Below are positions 1 through 64,000 of a DNA stretch of 64,000 nt, piece after piece; position 1 is the stretch's first letter, and each line of letters starts with the position of its first letter. Both the position numbers and the translations under genes were made by a program. The stretch comes from a virus. The notes below the pieces were generated by a model. The model was given only the letters and a program-made list of their open reading frames with translations, searched no databases and was not told the DNA's origin. The DNA lies in the IMG/VR virus record IMGVR_UViG_3300020442_003949, positions 27,013 through 91,012 of that record; one strand, written 5' to 3'.

Positions 1-907
1 CATTTTCTTTCAACACACCAAAAACATAAGCCACATTCTTTTAGCTCTATAGAATCCTTTGCAATTGAATAGTATGTGTAATCTATTCCTAAAAGATTTT
101 CATTCTTATAATCACCTTCACAACTTCTTGTTACGTTAAAGAAATCCATAATATCATAGTTTTTATATTGTTGTACAATCCAATCTTTTTCTATAAGACG
201 CAACGGCTCTAAACACCAAGAAATTCCTTCATGTTTGATGTATGCTAAAGTTTTTAAGTCATGTGTAACATTGTCTCTATTACACATTCTATCTTTAATA
301 TCAAAATCTACAGTAGGATTTTGTGTAGTAGCATTATAAACAGCATTATACTTGTTATAGAATGCCAAATAACTATTAAAGGAAGAAATTAAAACTTGAT
401 CTGGGGATCTATCGCCAACAATATTTCCCACTACACCATGCTCCAACTCAGGCGGTATATAAGTTGTTTCTCTATTATCTATTATATTTGGAAATCTATT
501 CTTAAGCCAATTATACACATTTAACGATACATCACCTTGCCAAGGACGTGTTTTCCAACATCTTTTATATGTAATAACATCAATTTTACATTTATAATTT
601 TTTTCTTGAATTATTGTTGCTAGTAGGTAAGTTAGCATAGCACTATCAGCACCACCACTTAAATTAATCGCAACTTTGTTCCAATTAGGATTTAACGGAA
701 TTGCAACGCCATTTATTAAATGTGTTTGCAAACCTTGCTCTAATAATCGATCCTTAATACTACCATATAGCTTTTCTTTTGCCAAAAAAAAAGCTCATGA
801 TCAGATATATTATTATGTATTCTTTTTGTTTCTTCTTCAATAAATTTAAATTGATCAAAATTATAATTATTATTAAAAATACAAGTTTGATATAATGTAT
901 TATCCAT
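1..907 (-). CDS. QueC-like PP-loop ATP pyrophosphatase, frameshifted, 3' end outside window
   Basis: The ATG at 907 opens a frame of 41 codons that reaches a run of nine T (784-792 on the minus strand). A -1 shift there enters a second frame that stays open for about 260 codons to the window edge. Unshifted, translation stops at 740-742. The second frame carries the PP-loop motif LSGGADS (near 650). Near its end it has a cysteine cluster (SC, then CGLCFWC and R) like the zinc site of QueC. QueC-family enzymes use ATP to activate a carboxylate or a base. The substrate here is unknown, and an N-type PP-loop amidotransferase is an alternative. The gene lies 2 bases after the radical SAM gene upstream. 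The shift may be a real slip, a dead gene or a sequencing error in the homopolymer. Confidence 0.72.
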
Positions 908-909
908 TT

Positions 910-2208
910 TTATCCTTTATTGTAACTATTTATTGGTCTTTTAAGATTTTTAAAATCAGGCACATACCTCACTGCCTTTTTTGGAAACATCGCATATAAT
1001 TCTTCTATCATAATTGACATATGTGGGAATAATCTATCCCAATCAGTTTCTGGTCTTTTGATTTTAAAATATGAAAATGCCATATCATAATGCCATGCTG
1101 TTGTATCAATTATGTTTGTACCGATTAAGTTTTTTATTTTGCTTAAATATCTTATGAAATAATCTAATTTATGTTGTTCGCAAAACTTAATAGCATCATT
1201 TTGATCTTCTTTAAAACGCTTAGGCATTCCTATAATAGTCATTCCCATCTCATTTGCATAGTTAAATGCAAACCTTGTTATTGTATGCCGAAACATTTCT
1301 TTCATCTTCTTTGGTCCTAAAGTATCTAAATAAAATTCTATATCATCTTTAAAATACGGCACACTATATACGTTTAATGTATTAACAATTCTAATATCAA
1401 TATTTTTAAAATCAGCATCTAAAATATAATTCATATTTCGCATAAGCCGATTCCATTGTAAACCATGTCTTATTGCTTCGGCTCTATCTCTTGTTGAATC
1501 TACACTAACATCAAAAACACACTTTATATCTTTGTGTTTATCAAATAAATTTATATAATCATTAAAAACTTTTTCTTTGGTATTGAAATTTGTATGCAAG
1601 AACAAAAAAAGTTGTTTATTAGGAACAATATCTATAATTTGCTCTATAAGCCATAAACTATGTGGATTATATGTAGGCTCTCCTCCTGAAATTATAAAGG
1701 TATACTGTACGTTAGGGTTATATTTTTTGTTTTTTAAATACGTAATAAAGTTTTTTATAGCAGATTCAAACCATTCATCACTAGTACCTACTGTAGGAAT
1801 TCCTATTTCTTTTGCCCAACTTGAACTATCCTTAGGTGCGCAATATACACATTTTAAATCACATGCACTACTAAGATTGATAGTAAATCTTTCAATATAA
1901 TCATCATCTAATAAACTTTTTTTAAAACTTTCATCTAATCTACTATGAAACAAATTTCTATTTTTAAAAAAACTATTAGGCAAGGATTTAGTACAAGTAA
2001 AACAACTTGGCTCTGGTAACTTGTTATGAAGAATCATTGATTCTTTACGACTTTTTAATTCAGGATTATGACATAAAATATTTGGATTGTTAAAATCTTT
2101 TATGTCTAACATAATATCAGTAGTTTTACAACAATTGGTAATACTACCTCGCATAAGTCTTAAATCCATACTGTAGAATAATTCACTACAAATATTCTGT
2201 TTATCCAT
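910..2208 (-). CDS. Radical SAM protein (twitch-type), copy 1 of the island
   Basis: A 432-residue radical SAM enzyme. The [4Fe-4S] ligands sit in C116-x3-C120-x2-C123 (CDLKCVYC), and SGGEP at about 174-178 is the SAM-binding glycine motif. The N-terminal 75 residues hold further cysteines (C7, C26, C27, C46, C69, C72), which could bind an auxiliary cluster or zinc. Family knowledge: radical SAM proteins cleave SAM to make a 5'-deoxyadenosyl radical. Many short twitch-type members in marine phages have no assigned substrate. It overlaps the next upstream gene by 8 bases and runs into the PP-loop gene 2 bases downstream, so the three are probably co-translated. The fold is clear; the reaction is not. 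Confidence 0.85.
   Translation of the reverse strand: MDKQNICSELFYSMDLRLMRGSITNCCKTTDIMLDIKDFNNPNILCHNPELKSRKESMILHNKLPEPSCFTCTKSLPNSFFKNRNLFHSRLDESFKKSLLDDDYIERFTINLSSACDLKCVYCAPKDSSSWAKEIGIPTVGTSDEWFESAIKNFITYLKNKKYNPNVQYTFIISGGEPTYNPHSLWLIEQIIDIVPNKQLFLFLHTNFNTKEKVFNDYINLFDKHKDIKCVFDVSVDSTRDRAEAIRHGLQWNRLMRNMNYILDADFKNIDIRIVNTLNVYSVPYFKDDIEFYLDTLGPKKMKEMFRHTITRFAFNYANEMGMTIIGMPKRFKEDQNDAIKFCEQHKLDYFIRYLSKIKNLIGTNIIDTTAWHYDMAFSYFKIKRPETDWDRLFPHMSIMIEELYAMFPKKAVRYVPDFKNLKRPINSYNKG
927..934 (-). promoter_or_regulatory. Late-promoter-like box (AATAAATA)
   Basis: The minus strand reads AATAAATA, one mismatch from the T4 late promoter TATAAATA, about 19 bases before the ATG at 907 and inside the end of the preceding gene. 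In A+T-rich DNA such a match can arise by chance, so this is weak. Confidence 0.2.
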
Positions 2209-3571
2209 TTTTTATTCTTGTAAGGTATACATCTTCCACATCATCTATCTGATAATTCTGAAATACATCATTAAAACGTTTTTTAAATAATCTATCAGAA
2301 TATCTTCTATACACAAAAAAAGAACTATACCATTTTGGATCTAATTTTGTTGAATCTATATAATCTTTAATTTCGTCTAATATTTTTATTGCCGATTCAA
2401 TAGGTACGAATGTATCCTTTGATTTTAAATATCCATAGTTATCTTTGTAGTTTACTAAAGTCTTTCTTAAATACTTCTCATACTCTATTATTGCATCCTT
2501 TGTTTCATTGATATCTTCATATACTTCATTCCTAAACTCATGCATTATTAATGATGGATTTATATATTCTGGAGTTTGAACTGGGGCTGCTTTTATATCA
2601 TCAAGAGGCAAAGTTAAAATACTTTCAAATACATTTTTAATATCCATTATTTGATATATTGAATATGTAATAACTCCTACTATCTTGGAATTAGTATTAA
2701 TTTTCCTAAACTTATCTAAATTTGTAGATAATGTATTCCAATCTCCGTCTCGAAAATATCTATAAATATTTGTTCCTGCATCTATGCTTATATTCATAGT
2801 TACTTTTTTAAATTTTGAAAGCAAATCATTAAGGCGATCCATATCAAACTCAGCATTAAAATTTGTATAAAAAAATATGTGTAAATTTTTTGCATTAGGA
2901 TGATGTTGTAATAATTCTAGCGCAAGAAAAAATTGCTGTTGTTTGAGCGGCTCGCCTCCGCTACAATCAAATTGTTCTAAATTAGGAAAATTATCACATA
3001 AATCATTAATTATATTCCTTGTGTCATCTAAACTCAATTTCATTCTTTGATATCTTTCTTTATCCTTAGGCTGATGACGAAGTCCTAATAATTGATAAAT
3101 TAAATTATTAGATAATTCCTTACGATATTTTTCTATTTCTGATTGTAATCCTTTTAGTTTTGTTTCCCAACTACTTGAAAATGTAGAGTCACAATGCAAA
3201 CAAGACATATTACAACTATTATTAAATCTTAATTCAATATGTTTTAATGCTTTATAATCCATTTCTCCTGTTTCAGAATTATAAAATTCTTTACTAAAAT
3301 TTTTACTATAATCAAATCTCATAGATTTTAAATTTACTGCTTCCATTTCTTTACATAAATGACACCCAGCAGGAAATTTTCCGGATTGCAGTTGTTTCCT
3401 ATGATTTCTAAAATTTTCATTATTCCAAAAATCACTAGTCACCTTTCCTTCCAAAATATGCAAAGGGTCAACTTGTGTAGGGCAACTAGTTGCAAATCCG
3501 TTCTTATAGTTAACACCATGTAAGCTATAAAAACAATTAAGACTCATTGTATAATTATCTAATGTATTCAT
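2201..3571 (-). CDS. Radical SAM protein (twitch-type), copy 2 of the island
   Basis: A 456-residue paralogue of its downstream neighbour. The radical SAM cluster motif is C120-x3-C124-x2-C127 (CNMSCLHC), with SGGEP at 204-208. An N-terminal region carries C13, C30 and C70-x2-C73, laid out as in the other two twitch-type copies. A helical insert (about 135-185) separates the cluster motif from the GGEP strand. It overlaps the next gene by 8 bases and follows the 3585-4670 gene after 13 bases. The shared architecture of three copies suggests related but distinct substrates. No substrate can be named from sequence. Confidence 0.84.
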   Translation of the reverse strand: MNTLDNYTMSLNCFYSLHGVNYKNGFATSCPTQVDPLHILEGKVTSDFWNNENFRNHRKQLQSGKFPAGCHLCKEMEAVNLKSMRFDYSKNFSKEFYNSETGEMDYKALKHIELRFNNSCNMSCLHCDSTFSSSWETKLKGLQSEIEKYRKELSNNLIYQLLGLRHQPKDKERYQRMKLSLDDTRNIINDLCDNFPNLEQFDCSGGEPLKQQQFFLALELLQHHPNAKNLHIFFYTNFNAEFDMDRLNDLLSKFKKVTMNISIDAGTNIYRYFRDGDWNTLSTNLDKFRKINTNSKIVGVITYSIYQIMDIKNVFESILTLPLDDIKAAPVQTPEYINPSLIMHEFRNEVYEDINETKDAIIEYEKYLRKTLVNYKDNYGYLKSKDTFVPIESAIKILDEIKDYIDSTKLDPKWYSSFFVYRRYSDRLFKKRFNDVFQNYQIDDVEDVYLTRIKNG

Positions 3572-3584
3572 AGGTTTATTGACT

Positions 3585-4670
3585 CTATTCAGTACTTATT
3601 TTAGTAAATTCATTATGATAGGCTTTGTTTTTAGCACAAGTTCGTATACATCTAGAGACGTGCTTATTATGATAAGGATTCCAACTAGATTCTAATACTT
3701 CTGTGTACCAAGGATGAGAAATTATTTCATCTATATTGTAATATATTAAGCTGTTCCAATTTAGATCAAATGAATTAAGTTTATCTAATATTCCATCTTT
3801 ATTTCTTATCGTACTATCCCACAAAAAACAACAAGGCCACACTGTTAAATTACTTGCTATAAAAATTTCACCTTCATGAACAAATTTACAAACAATTGTA
3901 TCTGTTACTTCTTTTATTTGCTCTTCTGATAATTGCTTAGTAGAACTAGATTCTATAAATTTATCTAATTCTTCAATTTCTTTTATCTTACTATGTTCTT
4001 TTTTTCCAGTAGTAGTAATTATATAATTTTCTGTATTGATCTTTTTAGTAGCTTTGTCACGTTTTTGTATATTAGACATCCACTCATTATAGCTATTCCG
4101 CATACCAGTCCTAGTTGAAAAAGTAAAGCCTAATTCTTTTGCACGATTGTATGCAGCATCTAATTCATATTCATTATGATCAAATACAATATAAACCCAT
4201 TGCCCACTTCCTTCACTTGCATTTTCTGCAAATGCAACCATATTACGATCAATTATCTTATATGAAGTATTAACTCGATATATATGATTTGTTTCTTTAA
4301 ATCCATCTACACACCAATGAACATGGACCAACCCAGGCCTTGCTCTAGATATTTCTCCAAGCCGTGCCCACCAGTCTGCACTTTGAATTCCACCATTTGT
4401 ACTAACTTCACAATACGCATTGTTTTCTGTTAAATAATCAATCATATCTACCATTTCAAAGTTTTTTGCAGGATCTCCTAAAACTCCACAAAACTTAAAC
4501 ATTTTACCTTGAATATTTTCTTTTAAAGGAAAGATACGTTGGATTTCTTTAAGTCCAAAACTTTTAATTTTGTATTTTCCTACATTCAGTGTTCTAGCAC
4601 ATCCAGGACATGCTGCATTACAATCGCTAGTAATTTCTAATTCGATTTTTTTAATATTATTTCTAAGCAC
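3585..4670 (-). CDS. Radical SAM protein with SPASM-like C-terminus, copy A
   Basis: A 361-residue protein. C17-x3-C21-x2-C24 (CNAACPGC) lies right at the N-terminus, as is usual for SPASM-type radical SAM enzymes. The C-terminal third contains spaced cysteines (VCKF, WPCCFLW, CIRTC) consistent with a SPASM or twitch auxiliary Fe-S domain. SPASM enzymes modify peptides, proteins or sugars. No precursor peptide gene is evident nearby. It is a clear paralogue of the next gene downstream (4696-5775), sharing the 'CGxLGDP' and 'STNGG/MNTNAG' core segments, so the pair arose by duplication. Confidence 0.85.
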   Translation of the reverse strand: MLRNNIKKIELEITSDCNAACPGCARTLNVGKYKIKSFGLKEIQRIFPLKENIQGKMFKFCGVLGDPAKNFEMVDMIDYLTENNAYCEVSTNGGIQSADWWARLGEISRARPGLVHVHWCVDGFKETNHIYRVNTSYKIIDRNMVAFAENASEGSGQWVYIVFDHNEYELDAAYNRAKELGFTFSTRTGMRNSYNEWMSNIQKRDKATKKINTENYIITTTGKKEHSKIKEIEELDKFIESSSTKQLSEEQIKEVTDTIVCKFVHEGEIFIASNLTVWPCCFLWDSTIRNKDGILDKLNSFDLNWNSLIYYNIDEIISHPWYTEVLESSWNPYHNKHVSRCIRTCAKNKAYHNEFTKISTE

Positions 4671-4695
4671 AAATTATTTACCTTTTCATGATATG

Positions 4696-5775
4696 CTATT
4701 TAAATTGTTCTGAAAATACGTCAAACTCTATGCCACACTTCATACTACAAACCTTTAACCTTCCATTGTTACAACCTGTGATTTTCCAACTACGTTCTAT
4801 ACTATCAAATATACCTGTTTCAAAAACAGCCTTCAATCCATGTTTCTTAACATTAATTGCATCTTTACCGCCAACAGCATTGATAAAGTTCCATATTTGT
4901 TCAACTTTAGGATCTTTGTGCCACCACTTATACATGCGTCCAGCAGTCCAGCAGCAAGGCATAACTAAACCTTCAGCTGTAATAAACAAGCTGCCTTGAT
5001 CTTTTACTTTACAATTGATAGGTACTACATCATAATATTCATCCATACTACCATATTTCTCAATCAATAAATCCTGTCTAGTTAAGGCTTTATTTTGGTA
5101 TATTACAGTTGGCTTTTTAAGTTTTGTAGTTTCTTTTCCATTCCGATTTTTAGCTTGATGTACTTCTTTCTTTTTATTATTTGCTGTAATAAATCTACCT
5201 GTTTTTTTAGGAATAAATCTTTCACATCCCCATTTTTTAGCCAAAGCTTTTGCTTCATCTACTTGATGTTCGTTGTGCTTAAATATTAAAAAATCCCAGC
5301 GAGCTCTGCCGCCTGCGTCAATGAACGCTCGCATATTGCGTTCTACATTATTCCAGACAACACCTTGCCTATACAAATGATTAGTGTCGCTAAGGCCATC
5401 TACGCTGAAAATAACAGCACCCATTTTACCAAAGACTTCAGCCAATTCACGCCACCACGCTTCATCTTTTGCCCCTGCATTTGTGTTCATAGAGAGCCAT
5501 ATTTTGCTGTTATGCTCTCTAAAGTATTTGAATATATCTAGTGTATAACGGGAAACAATAGGATCACCTAGGTTGCCACACATGTACATAGTATCTAACT
5601 GTTTTATAAATTCAGGTTCAAATATACGTTTGCAATCTTCTAAAGTAAGCTCACTAAGATCAATATGAGGATTTAAACCTTCGCCATTCATATTACGATC
5701 ACACATAGGGCAGTTTGCTTGACAATTTTGTGTATTTTCTAAATGAATTGTTTTTATATCGTAGTAATTATACAT
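4696..5775 (-). CDS. Radical SAM protein with SPASM-like C-terminus, copy B
   Basis: A 359-residue paralogue of the 3585-4670 product. C18-x3-C22-x2-C25 (CQANCPMC) binds the radical SAM cluster. 'MYMCGNLGDP' replaces a strict GGE strand. C-terminal cysteines in INCKV, MPCCW, TGCNN and CSMKC fit an auxiliary cluster domain. Its end carries an alternative base context (more G+C) than some neighbours, but no break. Its start overlaps the end of the 5768-6685 gene by 8 bases. Function inferred only to superfamily: radical-based modification of a peptide, protein or sugar. Confidence 0.85.
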   Translation of the reverse strand: MYNYYDIKTIHLENTQNCQANCPMCDRNMNGEGLNPHIDLSELTLEDCKRIFEPEFIKQLDTMYMCGNLGDPIVSRYTLDIFKYFREHNSKIWLSMNTNAGAKDEAWWRELAEVFGKMGAVIFSVDGLSDTNHLYRQGVVWNNVERNMRAFIDAGGRARWDFLIFKHNEHQVDEAKALAKKWGCERFIPKKTGRFITANNKKKEVHQAKNRNGKETTKLKKPTVIYQNKALTRQDLLIEKYGSMDEYYDVVPINCKVKDQGSLFITAEGLVMPCCWTAGRMYKWWHKDPKVEQIWNFINAVGGKDAINVKKHGLKAVFETGIFDSIERSWKITGCNNGRLKVCSMKCGIEFDVFSEQFK

Positions 5776-6685
5776 GCAAGTATTCTATCATTTCTTTATC
5801 GAGATAAATCATATCTTTTAGTTGATCTAACTTTTGTTCGAACTCTTTAAGATCTTCTAAATTGTCGTGATATAATTCTCTAGCAATCTCTTTATTCTTA
5901 CTAGTAATTTTAAGGTCAAGTGGTTTATTAATCAACCTAATTACTTCCTCAACATATAGATCAAACCTATTATCAGTGTCTTCGTCAAAACTTAAATCAC
6001 AGTCAAAAATAAATCCGTATTCTTTTAGTTTTTTATACATACCTGGATATCCGTAATTAAGGAAAGGCTTTCCGCTTAGTAAGGGTCTAAATGTTTTTTC
6101 TGATATAAAAAAGTAAGGAACGCCTGTAACACTACAGGTCTCTATTTGAAATTCAAATAAGCTACAGTACCATTCTTCTGGTAGGTTTCTTTTGACATCG
6201 TAATGACTTTTTACATTATGTTCTGAAGGTAAGGCAACTTCAGGCCACAAACTGTAAATACCATAATCTAATACTTTTGCGTTTTTTAGTTTAGATATTA
6301 ATGCAGTTCTAGTAGTACTATGTGCTCCATTTAGAGATATAAACTTCCAGTCACATCTAGGTGTATAATCTACTAAGGGTCTTTTATACATCCAATACAA
6401 AGGAAAAGTCCTAATATTGTCTGACTGCGAATCTACGCTCGAACAATAAATTGTGCTATTCTTAATTACTTCGGGTTTTACATTATACCTTACAGTTAAT
6501 TCTTCTATAGGTTCTGTAGAAATATCTATGTATGTGTTAATTTCAAAAAATCTGTTAAATAAATCTTGTCGAGATAAAAATTTTTTATGCAAGCAACAAC
6601 TATTTAATCCTAACTCCCTAAGCATTTTCATATAAAAATCCAGATATTTGTAATGTGTATTTGTTATGCATACCTGCGTTAGCAC
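5768..6685 (-). CDS. Glycosyltransferase-like protein (GT10-like C-terminal motif)
   Basis: 305 residues from a GTG at 6685. That start overlaps the upstream gene by 68 bases, so ATG at 6631 (14-base overlap) or 6625 is also credible; the longer form begins with a beta-strand-like VCITN segment. The C-terminal half has 'FISEKTFRPLLSGKPFLNYG', which resembles the nucleotide-sugar-binding strand of fucosyltransferase-like GT-B enzymes (E-K-x-x-x-x, then G-x-P). The same motif appears in the 11735-13024 product. Donor and acceptor are unknown. The context among sugar genes supports a transferase, but the assignment rests on this motif. Confidence 0.55.
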   Translation of the reverse strand: MLTQVCITNTHYKYLDFYMKMLRELGLNSCCLHKKFLSRQDLFNRFFEINTYIDISTEPIEELTVRYNVKPEVIKNSTIYCSSVDSQSDNIRTFPLYWMYKRPLVDYTPRCDWKFISLNGAHSTTRTALISKLKNAKVLDYGIYSLWPEVALPSEHNVKSHYDVKRNLPEEWYCSLFEFQIETCSVTGVPYFFISEKTFRPLLSGKPFLNYGYPGMYKKLKEYGFIFDCDLSFDEDTDNRFDLYVEEVIRLINKPLDLKITSKNKEIARELYHDNLEDLKEFEQKLDQLKDMIYLDKEMIEYLHV

Positions 6686-7160
6686 TAAGGTGTAAATGAT
6701 TGCTGTCCCATATATAACCTTGATTTGCTTTCCAATGAGTGCTATTATACCATGTGTTTTTTATTTTATATTGTAAAAAATGACCTTCTTTCCAATCTTC
6801 TAGATATATATGGGCTCTTACTTTTTTCCTAGTATCATTTGGAAACTTTTTTTTAATTTGAAAAAAAGTATCTCTATGTATAGGAATTACGTTCCCAGGA
6901 GGTTGTAAAATGCTGCTTACTGTTATTACTTCAATTCCTAATTGATTACCTAAATTTTCAAAATCAATCTGTGTGTTATTCCACCATAGTTGCCTAATTA
7001 AGGTATTATTAGTATCATAACTATCAGGAAAACCTCCATATGTTTCATGGATATCTTCAAGCTCGTGTATTTGGTGAGTTATACAACTACCTTCATGTAC
7101 ATTATAGTCCGCACTTAAAAAAATTTCAGTGTCATATATTATTGTGGTATCATAGATCAT
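6618..7160 (-). CDS. 2OG-Fe(II) oxygenase-like protein (Asp/Asn beta-hydroxylase type)
   Basis: A 180-residue protein with the metal triad pattern of 2-oxoglutarate oxygenases. An HxD lies in 'IPIHRDTF' (about residue 95), followed by the strand 'RAHIYLEDW'. The distal histidine is in 'WDSNHLHLSANAG' (about 155), and an 'NKYTLQISG' strand ends the fold. This layout is close to the aspartyl/asparaginyl beta-hydroxylase-like group, which is common in marine T4-like phages. It would hydroxylate a protein side chain or a small molecule. The gene follows the kinase-like gene after 15 bases. A decayed copy of its first codons lies at 7725-7796. Confidence 0.65.
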   Translation of the reverse strand: MIYDTTIIYDTEIFLSADYNVHEGSCITHQIHELEDIHETYGGFPDSYDTNNTLIRQLWWNNTQIDFENLGNQLGIEVITVSSILQPPGNVIPIHRDTFFQIKKKFPNDTRKKVRAHIYLEDWKEGHFLQYKIKNTWYNSTHWKANQGYIWDSNHLHLSANAGMHNKYTLQISGFLYENA

Positions 7161-7175
7161 AAATTAATTCCATAT

Positions 7176-7706
7176 CTATACATCTTTTCCTCTAGATTTA
7201 AAATAAAATATTTTTTGTATATTATACATTACATTTATAGAAGACATATAATATTTTTCTATGTAATCTAAATTATCAACAAAAGTAAAACTGTCAGGAT
7301 CGATTACTACTATTTTTTTTGATTTAGTAAAGGCAAAATTAGATAATAATGGATCTGTATGGATAAAATACTTATCATCTGGTAAGGATTTTGAATAGTT
7401 TAAAGTTTCTAAAAATATAGAAGGTAAAAGTGAACTTATATTAATTATCTCAGTTTTTTCTAACAAATGATAGTTGTCACTATTTTTTATTAAGTCTTCT
7501 ACAGTACAAATAATATCTGGAATATATTCCATAGTATAAGTTTGTTCATCGATAATATCTAAAACTTTTACATACATAGATTTTTTTTTTGATAATTGGT
7601 TATAAGCATACAACCAATACTTGTCAATCTTGGTGTATTTTAAATATTTTATAACTATATTGTTTTTAAGAGTAACAATAGATTTAGAATTTTCGTGTAT
7701 AATCAT
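7176..7706 (-). CDS. Small kinase-fold phosphotransferase (APH-like)
   Basis: 176 residues with the skeleton of the aminoglycoside-phosphotransferase/protein-kinase-like fold. There is an ATP-lysine candidate in 'NNIVIKYLKY', a hinge 'YTMEYIPD' and a catalytic loop 'FIHTDPLLSNFAF' (H-x-D-x4-N). 'VVIDPDSF' serves as the metal-binding D-x-D. It is short for the family, so the N-lobe is minimal. The likely role is phosphorylation of a sugar or small molecule; the substrate is unknown. It sits between the oxygenase gene and the remnant of a second oxygenase start, so it may have been inserted there. Confidence 0.62.
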   Translation of the reverse strand: MIIHENSKSIVTLKNNIVIKYLKYTKIDKYWLYAYNQLSKKKSMYVKVLDIIDEQTYTMEYIPDIICTVEDLIKNSDNYHLLEKTEIINISSLLPSIFLETLNYSKSLPDDKYFIHTDPLLSNFAFTKSKKIVVIDPDSFTFVDNLDYIEKYYMSSINVMYNIQKIFYFKSRGKDV

Positions 7707-7724
7707 TTATCTAATCCTATATCA

Positions 7725-7796
7725 CTAAGTTTTTTCATTTAGAAATTCTGCACTTAAAATATTAGTATCATATTTAATTGTTGTATTATAAATCAT
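7725..7796 (-). pseudogene. Remnant of a second 2OG-oxygenase gene start
   Basis: The minus strand reads a 23-codon frame from ATG at 7796 to TAG at 7725-7727, starting MIYNTTIKYDTNILSAEF. The intact oxygenase gene starts MIYDTTIIYDTEIFLSADY. The upstream sequence, an A+T stretch ending in AATTTATG, is also shared. This looks like the first codons of a duplicate whose remainder was lost or replaced by the kinase-like gene. Confidence 0.6.
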
Positions 7797-8055
7797 AAAT
7801 TAATTTTATATCCGTTCCAGGGCCTGCTAGACTGGGTAAATCTCCATACTTTTCTACATACCATTTAATAACCGCAAGGTACCAGTTTCGACTATTATGA
7901 TGTGCTTGTTTGTTGAATTGGTTTATATTATTATTAGTAGCTTGCATAGTGCTAAGTGCTCGTGAACTTTCTTTTTGCAGTTCTCTTAAAGAAAATTTTT
8001 CTAGATAGATTTTTTTATCTATGTCCAATTCGCATAAATCGTTTGTATTGACCAA
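7786..8055 (-). CDS. Small protein of unknown function
   Basis: 89 residues from a TTG at 8055; another TTG at 8028 is possible. Both lie inside or at the end of the methyltransferase gene (41-base overlap for the longer form). The chain is mostly helical. It includes the segment 'SRNWYLAVIKWYVEKYGDLP', then a loop 'SLAGPGTD'. I do not recognise the family. The frame is intact and lies tightly between co-oriented genes, which supports coding. The non-ATG start is the main weakness. Confidence 0.45.
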   Translation of the reverse strand: MVNTNDLCELDIDKKIYLEKFSLRELQKESSRALSTMQATNNNINQFNKQAHHNSRNWYLAVIKWYVEKYGDLPSLAGPGTDIKLIYDL

Positions 8056-8878
8056 CGTCTAATTCTCCTTCATAGTATAATTCACTTAATGGTGTTATTT
8101 CACCAAATTGTTCTAATGATTCTGAACAATTAACATGATCTTCGATACCTTTGAAATTATTAGTTTGCAAGATTACCAATTTTCCAATAGGAATTTTTTC
8201 ATACCATTTATCAAAATTTTTAACATGTTCACAACTAGTATTAATAATTGTATTCACAGCGTCCTTTATTGGATAAGACATCCTATTATTTTTTTTACTC
8301 CAATAAGTCCATTCGTGAATATCATAATTGAGATTTAGAATATTATCAGTAATTGCTTTAAATCTCCAACTTTGCTCAACCCAACGTTTATTAAAAATTT
8401 CTGCTATTTCTATACAACTAGGATCTATATCAAAACTTCTTATTTTATCAACAATTATTCCACTCTCAAATAACATTGGACCTAGTGTTGCATACCATCC
8501 GGCACATAGATACACTGTTCCTAATGGCTTGTTCAATTTTTTTAAGTTATCTATTAACCATTTTTTACTATGTAACTGACCTCTTGAAAAACAATCTTTA
8601 TTATAAGGAATTTTTAATCTATGTAAAGATTTAAAGGATGCAACTAAACTTGTATCGATATAATAATTTAGGATAGGCCATAATTTCCATTCATTATCTT
8701 CTAAAATTAGTTTTCTTAAATTATCATTATATTCGTGTGTTAATGGAGAACTTGCAAGCAATCTAAATAGACTGTGCATATCTTTATCAATATAAAGTCT
8801 CCTTAAATCTGATAGATTTGCGTTTGTAGGATAAAGTATCTCTAATCTATCTAATAACTCAAATAATTGAAGACTCAT
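8015..8878 (-). CDS. Class I SAM-dependent methyltransferase-like protein
   Basis: A 287-residue protein. After a helical N-terminal region, the Rossmann-like core shows 'TVYLCAGWYATLGPML' (motif I, glycine-rich) and 'IRSFDIDPSCIEIAEIF' (acidic residue after strand 2, binding the SAM ribose). It also has 'AVNTIINTSCEH' as a strand-4 segment. Such proteins occur in cyanophage and pelagiphage genomes without a known substrate. It overlaps the glycosyltransferase gene upstream by 20 bases. Role in the island: perhaps capping a glycan or methylating a modified group (inference). Confidence 0.62.
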   Translation of the reverse strand: MSLQLFELLDRLEILYPTNANLSDLRRLYIDKDMHSLFRLLASSPLTHEYNDNLRKLILEDNEWKLWPILNYYIDTSLVASFKSLHRLKIPYNKDCFSRGQLHSKKWLIDNLKKLNKPLGTVYLCAGWYATLGPMLFESGIIVDKIRSFDIDPSCIEIAEIFNKRWVEQSWRFKAITDNILNLNYDIHEWTYWSKKNNRMSYPIKDAVNTIINTSCEHVKNFDKWYEKIPIGKLVILQTNNFKGIEDHVNCSESLEQFGEITPLSELYYEGELDVGQYKRFMRIGHR

Positions 8879-10517
8879 ATTTTTCTCTTAACCAATCAAA
8901 GTCATTTATAAGCTTCAATGCAGCTAAATTGTCTTTATTTTCATAACCATAATTTCTTCCTGCATTTGCTCCTAATATAGCAAATTGACCATATAACTTA
9001 TCTGCACCAACTGTACACCATACATCTAATCTTTCTTCTGTTTCTTTAGACTTTTGTCTATCAATAATCTTAGATGCTAATTTACAACATTCTCTAAAAG
9101 CAGATTTCCAAGTTGAAAACTCATCAACATTAAATGCAGTTATATTAGAAACTTGTGGAATTGATTTAAATTTATCTGTTATACTAGTTGTCATGTCAGG
9201 TTTGGATATATCCATATTGATTGTTAGTTGCCGAGGAAATAACTTTATTCCACCATATCCGTACACTAAATCATTGATTGGATTTTTTGACCTCCACACA
9301 TGAACAGTCTCTCTATCCCAAGTGTCTACAAACAATTCAAAATTAAAATCATCCATTAAAATAGCATCTGCATCTACAATCCATACCATTTCAGATGTAG
9401 ATTGCTTTGCTGCCTGTATATGTGCTTGATGGATACCTTTTACACCATGAACACGAGTAGCATGAGGTGCTTTCTTGAGTAATTCTTTATAATGCTCATC
9501 TGCATTTACCTCGTCGTAGCTTATAAACACAACATCATATGGTTTATGCTTACTAGCAATAATATTCCATTCTTTTTTATAAACTATATGCCTATGCTCT
9601 AACTCTCTACGACTTATAGGATGATATTTAGAAAACAAGAACACGCCATTATACTTTTCGTCGTCATTACATATATTCTTAAAGGCATGATTTTCTTTTC
9701 TTTCATACTCAAATTCTTTACCTCTATAAGTATAAAATATATCAAAGTTAAAATCTAATAACTCTATACTATTACTTGTGCCAAAAAACATTTCTGTATT
9801 ACAAGTATTTAGAGCATGTTCATACTCTTCGTATGTATCAATTGTAAATATTGGATATTTACTTGCTCTTGTTGCTACAGTTTCATATTCTTTTTTATGA
9901 ACAAGATGCCTGTATTCTATTTCTTTTTTTGAAACAGGTTTATGTTTAGAAAATAGATATAACCCATCATATTTTAATTCGCCACATACATCATTTAACC
10001 AGGCATGATTTTCTTGCCTATTATATTCTTCTGCTTTACTTACTCTAAAATAAACATTAGGCATATCAATTATATCAACCATAGAAGAAATACCATAAAA
10101 CATTTCTGTTTTGGAACTTGCTAATGCCTGTTCATACTGCTCCATTGTATCAATGATAAAAATCTCATAAGGTTTAGGAGTACTAGCAATAATTGGTACT
10201 TCTTTTTTTCTGACATAAAACCTATAATCAACTTCATTTTTTGATAAAGGATAAGTTTTTGGTAGTAATGCTATACCATCGTAACAATCTCCATTTAAGA
10301 AAGTATGAGGATATTCTTGAGAAAAATTATCGGGAATATAATCAAACAAAAAGGAATTGTCAACTATAACATCAGGATACACTGTATAAAAAAATTTAGT
10401 AGTTGTCTTTTCCTGCGCTGAAAATACTGAAGTAGCAAATTTTAATGTAAAAAACTTTTCTCTTAAATTTTTATACGTTTCATCTTTTGAATCGTTGATA
10501 TAAAAAATATCATACAT
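8859..10517 (-). CDS. Glycosyltransferase with tandem N-terminal repeats
   Basis: 552 residues. The C-terminal part (about 327-552) matches the product of 14424-15347. Both have 'YDVVFISYDExNAxxxY', 'RVHGVxG' and an acidic metal motif (VDADAIL here at about 381-387), then 'YGxGGxKxxPR/K'. This is the GT-A layout with a DxD-type nucleotide-sugar site. The N-terminal part is built of about three degenerate copies of a roughly 105-residue unit. Clear phase marks are YDG/YNG at residues 79, 184 and 290, followed by 'SKKEIEYRHLVHKKE'-like segments. Each unit ends in a strand resembling the first strand of the GT domain, as if the start of the domain had been duplicated repeatedly. Confidence 0.62.
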   Translation of the reverse strand: MYDIFYINDSKDETYKNLREKFFTLKFATSVFSAQEKTTTKFFYTVYPDVIVDNSFLFDYIPDNFSQEYPHTFLNGDCYDGIALLPKTYPLSKNEVDYRFYVRKKEVPIIASTPKPYEIFIIDTMEQYEQALASSKTEMFYGISSMVDIIDMPNVYFRVSKAEEYNRQENHAWLNDVCGELKYDGLYLFSKHKPVSKKEIEYRHLVHKKEYETVATRASKYPIFTIDTYEEYEHALNTCNTEMFFGTSNSIELLDFNFDIFYTYRGKEFEYERKENHAFKNICNDDEKYNGVFLFSKYHPISRRELEHRHIVYKKEWNIIASKHKPYDVVFISYDEVNADEHYKELLKKAPHATRVHGVKGIHQAHIQAAKQSTSEMVWIVDADAILMDDFNFELFVDTWDRETVHVWRSKNPINDLVYGYGGIKLFPRQLTINMDISKPDMTTSITDKFKSIPQVSNITAFNVDEFSTWKSAFRECCKLASKIIDRQKSKETEERLDVWCTVGADKLYGQFAILGANAGRNYGYENKDNLAALKLINDFDWLREKYESSII

Positions 10518-11733
10518 TTCTAGTATTGCCGTAATGAATTACAATATAATTAGGATCATTAAATTTACGCCACGGATCAACAACAATAGAACCTACTGGT
10601 ATATTGCAGTATAAAGAATCATGTTGTTCTTGATTCATATACGAATAGGTAGTAGTAGCTGAATGAGCAAGCAAAACTACACAAGGTGAAGTAGGAACAA
10701 AATTGTCGCCTGTTTGAGGATCAATGTATTGTGGTGTAATACCGTATTCTTCGCAATAATGGCCAATTAATATAGAGTAACTTCCTTCTTCGTACGGCAC
10801 GTTAGGTTTATATGCTTTACCATGAATTAAAATAGGAAATCCGGATTTTTTTGATTCCTGCACTAATTTGCCAGCTAAATTCTTTGCTTGTATTTCTCTA
10901 GCTGTCATTATAGCATCAAACAAATCATACCCTAGCCCTAAATCGTCAGCCATGTATCGTAACGCAATATTATCTCTAGGATGACAAGCTCCGCCGTCGC
11001 CCATGCCTGCTTTCATATATTGCGGACCCATTATACGCCAGGTAGATTTAGCTAAAGCATCTGTTACAATATCAACATTTATATTTCCTTGTATTTCTGC
11101 TACATCTTGAATCATATTCACTAGAGATAATTTTGCTGAAATAAAAGTATTGTAAAATACTTTTATACATTCGCATTCGTCCCAAGTGCCAACAATATAA
11201 CGTGGCTCATTCTGCATTATAGTCTTATAAAATTCAACTAATTTTTTTGCAGGACCTGTTTCTTTGCCGTCTTCGGTTCCTATCATTACCATTTCAGGAT
11301 TTACCATGTCCCACGCTACACTGCCCATAGCAATAAGATAAGGATTATACACAAATTCACAGTTTGTAACTAAAGGTGCTAACTCTCTGCGAACGGTTCC
11401 TGGCAAGACTGTTGATATTAGAACTAGGAGTTGAGATTTTTTCATATAATGATTTGCTTCTTTTAGCACAGATTTTGCTATATCATATGAAAAATCTTTT
11501 GGAGGTAAATCTACGATAGGTGTTTTGCCATCGTATCTTGTATCGTGTGGTGTAGGTACTGCTACAAATACAATATCTTTTCCTTCAACTACTTCTTTGA
11601 TTGATTCAACAACTTTGACGTTATTTGACTTAACAGATTGTACATCATAACCATCAACTTGATAACCATTTTTTGCTATTTCAGTAGCACAAGGCATACC
11701 TAATTTTCCTAAACCAATATATCCAATCTTCAT
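10510..11733 (-). CDS. ugd: Nucleotide-sugar (UDP-glucose 6-) dehydrogenase
   Basis: A 407-residue member of the UDP-glucose/GDP-mannose dehydrogenase family. The NAD-binding GxGxxG is in 'YIGLGKLGMP' at the N-terminus. The catalytic cysteine is in 'GDGGACHPRDN' (about residue 249), matching the family pattern GGxCxPKD. The C-terminal UDP-binding domain includes 'HGKAYKPNVP' and 'SPCVVLLAHS'. The enzyme oxidises C6 of a nucleotide sugar to a uronic acid using two NAD+. It would supply an acidic sugar to the transferases around it. It overlaps the following GT gene by 8 bases and the preceding gene ends 1 base away. Confidence 0.88.
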   Translation of the reverse strand: MKIGYIGLGKLGMPCATEIAKNGYQVDGYDVQSVKSNNVKVVESIKEVVEGKDIVFVAVPTPHDTRYDGKTPIVDLPPKDFSYDIAKSVLKEANHYMKKSQLLVLISTVLPGTVRRELAPLVTNCEFVYNPYLIAMGSVAWDMVNPEMVMIGTEDGKETGPAKKLVEFYKTIMQNEPRYIVGTWDECECIKVFYNTFISAKLSLVNMIQDVAEIQGNINVDIVTDALAKSTWRIMGPQYMKAGMGDGGACHPRDNIALRYMADDLGLGYDLFDAIMTAREIQAKNLAGKLVQESKKSGFPILIHGKAYKPNVPYEEGSYSILIGHYCEEYGITPQYIDPQTGDNFVPTSPCVVLLAHSATTTYSYMNQEQHDSLYCNIPVGSIVVDPWRKFNDPNYIVIHYGNTRNV

Positions 11734-11734
11734 C

Positions 11735-13024
11735 TTATTCCTTATTAAAAAAGTCTAGTAAAATTGGTATTAAATCTGTCTGATAATACCAATTTTCAAC
11801 ATTCTTTACCGTATATAAATTATGTAATAAATCTGGTAGCATTTCATATAAAATTGATACCCATTGATTATCTGGTATACCATACAACCTGTCAAATTCT
11901 TTTAAAACCTTCCTAAGCCTTTGATGATTGTCATCTATTTCATCATAACTGTGATCTATCCATTTATCAAACATTCTATATCCATAACTTCTTAATGCAG
12001 CTACATTACCTTTTGGACCAGCAACAATAAAAGGCTGTAGCATTCCAAAAGGTTTAAATGACTTTTCTGTTATAAATGGAACTTCTACCCTATCTTCCCA
12101 TGTTTCACTCACTAATTGAAAATAACTTTTTAAAGTATGTATCCAACCCACTCTATCAGCTAAATTGATATCTAAATCTAAATTGTTGTGATTTTTACTC
12201 ATATCATTTGCTTCAATTATTTTACAATGAATATCTCCAATTTTATGTAATTGTTCAAATTCTTTTTTATATTCGGAAAAATCCTCTGCCCAAGAATAAT
12301 TTCTTAATTGTTCTGCATCACAAGGAGCACATTCGGTAAATCTACCTAAACTATATAATGCTCTATCATATCTATGATGCATTTGATGAGCTACTATTAC
12401 AACTCTAGCCTTTCTAGGCCTCCTATTATAATTTAATGATTTATACGGAACACGTTCTTTTCTTATAATAGAATGAATTTTTTCTTGCTGATTTTTATTT
12501 GATATCGGATCATCCCATTGTATAAACCTTTCTAAATGTCTACCAGCAACTATATTATAAGCATTTTTAGTTCCTAGCTTACCTTTATACTCGCCTACTG
12601 CATGTGCTCCTGTTATTATAGTAATATTACTAGGTACAGTAAATAAAGCATTACAAAAATTCCCTATATGTGGATCTGCATAACCATCAAATGCGTTACA
12701 TTCTGTGTCATCACATATTAGCCAGTGTACTAAACCATTTTCACTGTCTTCTTTTATCCGTTTTGACATAGGAAAAACACCTGGATTATAATCCAGGGAT
12801 TGCCAATCACCGAAAATGAAATCTAATTCACGGCGAGCATGAGAAAAAATAACATACTTGCTGCCAACAGGTAAGTCAAAAATTGTTTTATAAGTGTATA
12901 AACTTAATTTATCATAACTCTCTTTAAACATGCTTAGTGTACATATGGGTTTCACATCATTTCGAGGTATACCTACAAAAAGTTCTTTTCCTATTTTTGT
13001 AATTAGAAAAACAATTTCTGTCAT
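11735..13024 (-). CDS. Glycosyltransferase-like protein (same C-terminal motif as 5768-6685)
   Basis: 429 residues. The C-terminal part holds 'PFITEKSFKPFGMLQPFIVAG', then 'LRSYGYRMFDKWID', the same GT10-like nucleotide-binding pattern seen in the 5768-6685 product. The middle contains an 'RRPRKARVVIVAHQMHHRYDR' region that could start a Rossmann-type domain, consistent with a GT-B fold. It overlaps the radical SAM gene upstream by 4 bases (ATGA), indicating coupled translation. Donor and acceptor are unknown. Confidence 0.55.
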   Translation of the reverse strand: MTEIVFLITKIGKELFVGIPRNDVKPICTLSMFKESYDKLSLYTYKTIFDLPVGSKYVIFSHARRELDFIFGDWQSLDYNPGVFPMSKRIKEDSENGLVHWLICDDTECNAFDGYADPHIGNFCNALFTVPSNITIITGAHAVGEYKGKLGTKNAYNIVAGRHLERFIQWDDPISNKNQQEKIHSIIRKERVPYKSLNYNRRPRKARVVIVAHQMHHRYDRALYSLGRFTECAPCDAEQLRNYSWAEDFSEYKKEFEQLHKIGDIHCKIIEANDMSKNHNNLDLDINLADRVGWIHTLKSYFQLVSETWEDRVEVPFITEKSFKPFGMLQPFIVAGPKGNVAALRSYGYRMFDKWIDHSYDEIDDNHQRLRKVLKEFDRLYGIPDNQWVSILYEMLPDLLHNLYTVKNVENWYYQTDLIPILLDFFNKE

Positions 13025-14427
13025 TTTTTATTATCCCAATAAAAATCATACATTTCAGGAAAAGTTTGTAAAAAATTTGTATCTCTACGCCTATCATGCT
13101 CATCTACAAAAATTATAAAATCTTTCCTGTGTTGTTGTAAATCAACACTGTCAAAATTATTATCTTTAAATATATCAACAATCCTTTGAAATTTTGCAAG
13201 TTCCCATGAATAGAAACCGTAATTTTCTTTTCCTCTTATATTTCTATACTCAAGATTATTTTGCATAAAATCTCTATATTTCGTAAAATGCTCTGACCAA
13301 TTTTTGTATCCTATGAATATAGACTGATGTTTTGGCCAACGTAAGTAAGGTGTATCTAATATAATTGGAATTGCTTTATTTGTTCCACCAAATTCTAATT
13401 TAAGTTCTAAAATATCTTTCAAAAATTTATCAAAAGAAAATATGCTTAAAACATTGAACGTGCTTGTGCATGTAAATGTACAATTTGGAACTTCTATTAG
13501 TATTCTTCTAATATTATGTAACCATTTATTGTAATCTAGTCCATATCTAATATAATTTGCTTGATCGCCGTATGCTTCTGCACTTGTAAAAATTTTTAAT
13601 TTTTTTACTTTCCTTTGCCCACCAATAATTTTTATTTTTTCTACAAATTTATTCATTATTTCATCTGTAGGACAAAGATTACTATTGATAGAAAATTCTA
13701 AATCAGGCCTTGGATTCAAAATTAAATCATCAAGAATTTTAAATGTATCTTTTGTTAAAAGAGGTTCTCCTCCTGTAATCCTGAAATGCTTTAGATCGTT
13801 TGCTAATGTAGGCCACCATTTCCAAAAAGCTTCTACGTAAGGATTATGTTCTTTATTAGGAATAGGCATGTGATCATGCCTTTTTAACCAACTTAAATCA
13901 TGCAAATTTGAACTAGTAGGATAAGGCCCATATTCATTTATTTCTTCCATCCATTTACTACTTACTTGCGGAGAACAATAACTACATTTAAAATTACAAA
14001 CACTACTAAAACTAACTTCTAAATAAGATGGATTTACATTCTTTTTCCAATGAGAATTTATAATGTCATTTACATAAGGTTGTGCCCACCATTCGTAAGA
14101 CTTAAACATTCTATCACTTAATATAGAATCATTATTGTCCTCTACTTTCCAACAATAATCGCACTCACTAGGCCTTTTACCTTCTAACATTTCTTTTCTT
14201 GCAAGTTTTTTCCAATAAGTGTTATGCAATGCACTTGGGTGATGATTAACTTCGTCTAATGGTATTTTATGCGGTTCAGGATGATGACAACTGTGAGTTA
14301 ATCCATTATGTAAATGTAATGTTACTTGCTTCCATTTTGCTGTACAAAAAGTAGGAGATATATTATCTAAAACCGATTCTTTATAATTTTTTACTTTCTG
14401 CAAAAAATTGTTTTCTTCAATACTCAT
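13021..14427 (-). CDS. Radical SAM protein (twitch-type), copy 3 of the island
   Basis: 468 residues. The cluster motif is C144-x3-C148-x2-C151 (CNFKCSYC), with TGGEP at about 218-222. The N-terminal module has C28, C47 with 'CHHPEPHK', and C89-x2-C92-W, the pattern seen in the other twitch-type copies. This copy lies away from the other four radical SAM genes. It sits between two glycosyltransferase genes with 4-base overlaps on both sides, tying the radical chemistry closely to sugar transfer. Confidence 0.85.
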   Translation of the reverse strand: MSIEENNFLQKVKNYKESVLDNISPTFCTAKWKQVTLHLHNGLTHSCHHPEPHKIPLDEVNHHPSALHNTYWKKLARKEMLEGKRPSECDYCWKVEDNNDSILSDRMFKSYEWWAQPYVNDIINSHWKKNVNPSYLEVSFSSVCNFKCSYCSPQVSSKWMEEINEYGPYPTSSNLHDLSWLKRHDHMPIPNKEHNPYVEAFWKWWPTLANDLKHFRITGGEPLLTKDTFKILDDLILNPRPDLEFSINSNLCPTDEIMNKFVEKIKIIGGQRKVKKLKIFTSAEAYGDQANYIRYGLDYNKWLHNIRRILIEVPNCTFTCTSTFNVLSIFSFDKFLKDILELKLEFGGTNKAIPIILDTPYLRWPKHQSIFIGYKNWSEHFTKYRDFMQNNLEYRNIRGKENYGFYSWELAKFQRIVDIFKDNNFDSVDLQQHRKDFIIFVDEHDRRRDTNFLQTFPEMYDFYWDNKK

Positions 14428-15347
14428 TCTGGATCAATTACTTTCTTAGATATCCGTGTAGGATTCATATAAACTGTTTTAAAAAATTTACTTTGCTTAA
14501 AATTTAACGGCTCTCTCGCAATTGGAAGATTCAACTGTTTAATTAACTGTTCCCCAGTAATATGTATTTGATTTTCAAGTTGAGCTAATGAAAATTTTTC
14601 ATATTCTGTAAACCATAAATTGTTCAAATATTGAAAATCTCTTACATTTACGTAATTCCAATTAGAACACATAGTTTTAAACAGACCTTCTCTAGCGCCC
14701 ATAATAGCCCAATTACCATTTTCAACATCTGCACCAATCATCAACCATATATATAGTCTGTGTAAATTTTTCCAGTGATTTTCTTTAAACTGATCTAATG
14801 TAGGTTTAACACCTTGATCAAGTGCCATTTTTACGCCTTCGCGAAATCCTGCTCGCCAAGCTTGATGTGGAGTTGCATTATTATATATATCAGAAAAACA
14901 AGAATTCATCTGTATATATTCTACATCCCAACAAAAATCTACTTGAGCATGTGGATTATCTTTATCTGCATTCTCATGAGTTTTCATATTTAAAACAAAT
15001 TCTTTAGGCCAACATTTTACTCCACCATTACCATACATAAGTCCATTTATTACATTATAGCCGCACCATGAAATAACTTTATTTTCTAATTCTATATGTT
15101 CTTCAAAATCAATTTCCTGCGTTAAAAAATGTTCTCTTATACGATTATCACCATCAATTGTTACAAATCTATCTGTTTCAGATAGATTTGCACAGGCCTT
15201 GTGCGCTGAATCAGAACCTTCTACACCATGCACTCGTTTTGCCCAAGGAATTTTTTTGCACAAATCAGCGTAATTTTGTTCTGCGTTAGGCTCGTCATAA
15301 CTTAGAAAAATAACATCATAATCTAAAACTTTAAATTTAGTAGACAT
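14424..15347 (-). CDS. GT-A type glycosyltransferase
   Basis: About 307 residues. The open frame extends to a TTG at 15374, but ATG at 15347 is preferred: it leaves only an 11-base overlap with the gene upstream and has AAAGAG just before it. It is homologous to the C-terminal domain of the 8859-10517 protein: 'YDVIFLSYDEPNAEQNY', 'KRVHGVEGSD', an acidic 'TIDGDNRI' in the DxD position, and 'YGNGGVKCWPKE'. Further conserved tryptophan-rich segments follow ('HQAWRAGFREG', 'IMGAREGLF'). The gene runs into the radical SAM gene with an ATGA overlap. Confidence 0.62.
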   Translation of the reverse strand: MSTKFKVLDYDVIFLSYDEPNAEQNYADLCKKIPWAKRVHGVEGSDSAHKACANLSETDRFVTIDGDNRIREHFLTQEIDFEEHIELENKVISWCGYNVINGLMYGNGGVKCWPKEFVLNMKTHENADKDNPHAQVDFCWDVEYIQMNSCFSDIYNNATPHQAWRAGFREGVKMALDQGVKPTLDQFKENHWKNLHRLYIWLMIGADVENGNWAIMGAREGLFKTMCSNWNYVNVRDFQYLNNLWFTEYEKFSLAQLENQIHITGEQLIKQLNLPIAREPLNFKQSKFFKTVYMNPTRISKKVIDPE

Positions 15348-15900
15348 ACCCGACTCTTTCATAATTGTAATCAAAAATTTTATTTGTATAAATGCTAATC
15401 AAACTACCTTCTTTGTTATGTTCAAATTCTTCAGAAAAATCTATAATGAAATAATGTTTTTTTATTAGTTGTTCTAAGTCAACTTGTAATTGTTTATAAA
15501 GAATATTTGGATTATTAAATTCCGTTACACTAAAAAATAGTTGGAAATTATCTAAAGCAATATTTGTTTTACACTCTACTTCTAATTGATCATTAATCAG
15601 GAATTTCCAACATACTTCATCACAACTTTGAATTATTGTAATTCCAGATCTATCAATATTTTGTGGAATTTGGTAAAGAATTTGATTTATATTTTTAGAG
15701 AAAACATCTATTTCATTTTTCTTTTTAAATTCATATATATTTTTTGTTTCATTAAATTCTACAAAAAATTTGTTTGATGATTCTTTTCCTTCATGAATTA
15801 ATTTTACATCTTCTATATCTACCTCAACAAAATTCTCCAAAGGCTGAATATTAGTAATAGAAAGAATTTTTCCATTGTCTGGATTAAATTTTACAAACAT
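15337..15900 (-). CDS. Unknown protein, 187 residues
   Basis: I do not recognise the family. The N-terminus 'MFVKFNPDNGKILSI' resembles the opening strands of many phage fibre-assembly and structural accessory proteins. The rest is predicted mixed beta strands with an acidic tone and no catalytic motif. It follows the GT8-like gene after 2 bases and overlaps the next transferase, so it is part of the same transcription unit. A role in fibre assembly or as an adaptor for the glycosylation genes is possible but not shown. Confidence 0.6.
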   Translation of the reverse strand: MFVKFNPDNGKILSITNIQPLENFVEVDIEDVKLIHEGKESSNKFFVEFNETKNIYEFKKKNEIDVFSKNINQILYQIPQNIDRSGITIIQSCDEVCWKFLINDQLEVECKTNIALDNFQLFFSVTEFNNPNILYKQLQVDLEQLIKKHYFIIDFSEEFEHNKEGSLISIYTNKIFDYNYERVGYVY

Positions 15901-15902
15901 TA

Positions 15903-16727
15903 TTATATTCCTAAATACTTTTCATACGTACTTACAATACTTTCAGTTGCAAAATCATTATTTACATAATGGAATATTCCATCTTGCAAATAATTACCAA
16001 TATACAATTTCAAGTCATTTGTAAGATATACTGGAACTTTATCTTGCCAATTATCTTTAACTGATTGCCAATCTTGAACATAGGGTTTCATATGAACAAA
16101 TTTTAAAAAATCTACTTTTCTATTTGTTATTTCCGTATCATTATTTAGAATTTTACTTGCAATTGCACAAGTTAAATCCATACTAGGTTGCTTTGGATAA
16201 AATTCTTTACAATATTGACCATAAAAAAGTTCCCAATTTTTTGAAATTAATTCTACCCAAGTAAAAAAATCTTGCGAAGACGGACTTTTCTTAAAATAAT
16301 GCAAACCGTTATATAAATTAGGTAAATTATTATATGTAAATGATTTCCTATAATAATCATTAGTGATTAATGTAGATCTATAAGTAAAAACCTTAGATAA
16401 GTAAAATAAATTATAATTTTGAAAAAAATTCCACCACGCATCTAACTGATTTAAAACTAAAATATCAGTATCTAATACAATTGTTTCGTCATAAGGACTA
16501 TTGTGATAAATTTTCCATCTATTAAGCACATCATATCTTGAATTATCATGCTCTATCCAAGAAGGTTTTATTACAAAATCAAAAATGCTTTTATATTTTT
16601 TTGGAACTCTTGAATTAGTGATTATTGATATTGGAATTTCTGAATTAATCTTTAAACTAACAGCAGCCAAGCAAGCCTGTTTGACATAAGAATTACCTTT
16701 AGCATAAAATACATATCCTTTAGACAT
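15903..16727 (-). CDS. Glycosyltransferase, GT8-like (copy 1)
   Basis: 274 residues from ATG at 16727. The frame extends to a TTG at 16745, but the ATG gives a normal 8-base overlap with the upstream gene. The opening 'GYVFYAKGNSYVKQACLAAVSLK', broken by 'ITNSR', matches the start of GT8-type enzymes. 'PYDETIVLDTDILVL' holds the DxD metal site. 'YNGLHYFKKS' and a late 'FVHMKPYVQDW' fit the acceptor side and the terminal HxxG-like region. It is a paralogue of the next gene upstream. Confidence 0.62.
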   Translation of the reverse strand: MSKGYVFYAKGNSYVKQACLAAVSLKINSEIPISIITNSRVPKKYKSIFDFVIKPSWIEHDNSRYDVLNRWKIYHNSPYDETIVLDTDILVLNQLDAWWNFFQNYNLFYLSKVFTYRSTLITNDYYRKSFTYNNLPNLYNGLHYFKKSPSSQDFFTWVELISKNWELFYGQYCKEFYPKQPSMDLTCAIASKILNNDTEITNRKVDFLKFVHMKPYVQDWQSVKDNWQDKVPVYLTNDLKLYIGNYLQDGIFHYVNNDFATESIVSTYEKYLGI

Positions 16728-17622
16728 TTTTAAATTCCTTATCAATGCATCTATTTAAACTAAACTTATTCATTACATGAACTGATAAACCATTTGTAAC
16801 TGCTAGTGTATATTCTCCTAAATAATCTTCTTTTTCTAACAAGAATGTTATTTTTTGGTCTTTAATATTGTAACAGATATCTTTATCTGTAGTATAGTAT
16901 AACCTTCCTGGCATAGATTTTGCGAAATCACCTTCTGTATAACCATTCATAATATGAATAGCAATACTAAATGCATGATCATTTCTAAAATAAGATTGAT
17001 TAATTTGGAAAATTGATCTATAATGATTCCAGTTTTCTTGTATGTGTTGAACTAAATCAAAAAATATTCTATTTTCTTTAGATTTCCGAAAAAATACTAC
17101 AGTAGCCCAATAAAATTTAACTCCTATGTCATTTATATACGTAAATTCATTAGATTTTCTGAATAAAGTTAAATCACATGCATCATGATAAATTAAAAAA
17201 TTATTATTTTGCTGAAAACACTGTAAATATTGATCATTACATAAAACAATATCTGTGTCTAATAATAATGTTTCATCATACGGAGAAATATCATAAGCTT
17301 TTGATCTTAATTGATTTTTAAATTGTAATTTAATTCTAGTTAGGGTGCCATCTCTATAATTTTTATAAAAATGATTTTCTGTTGTGCTTAATACCGTATT
17401 TTCATTATTATTTTTTTCCGACCAAACTACTTCTATAATATTATCAAAAACTTCCTCTGCATCTTGATATTGTTTTTTTAGATATTCTAAACTATCTGTA
17501 ACTACTGTTGTAGGTAAATTAAGGTAATATTTTACTTTTTTTGCAAGAAAATATGCCTGTTTTAAATAATCTATTTTTGCATTATTCCTTGCAAAAAGTA
17601 AAATGCCCGCAGATTTATTCAT
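16720..17622 (-). CDS. Glycosyltransferase, GT8-like (copy 2)
   Basis: 300 residues. It shares with its neighbour the start 'GILLFARNNAKIDYLKQAYF', the metal motif 'PYDETLLLDTDIVL', a 'KFYWATVVFFRKS' segment and a late 'LSVHVMNK' histidine. The two genes are tandem paralogues with an 8-base overlap. Nucleotide-sugar transfer is likely; the sugar is unknown. The start overlaps the 115-residue gene by 4 bases (ATGA), so the block from 17966 downwards appears translationally coupled. Confidence 0.62.
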   Translation of the reverse strand: MNKSAGILLFARNNAKIDYLKQAYFLAKKVKYYLNLPTTVVTDSLEYLKKQYQDAEEVFDNIIEVVWSEKNNNENTVLSTTENHFYKNYRDGTLTRIKLQFKNQLRSKAYDISPYDETLLLDTDIVLCNDQYLQCFQQNNNFLIYHDACDLTLFRKSNEFTYINDIGVKFYWATVVFFRKSKENRIFFDLVQHIQENWNHYRSIFQINQSYFRNDHAFSIAIHIMNGYTEGDFAKSMPGRLYYTTDKDICYNIKDQKITFLLEKEDYLGEYTLAVTNGLSVHVMNKFSLNRCIDKEFKNV

Positions 17623-17966
17623 AAATTAACTAAATTTTCTACAGTTCTTTGTTTTTTAATCTGACTATATTCAGTGAGATATTTATTTGTTGCTCGAAAG
17701 TAAACATCTAAGATATCTTTAAAAAAAGACTTTAGATCTTCTATATATATTGGTATATTGTTATCATCTACTAAAATTAATTCATCTTGATTATTACGAA
17801 TCATTATATCACAAAAAGAAATTAATTCTTTTGAAACTGTAAATTGACTACCATTTGTATAATATATAGAATTTTGAGCGAATTGCTCTTGAAATATTTT
17901 TGTTTGATTGTGAAGTGTAACCATGTAATTTGAAAAAGCTAATGCTTTCTCTAATTTTTCATCCAT
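17619..17966 (-). CDS. Unknown protein, 115 residues, first gene of the island
   Basis: A helical protein with no motif I can name. Segments include 'SNYMVTLHNQTKIFQEQF' and 'LKSFFKDILDVYFRATNKY'. ATG at 17966 is preceded by AGGAG, and an exact TATAAATA box lies 22 bases upstream, so it probably leads a late transcript running into the glycosyltransferase genes. Similar small helical proteins lie beside fibre genes in marine T4-like phages, but I cannot assign a function. Confidence 0.65.
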   Translation of the reverse strand: MDEKLEKALAFSNYMVTLHNQTKIFQEQFAQNSIYYTNGSQFTVSKELISFCDIMIRNNQDELILVDDNNIPIYIEDLKSFFKDILDVYFRATNKYLTEYSQIKKQRTVENLVNL

Positions 17967-17987
17967 ACTTCTCCTATAAATGTATTT

Positions 17988-17995
17988 TATTTATA
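17988..17995 (-). promoter_or_regulatory. T4-type late promoter box TATAAATA
   Basis: The minus strand reads TATAAATA exactly, the T4 late promoter recognised by the gp55 sigma factor. It lies 21 bases before the ATG at 17966 with AGGAG between. It would drive the accessory island as a late operon. Confidence 0.55.
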
Positions 17996-18025
17996 AAAGA
18001 GAAATAAAGATGAAAATAACATTGA

Positions 18026-18952
18026 TTAGAAATTACTGTTTGTAATATAAGAAGGCGACGACACTGAAACGTAAGAACCCGAAGCAATAAATTCATCTAC
18101 CGAACAAGTTATAGTACCTTGTACATTTTCATCTTGTGCAGCTCCTAAACCAGTCTGATCTCCAGTATCATTATCTTCTAATCTAACTTCAAATCCAAGC
18201 CTCCAAGCATCAATATTTTCCTTTACTCGCACATATATTGCATTTTCTGCATACACTGCAGCTCCGCCAGTCGAACTGTAAAGATTTGTATACGATGTAG
18301 TTAAGCCTGCATGTGTATTATAATTACAAACAACAGGGTCTGGTGCGTTAGTAACCATAGTTTGCCAGTCTAGAGTTTTTTGTTCAGATCCACTATATGA
18401 ATGCGACAAATTAATTCTTATTTCGCCGCCAGTATTGAAAAAATGTCGTCTTGCTGCAAGAGATCCAAAATCTACTGTAAAAATAAAATTTTTCGTTCCA
18501 TTCCAGCCTGCTGCTAATGAACTAGACCGGACTGATAAATTTGTTGTCATCTGTGAAGTATTCAAACTTACTGTAGGCAAACGATTAGTTTCTATCTGAT
18601 TTGTATAATACACATATTGATTATGTGTGTCATTTTCTGATCCATCTGCTGCTCCTGCAGTTATCCAATCTCCTACTGCAATATCTCCTAAATTAAATGC
18701 TGCTGTCGTTTGATGAATCCAGCATTTTTGAATATCAGTTCGTAAATCATCTAGTTGTTGTGCTGTAACAAAATCTCCAACTGAAGGTTGAGCAGGATAA
18801 TTACTTGCAACAACTTGTCCGCTTGTTACTGTTTGTCCATAGCCAAAACCGTCATTTGCAGTAGCTGTTCCTAATATTTGGGCTACTTTGCTTTGCATTG
18901 TATTGTAATCTGCAGCATTAATAGATCCGCCCTGTGATACTGTTGCTACCAT
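18026..18952 (-). CDS. Virion structural protein (probable tail or fibre)
   Basis: 308 residues, rich in Ser, Thr, Asn and Gly with short beta strands. It opens 'MVATVSQGGSINAADYN', a form common in marine phage structural proteins, followed by a helix and 'YPAQPSVGDFVTAQQLDDLR'. There is no enzymatic motif. AAGGAG precedes the ATG, and an exact late promoter box lies 24 bases upstream. Its place directly after three fibre genes supports a fibre or tail-tip component. Confidence 0.68.
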   Translation of the reverse strand: MVATVSQGGSINAADYNTMQSKVAQILGTATANDGFGYGQTVTSGQVVASNYPAQPSVGDFVTAQQLDDLRTDIQKCWIHQTTAAFNLGDIAVGDWITAGAADGSENDTHNQYVYYTNQIETNRLPTVSLNTSQMTTNLSVRSSSLAAGWNGTKNFIFTVDFGSLAARRHFFNTGGEIRINLSHSYSGSEQKTLDWQTMVTNAPDPVVCNYNTHAGLTTSYTNLYSSTGGAAVYAENAIYVRVKENIDAWRLGFEVRLEDNDTGDQTGLGAAQDENVQGTITCSVDEFIASGSYVSVSSPSYITNSNF

Positions 18953-18975
18953 TATCGCTCCTTAAATAATATACG

Positions 18976-18983
18976 TATTTATA
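18976..18983 (-). promoter_or_regulatory. T4-type late promoter box TATAAATA
   Basis: An exact TATAAATA on the minus strand. It overlaps the stop codon region of the upstream fibre gene and lies 23 bases before the ATG at 18952. Position and orientation fit a late promoter for the 308-residue structural protein. Confidence 0.55.
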
Positions 18984-20544
18984 CAATAATTTCTATTATT
19001 CCTATTTCATCTGAATCATAATCTTCTAAACTTTTACCAATGACACTGCTATACTTATAATCATCCATTTTAACTGTTGTTGCAACACCTGACATGTTAG
19101 ATGTAACTAATATATCACCTTTTCCTATCTTACCTACGACCTTGCAAGGTATGCGACCCCGTAAAGCAACTGTGACTGTTATTCCTTCTAACTCGCTGTT
19201 CATTATATGTGCAGGATTTGTTGAAACAACACCTATTACTTTTGTATCACAATAAGTTTTTGATTCTGTAACTTCAGCTGAGCCACCTATGATCATAACA
19301 GTACCTGGCTCATAGCCTTTATCGCTAAGATATTTTTCTGCTAAATCCGCATACTGAGCTGCAGTTGCAGTTCCCCTAAATAAATTAGCATGGATATCGC
19401 CTGATATATCTCGAGCAACTACAGAAACGCCAGCAGTTGCTGCAGCATACGCTTGAAAATAATCGGTTACTAGGTTGCTTTGAGCATTAACGTATTCTAC
19501 TTTAATCAAATCAGCTTTGTCAGCTGTTCCTTTGAATGCTGTTGCGTACATAGATTGAAATGCATTTGTATCACTTCCTATATCTACAACTCTATTACCA
19601 GCAGCAACTGGATCAAAAGCAGAGCTATTTGGATCTATCACTAAATTATAGCCTGGTAAGATTTGATTATGTTTTAAACGCACAGGCATTCTTATGTCAT
19701 CATTTGTATCTCTTACTTGGAAAAATACATCATAACCGATTTCATTACCAATGATCGCTTGTTTATCATTTACAATACGCAACCGCAAATCATTGTCATT
19801 ACCAATGCCTATTCCGGTATCATTAAAATTTACTTGTCCATCAAAACTTGCATTCGCTTTTTGCACAAAATTTGACGCATCTGTACCACCTAACCTATCT
19901 GCATTTGTAGCTGTACCCCACCACCTATGAGCAGTGCTCGTAACTCCACTTGTAGCATTTATAGTATTTTTAAGAGTCAATCCTTCATGAATTTTGTCAA
20001 ACCCTGGATAATCAGTAGCATCTTCTACGCCTATGGTAAAAGTCAACCCACTTATTATATGGACAACCTCATCATCAATAACACTTACAATAACAGGACG
20101 ATTGACTCCGTTGCTATCTCTTATAGTTCTACTTTGGAACTGAGTAATACTATCACCAGTTCCTTGTGGGCCTATCAAAATCCATTCGGTCCCATTATAT
20201 GCGTATAACTGTTCATTTTGTGTATCCCACCAAAAATCACCAACAGTTAGCCCTGCAGGGGCTTCTGTTCCAACTTCTGATCCGCCAGTTGTTCGCCATT
20301 TTGTTCCGTCGTAAAATTTAAGTTTGTTATTACCATTATCAAACCAAACTTGTCCACCTATTGCTTTAGGCGGTTCATTTGCTCCTGCAAAATTTTCAAG
20401 CAAAAATACAAAATTTTCATTTTGTATTTCTCCATATCCAGCATAATTTTTTCCAACTAACTTAAGATCTGTAGTTTGATCAATTGTTCCATCTTCTACT
20501 ACAGTAAGTTGAGCAGTGTTATACGTATTAATTATATAAGCCAT
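18979..20544 (-). CDS. Tail fibre-like protein, paralogue 1
   Basis: 521 residues. The first 90 residues are the domain shared by three consecutive genes ('VVEDGTID', 'LVGKNYAGYGE', 'ENFVFLLENFA', 'GGQVWFDNGNNKLKFYDGTKW'). A second 'GDFWWDTQNEQLYAYNGTEW' module follows. The central region is beta-rich. The C-terminal part includes 'AQYADLAEKYLSDKGYEPGTV' and a compact beta domain. That resembles the terminal domain of many phage fibre proteins that aid trimerisation. It probably contacts the host or baseplate. Confidence 0.72.
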   Translation of the reverse strand: MAYIINTYNTAQLTVVEDGTIDQTTDLKLVGKNYAGYGEIQNENFVFLLENFAGANEPPKAIGGQVWFDNGNNKLKFYDGTKWRTTGGSEVGTEAPAGLTVGDFWWDTQNEQLYAYNGTEWILIGPQGTGDSITQFQSRTIRDSNGVNRPVIVSVIDDEVVHIISGLTFTIGVEDATDYPGFDKIHEGLTLKNTINATSGVTSTAHRWWGTATNADRLGGTDASNFVQKANASFDGQVNFNDTGIGIGNDNDLRLRIVNDKQAIIGNEIGYDVFFQVRDTNDDIRMPVRLKHNQILPGYNLVIDPNSSAFDPVAAGNRVVDIGSDTNAFQSMYATAFKGTADKADLIKVEYVNAQSNLVTDYFQAYAAATAGVSVVARDISGDIHANLFRGTATAAQYADLAEKYLSDKGYEPGTVMIIGGSAEVTESKTYCDTKVIGVVSTNPAHIMNSELEGITVTVALRGRIPCKVVGKIGKGDILVTSNMSGVATTVKMDDYKYSSVIGKSLEDYDSDEIGIIEIIV

Positions 20545-20582
20545 TCCATATTACCCCTAGTTTATTAGTTGTATTTACCCTA

Positions 20583-22595
20583 TTAAACAACTATTCTATC
20601 TACACCTGTACTATTCCAATTAGCCCCATCACTCTGAAATTTATAAATAAATCTGTCAACTATAAATTCAATATTTGTAGTTGAACCAGAATATGCCGGA
20701 TTTGCAACAATATCTTGTACAACTGCTACTGTTCCACTATTATCAAAATTCCTAACTGTCACTCTTGATTTTTGCAATACAGCGGTATCCTCTTCAGATA
20801 CTGTTATAGGAAACACTGCTGTAATTTGCCTAATCCTTGTTGCCATAATCTTTACATTTTGCCCAACTAAGGAATTCTCAATTGGTAACATGTAATTCAT
20901 CACTTGCCTTACATTGTCAATCGTTGATGCATAAAATGGCGTGTAATCAGGGTCACCTTCTGCAATCAACCCATTTATGTCTAATGATAATAAAATTTCT
21001 GCACCATCTACAGCCCTATCTACATATTCTTTATTTGCAGCATCTTTTAAATCTACAGGATCAGCTAAATCGGTAATCCTGTTATGTGTTGAAAAACTTA
21101 CTGTGCCTTGTTGTTGCGCTGTTCCATTTGCATCGATTGTTAATCCTGTACCATTAATCCTGCTAATGCTTGCAGAATCTATACTTACATTATCTACAAC
21201 TAAACTTGTCAGTGTTCCTATATCTGTTAATCCAAGAGCTTGAGTTACACCACTATGTAATTCGTTACTACTTAAAACAGGTGTTCCATCTATTTTAAAT
21301 GCAGGATCTAAATTATTGTTCGTAACAGCTAAATCAATATCTTGATTACTTGTCCACGATAATGTATTTTCTTTCCATAAAAATTCTTTGTTTCCTTCTG
21401 AACATCTTACAATAATTCCTGCATCATCTACTGCTAAATTGTTTCCTTCAATGTTGTCTGCACCTATTGCTAATTCTATATTTTTATCTTCAATATACAA
21501 AATTTGTGAATTAACATACGTAATTTCACCACCAACTATAAGAGATCCATTAACATTAAGATCTCCGCTAAACGATCCATTTGCATTTACTGTAAGTTTA
21601 GATACTACTTGATCATTCTGTAAAGGAACATTATCAAATATTTTAAGTTCATATTCTGAACTATCTAGCAATAACGCATTCAAAAAATAATTTTGATATT
21701 GATTATTTTTAAATCGTAATCCATAATCACTGTCTTGCTCTAAATTATCGGCAAAAACTGTAGATCCAAATATTTTTACATTATGGAAAGGTTTATCTCC
21801 AACGCCTATTGTTATTCCTTGACTATTTTTAATAGAGATACTACCAGTAGTTGTACCATTTCCATCTGTAGGTAAAAAATTAACGCTTGTTTTTTGGACG
21901 CCTTGATCATCTAACAAAAATTTTGCATTTATTGCTGTTCCCCTATACCAAAATCCATCAATGGCTGTTTCAGCATTTGCATCTGCTAAATTAAACCCTT
22001 TGTATAATTTTTGACGTTTAGGTTCCTGTGTATCATTAGCATCTACACTTAAACCAGTTATTGCAAATTCTACAGGAATAGTAAACTCAGCAGGACTATA
22101 AATCCCAACTAAAACACCACCTAAAAATAATTTCAATATAGTGCGTGTAACATTTTGTATATCTACTTGACTTGCAGATTCGAAACCTGTTTTACCTTGC
22201 CCTGCATCATAAGTAGGTCCTACTAATGTTAAATCTGATCCATCATACAAATATAATCTATTATTTGCATTATCTATCCAAATATCACCAGCAACTAAAT
22301 TAGTTGGTTGAGAACTGTTTACTATAGTTCCAGTAGCAGACCTAAATGTAACGCCATTAAATATTTTTAATCTCTGATCTTGCTTATCGTACCATAATTG
22401 TCCTGTAAGAGGATTAGGTGGCTGTGATGTACTTGAAAAATTTTCTAAAAGTTTTACAAAATTTTCATTTAACCATTCTCCAAATCCTTTATAATTCCTA
22501 CCTATTAGTGTTAAATCGGTGCTACTTGTGTCAATTATTCCATCCGTAAGATCAACCAGTAGTTCACCATCTGTTCTATTAATTCTATAACTCAT
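20583..22595 (-). CDS. Tail fibre-like protein, paralogue 2
   Basis: 670 residues with the same N-terminal domain as its neighbours ('LVDLTDGIIDTSSTDLTLIG', 'GFGEWLNENFVKLLENFS', 'GQLWYDKQDQRLKIFNG'). Repeated short strands follow, including 'GSFSGDLNVNGSLIVGGEI', typical of a triple-stranded fibre shaft. There is no collar domain. ATG is preceded by GCAGGA. The shared N-terminus likely attaches all three proteins to the same baseplate site, while the divergent C-termini recognise different receptors (inference). Confidence 0.72.
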   Translation of the reverse strand: MSYRINRTDGELLVDLTDGIIDTSSTDLTLIGRNYKGFGEWLNENFVKLLENFSSTSQPPNPLTGQLWYDKQDQRLKIFNGVTFRSATGTIVNSSQPTNLVAGDIWIDNANNRLYLYDGSDLTLVGPTYDAGQGKTGFESASQVDIQNVTRTILKLFLGGVLVGIYSPAEFTIPVEFAITGLSVDANDTQEPKRQKLYKGFNLADANAETAIDGFWYRGTAINAKFLLDDQGVQKTSVNFLPTDGNGTTTGSISIKNSQGITIGVGDKPFHNVKIFGSTVFADNLEQDSDYGLRFKNNQYQNYFLNALLLDSSEYELKIFDNVPLQNDQVVSKLTVNANGSFSGDLNVNGSLIVGGEITYVNSQILYIEDKNIELAIGADNIEGNNLAVDDAGIIVRCSEGNKEFLWKENTLSWTSNQDIDLAVTNNNLDPAFKIDGTPVLSSNELHSGVTQALGLTDIGTLTSLVVDNVSIDSASISRINGTGLTIDANGTAQQQGTVSFSTHNRITDLADPVDLKDAANKEYVDRAVDGAEILLSLDINGLIAEGDPDYTPFYASTIDNVRQVMNYMLPIENSLVGQNVKIMATRIRQITAVFPITVSEEDTAVLQKSRVTVRNFDNSGTVAVVQDIVANPAYSGSTTNIEFIVDRFIYKFQSDGANWNSTGVDRIVV

Positions 22596-22600
22596 TATAA

Positions 22601-24679
22601 TTATCCTGCATAAATTATATAATTTAGTGTCATAAATGGATTTAACACATCAAGTGGGTTATTTAATGTACCTTCTGTTTGTATTCCTTGAGTATTTTCC
22701 ATTGCAAGACCAGTAAATTCAGTTTGTTGTTGATAATACGGATAATCTTTAATTCCGTCTGCAATTACTTCAAATTGCTTTTCTGCAACTGCATGAAATT
22801 GCACAGTATCATCATAGTTTAATGTATGTTTATGATCAGGTAGATTTGATTCAGCTATGGTTAATTTCTCTATTCCTCCTGTACCTCCTAAAACTTCTGC
22901 ATTACTATTTGTAACAACAGGAGTATTTGGCACAATATCTCCCATATTATGCATACCCATTACAAATCTACCTCGCAAATCAGGTAATGCAAAATAACCG
23001 GCTTGTACTAATTCTTGTGCTTTGAATCTATAATTAATAACTGCAAATAATGCATCATAATCTGCTCTTTGAACTTCTTGACCATTACACAATAACCATC
23101 CAGTAGGAGGTTCTTCTCCTGCATATGGAACAACAGTTCCAATAGGCGTAATTGGAACTGTCGATAATAAACTTGAAACTGTAATTTTTTTCAAACCTAT
23201 ATCTGTTGTTTCCCTAAACAATAACAATAAATCATTTTCTTGTGTAAATTCTGTTACATCCTTATTTGCTATTACATTATTATCTAATGTTGTAGCAAAT
23301 TCTACCAATTCTCCTTGGCCATTAAAATTAATATCAGGTGCTGTTATATCTCCTAAAAATCTAAACGTAGACGATTTTGCTAATTTATTTGCTGAACCAG
23401 CACGACCAGTTACACCTCCTGTAACATTACCAGTTACATCTCCATAAAATCTTTTGGAATATATTCCTTCATATCTTTTGCTCGGCTGACCAATATATGA
23501 ACTTGCTTGTCCTAATAAATCCTCAGCATCAACTGTGGGCTCTATTTTATCACCTATAATTTTACTATCATTTGAATGATTTAAATATAGGTTTTCACCA
23601 ACTGTCAAACTTTTTGCTACTGCAACACCACCTGCAGTCTTAATTGATCCACTTGAAATTTGAGTACTGTTCCTAGTACTATTGACAATTAAATTTCCTT
23701 TTGTAGTATCTGCTACAGGAACTGTTACTGTTACATCTCCATGCACATCCAATTCAGAACTAGGATTGTCTGTATTAACACCTATACTCATAGTACTGCT
23801 ATCATATCGCATTATTGTCCTAAATAATCCGTCATTTTTTACTTTTACATCAATAGCAGATCCTGCAACATTGTGTTTTATAATACCTATTGATCCTTCA
23901 ACATTAAGAGCAAACTCTGAATTCCTACCTAAGACTATTCCATCGTTGCTTAAAACAGATAAAGAAAAACTACTTGAACTAGGAGCGTCACTCCTTAGAA
24001 AATTACCAGCTGGTACTGTTTCATTATTAACAAGTAATGCATCTGCTTTCTCAGCAACCCCTATATATTTAGGAACCGGATTGTTAGGTATATTTTTTGT
24101 TGTTAAGTTTAACCCCGGCTTTACTGTGGAAAAACCATCAATCTTTGACTTAGGAGTAAACTCGTTCATTGATATTATTACTGCAGGTGTGTTATTTACA
24201 TCAATCTGTAATATATTATAATTTACATCATCTATACCTAAAACAACCTTAGGCGTAGATCCTGTAACTGATCCTTCGCTAAACTCTGGTCCAATTAAAA
24301 TCCAGCCAGCTTGATCCGTAAACATATATAATTGCAAATTCTCACTGTCTATCCACAAATCACCTTCAGTTTTATATATAGGCTGTGCTACAGATTTATT
24401 CACCCCATTAACCGGTATCCAATTTGTACCGTTATACACCATTAATTGTTCATTGCCGGGTGTAGAATCATACCATAGTTGACCTTCTACTGGTATATCT
24501 GGATTAGTTGGTGCAGCAAAATTTTCTAATAAATGTAAAAAGTTTTCAGCTATTATTGTTCCATATGATGTGGTATTTTTTCCTGGAAGTTGTAATGATG
24601 TTTCACTGTTTATAGTTCCATCTTCTACAACAAGAGATAATTTATTTACGGAATCAGTAAAAGATATTTCATAAGGCAT
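22601..24679 (-). CDS. Short tail fibre (gp12-like) with tail-collar domain
   Basis: 692 residues. It has the common N-terminal domain ('LVVEDGTINSETSLQLPGKN', 'ENFLHLLENFA', 'GQLWYDSTPGNEQLMVYNGT'). The C-terminal phage tail collar domain begins 'PIGTVVPYAGEEPPTGWLLC' and continues 'YFALPDLRGRFVMGM', near residue 520-590. Collar domains occur in T4 gp12 and relatives. A histidine-containing tail ('LPDHKHTLNYDD') resembles metal-binding fibre ends. It is the best candidate for the short tail fibre that binds the host irreversibly. Confidence 0.78.
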   Translation of the reverse strand: MPYEISFTDSVNKLSLVVEDGTINSETSLQLPGKNTTSYGTIIAENFLHLLENFAAPTNPDIPVEGQLWYDSTPGNEQLMVYNGTNWIPVNGVNKSVAQPIYKTEGDLWIDSENLQLYMFTDQAGWILIGPEFSEGSVTGSTPKVVLGIDDVNYNILQIDVNNTPAVIISMNEFTPKSKIDGFSTVKPGLNLTTKNIPNNPVPKYIGVAEKADALLVNNETVPAGNFLRSDAPSSSSFSLSVLSNDGIVLGRNSEFALNVEGSIGIIKHNVAGSAIDVKVKNDGLFRTIMRYDSSTMSIGVNTDNPSSELDVHGDVTVTVPVADTTKGNLIVNSTRNSTQISSGSIKTAGGVAVAKSLTVGENLYLNHSNDSKIIGDKIEPTVDAEDLLGQASSYIGQPSKRYEGIYSKRFYGDVTGNVTGGVTGRAGSANKLAKSSTFRFLGDITAPDINFNGQGELVEFATTLDNNVIANKDVTEFTQENDLLLLFRETTDIGLKKITVSSLLSTVPITPIGTVVPYAGEEPPTGWLLCNGQEVQRADYDALFAVINYRFKAQELVQAGYFALPDLRGRFVMGMHNMGDIVPNTPVVTNSNAEVLGGTGGIEKLTIAESNLPDHKHTLNYDDTVQFHAVAEKQFEVIADGIKDYPYYQQQTEFTGLAMENTQGIQTEGTLNNPLDVLNPFMTLNYIIYAG

Positions 24680-24683
24680 AATA

Positions 24684-25298
24684 TTATTCTCCTGCTATAC
24701 CAGATAAACTCTGGACACGGACGGTATAATCTATTTGGATTAACCTATTTAAACTTTTTTGCACAGGATGAAAAATTACATGTGTAATTAACATCATATT
24801 ATTATCCGTATTCCAACTTTTCAAACCTAATTCATCAAACACATATAAACTATCTGTTGTAGACGCAGTATCAAACGCATCCTGTCCTACAGGTTCTCCA
24901 TAATCTAACAAACAAGAAACTAAAACATCTGTATAATTTGTTCCACTTACATGCCTAACCTCAGTTTTATTACGAAATGCATCAATATTGTTTACACTTC
25001 TATCATCTACTACTTTTTCAAATGTTTCATTATACAAACTTGCATTTGTACCTGTACTATTAGGAGTTAAATATGTAATAATACCTGTTGGATCTACACT
25101 TGTTCCACCATTACCAAAAGCCATTGAATAAATAAAACCATTACCCGAATTACTTAAACTTTGTGCTAGGGCAATGCTCATGTTTTCATAATGAATTGCA
25201 TTCCTTTTGTTAACGAAAATTTCATTAGTTTTCGGATCATAAATTTTAATATGTCCTTCAACACATACTCCATTATTCTCTTTTAATTTATCATTCAT
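24684..25298 (-). CDS. Virion structural protein, 204 residues
   Basis: A compact beta-rich protein with no enzyme motif. It includes 'HIKIYDPKTNEIFVNKRNAI', 'GFIYSMAFGNGG' and 'MLITHVIFHPVQKSLNRLIQ'. Close relatives sit next to fibre and baseplate genes in marine T4-like phages, usually called structural. AGGA precedes the ATG, and a GATAAATA late-promoter-like box lies upstream. It sits between the giant protein and the collar fibre, so it may adapt one to the other. Confidence 0.65.
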   Translation of the reverse strand: MNDKLKENNGVCVEGHIKIYDPKTNEIFVNKRNAIHYENMSIALAQSLSNSGNGFIYSMAFGNGGTSVDPTGIITYLTPNSTGTNASLYNETFEKVVDDRSVNNIDAFRNKTEVRHVSGTNYTDVLVSCLLDYGEPVGQDAFDTASTTDSLYVFDELGLKSWNTDNNMMLITHVIFHPVQKSLNRLIQIDYTVRVQSLSGIAGE

Positions 25299-25315
25299 AA
25301 TTTTTCCTACTAAGT

Positions 25316-25323
25316 TATTTATC
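25316..25323 (-). promoter_or_regulatory. Late-promoter-like box (GATAAATA)
   Basis: One mismatch from TATAAATA, on the minus strand, 17 bases before the ATG at 25298 and overlapping the end of the giant gene. Plausible but not distinctive in A+T-rich DNA. Confidence 0.3.
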
Positions 25324-28300
25324 TTGGCAAGTCTGCCACGACAGATTGTATTTTTTTAACAATTCTATTATCAGTTTCACTTAAAGGCACACCTTTATCT
25401 GTCCAGGTTTTACCAATCCTCCTAATTACATTTATAATTTGACCTTTTGCTGGCACAAACTCTAATTGCAAAATATTCTCATCAAGACTAAATTCTGCAG
25501 GTAAAGTAACATCTGATTCAGGTGAATCCATACTTTGATTATTTTGATAACTTTCTAGTTCAGTTTTCCTTAATCTCCTACCAGCTACAAAAACTTCAAA
25601 TTCATTTACACTAGCTGGTGTAAAATCTAAAACAAATTCTTTATTCTGACCGTCAGCAGTAAATTTTGTTATAATTGTTTCGTCTTTATATGGCAAAATG
25701 CTTGAAACACTTTGATCGTAAACTTCAATACCTTTATTATACAAATGCTTTACACCTGTACCTAACGTACCTCGTCGTAAATGAGTAAGTGTATTACCAT
25801 ACCTTTTCCAATATTCAATACGTTCTCCAGCTATAAAAATTACTCCTGGATATTTACTTTGTTCATTAGGACTAGGTAATCCTTCTCCATTTGTAATTTC
25901 GATTGTTTTATCATACCAATTCAAATCATTGGCTAATTTAATGTTAAGTTGTCCATTTAGAACAGTATAATGATTTTTATTCATTATATCTTTAAATTGA
26001 CTCCACCCAAAAGTATTCTTAAATCTTGTATCACTAAAATGTATTGTTTGAATATTATCATTATCATTTACAGGATCAGTAAGAATTACCTGTAATTTGT
26101 TATCACTCAATTTATAGTCAATGCTTGATTGTAAAATTACTCCATTAACCGCTACCCATACATACTGATCATCTATAGCTGGTTGATTAAGTGGTACAAT
26201 ACCGTTACGTAAAAATCTTAGTTCATAATAATTTTCTGCTGTTTCGCCTATTTCTAACTGTCTTCCAATTTCTTCAAAAACAATTACATCATCTTCATTA
26301 GAAGTTATACCTAACAACCCCAAATCTATAATATTAGATCCTAATCCAAAAGGTGTTTGTATAACAGCTAAAGGATTACTTTGATAAGGAGTTGCAAAAT
26401 TTTCATCATCTATCCGGACATTATTTTTGTAAATAGCATATTGTGCGTTGGCATTCATTTCAAATGGTAATTCTATAATATTTGTATTACCCACTATAAC
26501 AGTCGCGTATCTATCACTAACACCAGGTAATAGTTTTGTACGCTCTATTACATCAAAACTTTGCCAATCTATACTCTGAGTATCGTGATTTGTAAACTGA
26601 TAAACTTTAATATTATCACCATTGCTTAAAGGAGTATGAATATGTAATTGCCCTGGTGTAGAAATAAAATCGCCTTGATCAAAATATCCATAACGATAAT
26701 CTCCTCCAGAATCTACACTATCTTCATAAGCATTAATGTAAACCCGTAAAGTATCTCCTGCAGAAAATATGCCTCTCTTCAATACAATTGTACTTCCGCT
26801 TTGCTGATCATCAGGTAAAGTAGGATCTATAGATTCTGCTGCTGTAAATGTCCATTGCGTCAAATAATTTAATTCAACTGTATTTAAGAATACACGCAAC
26901 TGTTTAAAGCTAACTGTACTAATAGGAACTTGATATAGTTTCAATTGATATTCTAATACGTCTGTACAAACAAAAGTTTCAACATACCCAGGATTTAACA
27001 ATTTGTCATTTACAATAACCATTGTATACCATTCAACCGGTTCCTGTTGCTTAGGTATTTTAGTCAACTCAAACGCTGTTGAACTACCGTCAGCTACAAA
27101 ATTATCAATATGTACATTGCTGAAATTATTTTGACTATTTTCAAAAATTTTGTAATGTATTATACTTCCTTCACTCACAGGATTAGCAAACTTAATTAAC
27201 ACATTATTTGAACTATCATATAATTCACTATCTGTCTTTTTCAATACATAATCTAAATGCTGGCCATTTACTGTTACATAACTACTTACATTATCTACCC
27301 ATCTAGCATTTGTTATATAAGAGCCTAATGTTCCATCAGCAACAATATTATCTGTATCAAGTATATTACTTCCACTACTACCTAATATTAAAATATTAAT
27401 CCTACTATTTTGTGGCAGAGTATTTGTAAATTCTATTAGCTTTCCTTCAACATTGACATTATAATCAACTGCAACAGTTTTTATTTTATTATCTACATTC
27501 ACAATAACCGAATCTACTGATATCGGATATTCTAATAAAGAAAAACTATTTTGTTGTCCGTCAGCAATATAATTTAAAGAAACAATATTACTAATACCTG
27601 GTGTTGGTCTTTCGTAAACTTTTATATTTACTGAGTCCTGTACTAATCCAGGAACTTGTTCTTCAGGTCCTTTTGAAGTTAATGGTGTAATAAAATTATC
27701 ACCATCTATAATTATGTCTTCTGCATTTACACCTAATGCATTACTATAATTTAATTTTCCCCCTCCTACTAGCGCATCAAAGTCTAAATCAGTAGGTATA
27801 AAACTACCATCACTAGTAATTTTCCTAATAATTATCTTATCTCCTACTTCTGGTTGTATATTTAAATCTCTAACCAATATACCGTTTAGTACTCCGTCGC
27901 CTGTTATACTATTTGTGACCGCATTAGGATTTGTATTAGATATGTTTTCATCATTATAATTAATATCATCTATCCGCAGATTATTATGATATATGTTATA
28001 TATGATTCCATTTTCCAAAGGATACCTAAAATCTATGTATAATTCATCTAATATTTTTGCAGAAATCAATTCTGTTATTTGCCCTGCAGTGCATTGGTTG
28101 AACAACGGAATAATTTGATTTTCAATATTGTTACTTGCTGTTTCACTTTCACTATTGCCTAAACCATATTTTTGTATTTCATTTGCACTGTTAAAGGTAA
28201 CCCTTGGAACTGCATCTGAAATCCCTTCCTCGTCAACAATATCAATTACTTCATCAAGAACATTTAATATAGATGATCCATCTAAAGGATCTGCTAATGG

Positions 28301-31300
28301 CTCTCCAACTGAGTTTTTATTAAAAATTTCTAAGAAAATATCTGCAACTGTTGGATCTCCTTTTACTAACTTGTTTACTTCTTTTGCAAAATTTATGTAA
28401 TTAATAGCAACTTTATAATTGAATCCAGTAACTGTAATTAACAACAAATTGTTAGGAACTGTATATAGAACATCTTCATAATTTATATCGTACGTATCAT
28501 AAGCTGCTTCTGTATAATTAGCAGTATCCCATCCGCTTTGATTACCAAAATCAAACCCTTTAACTTCTACTCCACCATAATCTACACCATCCATGAGTTG
28601 CGATATATCATTGCCAAATTGCCCTACATAAGGAGTGTATAGCAAATTAATCCTGTCAGCTGCATTTAATAAATTGGTATCTTTTTTGTAACTAACCTGT
28701 ATTGTGGTGAAATTTGGTGCAGGATTGAGCAACGTTATTTGACCTAAGTACCTATTATATGATTTACTTTTATCTAAATAATTAGTATATGTATAATCTG
28801 TAGTCAGAAGATCTTTACCATCAACAGTGACATTAATAGTATTTTTGTTTATACTTATAGGCCATTGCAAATTAAAGATATATTTTGAACCACTTCCTAT
28901 AAATGTTTCAACTGTATCTAAATCTGAAAAAGCAAAAGTCGTTGAAATCCTATCATATTTTAAATTTGTTTGCAAACTTCTTATAATTGGGTTACCAATT
29001 ACAACTGCTAACTTTGCAGAATACCCGTCTGCAAAAGAGCCATTAATAACGATTCTAGGTGCAGACAAATAACCATATCCAGGATTAATTATATCTACTC
29101 TTGTTATACTACCATTTGCTCCTAAATGAGCAACAGCAACTGCACCTGCTCCAGTAGAGCTTTCAAACTCTATGCTAGGAGGTATTCCGTACCCGGCTCC
29201 ACCATCTACTACTTCTACCGATACTACTTGATATGTGCAATTATTTAACCATCCAATATCTGGATAATTTTGTATTTGCTCTGCATTATAAAACCCTAGG
29301 TTATTTGTAGTTATTTTGTAAGGTAATATTTTATTTTCAGTTTCTATATATCTAGGTGGTAAATCAAAATCGCTTATATAAGATGCCACATCCTCAATCT
29401 TATCATAAGCACTTAAAAACTCCCTTATTTTTGCTTTGAACGGTTTAATTTCATTAACATAATCTTCATAACTTGATAAATTATCATTATTAAATGTTAC
29501 ATCTTGCCTTAATTCTCCAACATTATGCTTAATTTTTAAGAAATTTGTTTTAAAAATCCAATCAACTGATGGTTGTTCACTTAATATATAACGTAAACAA
29601 CTAAAGAACAAATTATTGTATTTTATTGCTAAATCGTCTATAAAAATATCATCTTTAATTGCATTTGCTATAATTCTTATTTCTATACTAGGAATATTGT
29701 CATAAAAATAAGTATCAAAACTTATTGTGTCAAAATTTGTAGTAGCAAATGTTGGGTCATACAAACTTCTAGATAATTGTATCGTCCCATTATTCCTACC
29801 AATTGTTTTATAATTTACTGAATAATCTACATTTGCTAATGAATTTATTTTTTCTAACAAAAGCCAACTACCGTCACCTATATTTCTAATTCTTACAATA
29901 TCACCTATGTTATCATCTACACTTGATAATTCATAGGAATAATCAATAGAATGTGTAACCTTAGTTGCTTCGTTATATCCAGCTGCATACCAGTCTATAA
30001 AATACCAATAAAGTGTTGTATTAAACCCTTGACTTTGTATTCTAATCCAAGAATTGTTATTATAATCTCTTTCATATAGAGCCCATTTACCAAAAATTGT
30101 CTCATCTGCTGCAACAAGTGCTGTAAATTTACGTATAATGATGTAGGTAGAATCTGAATAATTTTTTCCTTGGTTTATTATATTCACACTGCCAATACTT
30201 CCGTTGCTTGTCATTATAAATTCTAATTCTAACCCTTCACCTTTGCCTATTACTGCATAAGTAGGGGTGGTTATATATCCTCTTCCAGCGTTTAATACAA
30301 ATACGTCTATTATATGACCATTTTCAATCTGCAAAGAAATTTCAGCCTGCACTGCTTTTGCAACACCATAACTATCTAAGTCACTTTTAGATTCTACTTC
30401 TATATCATAAAAATTAGATGTTAATAATGGCGGGTCGTCAACCCTATAAAAATTTTGTAAATTTTTATTATCAACTAATAACTCTTTTGCTAAATCCTGG
30501 TTTACATGCTCTACATATTGTTTTAACGCTTCTTGCTTGTTTCTAAACCAACCTTGACGTGGTGTATCTAAATTACCATATCTATATTTTTCGCTTAGGC
30601 TTGGATCTGGCACATTGCGTCCATACAAATCATATCCAACAAGACTGTCTATCCATTTTTGGTTCAACTGCTCATTTGGCTGACTAGTTGCTAGACCGCT
30701 TGTAAGCAACTTATACTGATAATGAGTGTTTAGATCTGTAACTTCGTCATAAGTTTGAAAACTCACAGCTACTTCATCGTTAACAAAATCATTTTGTAAA
30801 TTATACAAAGAAAATTCATTTGCTGAAATTAATGAAATAAATTTATATCCTTGCGTTAACGTATTACCTAATAAATTTGAAATTTTATCTGCTGATAAGT
30901 TTCTACCATCTATACTAGGAATACTTGTTTTATTTTTCACCCAATAAAAATAACGTAAGACATAACTTTGACTTGTAGTGTCATATACTCTTTGCGTTGA
31001 ATATGAAGCATTTCCATATTTTGTTTGTCCTGTTATATTTAATGAAAAACCTTCACTTGTGCCTTGTAATGCATCCCACTCTGCTGGTAAAAAATTACTG
31101 CCTACCCACTCATAAATATCTATTGTTGAGTTAGGCCATAATCTTCCCCAGTTCAATGCTGAATAAGTAATATCGTTTATATACGGATAATAATATCTAA
31201 CGTTTGTTAAATCCCACCAAATCTTACCTATATATTCTGTGCCCCAAGACGCTCCTGTATCAACAACCTGATTATTAGTTCCGACAGTATATACAGCAGG

Positions 31301-34300
31301 ATCATAATACGATTTATAAGTGATATTTTGGTCAGCTGATCCAGGAATTTTTCCTTGTAACGGATCAATATAATCTAGATTGTATAAAAACTCATTATTC
31401 TTTTTATTGTAAACTAGAATTTTTTTAATTTTATTCAAATCCGGTACAAATTTTGGTTTATTATATTCTATCCATAACTCGTTAACATCTTTTCTAAATT
31501 CTACAATCTTACCAATTTTAATATCACTTGATTCTATTGTTTTTGCTGTAGGTAAATTAACATATAAAGAATTTCCACTTGAATTGAAATTTATTCCTAT
31601 TTCATACACCTTTGAATCTATATTTTCATATGAAAATTTTTCTCTATAAATAAACTGATCATACAAATTATAATATACATAAATTTCTCCAACATTTACA
31701 TTTGTATATTTAAATGTGGTAAAATTATTATCAAATGTTGTTAAAATATTGTCAAATGTTGTTTGCTGAGTAAATTTTCCATTGTATGCTGTAATAAAAA
31801 GTATATTGTTATGTAACAACACATTATACCCAAATTTTTGCAGTGTGACTGATTTAGGACTAGTAATTGTTTGATCTAATTCAAATTTTTGATTTTTTAA
31901 CTTGTATACGTATACGCTACCGTCATCAAAATTATTATTATCATCAAGAGACAGTCCTACAACAAAGATTGATCCGTCATCGTTAATTGACAATCTATCT
32001 GCAAAATTTGTGTTTGCTTTAGGTGCAACAATATTTTGCATCCATCTATAAAATCCATCCTGTAATCTATAAACTGCTATAGAATTCGTAATATCTGTAT
32101 TATATTTCACTTGAACAATTAAAACTTCCCCATCTGCACTGACAGCAAATGTTCTTGCAAAATCATACATGCCATCAGCAGGAATTGTGCTTATGTCTGC
32201 ACTATCAAAAGTAACTAAAAAATCATTCATGTTATTTGGTATACATCCACTATAATCTATTAGTTGATTTATTAATTGCCAAAAATTATTATTTGCTGGA
32301 GATATTCCTTCTTGTAAATTTGTCCTTGCAACATAAAAACTGTTTTCAAAATACACTATATCATTTGTAAAATAAATTACAGATTCGTTATAAGGTCCAC
32401 GATATTTTTTATTCCTTGCTAAATCCCAATTATATTGCAAACCGTCTATTTCTCCAAATTTATAAAAATACATTTTACCAGGATATGTTTCGGAATTAGT
32501 TTCATCTGCAGCTAAAAAATAACCTGTATATATATTATTATTTTGCCTTACTTGCACTTGCTGTCCAAAATAATGATTATTTCTACTATCAGGACTTACT
32601 AACGTCTTTTGATGCAGATAATTTGTCCCAAATTTCTCAAAGACATAAACACTACCTTCATTGTTATATAAACTAGGAATTCCTGTTGTATCTACAGGAA
32701 TAGAGAATAGTTCTTGCCAAGATACACTTGTATTCGACGGAATATTAGGTAATTTTGATATTCCTTGCACCTGCTCTGTTGTGTACACCCAATATTCTTC
32801 ACCTATAATTTCTTTTTGTTGTAATCCAGTTTCTTGACTTATAACAATTGGCAAATTTCCAAATGTTTCGAATATTGCAAGTTTGCCTACACTTGTTAAT
32901 GTATCATTTGCTAAATTTACTTGTTGAGATACTCCAAATTCCCTCACTGCTGCATATATATTTTCTCTACCAAAATAATCATTTTGATTTGCAATTGGTA
33001 ACATTTCTAGTAATGAATCATTTTGACTCCATTCGCCTTGTACATTATCTACATAAACAGTTACATTATTATTTGTATTTCTTTGAACATACATGACTTC
33101 TGCAGTGTTTGTTGTTCCTACTTCTCTAATAATTTGACCTTGCCCAGAACCATTTACAACTAGGTTACCTGTTCCATCTTCTTCATATTTTGCAACTAGT
33201 AGATAAGGTAATCCTTCTGCAAACCTATTTTCATTATAGATAATGTAACCATCCCACAGATTCCAAATTGTTTTTTGTTCACTGCCTTCCATTAAATCAT
33301 CTGTACTAAAACCTATTGATTGTATCGAAGTATATATATTTTCTACTACATTATCTACAGGCCTTGCAAAAATTTCTCCACTTATGCTTCCTATTAATTC
33401 GTCTAGGAAATTAAATTCATTCCCATCATAATTTTTACTATAGTATTGAATTTGAATTTCATAGATAGGATTTGTAATGTCTATGCTATCATCAGCAACT
33501 TTAACCGTATTAGAAAACACAACAGCACTTGCTTGCTCATTATTTCGCTGTTTTAAAGTTTCTCCTACGAATACTTCTGGCGGAAGAGAAAATCTTGTGT
33601 TTCGCACCCGTAGTATAGAAACTGTTTTTGCTAGCTTATTAAATTGTAGCTTGCACACATCTCCTTGATTAGAATAATCACTCATTTCTTTAGGCAACCG
33701 TAGCCCAAAATAACTTAAAGGGGCAGTTTTTGCGCTGTATACGCCTGCTGGACTGATGCTTGTGCCATTATAACTGAGCGACCTAATTAAACTTGGTTCA
33801 CCGCTTATTCCTTTATCTTCATATATAGTATCATTTAAAATATTATAATAAATCCTGTCTTTTACAGGATTATTTGTTGTTCTTATTTCACTAATTATTA
33901 AACCTTTTGCAGTATAATCAGTGTCTGCATACACGTAATATTCAGGAGTAGTAATTGCAATGTAACCTTCAAAATAATTATCATTGATAGTTTGTCTTAC
34001 AAATTGCCCAATTGTTGTAATACCTACTGACAGAATTCCTTGCTCTGCAAATTCTCCTGCAACATCAGCCAAATAGAGTATAAAACTATTAGAAGCTTCA
34101 GGTAAAGAATATAGATATACAACGGTCCCTAGAGCAGTTTCTGAAGATAAAACCTGTCCAATTTCGGGAGTAGCTGCTGCGTTATCTACCGTAACAATTT
34201 CTTGAAACTTAAAATCAATAGCATGGTCTTTACTAATAAATTCACTCCATAATTGATTATTATCTACAAATACTGTCTGATCGTTAAATGGCTCTGTAGG

Positions 34301-37300
34301 TAATAATTCTAATTGAGTTTGATTAGCATTGGTTAATTTATTCCAATACAAAGAAATAGAATTACCAGATTCTATTGCTTCATACAAGTCTTTAGATACA
34401 CGTACAAGTAATTGCGTAGTAGTGACAGGTGTTTCCTGTGCTTTATAAGACAACGGATAGTTGCCAGTAAGTATAATCAGAGGCTGTTCAGAATCCTCGT
34501 AAATTAAATTATTGTCAATTAAAAAATCTACTGTTGAAAAATATGGATCAACAACTGTAAACGGTTCATACTTATTGATATCGACAAGAGCTTGCCATGT
34601 AAGGCTGTTATATGTTACAATATCTCCTTGTGTATAGTCTACATCTTGGCTGTATTCACCTTTATTTCTAGTCATAATATTGCTAGCATTTGGTGCACCT
34701 ACTACCAAAATCCTACCATCTGCGGATAAATCTACACTACTGCCGAATTTTTTTGGATTCAAAGATTTGGCAAATTCTATAACTAAAGTAGAATTATTTG
34801 GTAATGCATCAGACCCGTTAAATATAATTTTATTTTCTGCAACATTAATTTCATAATAGATCTTTAAATCAGCAGATAATTCTTCGTACTCTTCAATAGG
34901 ATCAATCTTTATAGCATTTATATAAACAACTTGGATATTTTGCACATTATTCATTACCCTTGTTGCCCAATCCTCTGAACTATATCCTGTTGGCTCATCT
35001 AAACTAAATTCGGTCAAATTTGATGTGTTTAATTGAAACTGAATTGGAGATTCAGGAAGCAAAATTTTCAAAAGTGTCCATTTATTGCTTATACTAGGCC
35101 GAGAATACACGTAAACTTTACCATCTCCGTCGTCAGGTGCCCCAACTGCCATATAATTATTATTTTTGTTTACCGCTACTGATTTTGAAAAATTTGTAAA
35201 ATTATTATTAGCACTAACAACATTTTTTGTAAATTCGTAATTACTATAAGGTTGTAATACTCGCCATTCTCCATTACCGATATCATCTACCCAAAATTTG
35301 TTTTTTATAGAAGATTCAAAGCTATTAATAACATCAGTCAAACCATCTAAATTAGGTATCCTTACAGATTTTAAAACTGTAAAAAACCCTTCAAAAATAT
35401 CTGCAGTTTCTTTTTTAACTACATCTACAACCTCTTCTGCAGCACTTAACGTAATTTGCGAATGAAAAATATCTATAATTTCAAAAAATCCTTTTACAGA
35501 ACTTTTAACAAATTGTGTTTCTGCAGTTGAATCTTTAGCTGTATAAGATCTTCCTAAAATATTTTCTATACCAATAATTTCTCCTATTACTAAATCTTTT
35601 GGTATGCTTGCTAGCTCTAATATAATACTTGTTAAAGATCCTTCAATAGTTTTTATGTTTTTAATTTCTATATCATGCTTTACATATGAATATACATTCC
35701 ATGAGTCTCCTACTGAACCTATCCAAATTAAATCGTTAGAATTGTATTCTTCAATATTTTCATTTAATAAGTCTGCATATTGAACTAAGGTATGATTTAC
35801 ATCATTCACACTTACATACCCTGCATGATTGAACACTGTGCTTTTAGGTAAAAATGTAGGAAATATATCATTAGTAAAATTCTCATCTTTATTATAAATC
35901 TTGTAATCAGGTATTCTTAAAATTAAATCAGTTTCTTTTCCAGTTATATTATTAGTTAAAATGACAGGTTGTGGGTTAAGTTTAATTTTTGATTCATCTA
36001 TAACAACATCAAATTCTGCATAAGTTCGATAATGGCCATATATCCCTGTTCTTACTCCCCACTCTTCGTAAAATTCAAAACTGTCTTTATCTGCGCTTGA
36101 CAAAACATCAAATAACTTTGAAAAGGCATTTTTTGTACCTTTATCTTGAATGTATCCTTGATAAAATTTGTACTGACTAACTTCATTATTAATAATGTTT
36201 TCTAAATACTTCCTTTTTTGATATCCTATTAAATGTTGTGCTAATTTTTGTTGCTCAACATTTAAACTATCACTGTCTAAATCATAAAAATCTTTAAACT
36301 GATCAACATGATAATCAAAATTAGTATATAATTTAGATTCTGGAATATCTGTAATTTTTTTCCATATATTAAAATCAAAAATGTCAGATCCATTTATCTT
36401 TGATTTGGCAGAATAATAAAATTCTTTATATTTTACAACCTGCCCAGTGTAATAATCATTCCAAGCCTTCCATTCAGTTATTTCTGCTTTGTCATAAAAA
36501 AATCCTGGAATATTAAGAGATCCGTTCCAATTTGCTGTTTTATACCCTGCTATTCGTATTCTTTCTTGCCTATAACCCGGTTCTTGATCATAAATAACAT
36601 CGTTAAAAACTGTTGTGTTATCTATCAAAACTGCATGTTCTTTGTATATTAATGGAATTCTTATAAAATAAATACCTGCTGCTGTGTTTACAGTGTTAAT
36701 TTGAAAAATATTTGTAAAATCTCTATAAAATTTTAAATTATCTTTTGGTATGTACGTACCATCAGCTTTTAGAACACTATAACCTATTGAAGAATTTAAT
36801 GTATTGCCAACAAAAGCTTTTGTATTAGTGTACGTTATCTTATCTGCTCCTGGACTTAAAGTTATTAATGATCCTTTTTTCCAATTTTGTGTTACCCAAA
36901 ATAAAAATTGTTTTACCGAGAAAAGCCAATCTGCTACATCATATTGGTCTTCGACAAAATGATCAAATGTAAAACCTAAAGATTGTAAATATTGTCCATA
37001 TCCCAGTAAAAAATCAACTACGTCTTGATGCGTTTGAAAAACTGTGCCATAATCTAAAGTGCTTGGTATATGTTCAAATCTTTTACGGATAAAAGCTGTA
37101 GAACCACCTATTATTGGCAATTTGTCTAAAGAAGCAAATCTAGATTGATCAAAGGTATCTTGACTTCTATGCGTAATTTTTGCTCTATAGTACTGATTGT
37201 CTCCTACTTTTACAATGGTATCTTGACTATAGGTTTTATTAGGTTCCCAAACTACAAAACTTTCACTTACTCCACCTATATTGATAACAGTGTCTGCATC

Positions 37301-40300
37301 TCTTGGTATAGCTTTAAAATATGTAAATGAAGGCACTAAACTATCGTAACCTTTGATATAAAAACCATTTTCTTGCTTCTCAATTATTACACCACTGTAA
37401 ACAATTTCATCAATTGGAAAACTTGTAATTAATTTTATATCATAATTTTCGTTAGGAACAAAAACATTTCCTTCATTAAGCGGTGTCCTACTATCAAGGA
37501 TTAATTTTAGTTTACGTTTATCAGTAAATCCACCTAATTTAAAACTAATCCTATTCTTTATATTCTGTACAGATGTTTTGTAATTTTCAAATAAATCTGT
37601 AAAAATAGTGTTTTGATATTCAGTAATATAATTTATTAATCCACTTGTCGGCTGTGTTGGTCCAGGATAAACCAATTTGTCAAGTTGTAAATGATTAGTT
37701 ATGGCTTCGTAAATAATTTGATTATTCTTGCCTCTGACTTGTTGATTTCTGTCAAACCCTGTGCTGAAGGTATAAGCAGGTCTATTCAAAACAAAACTTT
37801 TTAGTAAAGAAAAAGGATATTCACTACTACGCCGCCATGCTGACTCTACAGGTCCGCCATCGCCAAATTTAAAATCACGCTTTACACTCTGCAAATCATA
37901 TGTTGATACAATTCCTGCAAGTGTAGGAGGCAACAATTCGCCGTGCTCGTCCACAGGAATAACAAGATTTAAACCTTTTCGAATAAATTTATTTTTAATT
38001 TTGAAGGTAGGTTGCCGTATAATACCATTTTCAATATCATTCCACATCAATTTATTGTTTTTTGTATAGGGTTTATCTCCGTACTGCCCTTTCCACCATT
38101 TAGGTTCGATTGTAAAACCTAACATTTCCCAAGGATGGGTATGTGGACGATCTGTATTAAATAAAAACTTGTAAAGTTGGCGCCACCAACCCGGAGAGCT
38201 TAATCCATTTTTTAAATATGTAGAACTGTAATTATATGTAAAAGCATTAAATCTATCAAAAAACTTATTTTCAGCATAATCTACATTTACTAATCTTGTC
38301 CAATCAAAAAAATCTTGAAACATAATTGTTGTAGTAGATTGAGCTGGAGTAACATTTGATTGATAATATTTTTGTTGTATAAGATCGATGTCAAATAAAT
38401 TTTCATCATAAGAAATTTTAATATTATTAAAAATCCTTTTTTCTAATTCTAATAACAACTGATCTCTATAATCTTTAAAAGCAGGTATTAAGCTACCATC
38501 ATGTCCTTGTATTACAACTTGGCCATTTTCATACTCAGTATATAAATTCGTATCTTGCTGCGCTTTATTACTGTGTGTTTTAGGAATAAAAAATGCTGTT
38601 GATAATCCATTAAATTTATTAACTGTAAATTCTCCTGTTCCTTCATTTTCAATATCTTTTTGAACTGCCTGTTCATAATCTAAATATACAGGATAAAACC
38701 AACCTAATTGATTATCTTCATTAGGTTCAAGTATTTTTTCCCCATAAATTTTATATGGTAACGTGCTATCTACAAATGACTTGTTCTGAACAGTTGTATC
38801 AATATACAGTTCCGGAATATACTTGGGATACAGACCTAACTTAGTAGGTGTAGGAGGTACAAAATTTTCTAAAGTGCTTTCATATTCATATATGTCTATT
38901 ACATCGTTTGGCTTCCTAAAACCTAATAAGCGTACAAATCCTTCCGCATTAAATTCATAATCTTTTTTATAAATTAATTGTATACCATTTCTGTATACCG
39001 AAACTGCTTTATATGACGGCACATCATTGTCAAAAACTTCACTAATTGCAAAGTATTCTTGATCTTTGTCAACAATAATATCTGAGTTAACCTTTGCTCC
39101 ACCTGTTGGAATCATATCACTGATTGCAAATGGCATGTCTGCATTTTTATCTTTATTAATGCTTTCCATTATTTTATCAAAATGCGTTTTAACTGGTCCA
39201 TCAAACCCTAAATTTGACGCTGTTTCTATAAAAAGTCTTTTGAATTTACTGTATTCAACCTTAGCAAATGTTATTGCTTTCTTAACATTTGCATTTTTAT
39301 CTAACAAGTGATAAGCATACAAATTGTACAATGAAGAATGTTTTAAAAACTTTTTTCCATATTGACTACTATTACCTAAGTCTCGCAAATTACTTGTGCC
39401 AGGATAAGTTCCTACAAAATCATTACTTTCTTCTACAATTGTAGAAACATGATCTATAATTTCTCCTAACGTAAAAGTTGAAATATTTTGATTTAATGGA
39501 TTTTTTTCTAAGTTACATGGAATTTCATAAAAACCATTCTCATTTTTAGGAAATGTGCTTCTTGTTTTAATCAATACACTTTTATTTTTTGCAATTATTT
39601 TACTAAATTTGAGATAATGATTTTGATTTACATCCGTTGTAATAATAAAATCATTATCTTTGCTTTGCAATTTATTATCTATATAAACTCTAATCCATAA
39701 ATTTTGTATAAACCTGTTATCATCATACATATCTAAAGGAAATATGTCTTGTCCTGCACTAATAAATTGCCTAAAAACTGGCTGTAATGCGCTACGAGAT
39801 TTAACCCACCCATTTATACAATCATACTCTTCTCTGTTTTTATAACGCCGTAAATAACTTATATCTGTTTTATAACTATAAACTGTATTATCATTATTAT
39901 AAGTAAAAGATTGGTTTAACAAATCAAAATTAAAAACAATATCTCCGCTATTTTTTATGTTTTGATATTGTAATGGAAAATTCAATTCATTATCATTGGC
40001 GCCATTTCCTACAGCATACGAAAATAATTTATTTCCACTAAATTGGCTATAACTGTATTTTACTGTATCATTTAGTGAAACATCATCATAATCAAATAAA
40101 TCAAACAAAGGTGCTTGATTTAATCCAATTTTATCCTGCGACTGCTTCCATGCATTACCTGTATAATGAAAATATTTTCCCCTATAATTGTTACCTTTTG
40201 TAATCAAAACACATTCATTATCAAGTGGAATACCATCATCTTCCTCAATTAAACTTATCTGAGTTGTATTCTTAAATGTTAAAAATTTTACTTTAAAAAT

Positions 40301-41836
40301 CCTGTTTTTAACCAGACCATCTGTATCAGCAACAAATAAAATCCTTAAACCTTCAGTAATATCTATTCCATCAATATTGTATCCTAATGCTCCTTCTATT
40401 GTCGAAAATACGTCAGTTGTAACAGTATCAATTAAATCTACATTTTTTTTAATTTGAGTGCCAAAGTTAAAAAGTTTTATATTTGATTCAAATTCAATAA
40501 TAGGCCTTTTTGCTCTACTTTCTTGATCCAACAAAATTTCTTGTTTATTAAGTGTAAAAGATTTTTCAATTACATCTTTATGAAACCATCTGTTATACTT
40601 ACTCCACAAATTACCATCATTACTTGCTCTGTTAATCACTATGTAATCTTTTTCTTCAGCATAGCCTAGAGCTTCTCCAAAAGGCATTTGATCAAACCCA
40701 TTGTTATCAAAAGCTACTTCTTTATCAGCAACAAAAACACTGTTCAATCTCAAATCATCGGCGTTAATTAATTTTATACTATCACCTACTCCCTCAACAA
40801 ACCATTCTCCATCGGCATAAACAGTAGGAGATACATTACCTGCAAAAGCAATTTGCATTCCATTACTTAATGCCCAACCATCACTTGTAGTATAAGTGCT
40901 TTTTCCAATAATTTCTTTTTCAACATCAATTGATGAATTTTCTATAATATCGAATATCTTTATTGCTCCAAAAAGATTAGGATCATCTTTAGAAATATAA
41001 AATAAATTATCCGGCACAGTATCGCTGACTGTCCATTCGATAACACCTTCTGATATAAAATTATCCGTAATTTCATTACCATCTATATCATACTTGGTTA
41101 TACCATCTAGATATATCAATGATGTATTGGTAGTACTATCACCAAACTCTACTCCTGGTGTAAAAGAAATTTTTGTCACAAAAGCTATAGGATAATTAGG
41201 TGTATCAATGATAAATTTATATGTTTGCCCTCTATATAGCGTTACATTCGGATTGTTAGTTAATCCATCTGGTGTAAAAATGTATGTAAAATTGTCAACA
41301 TTATCTCTTAAATTAATTTTAAACGTACTCGCAACTTTATTACTTTGCCCTGCAACTGTGCATGTTTCAGGACCATTTGGCAACCAATAATACTCTCTAA
41401 AATTTGTAAATTTATCCCAATCTATATGAGGATCCCAACTATATGATTCGCTTGCATTAATATTAGACTGATTGCTATCACCATTTAAAATTTTAATATG
41501 GTTGATTATATCTATATAATCAGAATAAAACTGTAAATTACCTAATTCATCTTCAATTACAGTAGCTGGTTCTAACTGATAATTGATCCTATTATCATCA
41601 ACATCGCCTAGATAAATGTCTTTATTGGCGTCAAAAGCTCGTGCATGTTTTCTTCCAACAAACGCATTTAAACTTTTCACAACACCTGGTTGTGTCATTT
41701 GTTCTAAAGTGCTATTTAAGAATTTTTTATTAAAATTAGTTCTAAAATATTTAGGCAAATGGTAATAAGAGCGTCTTTCGTCATTATTACCGTCAGTTGG
41801 CAAACTAGGTTCATTTTGGTTGTTTTCAAATGCCAT
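25319..41836 (-). CDS. Giant virion structural protein, 5505 residues
   Basis: A single open frame of 16.5 kb, far larger than any T4 baseplate or fibre protein. The N-terminus ('YHLPKYFRTNFNKKFLNST', 'YSWDPHIDWDKFTNFREYYW') matches large structural proteins of marine T4-like phages. Further on I see four carbohydrate-binding-like modules (W..Y..G..V.Y....Y.A type) near residues 1530, 1790, 2400 and 3150. There are FG-GAP-like propeller blades ('MAVGAPDDGDGKVYVY', 'ILVVGAPNASN', 'SIFVVGLSLDD') across about 2220-3430. 'GxGYxxPP' strands appear near 3850 and 4200, and repeated 'ADGxxxxFxL' modules of roughly 90 residues run from about 4270 to the end. AAGGA precedes the ATG. Lying after gp6, it may form the baseplate periphery or a long adhesin. 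Confidence 0.8.
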   Translation of the reverse strand: MAFENNQNEPSLPTDGNNDERRSYYHLPKYFRTNFNKKFLNSTLEQMTQPGVVKSLNAFVGRKHARAFDANKDIYLGDVDDNRINYQLEPATVIEDELGNLQFYSDYIDIINHIKILNGDSNQSNINASESYSWDPHIDWDKFTNFREYYWLPNGPETCTVAGQSNKVASTFKINLRDNVDNFTYIFTPDGLTNNPNVTLYRGQTYKFIIDTPNYPIAFVTKISFTPGVEFGDSTTNTSLIYLDGITKYDIDGNEITDNFISEGVIEWTVSDTVPDNLFYISKDDPNLFGAIKIFDIIENSSIDVEKEIIGKSTYTTSDGWALSNGMQIAFAGNVSPTVYADGEWFVEGVGDSIKLINADDLRLNSVFVADKEVAFDNNGFDQMPFGEALGYAEEKDYIVINRASNDGNLWSKYNRWFHKDVIEKSFTLNKQEILLDQESRAKRPIIEFESNIKLFNFGTQIKKNVDLIDTVTTDVFSTIEGALGYNIDGIDITEGLRILFVADTDGLVKNRIFKVKFLTFKNTTQISLIEEDDGIPLDNECVLITKGNNYRGKYFHYTGNAWKQSQDKIGLNQAPLFDLFDYDDVSLNDTVKYSYSQFSGNKLFSYAVGNGANDNELNFPLQYQNIKNSGDIVFNFDLLNQSFTYNNDNTVYSYKTDISYLRRYKNREEYDCINGWVKSRSALQPVFRQFISAGQDIFPLDMYDDNRFIQNLWIRVYIDNKLQSKDNDFIITTDVNQNHYLKFSKIIAKNKSVLIKTRSTFPKNENGFYEIPCNLEKNPLNQNISTFTLGEIIDHVSTIVEESNDFVGTYPGTSNLRDLGNSSQYGKKFLKHSSLYNLYAYHLLDKNANVKKAITFAKVEYSKFKRLFIETASNLGFDGPVKTHFDKIMESINKDKNADMPFAISDMIPTGGAKVNSDIIVDKDQEYFAISEVFDNDVPSYKAVSVYRNGIQLIYKKDYEFNAEGFVRLLGFRKPNDVIDIYEYESTLENFVPPTPTKLGLYPKYIPELYIDTTVQNKSFVDSTLPYKIYGEKILEPNEDNQLGWFYPVYLDYEQAVQKDIENEGTGEFTVNKFNGLSTAFFIPKTHSNKAQQDTNLYTEYENGQVVIQGHDGSLIPAFKDYRDQLLLELEKRIFNNIKISYDENLFDIDLIQQKYYQSNVTPAQSTTTIMFQDFFDWTRLVNVDYAENKFFDRFNAFTYNYSSTYLKNGLSSPGWWRQLYKFLFNTDRPHTHPWEMLGFTIEPKWWKGQYGDKPYTKNNKLMWNDIENGIIRQPTFKIKNKFIRKGLNLVIPVDEHGELLPPTLAGIVSTYDLQSVKRDFKFGDGGPVESAWRRSSEYPFSLLKSFVLNRPAYTFSTGFDRNQQVRGKNNQIIYEAITNHLQLDKLVYPGPTQPTSGLINYITEYQNTIFTDLFENYKTSVQNIKNRISFKLGGFTDKRKLKLILDSRTPLNEGNVFVPNENYDIKLITSFPIDEIVYSGVIIEKQENGFYIKGYDSLVPSFTYFKAIPRDADTVINIGGVSESFVVWEPNKTYSQDTIVKVGDNQYYRAKITHRSQDTFDQSRFASLDKLPIIGGSTAFIRKRFEHIPSTLDYGTVFQTHQDVVDFLLGYGQYLQSLGFTFDHFVEDQYDVADWLFSVKQFLFWVTQNWKKGSLITLSPGADKITYTNTKAFVGNTLNSSIGYSVLKADGTYIPKDNLKFYRDFTNIFQINTVNTAAGIYFIRIPLIYKEHAVLIDNTTVFNDVIYDQEPGYRQERIRIAGYKTANWNGSLNIPGFFYDKAEITEWKAWNDYYTGQVVKYKEFYYSAKSKINGSDIFDFNIWKKITDIPESKLYTNFDYHVDQFKDFYDLDSDSLNVEQQKLAQHLIGYQKRKYLENIINNEVSQYKFYQGYIQDKGTKNAFSKLFDVLSSADKDSFEFYEEWGVRTGIYGHYRTYAEFDVVIDESKIKLNPQPVILTNNITGKETDLILRIPDYKIYNKDENFTNDIFPTFLPKSTVFNHAGYVSVNDVNHTLVQYADLLNENIEEYNSNDLIWIGSVGDSWNVYSYVKHDIEIKNIKTIEGSLTSIILELASIPKDLVIGEIIGIENILGRSYTAKDSTAETQFVKSSVKGFFEIIDIFHSQITLSAAEEVVDVVKKETADIFEGFFTVLKSVRIPNLDGLTDVINSFESSIKNKFWVDDIGNGEWRVLQPYSNYEFTKNVVSANNNFTNFSKSVAVNKNNNYMAVGAPDDGDGKVYVYSRPSISNKWTLLKILLPESPIQFQLNTSNLTEFSLDEPTGYSSEDWATRVMNNVQNIQVVYINAIKIDPIEEYEELSADLKIYYEINVAENKIIFNGSDALPNNSTLVIEFAKSLNPKKFGSSVDLSADGRILVVGAPNASNIMTRNKGEYSQDVDYTQGDIVTYNSLTWQALVDINKYEPFTVVDPYFSTVDFLIDNNLIYEDSEQPLIILTGNYPLSYKAQETPVTTTQLLVRVSKDLYEAIESGNSISLYWNKLTNANQTQLELLPTEPFNDQTVFVDNNQLWSEFISKDHAIDFKFQEIVTVDNAAATPEIGQVLSSETALGTVVYLYSLPEASNSFILYLADVAGEFAEQGILSVGITTIGQFVRQTINDNYFEGYIAITTPEYYVYADTDYTAKGLIISEIRTTNNPVKDRIYYNILNDTIYEDKGISGEPSLIRSLSYNGTSISPAGVYSAKTAPLSYFGLRLPKEMSDYSNQGDVCKLQFNKLAKTVSILRVRNTRFSLPPEVFVGETLKQRNNEQASAVVFSNTVKVADDSIDITNPIYEIQIQYYSKNYDGNEFNFLDELIGSISGEIFARPVDNVVENIYTSIQSIGFSTDDLMEGSEQKTIWNLWDGYIIYNENRFAEGLPYLLVAKYEEDGTGNLVVNGSGQGQIIREVGTTNTAEVMYVQRNTNNNVTVYVDNVQGEWSQNDSLLEMLPIANQNDYFGRENIYAAVREFGVSQQVNLANDTLTSVGKLAIFETFGNLPIVISQETGLQQKEIIGEEYWVYTTEQVQGISKLPNIPSNTSVSWQELFSIPVDTTGIPSLYNNEGSVYVFEKFGTNYLHQKTLVSPDSRNNHYFGQQVQVRQNNNIYTGYFLAADETNSETYPGKMYFYKFGEIDGLQYNWDLARNKKYRGPYNESVIYFTNDIVYFENSFYVARTNLQEGISPANNNFWQLINQLIDYSGCIPNNMNDFLVTFDSADISTIPADGMYDFARTFAVSADGEVLIVQVKYNTDITNSIAVYRLQDGFYRWMQNIVAPKANTNFADRLSINDDGSIFVVGLSLDDNNNFDDGSVYVYKLKNQKFELDQTITSPKSVTLQKFGYNVLLHNNILFITAYNGKFTQQTTFDNILTTFDNNFTTFKYTNVNVGEIYVYYNLYDQFIYREKFSYENIDSKVYEIGINFNSSGNSLYVNLPTAKTIESSDIKIGKIVEFRKDVNELWIEYNKPKFVPDLNKIKKILVYNKKNNEFLYNLDYIDPLQGKIPGSADQNITYKSYYDPAVYTVGTNNQVVDTGASWGTEYIGKIWWDLTNVRYYYPYINDITYSALNWGRLWPNSTIDIYEWVGSNFLPAEWDALQGTSEGFSLNITGQTKYGNASYSTQRVYDTTSQSYVLRYFYWVKNKTSIPSIDGRNLSADKISNLLGNTLTQGYKFISLISANEFSLYNLQNDFVNDEVAVSFQTYDEVTDLNTHYQYKLLTSGLATSQPNEQLNQKWIDSLVGYDLYGRNVPDPSLSEKYRYGNLDTPRQGWFRNKQEALKQYVEHVNQDLAKELLVDNKNLQNFYRVDDPPLLTSNFYDIEVESKSDLDSYGVAKAVQAEISLQIENGHIIDVFVLNAGRGYITTPTYAVIGKGEGLELEFIMTSNGSIGSVNIINQGKNYSDSTYIIIRKFTALVAADETIFGKWALYERDYNNNSWIRIQSQGFNTTLYWYFIDWYAAGYNEATKVTHSIDYSYELSSVDDNIGDIVRIRNIGDGSWLLLEKINSLANVDYSVNYKTIGRNNGTIQLSRSLYDPTFATTNFDTISFDTYFYDNIPSIEIRIIANAIKDDIFIDDLAIKYNNLFFSCLRYILSEQPSVDWIFKTNFLKIKHNVGELRQDVTFNNDNLSSYEDYVNEIKPFKAKIREFLSAYDKIEDVASYISDFDLPPRYIETENKILPYKITTNNLGFYNAEQIQNYPDIGWLNNCTYQVVSVEVVDGGAGYGIPPSIEFESSTGAGAVAVAHLGANGSITRVDIINPGYGYLSAPRIVINGSFADGYSAKLAVVIGNPIIRSLQTNLKYDRISTTFAFSDLDTVETFIGSGSKYIFNLQWPISINKNTINVTVDGKDLLTTDYTYTNYLDKSKSYNRYLGQITLLNPAPNFTTIQVSYKKDTNLLNAADRINLLYTPYVGQFGNDISQLMDGVDYGGVEVKGFDFGNQSGWDTANYTEAAYDTYDINYEDVLYTVPNNLLLITVTGFNYKVAINYINFAKEVNKLVKGDPTVADIFLEIFNKNSVGEPLADPLDGSSILNVLDEVIDIVDEEGISDAVPRVTFNSANEIQKYGLGNSESETASNNIENQIIPLFNQCTAGQITELISAKILDELYIDFRYPLENGIIYNIYHNNLRIDDINYNDENISNTNPNAVTNSITGDGVLNGILVRDLNIQPEVGDKIIIRKITSDGSFIPTDLDFDALVGGGKLNYSNALGVNAEDIIIDGDNFITPLTSKGPEEQVPGLVQDSVNIKVYERPTPGISNIVSLNYIADGQQNSFSLLEYPISVDSVIVNVDNKIKTVAVDYNVNVEGKLIEFTNTLPQNSRINILILGSSGSNILDTDNIVADGTLGSYITNARWVDNVSSYVTVNGQHLDYVLKKTDSELYDSSNNVLIKFANPVSEGSIIHYKIFENSQNNFSNVHIDNFVADGSSTAFELTKIPKQQEPVEWYTMVIVNDKLLNPGYVETFVCTDVLEYQLKLYQVPISTVSFKQLRVFLNTVELNYLTQWTFTAAESIDPTLPDDQQSGSTIVLKRGIFSAGDTLRVYINAYEDSVDSGGDYRYGYFDQGDFISTPGQLHIHTPLSNGDNIKVYQFTNHDTQSIDWQSFDVIERTKLLPGVSDRYATVIVGNTNIIELPFEMNANAQYAIYKNNVRIDDENFATPYQSNPLAVIQTPFGLGSNIIDLGLLGITSNEDDVIVFEEIGRQLEIGETAENYYELRFLRNGIVPLNQPAIDDQYVWVAVNGVILQSSIDYKLSDNKLQVILTDPVNDNDNIQTIHFSDTRFKNTFGWSQFKDIMNKNHYTVLNGQLNIKLANDLNWYDKTIEITNGEGLPSPNEQSKYPGVIFIAGERIEYWKRYGNTLTHLRRGTLGTGVKHLYNKGIEVYDQSVSSILPYKDETIITKFTADGQNKEFVLDFTPASVNEFEVFVAGRRLRKTELESYQNNQSMDSPESDVTLPAEFSLDENILQLEFVPAKGQIINVIRRIGKTWTDKGVPLSETDNRIVKKIQSVVADLPR

Positions 41837-41847
41837 TAAGCTTTCCT

Positions 41848-44800
41848 TTAATAATTTATAATACCAGATTGTATACCGGTTGTTTGATTAGTAGATGTAG
41901 TTACATTTCCGCCTGCTTGCAATCTTAGTGCAGTAATTTCATCTATTATTTCTATATTACTTACTGTTGCACCGCTGATTAATAATTCATCATCTTCGCA
42001 TTTAATTTCATACAAACTACCAAAAACTTGATTTGCTTGCAGTGGTACTAATAATACTGAAACAATATTTGGAGCCATTTCTTTGATAAGATATGCACTT
42101 AATTCCTCCATATAAAATGTTTGTCCAAAATCCCAATTATTAAGACTAAAATATTGACCTATTAAAGTTATAATTTGTGATTTAATATCATTATCATTTA
42201 ATTCTAATTCTGCATTTTTTATAACTTTAAAAATTGCTTGCAATGAAGGATGAGCCTTATCTCCAAATAATATTCTATATTTTGCTGGATGGTAAATAAT
42301 TTCATCAGTTAGTGATTTTATTTTTTCAATTGCAGCACCATAACTTATATATATTTGATCTGAAGATAAGGGTAAAGGCATCTCCGTTATTGTGCCTGCA
42401 AGATAATCTCTAAATTCTGTATCATATTGTCTGGTAAGAATGTATGTGTCAATTATATTAGATATGCTTGGGTCAATCCTATTATCCTCATCTGCAGCAT
42501 GTTCATATCTAAATTGTAATTTATCTCTGCCTTTAAATGCTTTGTAATCATTAGTGATACTTAATATAGACGCAGATTTGTTTACAATTTGAAAATAATC
42601 TTCTGCAGCAAAATAAAGTAGTTGATTATCTTCGTATTGACTCATAGGACCTACACTTACTGAATTTTCTATAACTATAACTCCTAATTCTTCAGCTGAA
42701 ATATAATTAAATACTTCTACACCATTTAAAGATAGAGTTTTCTTTTGGAATACATATTTTTGCAGCGGTAAAATGTTAGGCGCTACAATATCGAGAAATA
42801 AACTTTCATTATCAGAGATACCATCATCGTCACTATCAAAGAAATCAATCTCTACTTTTTTACTTGTAACATATCCTAAAGCATCTCTATAAGAATCTGA
42901 TATTGCCCAATCAAAATTAGTAGTGAAATTATTCACTGATTTTTCTATATCAGTAAACGGTTTTGTATTAATTGATAATACAGAAATTTTATCTCGTACA
43001 ATTTTTCCTGTTTTACTATCAAAAATTTTATCAGATTTATCAAAATAAAAAGCAATTTGTTTTTGACTTTCAAAAATATATCTTGCTGCCCTATACTCTA
43101 GCGTATAATTAACTAAGTTAGTAGTAAAAAGCAAAAGCCAACTCGTATCTAACTTCTGGCCCGTTGTATCACCACTTTTTCCTAAACTCCAGGCATCTAG
43201 CGTATTCAAGTTTTCTTCATTTATTATTGCCCATGTGTCTGATATTCTATCATATCTTAGTCCAAATGTTTTATAATTAAACATTAAATTTACAATTTCT
43301 GTTTTTACCGCATCACTTATATTTTTTGAGAGGAAAGGTCTAATTTCACTCAACAAACTACCAGATGGTAATTTATCTGCAAACCACATAGCACCGTTAC
43401 CATTATCATCTAATATTGTACCATCTGTTACAGTATTAACTACTTTCCTCCACAAATAAGTTGTAGCACCTTTATAATCAGCTGGACCTTCTAATAAATC
43501 CAAATTTGGAGTAAAATGATAACCTGCAGGCGCTTCAAATTTTATATGAGTATTGGGCCTTATAAATTGCAAAATACTTGTAGTAGCTTTACCGATTATC
43601 TGATAAACACTATTTTCATTTATCAATCGTCCAGTATATAAATTAGTAGCAGATGTAGTTAACTCCCATCTAATACCTTGATCTACATAAGGAATAGGTG
43701 TAACATTACTGTAATAAAAATTTTTCACTGCCTGTTTTTTACAAACAGGGTCAACAACATTAAATAAAAACTGTTCTATTTCTGTAAAAGTTTCAAATTG
43801 AAACTGTATTTTTTCATTGTAAAATTCTTGATATATTATACCATCAGTCCCATACAAGTTTGTTCTACTATATTTCCCCGTTGCGTCTATCAAATCAAAA
43901 TATCTAGATATACCACTTGAGATCCTATTAACACTCTTAGTTTTTATTATTTCGTTGCTAGAAAGTAAAGGACCAACTTGATAGTCTTCAGCAGTAATTA
44001 AACGATTTTGAGTGTAATAACTCATCGGCGCTAATTTCCTAATGCTTTCGTTATCTTCACTCTGTTCTGCGTTATCTACTGTATACTGTAATTCTAACAC
44101 CAACGATAATGTCTCAAGTTTACCTGATTGGCTTGTATATTCAAAATCAACACCTATACCTAACATTTCTCTCGGTGTAATGTTATATCTTGCATTCCTA
44201 CTAGTTCTAAAATAAAGCCTAAAATTTCCAACAGGTAAATCCCCAAAAACACCATCTGAAAAAATTATAGTAATTCTATCATTCACCCTTGTAAGAACAC
44301 TGTAGATAGTTCGTATGTTTTTACTTACATCGTTGTAGATAATATTATTACCCTCTATAGATTCTACTTTTGTCCATAATTCTGTAGGAACACCTTCATC
44401 ATTTAATTTATATAACCATACATCGTCATTGTTTACATTTACAGCATCTATAGTTACTAATTGATTACTACTCGGATTTGTTACTTCAAAATCACCATAA
44501 TCAATACCGCCCTGCTTAAACATTGCAAAAAAACCAGTGTTATTGCTTGCTGGTCCTATACCATCTTCTCTATATAAAATACTAAATCGGTCATCCGGTA
44601 ACGGTGTTTGTTCATATATTGTAGACTGGAAATCGACAGGCACTAATTCAAAATTAACCGAAGCTCCGTCTATGGTCTTACTAAATGTAGTAATCGGTAA
44701 CTCACCTACATTGATAGAATTAATTTTGTACTTACTCGTAGTTATATCTTCAATATTTGATTTTTTAACTGGATTTCCAAATTGTTCAGTGCTTCTAAAT

Positions 44801-45288
44801 GATTTGTTTATAACTTTTATAAACTGTTCGTACCAATTGCTATTACTAGGGTCATTCCATATAATGTTTTGATTTTGCAAAGATAAATTATTAGAATCAT
44901 AGGTTACTTCCGTTGTCCTAACACTTGTGATTTTCAACAACCCGGAAGCAGAAACATTTCTAGTAGGATTATAACTTAATAACCTAGCTAGCCGGAGTAT
45001 GCTTTCTCTCCTTTCGGCTAATTCAAGGAAATTTTCTCTGGCATTTAAATCTATCCTAAATGACAAATTTTGCCCAAGATAAGCAATTAAATCAATAAGA
45101 GCAATATACTCTGAACTTTGTATATAATCATTAAAATCCTCTGGATAATTTTCTCTAATATAATCGATCATTACCCGTTTTAAATTTTCAAAATCATAAC
45201 TTTGAAAATCAGCTGTCTGGTATGTTTGATAAATCCTTTTCCAATCCTCTGCTACCAAAAGCCTATTTTGTCTATCTGTAGAAGACAT
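41848..45288 (-). CDS. gp6: Baseplate wedge protein gp6 (baseplate J-like)
   Basis: 1146 residues. The N-terminal 130 residues carry the gp6/baseplate-J signature: a helical segment ('YDFENLKRVMIDYIRENYPE', 'EYIALIDLIAYLGQNL') and then 'DLNARENFLELAERRESILR', 'LSYNPTRNVSASG'. In T4, gp6 dimers join neighbouring wedges into the hexagonal baseplate. This copy is well above the T4 length (660), as in several marine relatives. The extra mass is mid-to-C-terminal beta sequence. AAGGA precedes the ATG. It follows gp25, as in marine T4-like gene order. Confidence 0.85.
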   Translation of the reverse strand: MSSTDRQNRLLVAEDWKRIYQTYQTADFQSYDFENLKRVMIDYIRENYPEDFNDYIQSSEYIALIDLIAYLGQNLSFRIDLNARENFLELAERRESILRLARLLSYNPTRNVSASGLLKITSVRTTEVTYDSNNLSLQNQNIIWNDPSNSNWYEQFIKVINKSFRSTEQFGNPVKKSNIEDITTSKYKINSINVGELPITTFSKTIDGASVNFELVPVDFQSTIYEQTPLPDDRFSILYREDGIGPASNNTGFFAMFKQGGIDYGDFEVTNPSSNQLVTIDAVNVNNDDVWLYKLNDEGVPTELWTKVESIEGNNIIYNDVSKNIRTIYSVLTRVNDRITIIFSDGVFGDLPVGNFRLYFRTSRNARYNITPREMLGIGVDFEYTSQSGKLETLSLVLELQYTVDNAEQSEDNESIRKLAPMSYYTQNRLITAEDYQVGPLLSSNEIIKTKSVNRISSGISRYFDLIDATGKYSRTNLYGTDGIIYQEFYNEKIQFQFETFTEIEQFLFNVVDPVCKKQAVKNFYYSNVTPIPYVDQGIRWELTTSATNLYTGRLINENSVYQIIGKATTSILQFIRPNTHIKFEAPAGYHFTPNLDLLEGPADYKGATTYLWRKVVNTVTDGTILDDNGNGAMWFADKLPSGSLLSEIRPFLSKNISDAVKTEIVNLMFNYKTFGLRYDRISDTWAIINEENLNTLDAWSLGKSGDTTGQKLDTSWLLLFTTNLVNYTLEYRAARYIFESQKQIAFYFDKSDKIFDSKTGKIVRDKISVLSINTKPFTDIEKSVNNFTTNFDWAISDSYRDALGYVTSKKVEIDFFDSDDDGISDNESLFLDIVAPNILPLQKYVFQKKTLSLNGVEVFNYISAEELGVIVIENSVSVGPMSQYEDNQLLYFAAEDYFQIVNKSASILSITNDYKAFKGRDKLQFRYEHAADEDNRIDPSISNIIDTYILTRQYDTEFRDYLAGTITEMPLPLSSDQIYISYGAAIEKIKSLTDEIIYHPAKYRILFGDKAHPSLQAIFKVIKNAELELNDNDIKSQIITLIGQYFSLNNWDFGQTFYMEELSAYLIKEMAPNIVSVLLVPLQANQVFGSLYEIKCEDDELLISGATVSNIEIIDEITALRLQAGGNVTTSTNQTTGIQSGIINY
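41853..41860 (-). promoter_or_regulatory. Late-promoter-like box (TATAAATT)
   Basis: One mismatch from TATAAATA, on the minus strand inside the end of gp6, 16 bases before the ATG of the giant gene at 41836 and followed by an AAGGA ribosome site. A late promoter is plausible. Confidence 0.3.
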
Positions 45289-45306
45289 ATCTTTTTCCTT
45301 TTTGTA

Positions 45307-45314
45307 TATTTATT
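45307..45314 (-). promoter_or_regulatory. Late-promoter-like box (AATAAATA)
   Basis: One mismatch from TATAAATA, in the 50-base gap between gp25 and gp6, 18 bases upstream of the gp6 ATG with AAGGAA between. It is one of few intergenic spots in the baseplate block, which raises its plausibility. Confidence 0.35.
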
Positions 45315-45338
45315 TGCTTTAAAACCACGCAGTTTATA

Positions 45339-45794
45339 TTACGCAGACAAGATACCGGCATTTTTATCAAAATTTAATTGCATAGATTCTTGAATATTAT
45401 AAGGCAAATACACTAAATTACATTCTATTTGTATACCGCTTTCATATTCTTGAATAGTTACTTTATCAACCGTTATCCTAGGATCATTTGCAATTATAGC
45501 ATTTACATTATCAATAATTAAATTACGTAGAGTAGGCGTAAGAGGTTCAAAAAGCACATCCCATATTATGGTGCCAAAAGTGGGATCTCCTAATTTTTCA
45601 CCTTGCCTTATATGAAAATGATTTAATAAATCTTGTTTTATAAGATTTAAATCGTATAAAAGAACACTTGTGTTATTTTCATTTACAGTGCTCACACCTT
45701 TGTAAATTTTTGTCCCAGCAATAAATTTTCTACTTTTGTTTACAGAAGAAACATATATTTCTTCATACAAAGATTTTTCTCTTGGTAAACTCAT
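45339..45794 (-). CDS. gp25: Baseplate wedge protein gp25
   Basis: 151 residues, the usual length. The gp25/GpW-like core is 'QDLLNHFHIRQGEKLGDPTF' followed by 'IWDVLFEPLTPTLRNLI', then 'DPRITVDKV'. gp25 is the most conserved wedge protein of contractile systems and tethers the first sheath ring to the baseplate via gp6/gp53. AGGAGG precedes the ATG. The start lies directly after the gp5 stop with no gap. Confidence 0.88.
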   Translation of the reverse strand: MSLPREKSLYEEIYVSSVNKSRKFIAGTKIYKGVSTVNENNTSVLLYDLNLIKQDLLNHFHIRQGEKLGDPTFGTIIWDVLFEPLTPTLRNLIIDNVNAIIANDPRITVDKVTIQEYESGIQIECNLVYLPYNIQESMQLNFDKNAGILSA

Positions 45795-47846
45795 CTATCC
45801 TCCTATGCTACCCTGAAATCCTGAATTTCCTGTTTGCGGCGCTGGAGCAGCAGAACCTTTTCTAAAAGTGTCTTCTTGTGCTCCACCTTTATGTGTTATT
45901 GGAGATTTTATAATTTCTTGCTCATAATTTATTGCAAACACACATCCATCTACAATTGAGATAGTGCTATCAGTTTTATCAGGATAAAATGTTTTTGGTT
46001 CTAAATTTTCATGACTAAAATACGGTTCATGCGTAGGTATCCGTATAGGAATAAACGCATGATGAGCACATTCAGGTAACAATGCATCTATTGCTAATCT
46101 GGCATCTTTTGCATCTGGTCCTGGTGCACCTTTAGCAGAGCCGCTACCAAAATATTGTATCGAACTCATCCTGTTAACAGGTGCATTGTATTCGTTACTG
46201 CTACCTCCTGTAACAAAATTTTTATTCGATGCTTTTAAATGATTAGCATTCATTGCAGTAATAAAATTATTTTTTGCTTTTAACGTTGCGTTGATATTTG
46301 CATAAATGCGTAAATGCTTATCACTTTTTATATCCATATCACCACCGGAATGCTGCCTAAATTCTTCACCAGAACGTTGATCAAAATTTGTATCTGCTAA
46401 ATGATATGTCCATTCATTTGAATGCTGATGGATATTCCTTTTTGCTAGTAGGAAAAAATCTCTATCAAAAGTCATATGCCCATCTCTAGATACTTCTAAC
46501 TTAATATCTCCTTTTTCAGGATGAGTTCCTATTTTCCAATAAACATCACGTGAAACATCTATGTACAAATTATCGCCTGGTTGAGCGACGGTAGGAAGAT
46601 CTTCAAAACTATTCCATTTCCATGTTCCGTCTTCATTTTTTATACCTAACTCAGGTCTTAATGCAGGATCTTTTTTTATTTCAGCTGTTCCAACTTTCCA
46701 ATGGGTAGCATTACCAGATTCTAAACGCATTTGTTCCCTAGCCTTGATATTAACATTTCCTGATGCTTCTAAATTTATATCTCTATTTGCTTTTAAATTA
46801 AAGTCAGTTTCTGAATGTATACTTACACTATCATCCGCATATATGTCAATTTTTCCATTACTTGTTAACTCTATCCATGCATTACCTTGCGAATTGATAA
46901 TATAAATTAAATCTTCTGTATTGTGCATTACTATCTGATGACCTGTTCTAGTTCTCCATCGTGTAAGTTCATTGTGTGGTAGATAAACATCACCATCAGT
47001 TTCATTTTTTTCTACATAAGCATAAGTAGGCGGATCTGTATTAGCTGGTTTCTTTCGCAATATTTTTTCATCACCGTCGTCCATTACAAAACTTGTACCA
47101 CCTAAACGACTAAAAGGAACATTCGTCTGACCAAATTTTTCACCATATTGTACCATTGACGCTTTTCTATCTGGATGTCCAGGACTACTAATACCAACAA
47201 CCATACTGGGAACTTCTCTCCTAGCACTAGATGTAGTAGTTCCTCGTGTTTGATCAACAATAGATTCTGACCATTTTGTAAGCCCTTGCCGTTCTAAAAT
47301 ATCTGCTTGTTTTATGTCAACTGGTTTATTATATTGGGTAGGATCACTGCCTGTTCCTTTTTCTACTAATTTATTATATTCGCCTACTGGAACAATTTTC
47401 GAATTATACTTTCCACCATCTATGCTATATTCAGAACTAGCATTACCTGGTATCATAAAATTCATAAATTTATCTTGAATACAACCTATCCAATATCCGT
47501 ATCCAAAATTATTTTCAGCCATCAAAACTAAAACTTTAGTATCAACATCAGGCGGCACTGCCCAAAAACCATAACTTTTTTGCGTTGCGTCAAAACCTGC
47601 ATTTGGTTTAACCCCTTTCCTAGGAGTTTGTCCTAAAAAAGGACTTACATAAGTACAAGGAATATAATATCCGCTGCTTTCTCCTGGGCTACCTGCTTCT
47701 GTAGATTTTAAAATCTCAACTTCAATAGACCCCATAAATTCTGTATCTAAGTGATTTGCAACTCTACCAATGTATGGACCTACTCCAGTCATCCATACAG
47801 GTTTTTGCCCTCTTCCATACTGACTTCTAGGAGTGGTAGATGCCAT
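45795..47846 (-). CDS. gp5: Baseplate hub protein gp5-like, without lysozyme domain
   Basis: 683 residues. The N-terminal OB-fold includes 'YIGRVANHLDTEFMGSIEVE' and 'YGFWAVPPDVDTKVLVLMAE'. Further on come VgrG-like beta-helix repeats ('SVSIHSETDFNLKANRDINL', 'EASGNVNIKAREQMRL', 'DIKSDKHLRIYANINATLKA'). In T4 a lysozyme domain lies between these parts; I see no such catalytic domain here, as in other marine relatives. The protein forms the trimeric membrane-piercing needle below the tail tube. GGAGG precedes the ATG, which overlaps the upstream stop by 1 base. Confidence 0.82.
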   Translation of the reverse strand: MASTTPRSQYGRGQKPVWMTGVGPYIGRVANHLDTEFMGSIEVEILKSTEAGSPGESSGYYIPCTYVSPFLGQTPRKGVKPNAGFDATQKSYGFWAVPPDVDTKVLVLMAENNFGYGYWIGCIQDKFMNFMIPGNASSEYSIDGGKYNSKIVPVGEYNKLVEKGTGSDPTQYNKPVDIKQADILERQGLTKWSESIVDQTRGTTTSSARREVPSMVVGISSPGHPDRKASMVQYGEKFGQTNVPFSRLGGTSFVMDDGDEKILRKKPANTDPPTYAYVEKNETDGDVYLPHNELTRWRTRTGHQIVMHNTEDLIYIINSQGNAWIELTSNGKIDIYADDSVSIHSETDFNLKANRDINLEASGNVNIKAREQMRLESGNATHWKVGTAEIKKDPALRPELGIKNEDGTWKWNSFEDLPTVAQPGDNLYIDVSRDVYWKIGTHPEKGDIKLEVSRDGHMTFDRDFFLLAKRNIHQHSNEWTYHLADTNFDQRSGEEFRQHSGGDMDIKSDKHLRIYANINATLKAKNNFITAMNANHLKASNKNFVTGGSSNEYNAPVNRMSSIQYFGSGSAKGAPGPDAKDARLAIDALLPECAHHAFIPIRIPTHEPYFSHENLEPKTFYPDKTDSTISIVDGCVFAINYEQEIIKSPITHKGGAQEDTFRKGSAAPAPQTGNSGFQGSIGG

Positions 47847-50116
47847 TAGTTTCCTCCTCCCATTTGTGAATAAAATCCTAACTGCCTAAAAAACGGATCA
47901 TCTTTCGCTGATTCTATCACATCAGTTTTTTCTTGATTTCTTATTCTAATTAATTTCAATGTTTGTGTAAATTTTCCATCAGAAAAACTGTTCATTACTT
48001 GCACTACTTGATATACTCCGCTAAATGCACTAGGAGAATATGTACCATCTTGATAAAAATCCATAAACCCAGATGGATCATTATCTGCATCTGCTGTATG
48101 AGGATAATCTAAAGGTGTCCTAAAATTTAATAAAATATGAACTTCTCCATCATGAGCATTCATTGTTCCGTCTGCATTTAAATTAATTGTGTTTTTATTT
48201 GGTTTTGCAATATAATTTCCAAATCCACTATCAATGATATAATACGGATCTCCCCAAATTACTAAAGAAGTATTAATCAAATCAACTGTGCTGTTTAAAA
48301 TAGCATCATTAAAATCTCTTGCAACACTGTTGGCAACTTTATCTAAAGGACCTCCTCCGATTGACCCGGTACCTGGTTTAGCTGCTTCTTCTGCTACGTT
48401 ATTACCAGATTTTGATCCACTAGCTCCGCCTGCATTAGGTATAGCTTTTGGAACAATTTCTTCTCCTGCCCGTCTACTTGCATTTGCATCTAATGTACCT
48501 ATCTTATTTTTACCTGCAAACGGAGTGCTTGCTAAGAAAAATGCCCTGTTAAAAGATATGTCAAAATCAATTACATCATTATTTTTTCCAGTGTATATAT
48601 AATTATATTCTTTTACACATTGTTTTTTTAATGCTTCTATCTTGCTAACTGCTGTTACTGGATTGTATCTACTTACATGTGTTTTATAAGGTAATACCTT
48701 ATAAACATAAATTTTTGGATCTTTTCCGCTCTGTAACACTTGCTCAGGATCATCTAAATTATAAACCTCTAAATCAATTTTAAACCAAGATATCATTCCA
48801 TTTTCGTCAGGTTTTTTATCAGATATTTCTCTACCATACGCACTTAATAATATTACCTCTTCTATTATATCTTGGATATTTGTTCCTGTTTTAAAAGTTA
48901 AAGTCGATAAATTGTCACTTACTTGTATCTGTCTACGTTCAAAAATTCCATCTTTATCATCGAGTTCAACAAATCTTGGACGACTAAACGGCTTTTTCGT
49001 ACCATCTAAATAATTATCAACTATCTTAGACCTACCTATATCATTATTTGTCTGTTTTTTATCAGCAAAATCTCTTGCAATTTCGCCTAAATAACTTCTA
49101 CGAACCATTACACCTAATACAGTTTTTTCTATATCTTCTAATTCTGCATCAAACCAACCAGGTTTACTTGTTTTTTCACTTATAGATTGTTTAAATAATT
49201 GATTCTTTGTAACTAGAGTGTTGCCCCTTAAACTAAATTGTCCTGCACCAAAATTAGCCATTAAATTTGTACTATCAAAAATTTTTTCGCCCGAATCTTC
49301 AGGAAATGCTATTACAAATTCGTCTGGTGTTTTTACTTCTTTCCTACGTCTTCTTTCTTGCTCTCTAGAATTTAGCACAGTAGATAAACTGTACAATCCA
49401 GTTTGTAACATTTCTTTAACTGTACTTCCTACTAATTTAATGTCTGCCTTAATAGATTGAACTTGATCAGTTGCTGCTTGTTCTACCCAAGGTATTGCTT
49501 CAACATCATATACACAACCTGCTTCTGTAACATTAAATGTTACATTTACAAGTTTCATCGGCCACATTCTTCTTAAATGCTTTTTTTCTAAATAATTACC
49601 ATCGTCATCCCAACCTTTAAATTCTACAGTTAACAAATAGGGCATTTCTAAATAATTCGATGCAGGACCTGCTGCTTCTAAAGCAGATTGCTTTAATTCT
49701 TGTAAAAATATACCCATACTGTATGGTTCGGTAACTTGAAATTTGATACGTGTAGCGTTTGTGTGCTTGGATTTTTTATTAGGTGCAATAATACTATCTA
49801 CTTCTACATTATCAATAAAATATTCAACTTGCCCTTCATTTTCTGGTTCAGTTGTTACACCATCAACACCTCCCCCGGACCTAAGAATTATAATTTTTGG
49901 ATTACTTTTCCTATATGTGTCTTCAGGATTATTAATTTCATCTATTGACAAACAACTAAATGTAAAAACATAATTATAACTTACATAATCTTCTAATTCA
50001 TTCAATAAAGGAAAATTACTACTGTTTGTTTGTGGTTTACTCACAACAGAATTATCCGCATCTGAATTTTCATTTCCGGGATCATTATTTGTAGTCGGAG
50101 TTGCATTAACTGGCAT
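47846..50116 (-). CDS. Large structural protein, probable baseplate hub
   Basis: 756 residues. The N-terminal 50 residues are polar and low in complexity. A beta-rich domain follows ('IKFQVTEPYSMGIFLQELKQ', 'YLLTVEFKGWDDDGNYL', 'LVNVTFNVTEAGCVYDVEAI'). This form belongs to the hub family that lies between gp5 and gp53 in marine T4-like phages and may replace gp27. A Gly/Ala-rich linker lies near residues 530-570. The C-terminus ('FSGVYQVVQVMNSFSDGKFT', 'TLKLIRIRNQ') resembles hub ring strands. No separate gp27 gene is seen, which supports this role. Confidence 0.65.
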   Translation of the reverse strand: MPVNATPTTNNDPGNENSDADNSVVSKPQTNSSNFPLLNELEDYVSYNYVFTFSCLSIDEINNPEDTYRKSNPKIIILRSGGGVDGVTTEPENEGQVEYFIDNVEVDSIIAPNKKSKHTNATRIKFQVTEPYSMGIFLQELKQSALEAAGPASNYLEMPYLLTVEFKGWDDDGNYLEKKHLRRMWPMKLVNVTFNVTEAGCVYDVEAIPWVEQAATDQVQSIKADIKLVGSTVKEMLQTGLYSLSTVLNSREQERRRRKEVKTPDEFVIAFPEDSGEKIFDSTNLMANFGAGQFSLRGNTLVTKNQLFKQSISEKTSKPGWFDAELEDIEKTVLGVMVRRSYLGEIARDFADKKQTNNDIGRSKIVDNYLDGTKKPFSRPRFVELDDKDGIFERRQIQVSDNLSTLTFKTGTNIQDIIEEVILLSAYGREISDKKPDENGMISWFKIDLEVYNLDDPEQVLQSGKDPKIYVYKVLPYKTHVSRYNPVTAVSKIEALKKQCVKEYNYIYTGKNNDVIDFDISFNRAFFLASTPFAGKNKIGTLDANASRRAGEEIVPKAIPNAGGASGSKSGNNVAEEAAKPGTGSIGGGPLDKVANSVARDFNDAILNSTVDLINTSLVIWGDPYYIIDSGFGNYIAKPNKNTINLNADGTMNAHDGEVHILLNFRTPLDYPHTADADNDPSGFMDFYQDGTYSPSAFSGVYQVVQVMNSFSDGKFTQTLKLIRIRNQEKTDVIESAKDDPFFRQLGFYSQMGGGN

Positions 50117-50118
50117 TT

Positions 50119-50421
50119 TTAAAAACCTAATATTTTTCTTAAATTTGATCCCTTAGGAATTTTTATTTCTACTCCTGCACGTAAGTCATAAACTGGATCT
50201 TGTAAAATATCCATATTTCTTTGTGCAAATACCCACCATAATCTATGATCATTGTACAAATCATAAGCTAATAAGTCTGGTCGATAAGTATATTGAGGTT
50301 CTATTGCGTATGTAACATCATCGTCTTCTGCAGGAACTGGTCTAGGAACCATAATCCCTAAATAAAAATCATTCTGCAATGGCGTGTTTGCGTATGGACT
50401 ATTGGTATTATATACTGCCAT
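50119..50421 (-). CDS. gp53: Baseplate wedge protein gp53-like (LysM-like)
   Basis: 100 residues. The C-terminal half reads 'TYRPDLLAYDLYNDHRLWWV', then 'NMDILQDPVYDLRAGVEIKI', the LysM-like fold of T4 gp53 and P2 gpX relatives. It is shorter than T4 gp53 (about 196). In the wedge it joins gp25 and gp6 around the hub. The start overlaps the gp48-like stop by 1 base, with GAAAGG upstream. Confidence 0.78.
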   Translation of the reverse strand: MAVYNTNSPYANTPLQNDFYLGIMVPRPVPAEDDDVTYAIEPQYTYRPDLLAYDLYNDHRLWWVFAQRNMDILQDPVYDLRAGVEIKIPKGSNLRKILGF

Positions 50422-51308
50422 TATCTCATTCCTTTCATATTACCCGATAGATAGTATCCTTGTACAAAATATTCTAAACTAAATTTTCTAACTTGTCTAC
50501 GACTGTACATAGGTATTAGTGTTACTGATATTGTACTTTTTGCAGGCACGTATGTACCATTTGTTCCCCCAAATGCACCGTCACCTTTATAATTTTTTAC
50601 TAAGATATAGTCTATATCATTTGCCAATTCTACATTAAAATTACTAACAACTACAGGAACATCCTTAAACACATAATCTCCATATCCATTTAATTTTATC
50701 ACAGGAGGAGGTGAACCTACATTTGGAGTATCACCATATGCCATTTTAGATACTGATCGTAAATAATGGTTTGTTGCAACCCAATAAGCACCGTCATTTT
50801 CATTTTCTACTGGAAATTCACCTGTTATTGTTATATTTTCTAAGGCACTATTTTGATATGCATAAAAAGGATAATTACTATGTATAGGTTTGATTGGAGT
50901 ATACGATGCAGTATGATTAATCATTATAGTAGGTGTTAAAGGAAATATCATTGCATTATCAGAATCTACTAATGGTTGGGTTTGCAGATTGTCGTAACCG
51001 GGAGCTAAACTTAATTTTACCCTCCAATCTAACGAATTATCTGAATTTGATCCCCATGTTGCAGACGCATTACTATCTGCTTCTGCTCCCGGCTCTCCGC
51101 CTTTTGGCAACAAAGATCCAAATTTGCGTATTTCAGCTCCAAATCCTGATTGTGATATACCAGCGTATATTGAGTCAACTCCTTTGCTCAGTCCTGCGCC
51201 TATATTCCATCCATCAGTTCCTATACCTGCGTCAAAACTTGTATTTGGAAGTGAATTAGCTGCATTAGTTGGCATTAAATTATTTTTTACAATTTGATCT
51301 GGTCCCAT
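50421..51308 (-). CDS. gp48: Baseplate tail-tube cap gp48-like
   Basis: 295 residues. The core 'FPLTPTIMINHTASYTPIKP' and the tube-protein-like strand 'ENITITGEFPVENENDGAYW' match the gp48/gp54 group that caps the hub and starts tail-tube assembly. The final part 'SRRQVRKFSLEYFVQGYY' is basic. A strong AAAGGAGT precedes the ATG. It is the first gene of the leftward baseplate operon, divergent from gp55. gp54 is the alternative assignment. Confidence 0.7.
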   Translation of the reverse strand: MGPDQIVKNNLMPTNAANSLPNTSFDAGIGTDGWNIGAGLSKGVDSIYAGISQSGFGAEIRKFGSLLPKGGEPGAEADSNASATWGSNSDNSLDWRVKLSLAPGYDNLQTQPLVDSDNAMIFPLTPTIMINHTASYTPIKPIHSNYPFYAYQNSALENITITGEFPVENENDGAYWVATNHYLRSVSKMAYGDTPNVGSPPPVIKLNGYGDYVFKDVPVVVSNFNVELANDIDYILVKNYKGDGAFGGTNGTYVPAKSTISVTLIPMYSRRQVRKFSLEYFVQGYYLSGNMKGMR

Positions 51309-51325
51309 TCACTACTCCTTTAAAG

Positions 51326-51333
51326 TATTTATT
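51326..51333 (-). promoter_or_regulatory. Late-promoter-like box (AATAAATA) for the baseplate operon
   Basis: One mismatch from TATAAATA on the minus strand, 17 bases before the ATG at 51308 and upstream of its strong ribosome site. It lies in the divergent region beside an opposite-facing sigma70 promoter, so leftward late and rightward early transcription would start from one spot. Confidence 0.4.
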
Positions 51334-51360
51334 GACTTTTTTAAACACGTATATTATAAT
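51332..51360 (+). promoter_or_regulatory. Sigma70-type promoter upstream of gp55
   Basis: TTGACT at 51332-51337 and a perfect TATAAT at 51355-51360, separated by 17 bases, the ideal spacing for host sigma70. The start point would be near 51367. A GGAG ribosome site and the gp55 ATG at 51384 follow. This predicts early or middle expression of gp55-gp47-gp46 by the unmodified host polymerase. Confidence 0.72.
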
Positions 51361-51383
51361 AATATTAATCATTTGGAGATTTA

Positions 51384-52166
51384 ATGAAAAGAACTAATTA
51401 CCTAAACAATAAAGACATTTTAAGTGAAATTCACAAAAGCAAAACTACATATTGCAGTTTTAGTGATCAAAAATATCATCAATTTGACATAATTCTTAAT
51501 AACATTACAGATATTAATGATCAAACAATTTTAGAAGCACAAAAAAACTTAATAAAAAGGGAATCTTTATCAACTCAACCTAAAGATATTAAAAAAAATA
51601 CTTTAATATTTAGAATTATGACATACGATCATATTCCAGATGAACCCGGCAGGAAGAAAAATCCAAAATCTATTGCTGATCGCAAAGTAAAACTTAATTT
51701 TCCTCCATTCCAACATTGGAAATTTAATGATGCCGATTCTTTAGAATGTGTAGGTAAAAGTCATTGGAAAGGAGATGTGCATCAAGGTACATTTTCTATG
51801 TCACACGGATTAGCAACTGATAAACTTGCATTAATGTGGATGAAATTGTGTGAAAGATACGCAACAAGAGGAAATGTACGTGGATATACATATAATGACG
51901 AAATGCGAGGGCAAGCAATACTACAGTTAGCACAGATCGGTTTGCAATTTGACGAATCTAAAAGTCAAAATCCGTTTGCATACTATACAGCAGCAGTTAC
52001 AAACAGTTTTGTTAGGGTAATTAATCTAGAAAAACGTAATCAAAACATCCGTGACGATATTTTGGAAATGAACAATATGAATCCTAGTTACACTAGACAA
52101 GCTAACGACGAATGGGCTGTTGCTCTAAAACGTGAAGCAGAGTTCCAAGAAAACAATACATTCTAA
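51384..52166 (+). CDS. gp55: Late-transcription sigma factor gp55
   Basis: 260 residues. The C-terminal half carries the gp55 sigma region-2-like core: 'ALMWMKLCERYATRGNVRGY', 'NDEMRGQAILQLAQIGLQFD', then 'NPFAYYTAAVTNSFVRVINL'. gp55 binds core RNA polymerase and reads the single TATAAATA element of late promoters. The N-terminal half is longer than the T4 protein's and unfamiliar, with 'FPPFQHWKFNDADSLECVGK' in its middle. A clean sigma70 promoter and GGAG lie upstream. gp47 starts 6 bases after the stop. Confidence 0.86.
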   Translation: MKRTNYLNNKDILSEIHKSKTTYCSFSDQKYHQFDIILNNITDINDQTILEAQKNLIKRESLSTQPKDIKKNTLIFRIMTYDHIPDEPGRKKNPKSIADRKVKLNFPPFQHWKFNDADSLECVGKSHWKGDVHQGTFSMSHGLATDKLALMWMKLCERYATRGNVRGYTYNDEMRGQAILQLAQIGLQFDESKSQNPFAYYTAAVTNSFVRVINLEKRNQNIRDDILEMNNMNPSYTRQANDEWAVALKREAEFQENNTF

Positions 52167-52172
52167 ATTTTT

Positions 52173-53183
52173 ATGTTTAAAAAAGCAGCAGTATTTACTG
52201 ATATACATTTTGGATTAAAAGGAAATAGTAAGATACACAACGATGACTGTGAAAACTTTATTGACTGGTTTATCAAAACTGCTCAAGAAAATAAATGCGA
52301 TGCTGGAATTTTTTGCGGAGACTGGCATCACAATCGTAACAGTTTAAATCTCACAACTATGCAGGCTACACTCCGTAGTTTAGAAAAATTAGGTGCAGCA
52401 TTTGACACTTTTTATATTTTTACAGGTAATCACGATTTATATTACAAAGATAAACGTGATGTAAGTTCTACTGACTTTGCCAGACACATCAAAGGTATAG
52501 AATTTGTAAACTCATTTACAGAAATTGACGATGTTGCCCTTGTACCTTGGTTAGTAGGGGATGAATGGAAGCTTATTGAACAGTGTAAATCTAAATACAT
52601 GTTTGGACATTTTGAATTACCGCATTTTTATATGAATGCAATGGTAAAAATGCCTGAGCATGGTGATTTACGACCTAAACATTTTAAAAATCAAGACCTT
52701 GTGTTTAGTGGTCATTTCCATAAGCGACAAAAACAAGGTAAGATACAGTATATTGGCAATGCATTTCCGCATAATTATGCAGATGCCGGCGATGATGAGC
52801 GTGGTATGATGATATTTGATCGTGAAAATAACCTCGCACCCGAATATATCAATTGGTCAGATGCACCTAAATATCGTACTACAACATTAAGTAAGCTACT
52901 AGATCCCCAAGCAAACATAATTAAACCAAATATGTATCTTAGGGTTACACTAGATTTACCAATATCGTATGAGGAAGCACAATTTATCAAAGAAACATAT
53001 ATATCACAATACAATTGTAGAGAAATTGTGCTAATTCCACAAAAACAGATTGAAGAAATATCAACAGAACTAGATATTAGCCAGTTTGAAACAGTAGATG
53101 AAATTGTTTCCAAAGAAATCAATGCTATTGACAGCGAAAACTTCAACAAAAACACACTGTTAGACATTTATAACGAATTATAA
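52173..53183 (+). CDS. gp47: Recombination endonuclease subunit gp47 (Mre11-like)
   Basis: 336 residues with the calcineurin-like phosphoesterase motifs in order: D10-x-H12 ('FTDIHFG'), 'GDWHHNR' at 49-55, 'TGNHDLY' at 84-90, and later 'FGHFELPH' and 'FSGHFHKRQ'. Metal-dependent nuclease partner of gp46, it processes DNA ends for recombination-dependent replication. Its stop overlaps the gp46 ATG by 1 base (TAATG), giving coupled synthesis of the complex. Confidence 0.88.
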   Translation: MFKKAAVFTDIHFGLKGNSKIHNDDCENFIDWFIKTAQENKCDAGIFCGDWHHNRNSLNLTTMQATLRSLEKLGAAFDTFYIFTGNHDLYYKDKRDVSSTDFARHIKGIEFVNSFTEIDDVALVPWLVGDEWKLIEQCKSKYMFGHFELPHFYMNAMVKMPEHGDLRPKHFKNQDLVFSGHFHKRQKQGKIQYIGNAFPHNYADAGDDERGMMIFDRENNLAPEYINWSDAPKYRTTTLSKLLDPQANIIKPNMYLRVTLDLPISYEEAQFIKETYISQYNCREIVLIPQKQIEEISTELDISQFETVDEIVSKEINAIDSENFNKNTLLDIYNEL

Positions 53184-54958
53184 TGCCAATTACAATTAAA
53201 GACCTTACAGTTAAAAACTTTATGAGCGTTGGTAATCAAACGCAAGCCATAGATTTTAGCAAAGAACAATTAACACTGGTTTTAGGTGAAAACTTAGATC
53301 AAGGTGGTGACGATACTGGATCTCGTAACGGAACAGGGAAAACAACTATCATAAATGCACTATCATATGCATTATATGGGCAAGCACTTACTAATATCAA
53401 GCGAAATAACTTAATTAACAAGACAAACAGTAAGGGCATGCTGGTTACATTGCATTTTGAGAAGAATAATACTGACTATAGGATAGAAAGAGGTAGATCT
53501 CCTAATGTAATGAAGTTTTATATCAATAATCAAGAGCAAGAAATCCTAGACGAAAGCCAAGGAGACAGTAGGAAGACACAGGAATCTATAAATGAGCTAC
53601 TAGGCATGAGTCATGACATGTTTAAGCATGTGGTTGCACTTAATACCTACACAGAACCGTTCCTTAACATGCGACAGAATGATCAAAGGATGATTATTGA
53701 ACAACTTCTAGGTATCACACTGTTATCTGAAAAGGCAGAAAGACTAAAAGAGCAAGTACGGAGTACAAAAGAAGCTATATCAGAAGAAGAAGCACGTATC
53801 AGAGCTGTTCAAACCAGTAATGAACATATACAAGAAAGTATTGATAGCTTAAAACTAAAACAATCTGCCTGGAAATCACAAAAAGAGAAAAGTATTGATA
53901 AATTACAACGTAGTATAACCGAATTAGAAGAACTTGACATTGAAAATGAACTAAATTCACATACAAAACTTGCAGATTGGGAGGCGCATAACAACGCAAT
54001 CACAGCATTAAACAAAGAACGTGCTACATTAGAAAGTGCTTTATCTCGTGCAGATAAAACCGTTGATAAAGTTAAAAAAGACATTGAGGAATTAGATAGT
54101 GCTATATGTTATGCCTGTAACCAACCATTACATGCTGACAAAAAACAGGAAATGGTAGATAAAAAGTCCAAAGAATTAGAAGATGCTATTACATATCAAA
54201 CAGAAGTTGCTAAAAAATTAGCAGATGTAGAGCAAGGATTAGAAGAAATTGGAGATATTAATGGTAGACCTAACACTTTTTACGATACAGTTAAAGAAGC
54301 ATACGAACATAAAGAAAATGTTGGTCAATTACGCAATACATTAGAACGTAACCTAGCAGAAACGGATCCCTACCAAGAACAAATTGAAGAATTATCACAT
54401 ACTGCACTACAAGACATTGTCTGGGATACTGTAAACACACTTACAGACTTCAAAGAGCATCAAGAATTCTTATTAAAACTGTTGACTAACAAGGATTCGT
54501 TTATTAGAAAAAAAATAATTGATCAAAACCTAGCTTATCTTAACAATAGACTTACATATTATTTAGATAAACTAGGTTTGCCACATCAAGTTACATTCCA
54601 AAACGATCTAGCAGTAGAAATTACCCAACTAGGTCAGGATTTAGACTTTGATAATCTAAGTAGAGGTGAAAGGAACAGACTAATACTTGGTATGAGCTTT
54701 GCATTCCGTGATGTATGGGAGAGCTTATATCAAAATATTAATTTATTATTCATTGACGAACTGATTGACAGTGGAATGGATACTGCAGGAGTAGAAGGCT
54801 CACTTGCTGTAATTAAAAAGATGGGCAGAGAACGAGAAAAAAATGTTTTCCTTATCAGTCATAAGGATGAATTAATTGGAAGAGTTAATCATGTACTAAA
54901 AGTTATTAAAGAAAATGGTTTTACATCTTACAGTAATGATTTAGAGGTGACAGTATGA
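53183..54958 (+). CDS. gp46: Recombination endonuclease subunit gp46 (Rad50-like)
   Basis: 591 residues of an SMC/Rad50-type ATPase. The Walker A is 'GSRNGTGKTT' (about 46-55), within 'LGENLDQGGDDTGSRNGTGK'. Coiled-coil arms run about 185-440 around a zinc hook, 'CYACNQPL' (CxxC near 309-312). The ABC signature lies in 'NLSRGERNRLILG', and Walker B is 'LLFIDELID' (about 522). Together with gp47 it resects DNA ends and supports recombination-dependent replication. Its end overlaps the next gene as ATGA, with GAGGTGA serving as that gene's ribosome site. Confidence 0.9.
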   Translation: MPITIKDLTVKNFMSVGNQTQAIDFSKEQLTLVLGENLDQGGDDTGSRNGTGKTTIINALSYALYGQALTNIKRNNLINKTNSKGMLVTLHFEKNNTDYRIERGRSPNVMKFYINNQEQEILDESQGDSRKTQESINELLGMSHDMFKHVVALNTYTEPFLNMRQNDQRMIIEQLLGITLLSEKAERLKEQVRSTKEAISEEEARIRAVQTSNEHIQESIDSLKLKQSAWKSQKEKSIDKLQRSITELEELDIENELNSHTKLADWEAHNNAITALNKERATLESALSRADKTVDKVKKDIEELDSAICYACNQPLHADKKQEMVDKKSKELEDAITYQTEVAKKLADVEQGLEEIGDINGRPNTFYDTVKEAYEHKENVGQLRNTLERNLAETDPYQEQIEELSHTALQDIVWDTVNTLTDFKEHQEFLLKLLTNKDSFIRKKIIDQNLAYLNNRLTYYLDKLGLPHQVTFQNDLAVEITQLGQDLDFDNLSRGERNRLILGMSFAFRDVWESLYQNINLLFIDELIDSGMDTAGVEGSLAVIKKMGREREKNVFLISHKDELIGRVNHVLKVIKENGFTSYSNDLEVTV

Positions 54959-55191
54959 TAGAAGACGATACTCACGACTTGCTGACCAAAGCATACTTAG
55001 AATATTTTATTGAAAATGAAAAGTTTGAACGTAAATTATCTCATAGAACTCACGCTTCAAGCCGGAGATCTTTAAGAAAGATAATTACTTTAGCAAGACA
55101 AAGACAAAAAGAAATCCACGAGAAGTATGCCATCGAAAAGCAAATCAAAAGGCAAAGGGTTCGAGAGAGAAATAGCAAAGCATCTCTCTGA
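54955..55191 (+). CDS. Small basic helical protein of unknown function
   Basis: 78 residues with an acidic start ('MIEDDTHD') and a very basic helical remainder rich in Arg and Lys ('RRSLRKIITLARQRQKEIHE', 'IEKQIKRQRVRERN'). It could bind nucleic acid or a partner. It overlaps gp46 by 4 bases and the nuclease gene by 65 bases in another frame. Small proteins occupy this place in marine T4-like phages, but I know no function. Confidence 0.6.
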   Translation: MIEDDTHDLLTKAYLEYFIENEKFERKLSHRTHASSRRSLRKIITLARQRQKEIHEKYAIEKQIKRQRVRERNSKASL

Positions 55192-55642
55192 AATGTATAA
55201 TAATTCATTTACAAGGGTTCCAGACAGTGGTGCTTTCACTGGTGGTAAGAACAATTACCGACGAGAAACACTCACAGAAGGACAGGTTAGAGCCCATAAA
55301 GGAGATATTATACCTCCTGACCATTGGAAATACTTTAATGCAGAGTGTAAAAACTATGCAGGATTTCCCTTCCATCAATTACTCACTAAAGGCCCCATAC
55401 CACAACTTGAAAACTGGCTACAACAAACACTTGAGGCAGCAGACCAAGGCGATGTAAACATCCTCTTTATGAAATTTGACCGCATAGGCAAATATATCGC
55501 ATACCAATTACCACAAAACTTCAAAACCAACAGGCACTTAGACTACACAGACAAGGCTAACAACACTTGGAGACTTACAGGTTACAATGACTTTTTTGAA
55601 TTAAACAAAGAAGCATTCGAAACTTGTTGTACAGGCGCTTAA
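55127..55642 (+). CDS. PD-(D/E)XK nuclease, Holliday-junction-resolvase-like
   Basis: 171 residues. 'KGKGFEREIAKHL' places E13 on the first helix. 'HKGDIIPP' gives D60, and 'YFNAECKNYAGF' gives E73-x-K75, completing the E-D-ExK active site of the restriction-endonuclease/archaeal-resolvase fold. The run S/K-rich before the helix may contact DNA. Its place behind gp46/gp47 suggests a recombination or branch-resolution job. The 65-base overlap with the previous gene is large, but the start has a GAGAAG ribosome site and the N-terminal helix is needed for the fold. Confidence 0.72.
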   Translation: MPSKSKSKGKGFEREIAKHLSEMYNNSFTRVPDSGAFTGGKNNYRRETLTEGQVRAHKGDIIPPDHWKYFNAECKNYAGFPFHQLLTKGPIPQLENWLQQTLEAADQGDVNILFMKFDRIGKYIAYQLPQNFKTNRHLDYTDKANNTWRLTGYNDFFELNKEAFETCCTGA

Positions 55643-55652
55643 GGCTATATAC

Positions 55653-55856
55653 GAGACATTGTTTGATTAGGGTTGCCTAATCCATCTTGAGGTGTTGTTT
55701 ATACACAACACCGGATACTGGTGTGTCTCACTCACGATAACCCCTAAAAACCTCTAGCACTAGGAACGAAGCAGAGGATAGTGTAAGTTTAACTTACATG
55801 ATGTCGGTGTAGGTAAGGGAAAGGCAGGAGCCCTTGGGGTCGTACAAAACACCTAC
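55653..55856 (+). ncRNA. Candidate structured RNA with two multibranch domains
   Basis: No gene covers this stretch. Domain 1 is closed by GAGACA (55653-55658) with TGTCTC (55724-55729). It encloses GATTAGG/CCTAATC (55665-55671/55676-55682) and GGTGTTGT/ACAACACC (55691-55698/55705-55712). Domain 2 is closed by ACGA+CCCC (55734-55737, 55741-55744) with GGGG+TCGT (55836-55843). It encloses CCTCT/AGAGG, TGTAAG/CTTACA (55782-55787/55793-55798) and AAGGG/CCCTT (55815-55819/55831-55835). GTAGGT (55809-55814) can pair outside the domain with ACCTAC (55851-55856), a possible pseudoknot. The stretch is also less A+T-rich than its surroundings. I cannot match it to a known RNA family. Confidence 0.6.
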
Positions 55857-55881
55857 TTCATAGTCACGGCAAATGCAACTC

Positions 55882-55962
55882 ACATGAAACATTTTTTAAA
55901 AGACTTGGAACCTTTTACAGGTTCCGTCTGACCAAAACAATCTACATGAACCATTTATTAAT
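55882..55962 (+). repeat. Imperfect direct repeat flanking a hairpin
   Basis: Two 19-base segments, 55882-55900 and 55944-55962, both starting ACATGAA and continuing with CATTT, match at 16 of 19 positions. They flank the long hairpin at 55901-55929. Purpose unknown; they could be a protein-binding pair. Confidence 0.4.
55901..55929 (+). other. Long hairpin downstream of the structured RNA
   Basis: AGAC-TT-GGAACCT pairs with AGGTTCC-GTCT around a five-base loop: 11 pairs with a two-base bulge. No T-run follows, so it is not a standard rho-independent terminator. It could end or cap the upstream RNA or protect a 3' end after processing. Confidence 0.55.
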
Positions 55963-56012
55963 TCTAAATTATTAATGCTAGGAGAAATGTGTTAGAGCGT
56001 AAGCGAAAACAC

Positions 56013-56031
56013 TAATGAGCGTAGCTCATTA
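56013..56031 (+). other. Perfect short hairpin before the 56060 gene
   Basis: TAATGAGC-GTA-GCTCATTA forms 8 pairs with a three-base loop. Just upstream, GTGTT (55989-55993) pairs with AACAC (56008-56012) around a related GAGCGTAAGCG segment. The two stems would stack immediately upstream of the 56060 gene's GTGAG ribosome site. Confidence 0.5.
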
Positions 56032-56059
56032 ATACTAAATATATAAAAGTGAGTTAAAC

Positions 56060-56956
56060 ATGCATGTATATGAGATAATAGAAGCGAATGTAGACGGTAA
56101 TACTATTAATTTGCCTAAAGGATCACAGATAGTACAAAAACCTACTTCTGAATTACCTAAAGGATCACAGATAGTACAAAAAACTGATAAACAATCTTTT
56201 AATAAAACCACACCTACTCCTATTCCTTCTGACACACCTAAACCATCTGATAATCCTGCAAATACTCCTGGTCCATTTAAGAAAGCTTTTAAAGCAACAT
56301 GGGGAGTAATGAAGAGGATCTTTACGTTTAAGTTCCAATTAATACTTAATAGTATTCTAGAAGCTGACAATTTACATAAAATTTCGAAAGAATATGCTAT
56401 GATTATGGAATTAAACAATTGTTCAGGAAAAGTTGTACCAAATCATACCGCAGAATGGCAAGGTAAAGAATATTCTAGTTTGGAACTGGTCAAGCGATTA
56501 AATCATCGTGTATACAAAATGAAAAAAGACGTAGCCCAAGGACTTGGTAGGATATTACTTGCTTCAGTTGGTGCTGATCTAATAACTCAATACAAAGACG
56601 ATCTATCTAAGGTACCGCACATAGGTAAAATTTTTAAAAGGATCCCTTTTAAAGCAACAGCAGGCGGGCAAGCTGCCAGACAAATAATGGATGAGATTGT
56701 AGAAGCTACTAACAGCGAACATATGTTTTATGCGATTGGAGATTATATGGTAGGCGATTATCTTGGTCACCTTACCTTAGAGCTATACAGTCAATGTGAT
56801 AAAACAAAAAATGAAGCTCTTACTTTCAGTGGCGTAAAATTAGATATCGGCAGTATAGGTCCAAAATCTTTAAAGCAGGACACAAGAAAACTAAAAAAGA
56901 TATACGACGAAATACTAGCTAACAGCCCAATGATAGCGGATTTGATGTCTAAATAA
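56060..56956 (+). CDS. Unknown protein, 298 residues
   Basis: The start 'MHVYEIIEANVDG' is a form seen at the head of many marine-phage proteins of unknown role. A Pro/Thr/Ser-rich linker follows (about 45-72). Within it the 9-residue segment PKGSQIVQK occurs twice, from a 27-base perfect direct repeat. The rest is a helical, basic domain ('GPFKKAFKATWGVMKRIFTF', 'RLNHRVYKMKKDVAQGLGRI'). It is preceded by GTGAG and the hairpins of the gene-free region. Its end overlaps the converging gp51-like frame by 8 bases. No function can be assigned. Confidence 0.62.
   Translation: MHVYEIIEANVDGNTINLPKGSQIVQKPTSELPKGSQIVQKTDKQSFNKTTPTPIPSDTPKPSDNPANTPGPFKKAFKATWGVMKRIFTFKFQLILNSILEADNLHKISKEYAMIMELNNCSGKVVPNHTAEWQGKEYSSLELVKRLNHRVYKMKKDVAQGLGRILLASVGADLITQYKDDLSKVPHIGKIFKRIPFKATAGGQAARQIMDEIVEATNSEHMFYAIGDYMVGDYLGHLTLELYSQCDKTKNEALTFSGVKLDIGSIGPKSLKQDTRKLKKIYDEILANSPMIADLMSK
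56114..56182 (+). repeat. Two identical 27-base direct repeats
   Basis: Copies at 56114-56140 and 56156-56182 are identical, with a period of 42 bases, in frame within the 56060 gene. The identity points to a recent duplication that lengthened the linker. Confidence 0.9.
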
Positions 56957-57182
56957 AAGGCAAATGGGTATTTTTTGTTGTTTCTAGATTATCTTCAATT
57001 ATTGCTGCAATTATTTGTTTATCATCAGCAGATATTTTAAACATTACATCATCATAGGATAAAGATCCACGCATATACCATGCAAGTCTATATACTGTGT
57101 GTTTAATTTGTTTAGATTCTTGTTCGTAGGTTTTTGACAGGGTTATAAGGTCAGATTCCGAGTAGTTAATGATTTCTTGCCG
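56949..57182 (-). CDS. gp51: gp51-like baseplate assembly frame, probably made by -1 frameshift from gp26
   Basis: A 77-codon open frame in the -1 phase relative to gp26, running past the gp26 stop to TAG at 56949-56951. It has no in-frame ATG, GTG or TTG before its conserved helices; an in-frame stop lies only a few codons upstream of the slip site. The encoded 'YEQESKQIKHTVYRLAWYMRGSLSYDDVMF', read here in parts, and 'AAIIEDNLETTKNTHLP' resemble gp51-type small proteins that follow gp26 in marine T4-like phages. Both facts fit synthesis as a gp26 fusion (about 354 residues) through the slippery site at 57182-57188. Its end overlaps the convergent 56060 gene by 8 bases. Confidence 0.65.
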   Translation of the reverse strand, partial: RQEIINYSESDLITLSKTYEQESKQIKHTVYRLAWYMRGSLSYDDVMFKISADDKQIIAAIIEDNLETTKNTHLPFI

Positions 57183-58012
57183 AAAAAACTTGAATAATCC
57201 ACTGATATTTTAGATTTAAATTCATGTTCGCAGTTTTCATTACTACATTTTGCAGAAAAATCAGGCAGAGACCATGTATCATTCATTTCTTTTACAGTGT
57301 CTTGGATCATATTGAAAATTTCTGCGTCATTATTAATTACAAATTGTTTTATAGCATTAAAATCAAATTCAACATCCGTGCCGTTAGAAATATTATGCAC
57401 GTGATTTATTGCAACACTTGCTGTTAATTGGGTTAAGTCATTGAATACTTCTTGCCGAAGCTTGTCTTTACGGTCGGTATCCTCGTCTGGTATGGCTTTT
57501 TCTATATGAGCTAATCGTTTCTGCAGTGAAAAATTTTCTTTACTTAACGAAGTTTGTTCAGAATAATTTAAAGGACGTAGTTCAAAACGCAGATCAGTTA
57601 TATTGAAGCTTTTCTTAATTTCATTACTAGACAACACTTCTAGTAACCCTGGTAGATTCAAATCATGTTCTGTCGATTCATTACATTTTGGACAGCTTGT
57701 TGTTACAGGCATTGTGTCACCGTAGGTTGCCATGCGTATTGCAATTAATATGTAATCCACGTCATAACTTACAAGTTTCCATGGATCCAATATGTTAGGC
57801 ACACAGCTTTTTATTATCTGTGCAGTAGCTTCACCAGAAAATAATGCATCCGGAGTTTTGATAATTAATTCGTCCATTGTATTCATACCAAAGACTGGCA
57901 ATCCGTCACTCTTTCCGTCTTTAATTATACTTTCATCATAAAAAATACCTGTAGAAGGAAGATCTATGAATATTTTTGCTTGTCTTTGGTATTGTTGTAA
58001 AAAACTTGTCAT
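57143..58012 (-). CDS. gp26: Baseplate hub subunit gp26-like
   Basis: 289 residues of the T4 gp26 baseplate family. An N-terminal 'IDLPSTGIFYDE' and 'GMNTMDELIIKTPDALFSGE' are typical. C107-x2-C110 ('CPKC') and C256-x4-C261 ('CSNENC') form a likely zinc-ribbon, as in marine relatives. The frame reaches 'DYSSFFGKK', whose codons contain T TTT TTC, then ends 10 codons later. Such short tails after a slip site are usual for frameshift products. It is the only leftward gene of this block and diverges from the tape-measure candidate. Confidence 0.82.
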   Translation of the reverse strand: MTSFLQQYQRQAKIFIDLPSTGIFYDESIIKDGKSDGLPVFGMNTMDELIIKTPDALFSGEATAQIIKSCVPNILDPWKLVSYDVDYILIAIRMATYGDTMPVTTSCPKCNESTEHDLNLPGLLEVLSSNEIKKSFNITDLRFELRPLNYSEQTSLSKENFSLQKRLAHIEKAIPDEDTDRKDKLRQEVFNDLTQLTASVAINHVHNISNGTDVEFDFNAIKQFVINNDAEIFNMIQDTVKEMNDTWSLPDFSAKCSNENCEHEFKSKISVDYSSFFGKKSLTTRNLTL

Positions 58013-58022
58013 TGTTTTCCCA

Positions 58023-58030
58023 TATAAATA
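58023..58030 (+). promoter_or_regulatory. T4-type late promoter box TATAAATA
   Basis: An exact TATAAATA on the plus strand, 38 bases before ATG 58069 and clear of coding sequence. With AAGGA at 58056-58060 it would start late transcription of the tape-measure candidate and portal operon. Confidence 0.65.
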
Positions 58031-58068
58031 TAATATACTTATATTCTGATTTTGTAAGGAAATTATTT

Positions 58069-60813
58069 ATGGCTTTTACGCAAGATGAATTAGATCAACT
58101 GAAAAATACTTTAGCCCAAGGCATAGAAACTGGATTTAAAAAATATCAACCAACCAACAATCAACCAGGGACTAGATCAGGTCCTCCAGGAGGCTCTTTA
58201 GAATCTGCCTTAGGTGCAGGATCCGACGGATTAAAAGGTGCCTTTGGTGATATGATCGGTGTACTTAATAATGGTAAGGGCAATCTAGCTGATTTTGGCA
58301 GCATGGTAAGCAAAGTAGGAGACGGATTAGGCAGTGCATTTACAAATATACCAATGATCGGTGGTGCATTAGGCGATGCGCTGAAAGGTTTAAGTGGCGC
58401 TGTTGCATTTAGTAGTGCCCTAATCCAGGACAATGCTGATATGTTCCGATATCTCAGTAAAGTAGGAGGAGGATTCAACGGCGATCTAGGTAAACTTAGA
58501 ATACAGGCAGCAGAAGCAGGATTAGGTTTACAAGACTATGCTGAATTGATCTCAGAAAATGGACAAATAATGTCTATGTTTGCAGGAGGAGTAGACGGCG
58601 GTGCAGAAGCAATATCAGAATTAGGTAGAGGATTATTTGAAACTGGAATGATTGACCAGTTTATGAATATGGGAATGACTGTTAAAGAAAGCAATGAATT
58701 TTTAATAAGGAATTTAGCTTTAACAAGACGAAGCTCTTTGTTTCAAAATAAAAGTACCCAAGAACAAATATCTGCAGCTAATGAGTTAGCTATAAAAATG
58801 ATGACAATGAGTAAACTCACTGGCAAAAACATCCAAGAAATGCAAAATGAAATGATGGAGAGAAATAGATCCGGAAAATCAATCGCTGCTCTAAGATTAC
58901 TAGAGATGGATGGTATTTTGAATGCGGAAGATGCGCGAGCTGCAATGCAAACTGGTTTAGAAGGTGCACCGAAGGTGATGAAAGACCTTATGGATGATTT
59001 AATTGCTACAGGTGTGCCTATGAGCGAAGCTACTAAGAATTTTGCTGCAATCAACGGAGAAGCATATAATCTAGCTATGCAAGCAAGAGAAGCATTGCAA
59101 AGAGGTGACACAGCAGAAGCAGAACGCTTGACTAAAGAAGCTACTGCAGCTACTTTAGAATTTGCAAAAAGTAGGCAAGGACTTACCTTAGCAACCTTAT
59201 CTGATGTAAGTGATGTTGCCCAAACACAAGCAGATGCGCTGGCAGAAATTAATCCATTAATTACGCAGATAGAGCAGCATGTTGGAAGGACGGGAGATGT
59301 AATAGAAGGATTCAATCTTGTTGTAGAAGAAATGACTCAAAAAGTTAGAGATACCGCTGCAGGTACTATGCCAGGTACCGAAGTATTTGGAGCAGTGCGA
59401 GAAACTGAACAAGTTATGAGTCAACTAGCTGCACAAGTTAATCGCCTAATAGGTGAAGGATTGAGCAGTGAAGAAATGATGAGTGCAATGCAATCATATA
59501 CCCAAACTCTTGAAAATGTATCCTTTGAGGAATTAGAAGATAAGATCCAAGGAATGATTACTACCGCTTCGTCTTTGGTCGATAGAGATCCTATAGATAC
59601 GCAAACTGCGGAGCTAGAAAAATTAATTAATAGGAAAGATGAAAATATCGCATTCCAGCTGCAAGCAGGAAAGGAACCAGTAACTGCTGAGGAAATCTAT
59701 ACTTTGATGCAGCGAATGAAAGATCCAAATTCTTCAGTAGATGATCAACAGGCTGCTTTTTCTAGACTGCAAGAATTAAATGTGCTAGACAAAGATAAAA
59801 ATGTTACAGAAGCGTACATGAGTGAAAAAGCAAGATTCCAAAAGAAAGATTTTGAAGAAGTAGAAGCAAGCGATAAACGGATAGAATACAAAACTATGCT
59901 AGACGATTTAAGCGAATCAATAGGCGGATTTGTAAATGAAACATTAGATTCTTGGTCAGAGAAATTTAATAAGTTTATAAATGAAGATCTTGGTTTACAG
60001 GCATTCTTAGATAAATTTGAAAGTTTTTCAGAGAAATTTATGAAGTTTGTAAATGAAGATCTTGGTTTACAGGCATTCTTAGATAAATTCCAAAGTTTTT
60101 CAACTTCATTAGGAGAAATAAAAGATTCATTTTCTATTACAATTGATGAATATACAGGTAAGCTAAGAGATAGTATTGACGGAGTTGTTGAATGGTATGA
60201 CGAAATGACAATTGCAATCGATGACTTTATAGCAAGTATAAAAAAATCATACAATAGTATAACTGAATGGACGAAAGACATGCAAACTACTATCCAAGAA
60301 TTTTTTGAGACTCCATTTAACGAATTATGGAATGAATGGTTTGGTAGCACAACAGATAATAATGAAAAAGCCACTGTAGGAATGTTTACACCTCAGAGTT
60401 CTACTGATTTACCTATTCAGATTGAAGATCCTGTAATGCCTAATCAAACAATCAGTAAATCTTTAGCAAAACTAGAAGATATAAAAACAAATGTTCCAAA
60501 TCGATCAGATGTAGCAACAGCAAAAGAATATGAAAAACTTGCAGCAAAAATTCAACCAGAACAAAAAACTATCACTGATCGACAATATCAAGAGCTTATA
60601 GATGCAACAAATAAAAATACAGAAATTTTAAATACCTTAGCTCTAGCTTATACTGAATCACAACCTAATAGAATGCAAGAAAATCCAGATTTAACTAAAT
60701 TACTTACAGATCTTAACACAACAGCGAAACAACAATTAGAGATAAATACACAAAGCATGAATCTAACAAAGAAAAGTCTAAGTCTTAACAATGATCAATT
60801 AATGTATGCCTAG
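58069..60813 (+). CDS. Tape-measure or tail structural protein candidate, 914 residues
   Basis: The open frame extends to 57976, but ATG 58069 follows AAGGA by eight bases and lies downstream of an exact late promoter, and the earlier codons overlap gp26. The protein is helical, with a Gly-rich hydrophobic region ('GGALGDALKGLSGAVAFSSA', about 95-140), Ala-rich heptads and a duplicated 24-residue unit near 630-677. Length and composition suit a tape-measure or a tail-interior protein, expected near gp26. Homology to T4 gp29 is not visible, so this remains inference from form and place. Confidence 0.55.
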   Translation: MAFTQDELDQLKNTLAQGIETGFKKYQPTNNQPGTRSGPPGGSLESALGAGSDGLKGAFGDMIGVLNNGKGNLADFGSMVSKVGDGLGSAFTNIPMIGGALGDALKGLSGAVAFSSALIQDNADMFRYLSKVGGGFNGDLGKLRIQAAEAGLGLQDYAELISENGQIMSMFAGGVDGGAEAISELGRGLFETGMIDQFMNMGMTVKESNEFLIRNLALTRRSSLFQNKSTQEQISAANELAIKMMTMSKLTGKNIQEMQNEMMERNRSGKSIAALRLLEMDGILNAEDARAAMQTGLEGAPKVMKDLMDDLIATGVPMSEATKNFAAINGEAYNLAMQAREALQRGDTAEAERLTKEATAATLEFAKSRQGLTLATLSDVSDVAQTQADALAEINPLITQIEQHVGRTGDVIEGFNLVVEEMTQKVRDTAAGTMPGTEVFGAVRETEQVMSQLAAQVNRLIGEGLSSEEMMSAMQSYTQTLENVSFEELEDKIQGMITTASSLVDRDPIDTQTAELEKLINRKDENIAFQLQAGKEPVTAEEIYTLMQRMKDPNSSVDDQQAAFSRLQELNVLDKDKNVTEAYMSEKARFQKKDFEEVEASDKRIEYKTMLDDLSESIGGFVNETLDSWSEKFNKFINEDLGLQAFLDKFESFSEKFMKFVNEDLGLQAFLDKFQSFSTSLGEIKDSFSITIDEYTGKLRDSIDGVVEWYDEMTIAIDDFIASIKKSYNSITEWTKDMQTTIQEFFETPFNELWNEWFGSTTDNNEKATVGMFTPQSSTDLPIQIEDPVMPNQTISKSLAKLEDIKTNVPNRSDVATAKEYEKLAAKIQPEQKTITDRQYQELIDATNKNTEILNTLALAYTESQPNRMQENPDLTKLLTDLNTTAKQQLEINTQSMNLTKKSLSLNNDQLMYA
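59957..60100 (+). repeat. Tandem 72-base duplication in the tape-measure candidate
   Basis: Two adjacent in-frame copies, 59957-60028 and 60029-60100, differ at only a few bases and encode the unit around 'NEDLGLQAFLDKF'. In a tape measure, gain or loss of such units would change tail length. Confidence 0.9.
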
Positions 60814-60825
60814 GTAGAGAAATAA

Positions 60826-62598
60826 ATGAGCTGGAAAAAATTTTTTACATCAGTAGATCCTACTGGTTCTCAAAATTCAGGTTTTGGACCTATAAGTGGT
60901 CGTGAATTTTCAAGTAAAGCGGGACCTGCAAAAACAAATTATAATTCTTTCTTACCAGACGTTTATACAGGCGCTCCTAATCGTGTAGAAAGATATGGAC
61001 AATACAATACCATGGACATGGACTCGGAAGTAAATGCTGCACTAGATATCTTAGCTGAATTTTGCACTCAAAAAAATAAAAAAAATGATACACATTTTGA
61101 ATTCAAATTTTACAAAAATGCAACAAATACAGAAGTTCAAATTCTAAGTGAATACTTAAAACAATGGTATAAGTTACAACAATTTGAAACAAGAATGTTC
61201 CGCATTTTACGTAATACATTTAAATATGGTGATGCATTTTTCTTAAGAGATCCTGAAACAAAAAAATTATTTCATGTTGATCCAGGAAAAATAAATCGTA
61301 TTATAGTAAATGAAAGTGAAGGTAAAGAACCAGAACAATATATTGTACAGGATGTTGCTTTTAATTTTAAAAATTTAATTGCTACGCAACCGCTACAAAC
61401 AAACGGTAGTGTAACTGGCGGAGGTACTGGATACTTAACAGGTGGTGTAAGAGGAATGACTGGGCCTACAAATCCAGGTCAAGTTGGATCTAGATTTCAA
61501 TTAGAACAAGAAGAAGTAGCAGTAGATGCTGATCATATGTTACATATCAGTTTAAGTGAAGGCTTAGATGAAAATTTTCCTTTTGGCAATAGTTTATTAG
61601 AAAGTATATTTAAAGTATACAAGCAAAAAGAATTATTAGAAGATGCTATAATAATTTATAGAGTTCAAAGAGCACCGGAAAGAAGAGTTTTTTACGTTGA
61701 TGTGGGTAACATGCCTAGTCATCTTGCTATGCAATTTGTTGAGCGTGTAAAAACGGAAATCCATCAAAGGAGAATCCCATCCAAAACAGGCGGCGGAACA
61801 AATGTCATAGACAGTAGCTACAACCCCCTGTCAATCAATGAAGATTATTTTTTCCCGCAAACAGCAGAAGGTAGAGGCAGTAAAGTAGAAACATTACCTG
61901 GAGGCACAAATCTAGGCGAAATAGATGATTTACGATATTTTACAAATAAATTAGTTAGGGGATTAAGGATACCCAGCAGCTATCTACCTACAGGTGCAGA
62001 TGACAGTAATGCCCAATATAATGACGGTAGGGTAGGTACAGCTTATATTCAAGAATTAAGGTTTAATACATATTGTGAAAGATTGCAAAATTTGTTAATT
62101 GACGAATTTGATCAAGAATTTAAAAGATACTTACTAGAAAAAGGTGTGAATATCGATACATCTATGTTTGATATTAAATTTTGTCCTCCACAAAATTTTG
62201 CTGCATACAGGCAATCAGAATTAGATACTGCACGAATTGGAAGTTTTGGTCAAATACAAGCAATTCCTTTTATTGCCAATCGCTTTGCATTGAAACGTTA
62301 CTTAGGTCTTAGTGAAGAAGAGATTGCCGAAAATGAACAACTTTGGCGAGAAGAAAATGATGAAGAATTAAATGCAACAGATACAGATGCTGCAGCAGAA
62401 ATGCGAGGAGTAGGTATTAGTGGAGCAGGAATTAGTTCAGATATTTCAGGCGCAGAAGATATTGCAGATATTGAAAATATGGAGGACGGAGGAGAAGGTG
62501 AAGCTCCGACAAGTGCTACAGATCCACAACCGGCTGCTGATGCAACAGCTGGAGCAGATGCTGGAGGAGTACCAGGACCAGGTGGTGCAACGGTTTAG
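60826..62598 (+). CDS. gp20: Portal vertex protein gp20
   Basis: 590 residues matching T4-type gp20. Segments include 'YGQYNTMDMDSEVNAALDIL', 'LRNTFKYGDAFFLRDPETKK', and the strongly conserved 'IYRVQRAPERRVFYVDVGNM', 'NPLSINEDYFFPQTAEGRGS' and 'LVRGLRIPSSYLPTG'. It forms the dodecameric ring through which DNA is packaged and the site where the head shell and core start. The C-terminus is an acidic, then Ala/Gly/Pro-rich tail. It follows the tape-measure candidate after 12 bases. Confidence 0.93.
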   Translation: MSWKKFFTSVDPTGSQNSGFGPISGREFSSKAGPAKTNYNSFLPDVYTGAPNRVERYGQYNTMDMDSEVNAALDILAEFCTQKNKKNDTHFEFKFYKNATNTEVQILSEYLKQWYKLQQFETRMFRILRNTFKYGDAFFLRDPETKKLFHVDPGKINRIIVNESEGKEPEQYIVQDVAFNFKNLIATQPLQTNGSVTGGGTGYLTGGVRGMTGPTNPGQVGSRFQLEQEEVAVDADHMLHISLSEGLDENFPFGNSLLESIFKVYKQKELLEDAIIIYRVQRAPERRVFYVDVGNMPSHLAMQFVERVKTEIHQRRIPSKTGGGTNVIDSSYNPLSINEDYFFPQTAEGRGSKVETLPGGTNLGEIDDLRYFTNKLVRGLRIPSSYLPTGADDSNAQYNDGRVGTAYIQELRFNTYCERLQNLLIDEFDQEFKRYLLEKGVNIDTSMFDIKFCPPQNFAAYRQSELDTARIGSFGQIQAIPFIANRFALKRYLGLSEEEIAENEQLWREENDEELNATDTDAAAEMRGVGISGAGISSDISGAEDIADIENMEDGGEGEAPTSATDPQPAADATAGADAGGVPGPGGATV

Positions 62599-62610
62599 GA
62601 TAAATACAAT

Positions 62611-62865
62611 ATGATACTTAGAGAAATTTTTTACTACAACAAAGAAACTATGGAAATGAATGACGAGGATCGCTATCAACCTCAATATGATGATTCTATA
62701 GTTGATTTAGATGATACTAGGAAAATTAGACTTACATTAAAACAAATAAATCGTGCAAGAAAATCTAGCGAAATGCACGAAAAAGAAAAAGCAAACGAGT
62801 TGGAATTTGTAAGACAGATGTACGGTATGGCTGCACAAGCGGCTGCAGCAGAAGCGCCTATTTAA
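62611..62865 (+). CDS. Small conserved protein in the gp67 position
   Basis: 84 residues: 'MILREIFYYNKETMEMNDED', an acidic middle with 'DLDDTRKIRLTLKQINRARK', a charged helix and 'FVRQMYGMAAQAAAAEAPI'. Similar small proteins follow gp20 in marine T4-like phages, where T4 has the prohead core protein gp67. Sequence similarity to T4 gp67 itself is not visible. AGGA precedes the ATG. It is probably a head-core component. Confidence 0.65.
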   Translation: MILREIFYYNKETMEMNDEDRYQPQYDDSIVDLDDTRKIRLTLKQINRARKSSEMHEKEKANELEFVRQMYGMAAQAAAAEAPI

Positions 62866-62869
62866 TATT

Positions 62870-63595
62870 GTGAAAATAAATAAATCTCTTTATACCAAAG
62901 CTGAATGTAAAGCTTTAATAGCTGAAAAAAGAATTCAAAAAAATAAAAAAAAAGACCTTCCTACACAAAATTTAAAAGTTTCAAATAAATTTGATATACC
63001 AACAACCAATAAAATAGCCTTTGTCTTAGGAAATGGTACTTCTAGACAAGGAATTAATCTAGAAAAACTCAAGAAATTTGGTCCGATCTACGGTTGTAAT
63101 GCGATTTATAGAGATTTTTTAGTCGATTATTTAATTGCAGTTGATGTTAAAATGGTTTTAGAAATTAACATGGCAGGGTTTCAAAATCATAATAAGGTTT
63201 ATACAAATCCTAATAAAGCATACTCAAAAATGAAAAATTTAAATTTTTTCCAACCTAGCAAAGGATGGAGTAGTGGACCAACAGCATTATGGCTTGCATC
63301 TACACATAAGTACGAACAAATTTATATTTTAGGATTTGATTACAAAGGTTTAGCTGGCGGAAAAATTATTAATAACATTTATGCTGACACAAGGAATTAT
63401 AAAAAAAGTACAGATGGTGCTACATTTTTCGGCAATTGGATGCGACAAACAAGGAGCGTACTTCAGGAGTTTAAACATATAAAATTTACAAGGATAATTA
63501 ATGACACTCACAATTTTTCACCAAGAGATTTAGAAGACTGTAAAAATTATAATACTCTACACTTAGATTTTTTTAAAAAACATTTTACAGTGTAA
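62870..63595 (+). CDS. Sialyltransferase/DUF115-like putative glycosyltransferase
   Basis: 241 residues from GTG 62870, 4 bases after the preceding stop, with no strong ribosome site. 'FVLGNGTSRQGINLEKLKKF', 'YGCNAIYRDFLVDYLIAVDV' and 'SSGPTALWLASTHKYEQIYI' follow the pattern of GT42-type sialyltransferases and DUF115 (motility-accessory-factor-like) proteins: a glycine-rich nucleotide loop, a C-N pair, and a late 'SxGPxA' helix. It interrupts the head-gene order between portal and scaffold, and a terminator-like hairpin follows directly, both suggesting insertion. Confidence 0.5.
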   Translation: MKINKSLYTKAECKALIAEKRIQKNKKKDLPTQNLKVSNKFDIPTTNKIAFVLGNGTSRQGINLEKLKKFGPIYGCNAIYRDFLVDYLIAVDVKMVLEINMAGFQNHNKVYTNPNKAYSKMKNLNFFQPSKGWSSGPTALWLASTHKYEQIYILGFDYKGLAGGKIINNIYADTRNYKKSTDGATFFGNWMRQTRSVLQEFKHIKFTRIINDTHNFSPRDLEDCKNYNTLHLDFFKKHFTV

Positions 63596-63609
63596 AATGA
63601 ACGTTTTTT
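63581..63609 (+). terminator. Terminator-like hairpin with T-run
   Basis: CATTTTAC (63581-63588) pairs with GTAAAATG (63592-63599) around AGT, followed by AACG and six T. It overlaps the stop codon of the 62870 gene. The stem is A+T-rich, so termination may be weak. The next gene starts about 80 bases on. Confidence 0.5.
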
Positions 63610-63692
63610 CACCTTTTTAAGCTGGTTTTTTACATTTTAAGTAAATAATATTATGACAGCCTTACCATTTGGTAAATTTATAGGAGTTAATG

Positions 63693-64000
63693 ATGGCAAA
63701 AAAGAATGTTAGAAAAAAAGTTAACGAAAATACAAATAACGTTAAAGTTGACAAATTTCAACAAATGTTAGAATATTTAGTTAATGAAGAACAAGCAAAA
63801 GCAGAAGCAATCTTCCATGAAATAGTGGTAGAGAAATCAAGACAAATTTACGAAAACTTACTTGAAGACGAATTAAATGACGAAGAAGTTGATGAATCAG
63901 ATGACGAAGAAGTTGATGAATCAGATGACGAAGAAGTTGATGAATCAGATGACGAAGAAGTTGATGAATCAGATGACGAAGAAGTTGATGAATCAGATGA
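63693..64000 (+). CDS. Acidic-repeat prohead core/scaffold protein candidate (gp68-like), 3' end outside window
   Basis: ATG 63693 opens a frame that is still open at the window edge, preceded by AGGAG. The N-terminus is basic ('MAKKNVRKKVNENTNN'), followed by the helix 'EAIFHEIVVEKSRQIYENLL', typical of small prohead core proteins near gp20 in marine T4-like phages. From codon 63 it consists of the octapeptide DEEVDESD in tandem. The strongly acidic repeat suits a scaffold later cleaved by the prohead protease. gp68 is inferred from place and the helix. Confidence 0.6.
   Translation, partial: MAKKNVRKKVNENTNNVKVDKFQQMLEYLVNEEQAKAEAIFHEIVVEKSRQIYENLLEDELNDEEVDESDDEEVDESDDEEVDESDDEEVDESDDEEVDESD
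63879..63998 (+). repeat. Five 24-base tandem repeats, continuing past the window
   Basis: Five identical in-frame units encoding DEEVDESD occupy 63879-63998, and the next unit begins at 63999. Identity at the DNA level, including wobble bases, shows recent expansion by slippage or unequal exchange. Confidence 0.95.

Follow-up and report, generated by a model that had tools for sequence, protein, structure and literature searches.

A conserved T_TTT_TTC heptamer in a viral gene 26 and its predicted role in making short and long tail assembly chaperones

The short chaperone gpG of phage lambda is accompanied by a minor long form, gpGT, made by -1 frameshifting, and the two organise the tape measure protein (PMC5009743, where the work of Xu, Hendrix and Duda (2004) on tail assembly chaperones of long-tailed phages is cited). 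In phage T4, gp51 and gp26 are both listed as hub assembly chaperones, gp51 being required for assembly and absent from the particle (PMC3004832). Later papers cite Vladimirov, Gautam and Davidson (2022, Virology 566:9-15) as having identified the tail assembly chaperones of T4-like phages (PMC10274946, PMC10885494), and credit the same study with slippery poly-T stretches in the TAC-N genes of these phages (PMC12846349). The chaperone family and, by these reports, the slip type are thus already known, including for T4-like phages, and the case described here is therefore not new in kind. Added here are its demonstration in the present sequence, statistics at the codon level, and a breadth that takes in jumbo phages as well as contigs of marine and freshwater origin.

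The window, i.e. the whole stretch of DNA analysed, comprises 64,000 nucleotides of IMG/VR record IMGVR_UViG_3300020442_003949 (positions 27,013 to 91,012); the features discussed are listed in Table 1. An earlier reading made from the letters and open reading frames of this window (the sequence-only reading) had placed a slippery heptamer in the frame of a gp26-like gene. Our re-reading agrees: near its end this frame runs AGT TTT TTC GGC on the minus strand, with T57188 to C57182 in X_XXY_YYZ phase. The 77-codon -1 frame that had been described as running past the gp26 stop is indeed open, from 57209 to a TAG at 56951-56949, and the predicted slip product has the length of about 354 residues given then (275 + FF + 77 = 354 aa). 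Also correct were the in-frame stop just upstream of the site (TAA 57212-57210), which excludes independent initiation far upstream, and the lack of a standard start before the conserved helices, the first ATG, GTG or TTG of the -1 frame being the ATG at 57074, within the W-Y-M-R-G helix, the best conserved one. The end of the extension (56949-56956) shares eight bases with a convergent ORF at 56060-56956 (298 aa), for which Pfam and PHROG gave no match.

Table 1. Features at and around the gene 26 junction (window coordinates)
Feature	Coordinates	Strand	Assignment and basis
gp26-like ORF, 289 aa	57143..58012	-	Predicted short tail assembly (baseplate hub) chaperone; PF12322, PHROG_150, AlphaFold2 model
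Slippery heptamer T_TTT_TTC	57182..57188	-	Predicted -1 ribosomal frameshift site; phase and conservation among relatives
-1 frame extension, 77 codons + TAG	56949..57182	-	Putative gp51 C-terminal domain; purifying selection, all-helical model
gp26 stop codon TAA	57143..57145	-	Predicted to be bypassed by shifted ribosomes
TAA in -1 frame	57210..57212	-	Directly upstream of the slip site
Divergent 945-aa ORF adjoining the chaperone gene	57976..60813	+	Probable tape-measure/virion protein

We consider it very likely that gene 26 of this marine T4-like phage makes two products, a short/long tail assembly chaperone pair, via a -1 slip at T_TTT_TTC. We infer both the slippage in this phage and an efficiency at which most ribosomes would end at 57143 and thereby make the short chaperone of 289 aa. 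A smaller share, with tRNA-Phe in the P and A sites on U_UUU_UUC, would move back one base, re-pair Phe-Phe on UUU UUU, read CGG next and continue translation to 56949. In the resulting 354-aa long form, a 77-aa helical gp51 domain would stand in place of the final 12 residues of gp26, and the pair would serve tail assembly (hub and tape measure) as a chaperone, like lambda gpG/gpGT.

In-phase X_XXY_YYZ heptamers are very common in the 36 long ORFs (20,147 codons) of this AT-rich window. T_TTT_TTN occurs in phase 33 times in these ORFs, five times as T_TTT_TTC, and 5 of their 41 Phe-Phe pairs are written in this form. Slippery heptamers are thus frequent by chance in the window and a single one means little; a chance origin, plausible from the window alone, is ruled out by conservation among relatives. 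With gp26 and the extension as queries, 76 junctions were retrieved, 59 of them non-redundant; together with seven from annotated cyanophages and jumbo phages, these gave 66 relatives from marine and freshwater contigs, jumbo phages and cyanophages. T_TTT_TTC or T_TTT_TTT lies in phase in 66/66 of these. A search with cyanophage gp26 added a further 65 non-redundant junctions from cyanophage contigs, with T_TTT_TTC in 65/65, followed by one codon and the gp26 stop. Conservation of heptamer and phase in gp26/gp51 regions, proposed as a check when the site was first described, therefore holds in both sets, and we judge the site to be real despite its chance frequency in the window. It was not built in by the search, since the Phe-Phe pair was absent from most search patterns (spanned by one of six peptide patterns in one search and by none in two others).

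Site and frame stay fixed among the relatives, while gp26 ends at different distances past the heptamer, between 6 and 45 nt. T_TTT_TTY is present at the junction in all 39 relatives that are less than 70% identical in the fusion protein. Given each gene's own codon use, and ignoring shared ancestry, the probability of a T before Phe-Phe in all 39 is about 10^-7.5, and that of TTT as the first Phe codon in all 39 about 10^-8. The second Phe codon is TTC in 37/39 and TTT in two (all-TTC would be about 10^-20, again ignoring shared ancestry). The preceding codon takes nine forms (AGT, GAT, AAT, CAT, GCT, TCT, ACT, TAT, CGT), always ending in T. T_TTT_TTC is also found in Vibrio phage nt-1, Aeromonas phage Aeh1, P-SSM2 and S-CRM01, T_TTT_TTG in phiM9 and RHph_N34, and T_TTT_TTT in phiN3.

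There are two exceptions. Escherichia phage 241 (Kuttervirus, L177) has a gp51-like -1 ORF after gp26 (YSIFEISESMPWHLDLLTETLKIRL, 1928-2101) without a canonical heptamer, the junction reading GAA ATT TTC ATT TAA. In Streptomyces phage BRock (L085), an ORF of similar size after the gp26-like gene (LAEIKKLTYRERQHWLDRYLYKLEQEL, 3003-3245) lies in the +1 frame, possibly reached by a +1 slip at CTG TTT CGC or from a separate start. The uncultured 595-kb phage LR756511 (L089) has a 373-aa gp26-like ORF in which GGG_TTT_TTT_C lies in phase, 76 nt from the end; its -1 frame ends in a gp51-like motif.

Beyond the gp26 stop, the window and its nearest relative (L013) were compared frame by frame: in the -1 frame pS is 0.48 and pN is 0.18; the remaining frames lack this bias. 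This substitution pattern indicates that the -1 frame past the gp26 stop evolves as protein-coding sequence under purifying selection. A structure model of the extension is all-helical (pLDDT 86) and has no significant match in BFVD.

Alternatively, ribosomes finishing gp26 might reinitiate to make gp51 as a separate small protein, as many cyanophage and jumbo phage annotations imply. An ATG does overlap the stop (ATGA or TAATG) in Atu_ph07, Phosso, 121Q, JNE01, nt-1, Sf-FR1 and some contigs, although ATGA results automatically whenever a TGA stop follows a final codon ending in A. None of the findings that the sequence-only reading had named as refuting a frameshift is the general pattern: the placement of the ATG differs between relatives, and those in which it overlaps the stop retain the heptamer. 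The window and many relatives have no ATG, GTG or TTG close to the junction (25/66 lack one within 18 codons of the slip, and in the others the positions are scattered), homology begins at the FF codons (the alignment of all extensions starts at FFR, apart from rare cases that differ at R), and the invariant in-phase T_TTT_TTN is left unexplained. We therefore regard reinitiation as improbable.

The same fusion could be made from a subset of mRNAs by transcriptional slippage adding one U to the T6 run, which is a homopolymer, extended to T7 in three relatives, and would be expected to yield the same -1 product. However, six Ts is short for efficient polymerase slippage, and in most relatives the run has not grown longer. 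A polymerase would not need the exact X_XXY_YYZ phase that is kept here, but conservation of Phe-Phe could be another reason for this phase. On this evidence there is only a slim chance that the polymerase accounts for the fusion. Sequencing or assembly error, or decay of an in-frame fusion into a pseudogene, could be entertained since the window comes from one IMG/VR contig, but is refuted, with next to no probability left to it, by the same split at the same heptamer in > 130 non-redundant junctions, finished isolate genomes included.

For the ribosomal slip that we favour, a stimulatory downstream structure is common but not obligatory. The window has no stem-loop downstream of the site (folds of 60-127 nt are weaker than shuffles, z +0.7 to +1.2), as the sequence-only reading had remarked, and no Shine-Dalgarno-like stimulator was noticed upstream. 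Among the 39 relatives, the 60 nt starting 5 nt past the site have a median z of -1.6, with z <= -2 in 14/39, and no common consensus fold emerged across them. A hairpin about 5 nt after the heptamer can form in many relatives (L001-L009, L051-L081; e.g. L052, L059, L081, L084), and these may be lineage-specific stimulators. In this AT-rich case, a bare U_UUU_UUC may suffice for programmed slippage.

The gp26-like ORF matches PF12322 T4_baseplate (E=5.9e-15) and phrog_150 baseplate hub (E=1.4e-15). Its AlphaFold2 model (pLDDT 88.8) matches T4-like baseplate hub assembly proteins (E=4.7e-19, TM 0.85); against the PDB the best Foldseek E was 1.2, with no tail chaperone among the matches listed. 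T4 gp26 (208 aa) and T4 gp51 (249 aa) both belong to PF12322 and PHROG_150 and are thus paralogues, gp51 extending the gp26 body by about 45 residues at the C-terminus and covering PHROG_150 columns 13-280 as a single protein. Cyanophage gp26 matches columns 5-232, and the cyanophage -1 extension matches columns 231-280 from its first residue, at FF. The cyanophage extension is similar to the C-terminus of T4 gp51 (BLASTP E=7e-5; hhalign 4e-4), and the extension in the window aligns with those of cyanophages and jumbo phages. These alignments show the predicted slip product to be colinear with T4 gp51, the link running through cyanophages. A direct profile match of the window-clade extension to T4 gp51 fell in the N-terminal part and was unconvincing, and a match to the C-terminus was not found.

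T4 gp26 ends ...EFFELL, its FF codons being TTC TTT, without heptamer or extension; T4 gp51 carries the extension in frame, and Shewanella phage Thanatos-1 shares this layout of two genes. By sequence comparison, then, frameshift phages are predicted to obtain gp26 and gp51 from one gene, where T4 uses two, a short and a long paralogue. The earlier proposal that gp26 and gp51 are joined by a -1 slip is thus supported by the heptamer, its phase and the gp51-like frame, all conserved across phage families, but the fusion is not the new chimera it was taken for: it corresponds to what T4 encodes as gp51, the long tail assembly chaperone. On balance we lean towards the view that the T_TTT_TTN frameshift is the route by which the long chaperone was ancestrally made throughout the T4 superfamily (freshwater and marine contigs, cyanophages, rhizobial phages and jumbo phages of 280-490 kb), the heptamer alone being conserved while hairpins come and go, and that T4 genes 26 and 51 are a late replacement by duplication.

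Two obscure annotations, baseplate hub subunit gp26 and baseplate hub assembly catalyst gp51, would on this reading become one gene with two products, also in phages where gp51 is annotated short or missing, which offers a precise correction for many genome records. Cyanophage gp51 has been described as lacking its first ~200 residues (Sullivan et al. 2010, PMC3037559), a seeming truncation for which the frameshift would account. In Aeh1, from which gp51 was reported missing (PMC3037559), it is present as an unannotated -1 extension beyond gp26 (L176, 1141-1917), after T_TTT_TTC. The gp51 extensions of S-RSM4 (L082, 3178-3372) and Atu_ph07 (L001, 2310-2543) are annotated from internal ATGs, cutting off conserved residues, and those of ACG-2014h, PA5oct and RaK2 are left unannotated. 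Family and profile searches with the 945-aa ORF adjoining the chaperone gene gave no convincing match; neighbours at the same position in PA5oct and RaK2 are annotated as structural protein or similar to tape measure protein, and this ORF probably encodes a tape-measure or virion protein.

The arrangement resembles lambda gpG/gpGT in that a minor long form would be made by a -1 frameshift close to the end of the gene for the short chaperone; as in lambda, the neighbouring gene may be that of the tape measure. It differs in that the tape measure-like ORF is divergent, not downstream, and in that no sequence or solved-structure similarity to the lambda proteins was found. The slip site of lambda is G_GGA_AAG, that of the window T_TTT_TTC. 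With T4 gp26 and gp51 the locus shares the PF12322/PHROG_150 family and the combination of a short form with a long form bearing a C-terminal extension, but unlike T4 and Thanatos-1 it has one gene and a predicted slip, and its extension is longer and diverged. Genes 26 and 51 of Kyanoviridae (P-SSM2, S-RSM4, S-CRM01), although annotated as two genes, have the same organisation as the window, two overlapping ORFs with T_TTT_TTC in phase.
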